A stretch of DNA of 12,500 nucleotides from Nephromyces sp. MM_2019 (Eukaryota; Apicomplexa; Aconoidasida; Nephromycida). The notes beneath the pieces are model-generated. The model ran no database searches. It was given only the letters and a program-made list of their open reading frames with translations, and was not told the origin of the DNA. The stretch covers positions 6,614 to 19,113 of the forward strand of contig JADHZB010001234.1 in the NCBI GenBank assembly GCA_015657535.1, in the 5' to 3' direction. The position numbers and the translations under genes are program-made. Positions 1 to 12,500 of this stretch are shown here, piece after piece; the stretch's first letter is position 1; each line of letters opens with the position of its first letter.

Positions 1-47
<47 letters not shown>
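1..47. repeat. (TG)n dinucleotide microsatellite
   Basis: An uninterrupted TG run of about 23 units forms the left edge, so its true length is unknown. It passes directly into the 14-nt array that follows, which suggests the array grew from a TG tract by gaining an interrupting AT-rich segment. Confidence 0.97.
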
Positions 48-50
<3 letters not shown>

Positions 51-310
51 TCTATGTGTGTAATTCTATGTGTGTAATTCTATGTGTGTAATTATATGTG
101 TGTAACTCTATGTGTGTAATTCTATGTGTGTAATTCTATGTGTGTAATTCTATGTGTGTAACTCTATGTGTGTAACTCTATGTGTGTAACTCTATGTGTG
201 TGCAATTCTATGTGTGTAGCTGCTTTATGTGTGTAACTCTATGTGTGTAACTCTATGTGTGTGTAACTCTATGTGTGTGTAACTCTATGTGTGTAACTCT
301 ATGTGTTGTA
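47..310. repeat. 14-nt TG-rich tandem array (TAATTCTATGTGTG type)
   Basis: Units start every 14 nt (47, 61, 75 and so on), with variants TAACTCTA and TAATTATA. Two-base TG insertions and one larger interruption near 208-232 break the phase on the right side. There are about 18 copies. The array lies upstream of the first exon of the split gene, so it may be intronic or intergenic. Confidence 0.93.
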
Positions 311-388
311 TATGTGCATGTGCAACTATATAGATGTGTGTATGTGTATGTAAATATAAATGTGTATATCTGCTATAAATGTGTGTAG

Positions 389-431
389 ATTATATATGTA
401 CCATTAATCAATGTAACATTTCAATATATAT
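389..431 (+). CDS. Candidate additional upstream exon of the split gene
   Basis: After an acceptor-like GTGTGTAG (AG at 387-388) there is a short non-repetitive stretch, open in the frame starting at 391, that reads YICTINQCNISIY. A GTGATA donor at 432 would leave the two bases AT. The next exon begins with G, so the junction would make ATG in the correct frame. The evidence is phase compatibility and local loss of repetitiveness only. Other frames are also open over so short a distance, so this is tentative. Confidence 0.3.
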
Positions 432-502
432 GTGATAATATATATAAATACAAGTATATAATTTTCACACACACACATACACACACCTCTTTATACATTT
501 AG

Positions 503-2315
503 GATACGATATTTTTATAGTGTTCAATGGTATAGAATGTGTGTGAATATTTATAGTATAATATTTACACACACATAAAATTTGAAAATTGTGTGTATAT
601 TTTAATAGGCTTGAAAACTGTTTATCATGTATTGTGCGATGTTACACACTCAATTATCCATTATTAATAGGGGACACTCGTGAAATTGATATAGGCCCAC
701 TTGATAGTAAGTAAACCTATATATACCACACACACACACACACACACACGCATATAATACACACCATCAAAACATACACAAATACACATACAATACACAC
801 AATCACATACACACAAATTCTCATACAATATACACAGTTAGACATATATATAAACTCACACATAGACAAATACACACACACACACACACTTAGGTATACA
901 CATAAATTCATTTCCACTTACACACAAATACATTTTGTCTAATATATTTATAATGTGTGTGTGTGTGTGTTTGAATATTTTGTTTACAGCATTAATAGCA
1001 AACCAGGCACAACTCTTGGATAAAGTTGAACTCCAGTTTGTTAATCTATATAGTTTCTGATACTGACAGATATATATACACACACATAAATATAAATATC
1101 AATACACACACACACACATACACACACATACACATACACACACACATAAATACAATACACACACACACACACACATAAATACAATACACACACACACACA
1201 CACACAAATACAATACAGATACACACACACACACACATACACACACACACACACATATACGCATACACACACACACATACAATACACACACACACACACA
1301 CATACACATACACACACACACATACGCATACACACACACACACATACGCATACACACACACACGCACACACATACACACACAACACACACACACAAATAC
1401 AATACAGATGCACATACAAACACCTACAATATATACAAACACATATATAATAAATATATACTTACATACGAACAACATTTTTCAACACATCTAGACCCAT
1501 TTACACACCTTTAATAACCTATATATATATATGTATTTATGTATATTTGTGTCTGTGTGTATGTGTGTGTGTGTGTAATTTATAATAGGCTAGATAACAA
1601 ATTTGTTAAACGTTTTGCTAAGCCTATTTACAAGCCACTCACTACTTTCAAATTTCATAACAAAACTGCACACAACACCACACACACAACTCCTTCTACT
1701 AAACCCAACTCTCTACCCTTTAAAATTATTTCATCTGCCAATTTTCAAGTTTGTAAATACACACACACATTTAGATATATACATACACACATATACACAC
1801 ACATTTAGATATATACATACACACATATACACACACATTTAGATATATACATACACACATATACACACACATTTTATATACACACACATATAGATATATA
1901 CACACACATATAGATATATATATACACATAGATATATATATACACCCATATATAGATATATACACACACATAGATATATATATACACCCACATATAGATA
2001 TATACACACACACTTAGATATATATATACACACACACTTAGATATATATATACACCCACATATAGATATATACACACACACTTAGATATATATATACACC
2101 CACATATAGATATATACATACACACATATAGATATATACACACACACTTAGATATATATATACACCCACATATAGATATATACACACACACTTAGATATA
2201 TTCAAAGGTTTTCATCCACCATTTAAATTTATTAATAAAAATGCGTTGAGAGTTGATCTATTAATTTGCACATTCTACATCATTGTCTTGTATATATAAA
2301 TGTGTATATACATAA

Positions 2316-2359
<44 letters not shown>

Positions 2360-3284
2360 AGATTCAAGAAGTATTTTATGATGAAGATTATTTTAAAGTA
2401 AATAATGATAATAAATTAGGCCCTGACACCCCCCCATCTTTATTATTACCTCAAAATTATGAACGGGCACTAAATAAACAAGATCAATTGGTTATATATA
2501 TATATACACACACACACATTTTTACACATTCACACACACACATACATATACACACACACACATTTTTACACATTCACACACACACATACATATACACACA
2601 CACACATTTTTACACATTCACACACATACATATACACACACACACATTTTTACACATTCACACACATACATATACAACACATACACATTCACACACACAC
2701 ATACATACACACATACAACACATACACATATACATACACACACATACATACACACATATATAAATATATAACAATTTTTCAATTTTATTGTTTAGATTAT
2801 TTCACTGCTTGAAAAACATAAAGAAATGAAATTAAGTGAACCTCAAAATCAATTATATTTCAAAATCTTAACATTTAAATTATGGTGTGTATAATTTATT
2901 TACACACATATAATTACACACACACACCAGGGTTATATTTACTCATAATACCTACACACAGTACATATATATATAAATCTACACACACATTTTTACACAC
3001 AAACTATGTGTGTAAAATTCTCAGGAAATATATACAAAAACAAAAACGTGAAGTAATGTTAATGGCTGTCTCAAATTTAGATAATATAAATGTGAGTTTA
3101 TATACATTTTTATCACACACAAATATACACATACACACATATATATGTATAAATCTATTTGCAAATACACACACACACAATACACATGTGCATATTTACA
3201 CCCAATTAGGTTAAAACCAAAGATAAACCTATGAACGATACTTATAAAGAAACACTACTTGAGTCAAAATTACCGATTTTTTGA
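503..3284 (+). CDS. Multi-exon protein-coding gene, unrecognised product (5' partial)
   Basis: Proposed exons: 503-538, 609-706, 990-1035, 1589-1752, 2196-2284, 2362-2490, 2796-2884, 3025-3091 and 3210-3284, ending at TGA 3282-3284. The reading frame runs across all eight junctions and gives 263 residues after the first split codon. Split codons read M, T, Q, Y and W. Donors include GTGTGT, GTAAGT, GTTTGT, GTAAAT and GTGAGT; all acceptors are AG, mostly TAG. The donor at 2285 (GTCTTG) is weak; 2252 (GTTGAT) is an equally in-phase alternative. The product is of mixed, globular-looking composition: an N-terminal part with WYRM, LENCLSCIVRCY and GDTREIDIGPLD, a Thr/His patch near residues 83-95, a hydrophobic stretch LLICTFYII at 136-144, and a charged, probably helical C-terminal third (about 184-239). 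I recognise no family. No start codon is supported, so the gene probably extends left. The exon pattern is clear; single boundaries are less certain. Confidence 0.75.
539..608 (+). other. Intron with a perfect TACACACA/TGTGTGTA stem
   Basis: This is a 70-nt GT-AG intron (GTGTGTGA ... TTAATAG), phase 2. TACACACA at 566-573 can pair perfectly with TGTGTGTA at 590-597 across a 16-nt loop, so the pre-mRNA could fold into a hairpin in the middle of the intron. Confidence 0.65.
707..989 (+). repeat. CA-then-TG microsatellite intron
   Basis: A 283-nt intron begins with GTAAGT and ends TTTACAG, phase 1. It holds CA tracts (about 727-750 and 872-889), CA-rich degenerate sequence between them, and then a (TG)n tract at about 954-971 just before the acceptor. 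CA and TG arms in one transcript are complementary. Minus-strand reading frames here are only CA-repeat translations. Confidence 0.7.
1036..1588 (+). repeat. Large CA-rich microsatellite intron with a terminal TG tract
   Basis: A 553-nt interval lies between exons that join in phase (CA plus G gives CAG). Most of 1080-1420 is CA repeat with TA and AA interruptions. A short non-repetitive part (about 1465-1530) shows no clear exon. A TG tract at about 1549-1577 precedes the ATAATAG acceptor. Long Cys/Val minus-strand reading frames here reflect the repeat alone. Confidence 0.65.
1753..2195 (+). repeat. TA/CA minisatellite intron with repeated acceptor-like units
   Basis: A 443-nt intron begins GTAAAT and ends CACACTTAG, phase 1. 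On the left are 34-nt units (TTAGAT at 1771, 1805 and 1839). On the right are roughly 22-nt units alternating TATAGATATATA and CACACACTTAGATATA. CTTAGATATA occurs at 2013, 2037, 2081, 2147 and 2191, and the last copy is the proposed acceptor. The array therefore runs right up to the exon. Confidence 0.7.
2285..2361 (+). other. Short intron ending in (TA)n(TG)n-TAG
   Basis: The 3' side is well defined: a TA run, then about ten TG units, then TAG and a clearly coding exon. The 5' side is uncertain, because a phase-0 donor is needed and only GTCTTG (2285) or GTTGAT (2252) fits. A UG tract directly before the acceptor resembles the UG tract before human CFTR exon 9, which is known to influence splicing through TDP-43. 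Confidence 0.55.
2491..2795 (+). repeat. CA-rich intron with a 44-nt minisatellite
   Basis: A 305-nt phase-0 intron runs from GTTATA to TTGTTTAG. It contains a tandem unit of CA repeat plus ATTTTTACACATTC. Units begin at 2518, 2562, 2606 and 2646, so the period is 44, 44 and then 40 nt. Degenerate CA/TA sequence follows to about 2765. The plus-strand Thr/His frame through it is repeat, not coding. Confidence 0.75.
2885..3024 (+). other. CA-rich intron
   Basis: A 140-nt phase-2 intron starts GTGTGTATAA and ends AAATTCTCAG. The split codon TG+G makes Trp. It contains scattered CACACA blocks, with one TGTGTGTA at 3006-3013 near the acceptor. AG sites near 2930 and 2960 could bound a micro-exon, but none is needed to keep the frame. 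Confidence 0.65.
3092..3209 (+). other. CA-rich intron with canonical GTGAGT donor
   Basis: A 118-nt phase-0 intron starts at GTGAGT and ends CCCAATTAG. Its interior is CA/TA-rich. It separates the exon ending ...NLDNIN from the terminal exon, which ends ...LPIF and TGA. Confidence 0.75.
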
Positions 3285-3360
3285 CATTTACACACACACA
3301 CAATATTTATGCACATAAAATTTATACACACCAAATCTATACACACAAACTAGATTTACA
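3285..3360. other. 3' flank of the split gene
   Basis: AT-rich sequence with CA blocks after the stop codon, passing into the 15-nt array. No distinct polyadenylation signal can be picked out in this composition. Confidence 0.4.
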
Positions 3361-3968
3361 CCTACACACATAATACCTACACACACAATACCTACATACA
3401 CAACACCTACACACACAATACCACACAATACCTACACACACAACACCTACACACACAATACCACACAATATCTACACATACAATACCACACAATATCTAC
3501 ACACACAACACCTACACACACAATATCTACACATACAATATCTACACACACAATATCTACACACACAATACCTACACACACAATACCTACACACACAATA
3601 TCTACACACACAATGCCTACACACACAATACCACACAATATCTACACATACAATACCACACAATATCTACACACATAATATCTACACACATAGTATCTAC
3701 ACACGTAATATCTACATACACAATATCTACACACGTAATATCTACACACACAATATCTACACACACAATATCTATACACACAATACCTACACACATAGTA
3801 TCTACACACGTAATATCTACATACACAATACCTACTCACGTAATATCTACACACACAATATCTACACACACAATATCTACACACACAATATCTACACACA
3901 TAGTATCTACACACATAATATCTACACACACAATACCTACACACATAACATCTACACACATAATATTA
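3361..3968. repeat. 15-nt CA-rich tandem array (CAATATCTACACACA type)
   Basis: About 40 units of 15 nt vary among CAATATCTACACACA, CAATACCTACACACA, TAATATCTACACACA and TAGTATCTACACACA. Interspersed shorter units (CAATACCACA) give higher-order blocks on the left. Because 15 is a multiple of 3, all frames of the complement give pentapeptide repeats such as CRYCV or VDIVC. These are artefacts of the period. Confidence 0.95.
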
Positions 3969-3977
3969 ATACACACA

Positions 3978-4342
3978 GACTAACGATATATAAACTATTT
4001 AAACAACCAAAACATCACTTTTAACTCATTACTTACACACCTCTAAAATTTTGTACACAGACTAGCAACACAAATACACACACACCTTATATATATATAT
4101 ACTTGAAACATATAATTTTTATAACTTCTTTTACACATTTACACACAATCATACATGTAAACTGAGATATATTACAGGCACACACACTCTGGTATATATA
4201 AAGGAACAGATAGATACACAGTATCACAATTATAAATATATATATATATATAATCTTACACACACACACACATTGACACACACGTACTTACATAAAGGCA
4301 CACATTTGTTGAAATTTTGCACACGTACTTGACAAACATACA
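3978..4342. other. Mixed segment with weak exon-like islands, strand undecided
   Basis: Non-repetitive islands interrupt the CA tracts. On the minus strand, about 4107-4190 between a TATACCAG acceptor and a GTATAT donor reads CNISQFTCMIVCKC and then VKEVIKIICF. About 4293-4328 lies between TCAAG and GTAAGT. About 4040-4067 lies between a TAG and GTAAGT. On the plus strand, 3979-4021 after ACACAG reads LTIYKLFKQPKHHF and a stop. The islands are short and several frames are open, so I do not build a gene from them. Confidence 0.2.
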
Positions 4343-4490
4343 CACACATGTTAACACACACCAACACATTCACACACACAAATACAAATACATACACTGA
4401 CATGCACACACACACAGTGACACACACACAATGACATACACACACACAATGACACACACACACACAGTGACACACACACGTACTAAATAT
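4343..4490. repeat. CA-repeat block with GTGA/ATGA interruptions
   Basis: CA dinucleotide runs are broken at irregular spacing by AGTGACA and AATGACA. The minus-strand CVCVCH frame across it is a repeat translation. Confidence 0.85.
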
Positions 4491-4640
4491 TTGAGAAAAT
4501 GTTAATACTTTTTTAGATTTTTATTTTGTAACTTGACTATACTAAACAAATTACACACATTTTTTTAGTAACATGTATGTAGTGTGAAAAAATGTGTAAA
4601 ATAAAAAATTGTTAATAAATAAACAAAAGTTGTGTGTAGT
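4491..4640. other. AT-rich junction between CA-rich and TG-rich blocks
   Basis: About 150 nt lack dinucleotide tracts and are rich in T and A runs. To the left the plus strand carries CA; to the right it carries TG. I see no exon with support here. Confidence 0.6.
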
Positions 4641-4982
4641 TATATATATATATCTGTGTGTGTGGATATAAATATTAGTGTATATATATATTAGTGTGTG
4701 TGTATAATATGTATTAGGGTGTGTGTATAATATGTATTAGGGTGTGTGTATAATATGTATTAGGGTACGTGTATAATATGTATTAGGGTGTGTGTATTAA
4801 TGAGTGTATATAAATATATATATTTGAGTGTGCGTGTGTGTAAATCTTTGAGTGTGCATAAATATTGATATGTGCATAAATATTAGTGTGTATGTTGATA
4901 TATATAATCAAGTGAGTGTGCTTATAGCTATAAAGTGTGTACTTATATAATTATTAGTAGGTGCTTATATATATATTAATGT
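4641..4982. repeat. TG/TA-rich block with a 23-nt tandem array
   Basis: At about 4692-4798 four to five units of 23 nt carry GTGTGTGTATAATATGTATTAG. GGG occurs at 4717, 4740, 4763 and 4786, exactly 23 nt apart. The rest is degenerate TGTGTATATAAATATTAG sequence. No gene is visible. Confidence 0.88.
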
Positions 4983-5186
4983 GTGTATAAACAGATATTA
5001 GTAAATGTGTATAAAGATTTTTTAGTTAAGGGTGTAGAGAAATTGATGTGTACATGTGTGTATTTAAATAAATGTGTAGAGGTATATAGATTATTAATTG
5101 TATCGATTATAATCAAAATAGCTAATACTTTTATTGTACTAGAAAATATGTATTACTACACACACTATTTGGTGCAAAGTATATAA
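4983..5186 (+). CDS. 67-codon ORF of uncertain reality
   Basis: This ATG-to-TAA frame covers the least repetitive part of the region and reads KGVEKLMC, NKCVEVYRLLIVSIIIKIAN and LENMYYYTHYLVQSI. It could be a terminal exon after the TTTTTTAG near 5022, or simply chance. The minus strand is also open (TIKVLAILIIIDT ... TKKSLYTF), so strand cannot be decided. There is a hydrophobic middle and no family resemblance. No neighbouring exon was found to extend it. Confidence 0.25.
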   Translation: MYKQILVNVYKDFLVKGVEKLMCTCVYLNKCVEVYRLLIVSIIIKIANTFIVLENMYYYTHYLVQSI

Positions 5187-5990
5187 CTTTTCTAATGTGT
5201 GTAAATATAATTATATATTTTTATATTGACAGTATGTATATGTGTGTATATATAATATATATGTTTGTATACATAATATATATATGTGTGTGTATATATC
5301 ATATAAATATTTTGTATATATGTGCATGTGTAATCTGTATGAGTATTGATACATAATAGTATCATTCAATGAGAAATTGTTTTATAATTTGAATAGATAT
5401 AACAAATGTGTATAATAATTGTAAAGTCTACAAACTTAATAAATAAACTAAACAATATATATATATGTGTGTGTGTGTCTGTGTACTATTATTGATTTTT
5501 AATTATTGAGAAAATATTAAAAAAGATATAAACAATTTTTGAGAATTTTCACATTTCAAAAATAAGGATTTTTTGACATAATTTTCTTAGTATAGTTTTA
5601 TTTACTTATTCACACACATGTATATATATATATATATATATATACATAAATAATTCAATGTGTGCACTCACACACATAAATTATTTAATACATACACAAA
5701 CATTCATAAATTGTTAGATACTCACATACACACACATAAAGGTGTTAATTTGAACATTATTTATATAGTATATTTTAAAATCAAATTAAGTATATATAAG
5801 CATACATTATAAATGATATGTGTATGATTTAATTCATATACATATATATATATGTGTGTGTGTGATATAAGAATTCCATAGTGGTATAACTTTATTAATT
5901 TTGGAAATTTTACAAAATTTCAACACACAAATTTGAATAATATTAATATAGTTAATTTATACACATAAACTGTATTAAATAAATACACAC
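5187..5990. other. AT-rich intergenic DNA without a visible gene
   Basis: Composition is very AT-rich, with (TA)n runs near 5620-5644 and short TG tracts near 5466-5478 and 5852-5864. CACACA blocks appear at 5610-5735. The plus strand changes from mostly TG to mostly CA between about 5340 and 5610. No exon-like stretch with consistent splice sites was found on either strand. Confidence 0.6.
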
Positions 5991-6650
5991 ACACACCCAT
6001 ACTTGATACACATATTTATAAATATCAAATTTTTAAGTAAATAAGTTTAATTTGACAATAAATATTAATTCTGTATTATACACATTGTAATACAATCAAA
6101 CACACACACATATATATAAATATACTAGCACACACACAATGAAAATAAATTTAACTAATATAAATTACAATCAAAATTAAACTTGTAGTTAATTCGTTAA
6201 AATGAACACACACACATCATAGTAGTATGTAAACAGACAAATATAGTATAGGTACATATATATATATATATATATATAATTTACACAGTTTAAATTTTAT
6301 ATTATAGTCACACACAGTTTACTTAGACAAATTAACTTGTACATACTTTAATTGAAGAAAATTCATCTAAACACATTTACTAAGACAAGATTTACATAAA
6401 TATATAAAATTTACTTGAAATACACACATAACTTATACACATAAAATTCACATACACACCTAATATATCACACACAATTTATACACATAAAAATCACATA
6501 TACACACAATTTATACACATAATTTAAATATAAATAAATTACCTACAATAACCTACACATTAACATGTAGCCTTGTATACACATTATTGTCAACTTGTAA
6601 ATACAAGCACATATGTATGTGGATTAAAACAGCCAATACACACACACACA
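5991..6650. other. AT/CA-rich intergenic DNA without a visible gene
   Basis: Short CACACA blocks are spaced in AT-rich sequence, with a (TA)n run at about 6258-6278. Small islands such as 6563-6640 are non-repetitive but give no convincing frame. Confidence 0.55.
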
Positions 6651-6652
6651 CA

Positions 6653-6728
6653 CACCAACTAGGTAGCTAACATATTTACCCACCAACTAGTTAGTTAGCA
6701 CACACACACACACCAACTAGTTGCTATA
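6653..6728. repeat. Three CACCAACTAG repeats linked by CA tracts
   Basis: CACCAACTAG occurs at 6653, 6681 and 6711, followed by GTAGCTA, TTAGTTAG and TTGCTAT. CTAGTTAG forms a near-palindromic core. The units are separated by CA tracts. Function is unknown. Confidence 0.7.
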
Positions 6729-7035
6729 TACACAGACAAACTACGCATCACATTTTGCCAACAAATAAACTACACACACCTAAATAAATAATTTACAGAC
6801 AATTCAAAACACATTCAACATATCCATACTAAAAACATATATACCCCCCACACATACATAACAAAATTATTTTACACACGCACTACTCACATATCATACA
6901 CACTACACATGCACTACAAATACACAACTACTTAATTTACACACAAAACTAGTGCTCAGTTCAAGTGTTGTGAATAATATATACTTTTGTGTCGTGTGTG
7001 TAGTATATTTTTTGAAAATTATATATCTAACTCAA
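6729..7035. other. AT/CA-rich DNA, no gene seen
   Basis: Degenerate CACACA and ACTACACA sequence occurs with many stops in all frames. One short TG interruption lies at about 6990-7002. Confidence 0.5.
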
Positions 7036-7072
7036 CACCCACCCACCCACCCACCCACACACACACACACAC
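7036..7072. repeat. (CCCA)n tract passing into (CA)n
   Basis: About five CCCA units run directly into about nine CA units. The opposite strand is (TGGG)n, with runs of three G and so some capacity for a G-quadruplex. Confidence 0.85.
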
Positions 7073-7196
7073 AAACTCATAATATTTATGTTGAATTTAC
7101 TCTAGTATAGATTCAATAAATTTGAAAATTTTATTATGTTTTCAAAAGTGTATATTATATATCACAATTGAAATTCAATTTCAAAACATACGCACA

Positions 7197-7243
7197 CAAT
7201 TAACAACACATACAATTAACAACACATACAATTAACAACACAT
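7197..7243. repeat. Three copies of a 16-nt repeat
   Basis: CAATTAACAACACATA begins at 7197, 7213 and 7229. It is another unit length built around an ACA-rich core. Confidence 0.9.
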
Positions 7244-7735
7244 GTATGCACTCACACACATAATTAGTTCATACACATACCCATGATTAGTAGATACACA
7301 TACACATATACACACACACCTATAAATTAACAACTTGCATATACAAAAACGTGTCACACATACACAAACATATACAAAATTAACAGTACAAACAAATAAC
7401 ACGAACAACACACACATATAGATACACAAATAAACAAAAAATATATATACAAAAATATTATATATGGCACACACAAAAACAATAATAATACACATACGAA
7501 ACAAATGAATTTGAAACACACACACACTAACAACTTACACACACTAGGCTGATATCTATACATAAAATTAGCACTCACACACAATCTACACACTACATTT
7601 TTCCCTACACAATACTGACCCTCACACTAACCCTTGTGAAAAAATATATATAATTTAATTATCCTATTAACCATAGGCACATCCCAATTAATTACTACAC
7701 ATTACTACACACATATACACACACCTAAATTACAC
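7244..7735. other. CA-rich AT-rich DNA, no gene seen
   Basis: Degenerate ACACAC and TATACA sequence gives Cys/Val/Ile-rich minus-strand frames of up to 97 codons. These follow from the base composition and lack varied codon content. Positions 7595-7700 are less repetitive but show no supported exon. Confidence 0.5.
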
Positions 7736-7950
7736 AAACACACACACACACACATATGCTCATTATAAACCCATACACTCACTATATATACCCACACACA
7801 TACATTCACTGTATGCACACTCACAAAGACAAATACATATAAACTTATTACACACACACACACACGCACACACACACGCACACACACACACACAAACACA
7901 CACACACATACACACATACACATCCACACACACACACACACACACACACA
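7736..7950. repeat. CA microsatellite block
   Basis: Long CA runs, densest at 7851-7950, with occasional GCA and TACA interruptions. Confidence 0.93.
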
Positions 7951-8086
7951 TAACCCCTCCTCTTATTTATATATACCCCCCCTGCCTCCTTTATATATAT
8001 ATATAACTCCTCCCTCCCCCTACCCCCTTTATATATATATATAACACCTCCCTCCCCCTACCCCCCTCACCTTATATATATATACA
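7951..8086. repeat. Pyrimidine/TATA minisatellite, 38-nt unit
   Basis: Units of CCTTT plus (TA)n plus a C-rich tail (CTCCCTCCCCCTACCCC) are spaced 38 nt apart (CCTTT at 7988 and 8026), with diverged copies on either side. The plus strand is almost pure pyrimidine between the TA runs. The array ends the CA-rich domain and begins the C-rich leader of the next gene. Confidence 0.85.
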
Positions 8087-8763
8087 AATGCCTATACATA
8101 GAAAAAAAATTATAAAATTAATTGTTAATCACATCCTCAATAATTATAACTTCTACTTTCTACAAAAATTATGATCAAAATATACACAAGAATAATCACT
8201 CATATAATCAAATTATCCACTTTTTGAACGTCTCTTCCTCACTAAATACACTTCTTCATCTGGAAGTTATCTTTCCAATTTGATTTAAAAATTTTAAGCA
8301 GATTTATCATTTATAATTAACATATAAACTCCTACTTAACTTCTCTTTATAACCGCCTCAAGGCGACAATTTCCCTTAGATCATTTTATATAGAGTTAAT
8401 ATATTTCCTCCTCTTCCTTATCTCACAAATTTTGACAGCTGTGCCCTCCAACGATACACCCTCCTAGTGTACCCTGATCTGTCTTCCTTATACCTCTAAT
8501 AATATTTTAACCCTCCGCATACTCAATATACATCACACAGGCCCAAATCATTTGTTATATTCATCCTCTTTAAACAACGCCTACGCCACTCCTAAACTCA
8601 ATACCTCCAGGACGGCTGCCACCACACCAAGACACACCTTCCTTATGTGGATATAGGCATCCTCTGACTTCTTCCTCCTCCAACTAACTCAAACGTTGAA
8701 TTTTAATAATACTTTTACTATATATATAAATCTTCCCCTCCTTATTACAAACTTTTAAGAAGG
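8087..8763 (+). promoter_or_regulatory. Pyrimidine-rich upstream and probable leader region
   Basis: About 680 nt lack CA/TG tracts and are C+T rich (TCCTCCTC, CTTCCTC, CCCTCC), clearly different from everything to the left. It most likely contains the promoter and 5' untranslated region of the gene at 8764. A small inverted repeat, GCCTCAAGGC, lies near 8355. A run of TA at about 8718-8730 sits some 35-45 nt before the ATG. In-frame TAA codons at 8704-8709 close the reading frame upstream. No exon is evident. Confidence 0.45.
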
Positions 8764-11700
8764 ATGGGTAAATCATCAACCCAAGTCATGAGCTCTCCTC
8801 CTTCGAATGCAAACCTCAGCCCCCGCCAGGCTGCCCTCTTTGACAATGCATCCCATATATTAGATATGTATAATTACACACCTGCTGACGTCTTGTCTCT
8901 TCTCAACACATGCAATTTTAACGAGGAAGAAGTGGCGGTCAAGGTGTCCAATATAGTGGAGATTAATTGTGGGCATGAACAGGGAGAGTGGCAGTTAGCG
9001 GGCGCCCGCAAAACCAAGCCACAACATCAAGACAACACACACTCACAGGCCGCTACACCAGAAACTCAGAATACCTCCGCGGACAAGCGGAAGCCCAAGA
9101 AGAAGGAATGGGACAACACGCACAAAAATAACAACAACACCAATAATTCACGCAGGCCCAATAAGGGTAACAACAATTCAAGAAACAATAAATTTGTTAA
9201 CAAAGATGTGCAAATGGTCAGTAATGAACACACACAAAAGGAGCAATCAGCACCTGTCGAACAGCCCAATAAGACACCACCAACTGTACCTACCAAACCT
9301 TCTACTCCCCCTCAAGACACACAACAAGATGACACACAAGAGAATACTCAACTTCCTAAGAATTTCACACGTGCAAGAGCACAAAATTCATTGTATAGAA
9401 AAAATCAAAAGGCACAATCACATACACCTGAAACAAACAAGACAGCTCAAGTACACACAAATGAAAGGACACAATCTTTCCAAAAACGTGATGAAATAAA
9501 TGAAAAGAGAACACACCTTGTAGATAAAGAAGGTGATAACAAATCTCACACACAGAAAAATAATAGGAGATATAAACAAACCAAAATGAGTTACACATCT
9601 TATAATCCCGAGGCGATATCTGAGAAGTTACACACAGAGAAAACCAATACAAATATCTACGTGAAGACAACCAATGACCCACCTCTACCCAGTGTATATG
9701 ATGCAAATAACAAGGTTGAAAATGTTACACATCAACCTGCACAAACTTGGGCTAATTTTAGGGCTAATTTGGTACGTTCAAAAGATGTTGAAGAACCCAC
9801 AAAATCTACACACACTAATGATAAAGAAGATATAACGAATACTACACAAGATACATACACACCCACAGATATCACATCTAATGATAGTGTGCTACAGCCA
9901 ACTGCTAGGGTTACAACAACATCTGAGGAAGCTACAAGCAATACAGAGGAGAATACAAGTAAGACGTTAACACAAGTTACACACACAAGAGAAACAATTA
10001 CTCCATCTACCACAACAACACAAAAAAGTGAATCTACACACACTTTTAAACAATTAGATACATCATCCATATTAACAACAGCAACAACAACAACAACTAC
10101 CAACACACCTATTAAAGAGGGATCAAGTTATTCATCTACACACATCACATCTTCAACACGTGTAAGTACACACACAACACCAAACCCTATCAAAGAATTT
10201 GATGAACCTGTTATTATGCCCAAATTAGGCCATGAAATGAATAAGACAGGTTTAATATTTGGTAATATAAATATAAGTAACACACAAGTTGAAGTGAGTA
10301 AGCCTATATCAAGTCAAGGTGTTGTTATTAACACACAACCTCCAACACAATATACACAACCAAGTATGATGACACAACCTACACATACACAAACAAGTAT
10401 GATGAAACAACCTACACACACACAAACAACTATGAGTACATTACCTATACAACCCAATAACACTATATCTACACAAACAAACACTGTACCTACACAACAT
10501 TTACACACACAAACAACTCGAAATTATCCATTTTCAAATACTACACCCCCAATGGATAAAACTGAACCTGTACACTCATATGAACCTAAAGAGGGTGGGG
10601 GTTTAAAAACACTAACAAATGCATTTGATCGTGACACACTTATTCAACAAACGACATATAATCCTACTACACAATATAATAATCCACCCCCATTATTAGT
10701 ATCACCTTCTACACACACACAACAACCTAATAATATGTATGTACACTCACAAGATGCAAGTTCACAAACACACAATGAAAATAAATCATTTGAACAACCT
10801 AATACAAAGAAGGATACACCTCTTCGAAATTCACCTATAACAACTATACACACACCCCCAACATATACACATGATATAATGAATCAACAACATAATAGAT
10901 ATACACACACATCTGTACAAACACATAATTATCAACAATCAAATTATCCTATTGATACTACTAGTATAGATTATCATGATACAAATAATATGAGTAATAA
11001 TTATATGTCAAATACACCACAACCACCACCTCCACACATTTCAAATACAATTGGACATTCATCACCTCCAACACAACAACTTACACACACACACACACAA
11101 CCACAAAATAATACACATTTTAATAATAATATAACCTATCCATCTGGACCTCCTGGTTTAACACCTACACCTGGTACACATTATAATTATAATTTTCCAG
11201 GTGTAGCTTATTCATATAATAATATACCTTATAATCAATATCAAGCTATGCAATTACATTATGGTCATATGGGTGGGCCTTATAATAATAAAGGTGGGCC
11301 TGGTTTACACACACCTTATCCTAATCAATTTAATATTAATTATGATAATTTTGATGATAGTTATTACACATCTAATGATCTTACACACACAACAACAACA
11401 CCTACAACCACTACAACACAATATCAAAGTATGCCTAATAGTTATGATCAACAACAATTATCTATAAATAACAATACACACACACAAAATAATACACACA
11501 CAAATAGTACACACACACAAAATACACAAACATCTGCATTATCTGGATTTAATAATCATGATACACGTTCATTTAATAACAACACATTTACACGTAATAA
11601 TGGTGGTAATGTGTATAACAAAAATAATCAAAATAACACACAAAATAATAAGAATAATTTATCTTACTTTTCTCCACACACATATCGACATACACACACA

Positions 11701-12167
11701 CCTAATAATACTAATGAATTATTTATTACACCCCCACCCCCTCCACCTAATCCACCTTCAAATGATAATAATAATACTAATAGTAATACTAGTACTAATA
11801 ATAATAATAATAATACACACACAAGTACAGGTGTATCTACACCTGTACAACCACACCTAGTTGATAATCGTAACACATTTAATACACACACAAATTTTGC
11901 CTCTAATTCAAATCCATTTATAACAACACCAGGAGGTTTACACACACAACTACAACAACCACACACAAATAATACAAATAACACACAACAACATACACAC
12001 TCACAACAACATACACACTCACAACAACATACACACTCACAACAACATACACACACACAACCCACCAATAATAACAATAATACACACACTGGTAATACAA
12101 ATAACTCAAATCGTTCAAATAACTCAAAGCCTAATAATTACTCACTCTATGGAAACTATTCAAACAC
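8764..12167 (+). CDS. UBAP2L/Lingerer/GIP1-like UBA-domain protein, first exon (3' partial)
   Basis: The first ATG after in-frame stops at 8704-8709 lies in good context (A at -3, G at +4). The frame stays open for 1134 codons plus 2 nt to a GTATGT donor at 12168. Residues about 20-68 look like a UBA-like three-helix domain (LFDNASHILDMYNYTPADVL ... CNFNEEEVAVKVSNIV), followed by GEWQLAGARKTK at 74-84. In UBAP2L and plant GIP1-type proteins the UBA is likewise followed by a Trp and a basic stretch. Residues 483-504 (VIMP ... TGLIFGNINI) resemble the second conserved motif of those families. WANFRANLV near 329-337 is another ordered-looking island. Residues about 792-876 are Tyr/Gly/Pro/Asn-rich. 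The rest is Thr/Asn/Gln/His/Pro-rich, with many THT and HTHTQ runs from CA tracts, and probably disordered. Known relatives act in RNA granules, RNA binding or RNA polymerase II turnover; a similar role is inferred. Early codons end often in G/C, later ones nearly always in A/T. Yeast Def1 (CUE plus Q-rich) is an alternative comparison. Confidence 0.85.
10354..10452 (+). repeat. 33-nt coding repeat (TQxSMMxQPTH)
   Basis: Three 11-codon units lie inside the large ORF: TQPSMMTQPTH, TQTSMMKQPTH and a diverged TQTTMSTLPIQ. The period is a multiple of 3, so the frame is kept. Confidence 0.8.
11983..12054 (+). repeat. 18-nt coding repeat (SQQHTH)
   Basis: Four tandem 18-nt units encode TQQHTH once and then SQQHTH three times, near the end of the first exon. 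Low divergence suggests recent expansion. Confidence 0.95.
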
Positions 12168-12298
12168 GTATGTAGTGCGTGTGTGGATGTATTGTATATA
12201 TATTGTGTGTGTGTGTGTATATATGTATTGTGTGTGTGTGTGTGTATATGTATTGTGTGTGTGTGTGTGTATATGTATTGGGTGTGCGTGTGTGTATT
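12168..12298 (+). other. Probable splice donor and TG-rich start of intron
   Basis: GTATGT at 12168-12173 follows the last varied coding sequence (...GNYSN). Directly after it the plus strand changes from CA-rich to TG-rich, reading TGTGTGTATATGTATTG. The frame stays open, but this sequence has no stop triplet in any frame after 12175, so openness says nothing about coding. Two bases (AC) are left before the donor, giving a phase-2 intron whose acceptor is outside the window. Confidence 0.65.
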
Positions 12299-12500
12299 GG
12301 GTGTGTGTATGTATTATATATGTATTGGGTGTGCGTGTGTGTGTATATGTATTGGGTGTGTGTATGTATTATATATGTATTGGGTGTGCGTGTGTGTGTA
12401 TATGTATTGGGTGTGTGTATGTATTATATATGTATTGTGTGTGCGTGTGTGTGTATATGTATTGGGTGTGTGTATGTATTATATATGTATTGGGTGTGTG
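12299..12500. repeat. 55-nt TG-rich minisatellite
   Basis: Units begin with GGGTGTGTGTATGTATTATA at 12299, 12354, 12409 and 12464, exactly 55 nt apart, and each carries one GTGCGTG. Nearly identical copies run off the right edge. Since 55 is not a multiple of 3, a coding role is unlikely. Confidence 0.95.

What the first reader, a model, noticed from the sequence alone, without database searches (positions are those of the whole stretch)
503..3284. Hidden nine-exon gene whose introns are almost entirely CA/TG microsatellite
Short non-repetitive islands between CA/TG tracts are flanked by GT and AG sites. When joined, they keep one frame across eight junctions (phases 2, 1, 2, 1, 0, 0, 2, 0) and end at a stop. 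This is very unlikely by chance, yet no single reading frame reveals it. The protein is not one I recognise.
Basis: seen in the sequence. Interest (0 to 1): 0.75.

Follow-up and report, generated by a model that had tools for sequence, protein, structure and literature searches.

The report
Repeat-riddled gene for unknown protein
A real but ordinary intron-split gene is hidden among CA/TG repeats in a eukaryote's DNA; its protein matched nothing that was searched, and a well-known growth-control gene in the same assembly is split by the same kind of repeats.

Summary
The islands join across eight GT-AG junctions with exactly the reported phases and end at TGA 3284. None of 2000 dinucleotide shuffles of the islands gave an open nine-island chain. 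A coding model from an unrelated gene of the same assembly (TOR kinase) scores the region 41.1 against at most 19.6 in 400 shuffles and prefers the proposed frame in 8 of 9 exons. Seven of nine acceptors rank among the best 8 of 69 AGs.

Corrections: the gene starts upstream of 503; exon 5 is weak; perfect CA/TG runs are 36% of intron sequence, not nearly all; the reported phases give 259 residues, not 263.

The architecture is not special to this gene: TOR exons in the same assembly, joined across CA/TG-rich introns, match mTOR at E 6e-21. The protein matched nothing in Pfam, PDB or a 5.8-billion-protein set. Most likely this is a real, fast-evolving or lineage-specific gene whose introns gathered dinucleotide repeats. 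A preference for (TG)n just before acceptors (8 of 14 introns) did not extend to other genes.

The parts
503..538 (+). exon 1 of the visible part (begins inside a codon; not the first exon of the gene)
   Evidence: acceptor 502 ranks 1 of 69 AGs
609..706 (+). exon 2
   Evidence: acceptor rank 5 of 69, donor rank 5 of 91
990..1035 (+). exon 3 (alternative end 1052)
   Evidence: acceptor rank 2 of 69, donor rank 20 of 91; alternative donor rank 80
1589..1752 (+). exon 4 (alternative start 1594; end 1748 if exon 5 is absent)
   Evidence: best of its three frames, but negative against the non-coding background; acceptor rank 4 of 69, donor rank 49 of 91
2362..2490 (+). exon 6
   Evidence: highest codon score of the nine; acceptor rank 3 of 69
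2796..2884 (+). exon 7
   Evidence: acceptor rank 7 of 69, donor rank 2 of 91
3025..3091 (+). exon 8
   Evidence: acceptor rank 30 of 69, donor rank 8 of 91
3210..3284 (+). exon 9 with stop TGA 3282-3284
   Evidence: acceptor rank 8 of 69
539..3209 (+). span of the eight introns 539-608, 707-989, 1036-1588, 1753-2207, 2252-2361 (reader: 2285-2361), 2491-2795, 2885-3024, 3092-3209
   Evidence: perfect CA/TG runs 19% to 45% per intron
389..431 (+). possible upstream exon; phase fits but not supported
   Evidence: lowers the codon score from 62.8 to 55.8

Best explanation
Window 503-3284 (+) is the 3' part of a real protein-coding gene of a eukaryote, spliced by the spliceosome. The islands are exons kept by selection on the protein. 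The GT-AG introns between them have filled with CA, TG and TA dinucleotide repeats, as introns of TOR on another contig of the assembly have. Removal of the repeats joins the exons into the last 230 to 260 residues of a longer protein of no recognised family (fast-evolving or lineage-specific). Shown: the open chain, coding-type codon use, splice-site resemblance, no second copy found in the assembly's readable sequence, and the same architecture in a homology-confirmed gene. Inferred: transcription, splicing, and growth of the repeats by replication slippage without a function of their own. Unknown: the protein's role and the 5' end, which would lie in a withheld stretch.
For: Open nine-island chain, 0 of 2000 shuffles. 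Codon score: proposed frame +52.2 with no internal stop, other frames -95.0 (20 stops) and -72.3 (38 stops); 8 of 9 exons best in the proposed frame. Best chain 41.1 against a maximum of 19.6 in 400 shuffles. Acceptors at ranks 1,5,2,4,35,3,7,30,8 of 69 by a matrix from 14 other introns. TOR exons joined across three CA/TG-rich introns match mTOR, E 6.2e-21. All 8 matches of the joined protein in its own assembly lie in this contig.
Against: No transcript data. No homologue in any search, so no test of selection between species. Exon 5 weak. Against the non-coding background exons 4 and 5 are negative (-11.3, -4.4). The best-chain search is not specific elsewhere: chains of 42.7 to 71.8 on both strands of four other loci, and 43.5 on the strand opposite a strong gene in L053; 27.3 on the reverse strand of the TOR 5' region. 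So its weight rests on the composition-preserving shuffles, not on the raw score. The assembly may hold more than one organism, so codon and splice models from other contigs may come from another genome.
Confidence: 0.82

Rival explanations
1. A recently dead pseudogene: exons still look coding but the gene no longer makes protein.
For: No expression data; weak exon 5; no intact relative found.
Against: No internal stop over 232 to 259 codons in any of the four exon models tried; acceptors mostly strong; no functional parent copy found in the assembly (which cannot see withheld sequence).
Confidence: 0.09
2. Chance: in AT-rich DNA full of GT and AG, a patient reader can always find a chain.
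For: GT and AG are common (91 and 69 in the region); CA and TG runs contain no stop codon in any frame; best-chain scores are high in several other loci.
Against: 0 of 2000 shuffles; 41.1 against a maximum of 19.6 in 400 shuffles; frame-specific codon scores from an independent gene.
Confidence: 0.03
3. The repeats take part in splicing: (UG)n runs just upstream of the acceptor stand in for the polypyrimidine tract, or CA and TG tracts pair and bring the splice sites together.
For: A TG run starts within 42 nt of the acceptor in 8 of 14 introns of this gene and TOR; random placement gives 3.0 on average and reached 8 in 0 of 5000 draws; cuts of 30 and 60 nt give P 0.0024 and 0 of 5000; no such excess at the 5' end or for CA runs.
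Against: The 42-nt cut was set after looking. Only 1 of 11 introns of two Hsp70-family genes has it (2 of 11 at 60 nt) and 0 of 5 predicted introns on contig C310 (1 of 5 at 60 nt). Folding of 10 introns against 12-nt block shuffles gives z from -1.94 to +0.66. Introns 4, 6 and 8 lack a TG run in their last 60 nt.
Confidence: 0.12

Closest known systems
Ordinary GT-AG spliceosomal introns with intronic dinucleotide microsatellites
   Same: GT-AG ends, frame kept across junctions, repeats denser in introns than in exons, as reviewed for eukaryotes in PMC9990875 (passages only)
   Different: Repeat density is extreme: 36% of this gene's intron sequence in perfect CA/TG runs
TOR kinase gene on contig C1060 of the same assembly
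   Same: Short exons among CA/TG-rich introns, same splice style
   Different: A known protein family with a very long repeat-bearing exon; this gene's protein has no known family
Intronic CA repeats bound by hnRNP L in vertebrates
   Same: CA repeats inside introns near splice sites (search listing and abstract starts only; binding recalled)
   Different: Whether this organism has such a protein, or whether CA runs act here, was not tested
Pairing of AC and GT repeats at opposite intron ends in fish (Genome Research 2016; recalled, not read)
   Same: Introns 2 and 3 carry CA tracts upstream and a TG tract near the acceptor
   Different: Introns 4, 6 and 8 have no TG tract near the acceptor and no intron folds with z below -2

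Membership tests
Spliceosomal GT-AG introns | GT donor and AG acceptor at each junction with the reading frame kept | tested here: met
   8 of 8 junctions
Spliceosomal GT-AG introns | Splice sites resemble other introns of the assembly | tested here: met
   7 of 9 acceptors in the best 8 of 69; donors mixed, ranks 9,5,20,49,89,29,2,8 of 91; exon 5 sites not met
Spliceosomal GT-AG introns | Removal seen in transcripts | not testable with these tools
   no RNA data held
Known protein family | Match to a curated family or solved structure by sequence | tested here: not met
   0 at E<=10 in Pfam and PDB
Known protein family | Homologue in a large protein set | tested here: not met
   none of 263 and of 488 scored candidates at E<=10; needs shared 5-residue words, so remote relatives can be missed
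Intron bridging by paired AC and GT repeats | Introns fold more stably than block-shuffled versions | tested here: not met
   z -1.94 to +0.66 in 10 introns, 40 shuffles each; one TOR intron left out for length
UG tract as general acceptor signal | TG run just upstream of the acceptor in introns of several genes | tested here: not met
   8 of 14 in this gene and TOR but 1 of 11 in Hsp70-family genes and 0 of 5 predicted on C310

The most novel reading that the evidence does not exclude
In part of this genome dinucleotide repeats have become the main intron material and splicing has adapted to them: UG runs kept just upstream of acceptors replace the polypyrimidine tract, CA runs fill the rest, and sense-strand CA runs spill into exons as Thr-His tracts; and this gene belongs to a protein family not yet described.
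Probability: 0.12. Interest if true: 0.6.

Novelty: new member of a known kind. Interest (0 to 1): 0.33.

Why it matters
Gene finders that mask simple repeats or look for long open frames could miss genes like this one, so protein counts for such a genome may be too low. The assembly also strains the rule that dinucleotide repeats are depleted in exons (reviewed in PMC9990875, passages): CA runs make up over 10% of the neighbouring gene's exon and of the large TOR reading frame. That makes it a natural test of how splicing and proteins tolerate repeat invasion. The protein itself is an unassigned sequence without known role.

Tried and rejected
Family search: Pfam with the joined protein and pieces, PDB by sequence, the large protein set with the piece alone and with a longer query: nothing. 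Rfam at gathering thresholds: nothing in the window. The neighbouring gene's first 100 residues were folded alone: mean pLDDT 57.6, four helices, too weak for a fold search, which I did not run.

Bridging by CA-TG pairing and a general UG tract were tested and not supported. An upstream exon at 389-431 fits the phase but lowers the codon score. Cardiosporidium cionae as the source: its published assembly is 57 Mb, 2,213 contigs, 34.4% G+C (passages of PMC7737231); this one is 48.3 Mb in 1,127 contigs; identity neither shown nor excluded. Literature: the searches (terms on introns with microsatellites, CA, AC or TG repeats, and apicomplexan, protist, alveolate or gregarine) returned 0, 1, 0 and 14 papers (10 of the 14 listed); no title or abstract start listed describes genes with CA/TG introns in such an organism. 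Searches were seen as listings only.

Full report
Place. The window is 6614-19113 of contig C636 (19,113 bases) of an unnamed 48.3 Mb assembly of 1,127 contigs. The 6,613 bases before it read N, so the gene's 5' end cannot be seen.

Observation. The nine islands join with GT donors and AG acceptors to give the reported phases 2,1,2,1,0,0,2,0 and a stop at 3284. The protein is 259 residues with these phases. The value 263 fits another exon 3/4 junction (1052/1594), which changes the phase and uses poorer sites: donor rank 80 of 91 and acceptor rank 34 of 69, against 20 and 4 for 1035/1589. Exon 1 begins right after an acceptor inside a split codon, so it is not the first exon.

Chance. Each island was dinucleotide-shuffled with introns left intact, and any AG or GT from 40 nt outside to 10 nt inside the island edges was allowed. 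The real sequence passes all nine islands; of 2,000 shuffles none does, the longest run being seven islands, once. A best-chain search with codon scores gives 41.1 for the real sequence against a mean of 9.8, sd 2.2 and maximum 19.6 in 400 shuffles. At the same settings it gives 13.5 on the reverse strand and 6.1 to 12.3 in four scans of window 3300-8700. With stiffer intron penalties only exons 6 to 8 are recovered, at 31.0 and 27.0. Against this: in four other loci (L054, L057, L060, L063) a similar search gives chains of 42.7 to 71.8 on both strands, in L053 it gives 43.5 on the strand opposite a strong gene, and on the reverse strand of the TOR 5' region 27.3. Its raw score is therefore no proof; the shuffles are what count.

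Independent coding evidence. Codon frequencies came from a TOR kinase reading frame on another contig (1,674 of 2,948 codons kept after removal of low-complexity stretches). Against TOR's own out-of-frame codons the proposed frame scores +52.2 with no internal stop; the other frames score -95.0 with 20 stops and -72.3 with 38. Eight of nine exons are best in the proposed frame; exon 5 is not. Against non-coding sequence the total is +35.7, with exons 4 and 5 negative. Ending exon 5 at 2251 raises the first total to 62.8; leaving it out, with exon 4 ending at 1748, gives 60.0.

Splice sites. A weight matrix from 14 introns (11 from two Hsp70-family genes placed by spliced alignment to one protein; 3 from TOR) was applied to all 69 AG and 91 GT of the region. 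The proposed acceptors rank 1, 5, 2, 4, 35, 3, 7, 30 and 8; the donors rank 9, 5, 20, 49, 89 (2252), 29, 2 and 8. Exon 5 again stands out as weak.

Control gene. Contig C1060 carries TOR. Its 5' exons, joined across three CA/TG-rich introns, match mTOR at E 6.2e-21, and pieces of it score above the Pfam cut-offs for mTOR_dom, FAT, FRB (partial) and PI3/PI4 kinase. CA/TG-rich sequence therefore does serve as intron in this assembly. In the two Hsp70-family genes the introns hold only a few TG or CA runs, so density differs between genes.

How repeat-rich. Perfect CA or TG runs of at least 6 nt are 36% of the 2,034 intron bases of this gene (exon 5 ending at 2251), 2.9% of its CDS and 21% of window 3285-8100. 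CA runs are also 10.8% of the neighbouring gene's first exon and 11.5% of the large TOR reading frame. Sense-strand runs there are CA rather than TG, 45 to 0 and 119 to 14, and read as Thr-His rather than Cys-Val. As CA and TG runs hold no stop codon in any frame, many ORFs are such repeats.

Function. None is assignable. No Pfam family and no PDB chain at E<=10; none of 263 and none of 488 scored candidates of the large protein set at E<=10. In its own assembly all 8 matches lie in this contig. For the organism, the only clue is an Hsp70 from another contig: of the best 120 of 5,051 hits, the named ones include alveolates (Ceratium, Amoebophrya, Perkinsus, Toxoplasma, Durusdinium, Cardiosporidium) and animals. 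An alveolate is plausible but not shown, and the assembly may be mixed.

Mechanism. Best reading: selection keeps exons and short splice sites, while intron interiors grow by replication slippage (inferred). Two working roles for the repeats were tested. Pairing of CA and TG tracts is not supported: z from -1.94 to +0.66 in 10 introns. A TG run near the acceptor is over-represented in 14 introns of this gene and TOR (8; expected 3.0; 0 of 5,000 random placements; the ends of the last three TOR introns were set by eye), but only 1 of 11 Hsp70-gene introns and none of 5 predicted introns on C310 has it within 42 nt. It may reflect no more than that CA runs, which lack U, are tolerated less there.

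Verdict. A real spliced gene of unknown family in repeat-rich DNA: right in substance, overstated in detail, and not a new kind of system.

Noticed in passing
window 8764-12167 (+): First exon of a second gene: about 1,134 codons, N-terminal part without Pfam match at E<=10 (reminiscent of CUE/UBA helices, by recall), then a long T/H/N/Q-rich tail with Thr-His tracts coded by CA runs; it appears to end at GTATGT 12168 and run into a TG-repeat intron at the contig end.
   Followed up: partly
L039 and L040 (contig C1060:1-13315): A TOR kinase gene with CA/TG introns and a reading frame of about 3,000 codons laced with Thr-His, Asn and Gln repeats.
   Followed up: yes
L022, L023, L024, L065 (contigs C344, C771, C211, C54): Two cytosolic-type Hsp70 frames of 666 residues with different G+C (0.31 and 0.42) and two BiP-like genes, one with short and one with long introns: the assembly may hold more than one organism.
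   Followed up: partly
window 41-306: Tandem array of about 18 copies of a 14-base unit TGTGTGTAACTCTA just upstream of the gene part.
   Followed up: no
window 7955-8065: C-rich tandem units (CCTCCCTCCCCCTACCCCC with TATATA) about 700 bases before the start of the second gene; could form G-quadruplexes on the other strand.
   Followed up: no
L054 (contig C20:1-4000, minus strand): A predicted chain reads like a membrane pyrophosphatase (recognised by eye, no search run).
   Followed up: no
window 539-3209 and C1060 introns: TG runs cluster just upstream of acceptors while CA runs do not; not seen in other genes; unexplained.
   Followed up: partly
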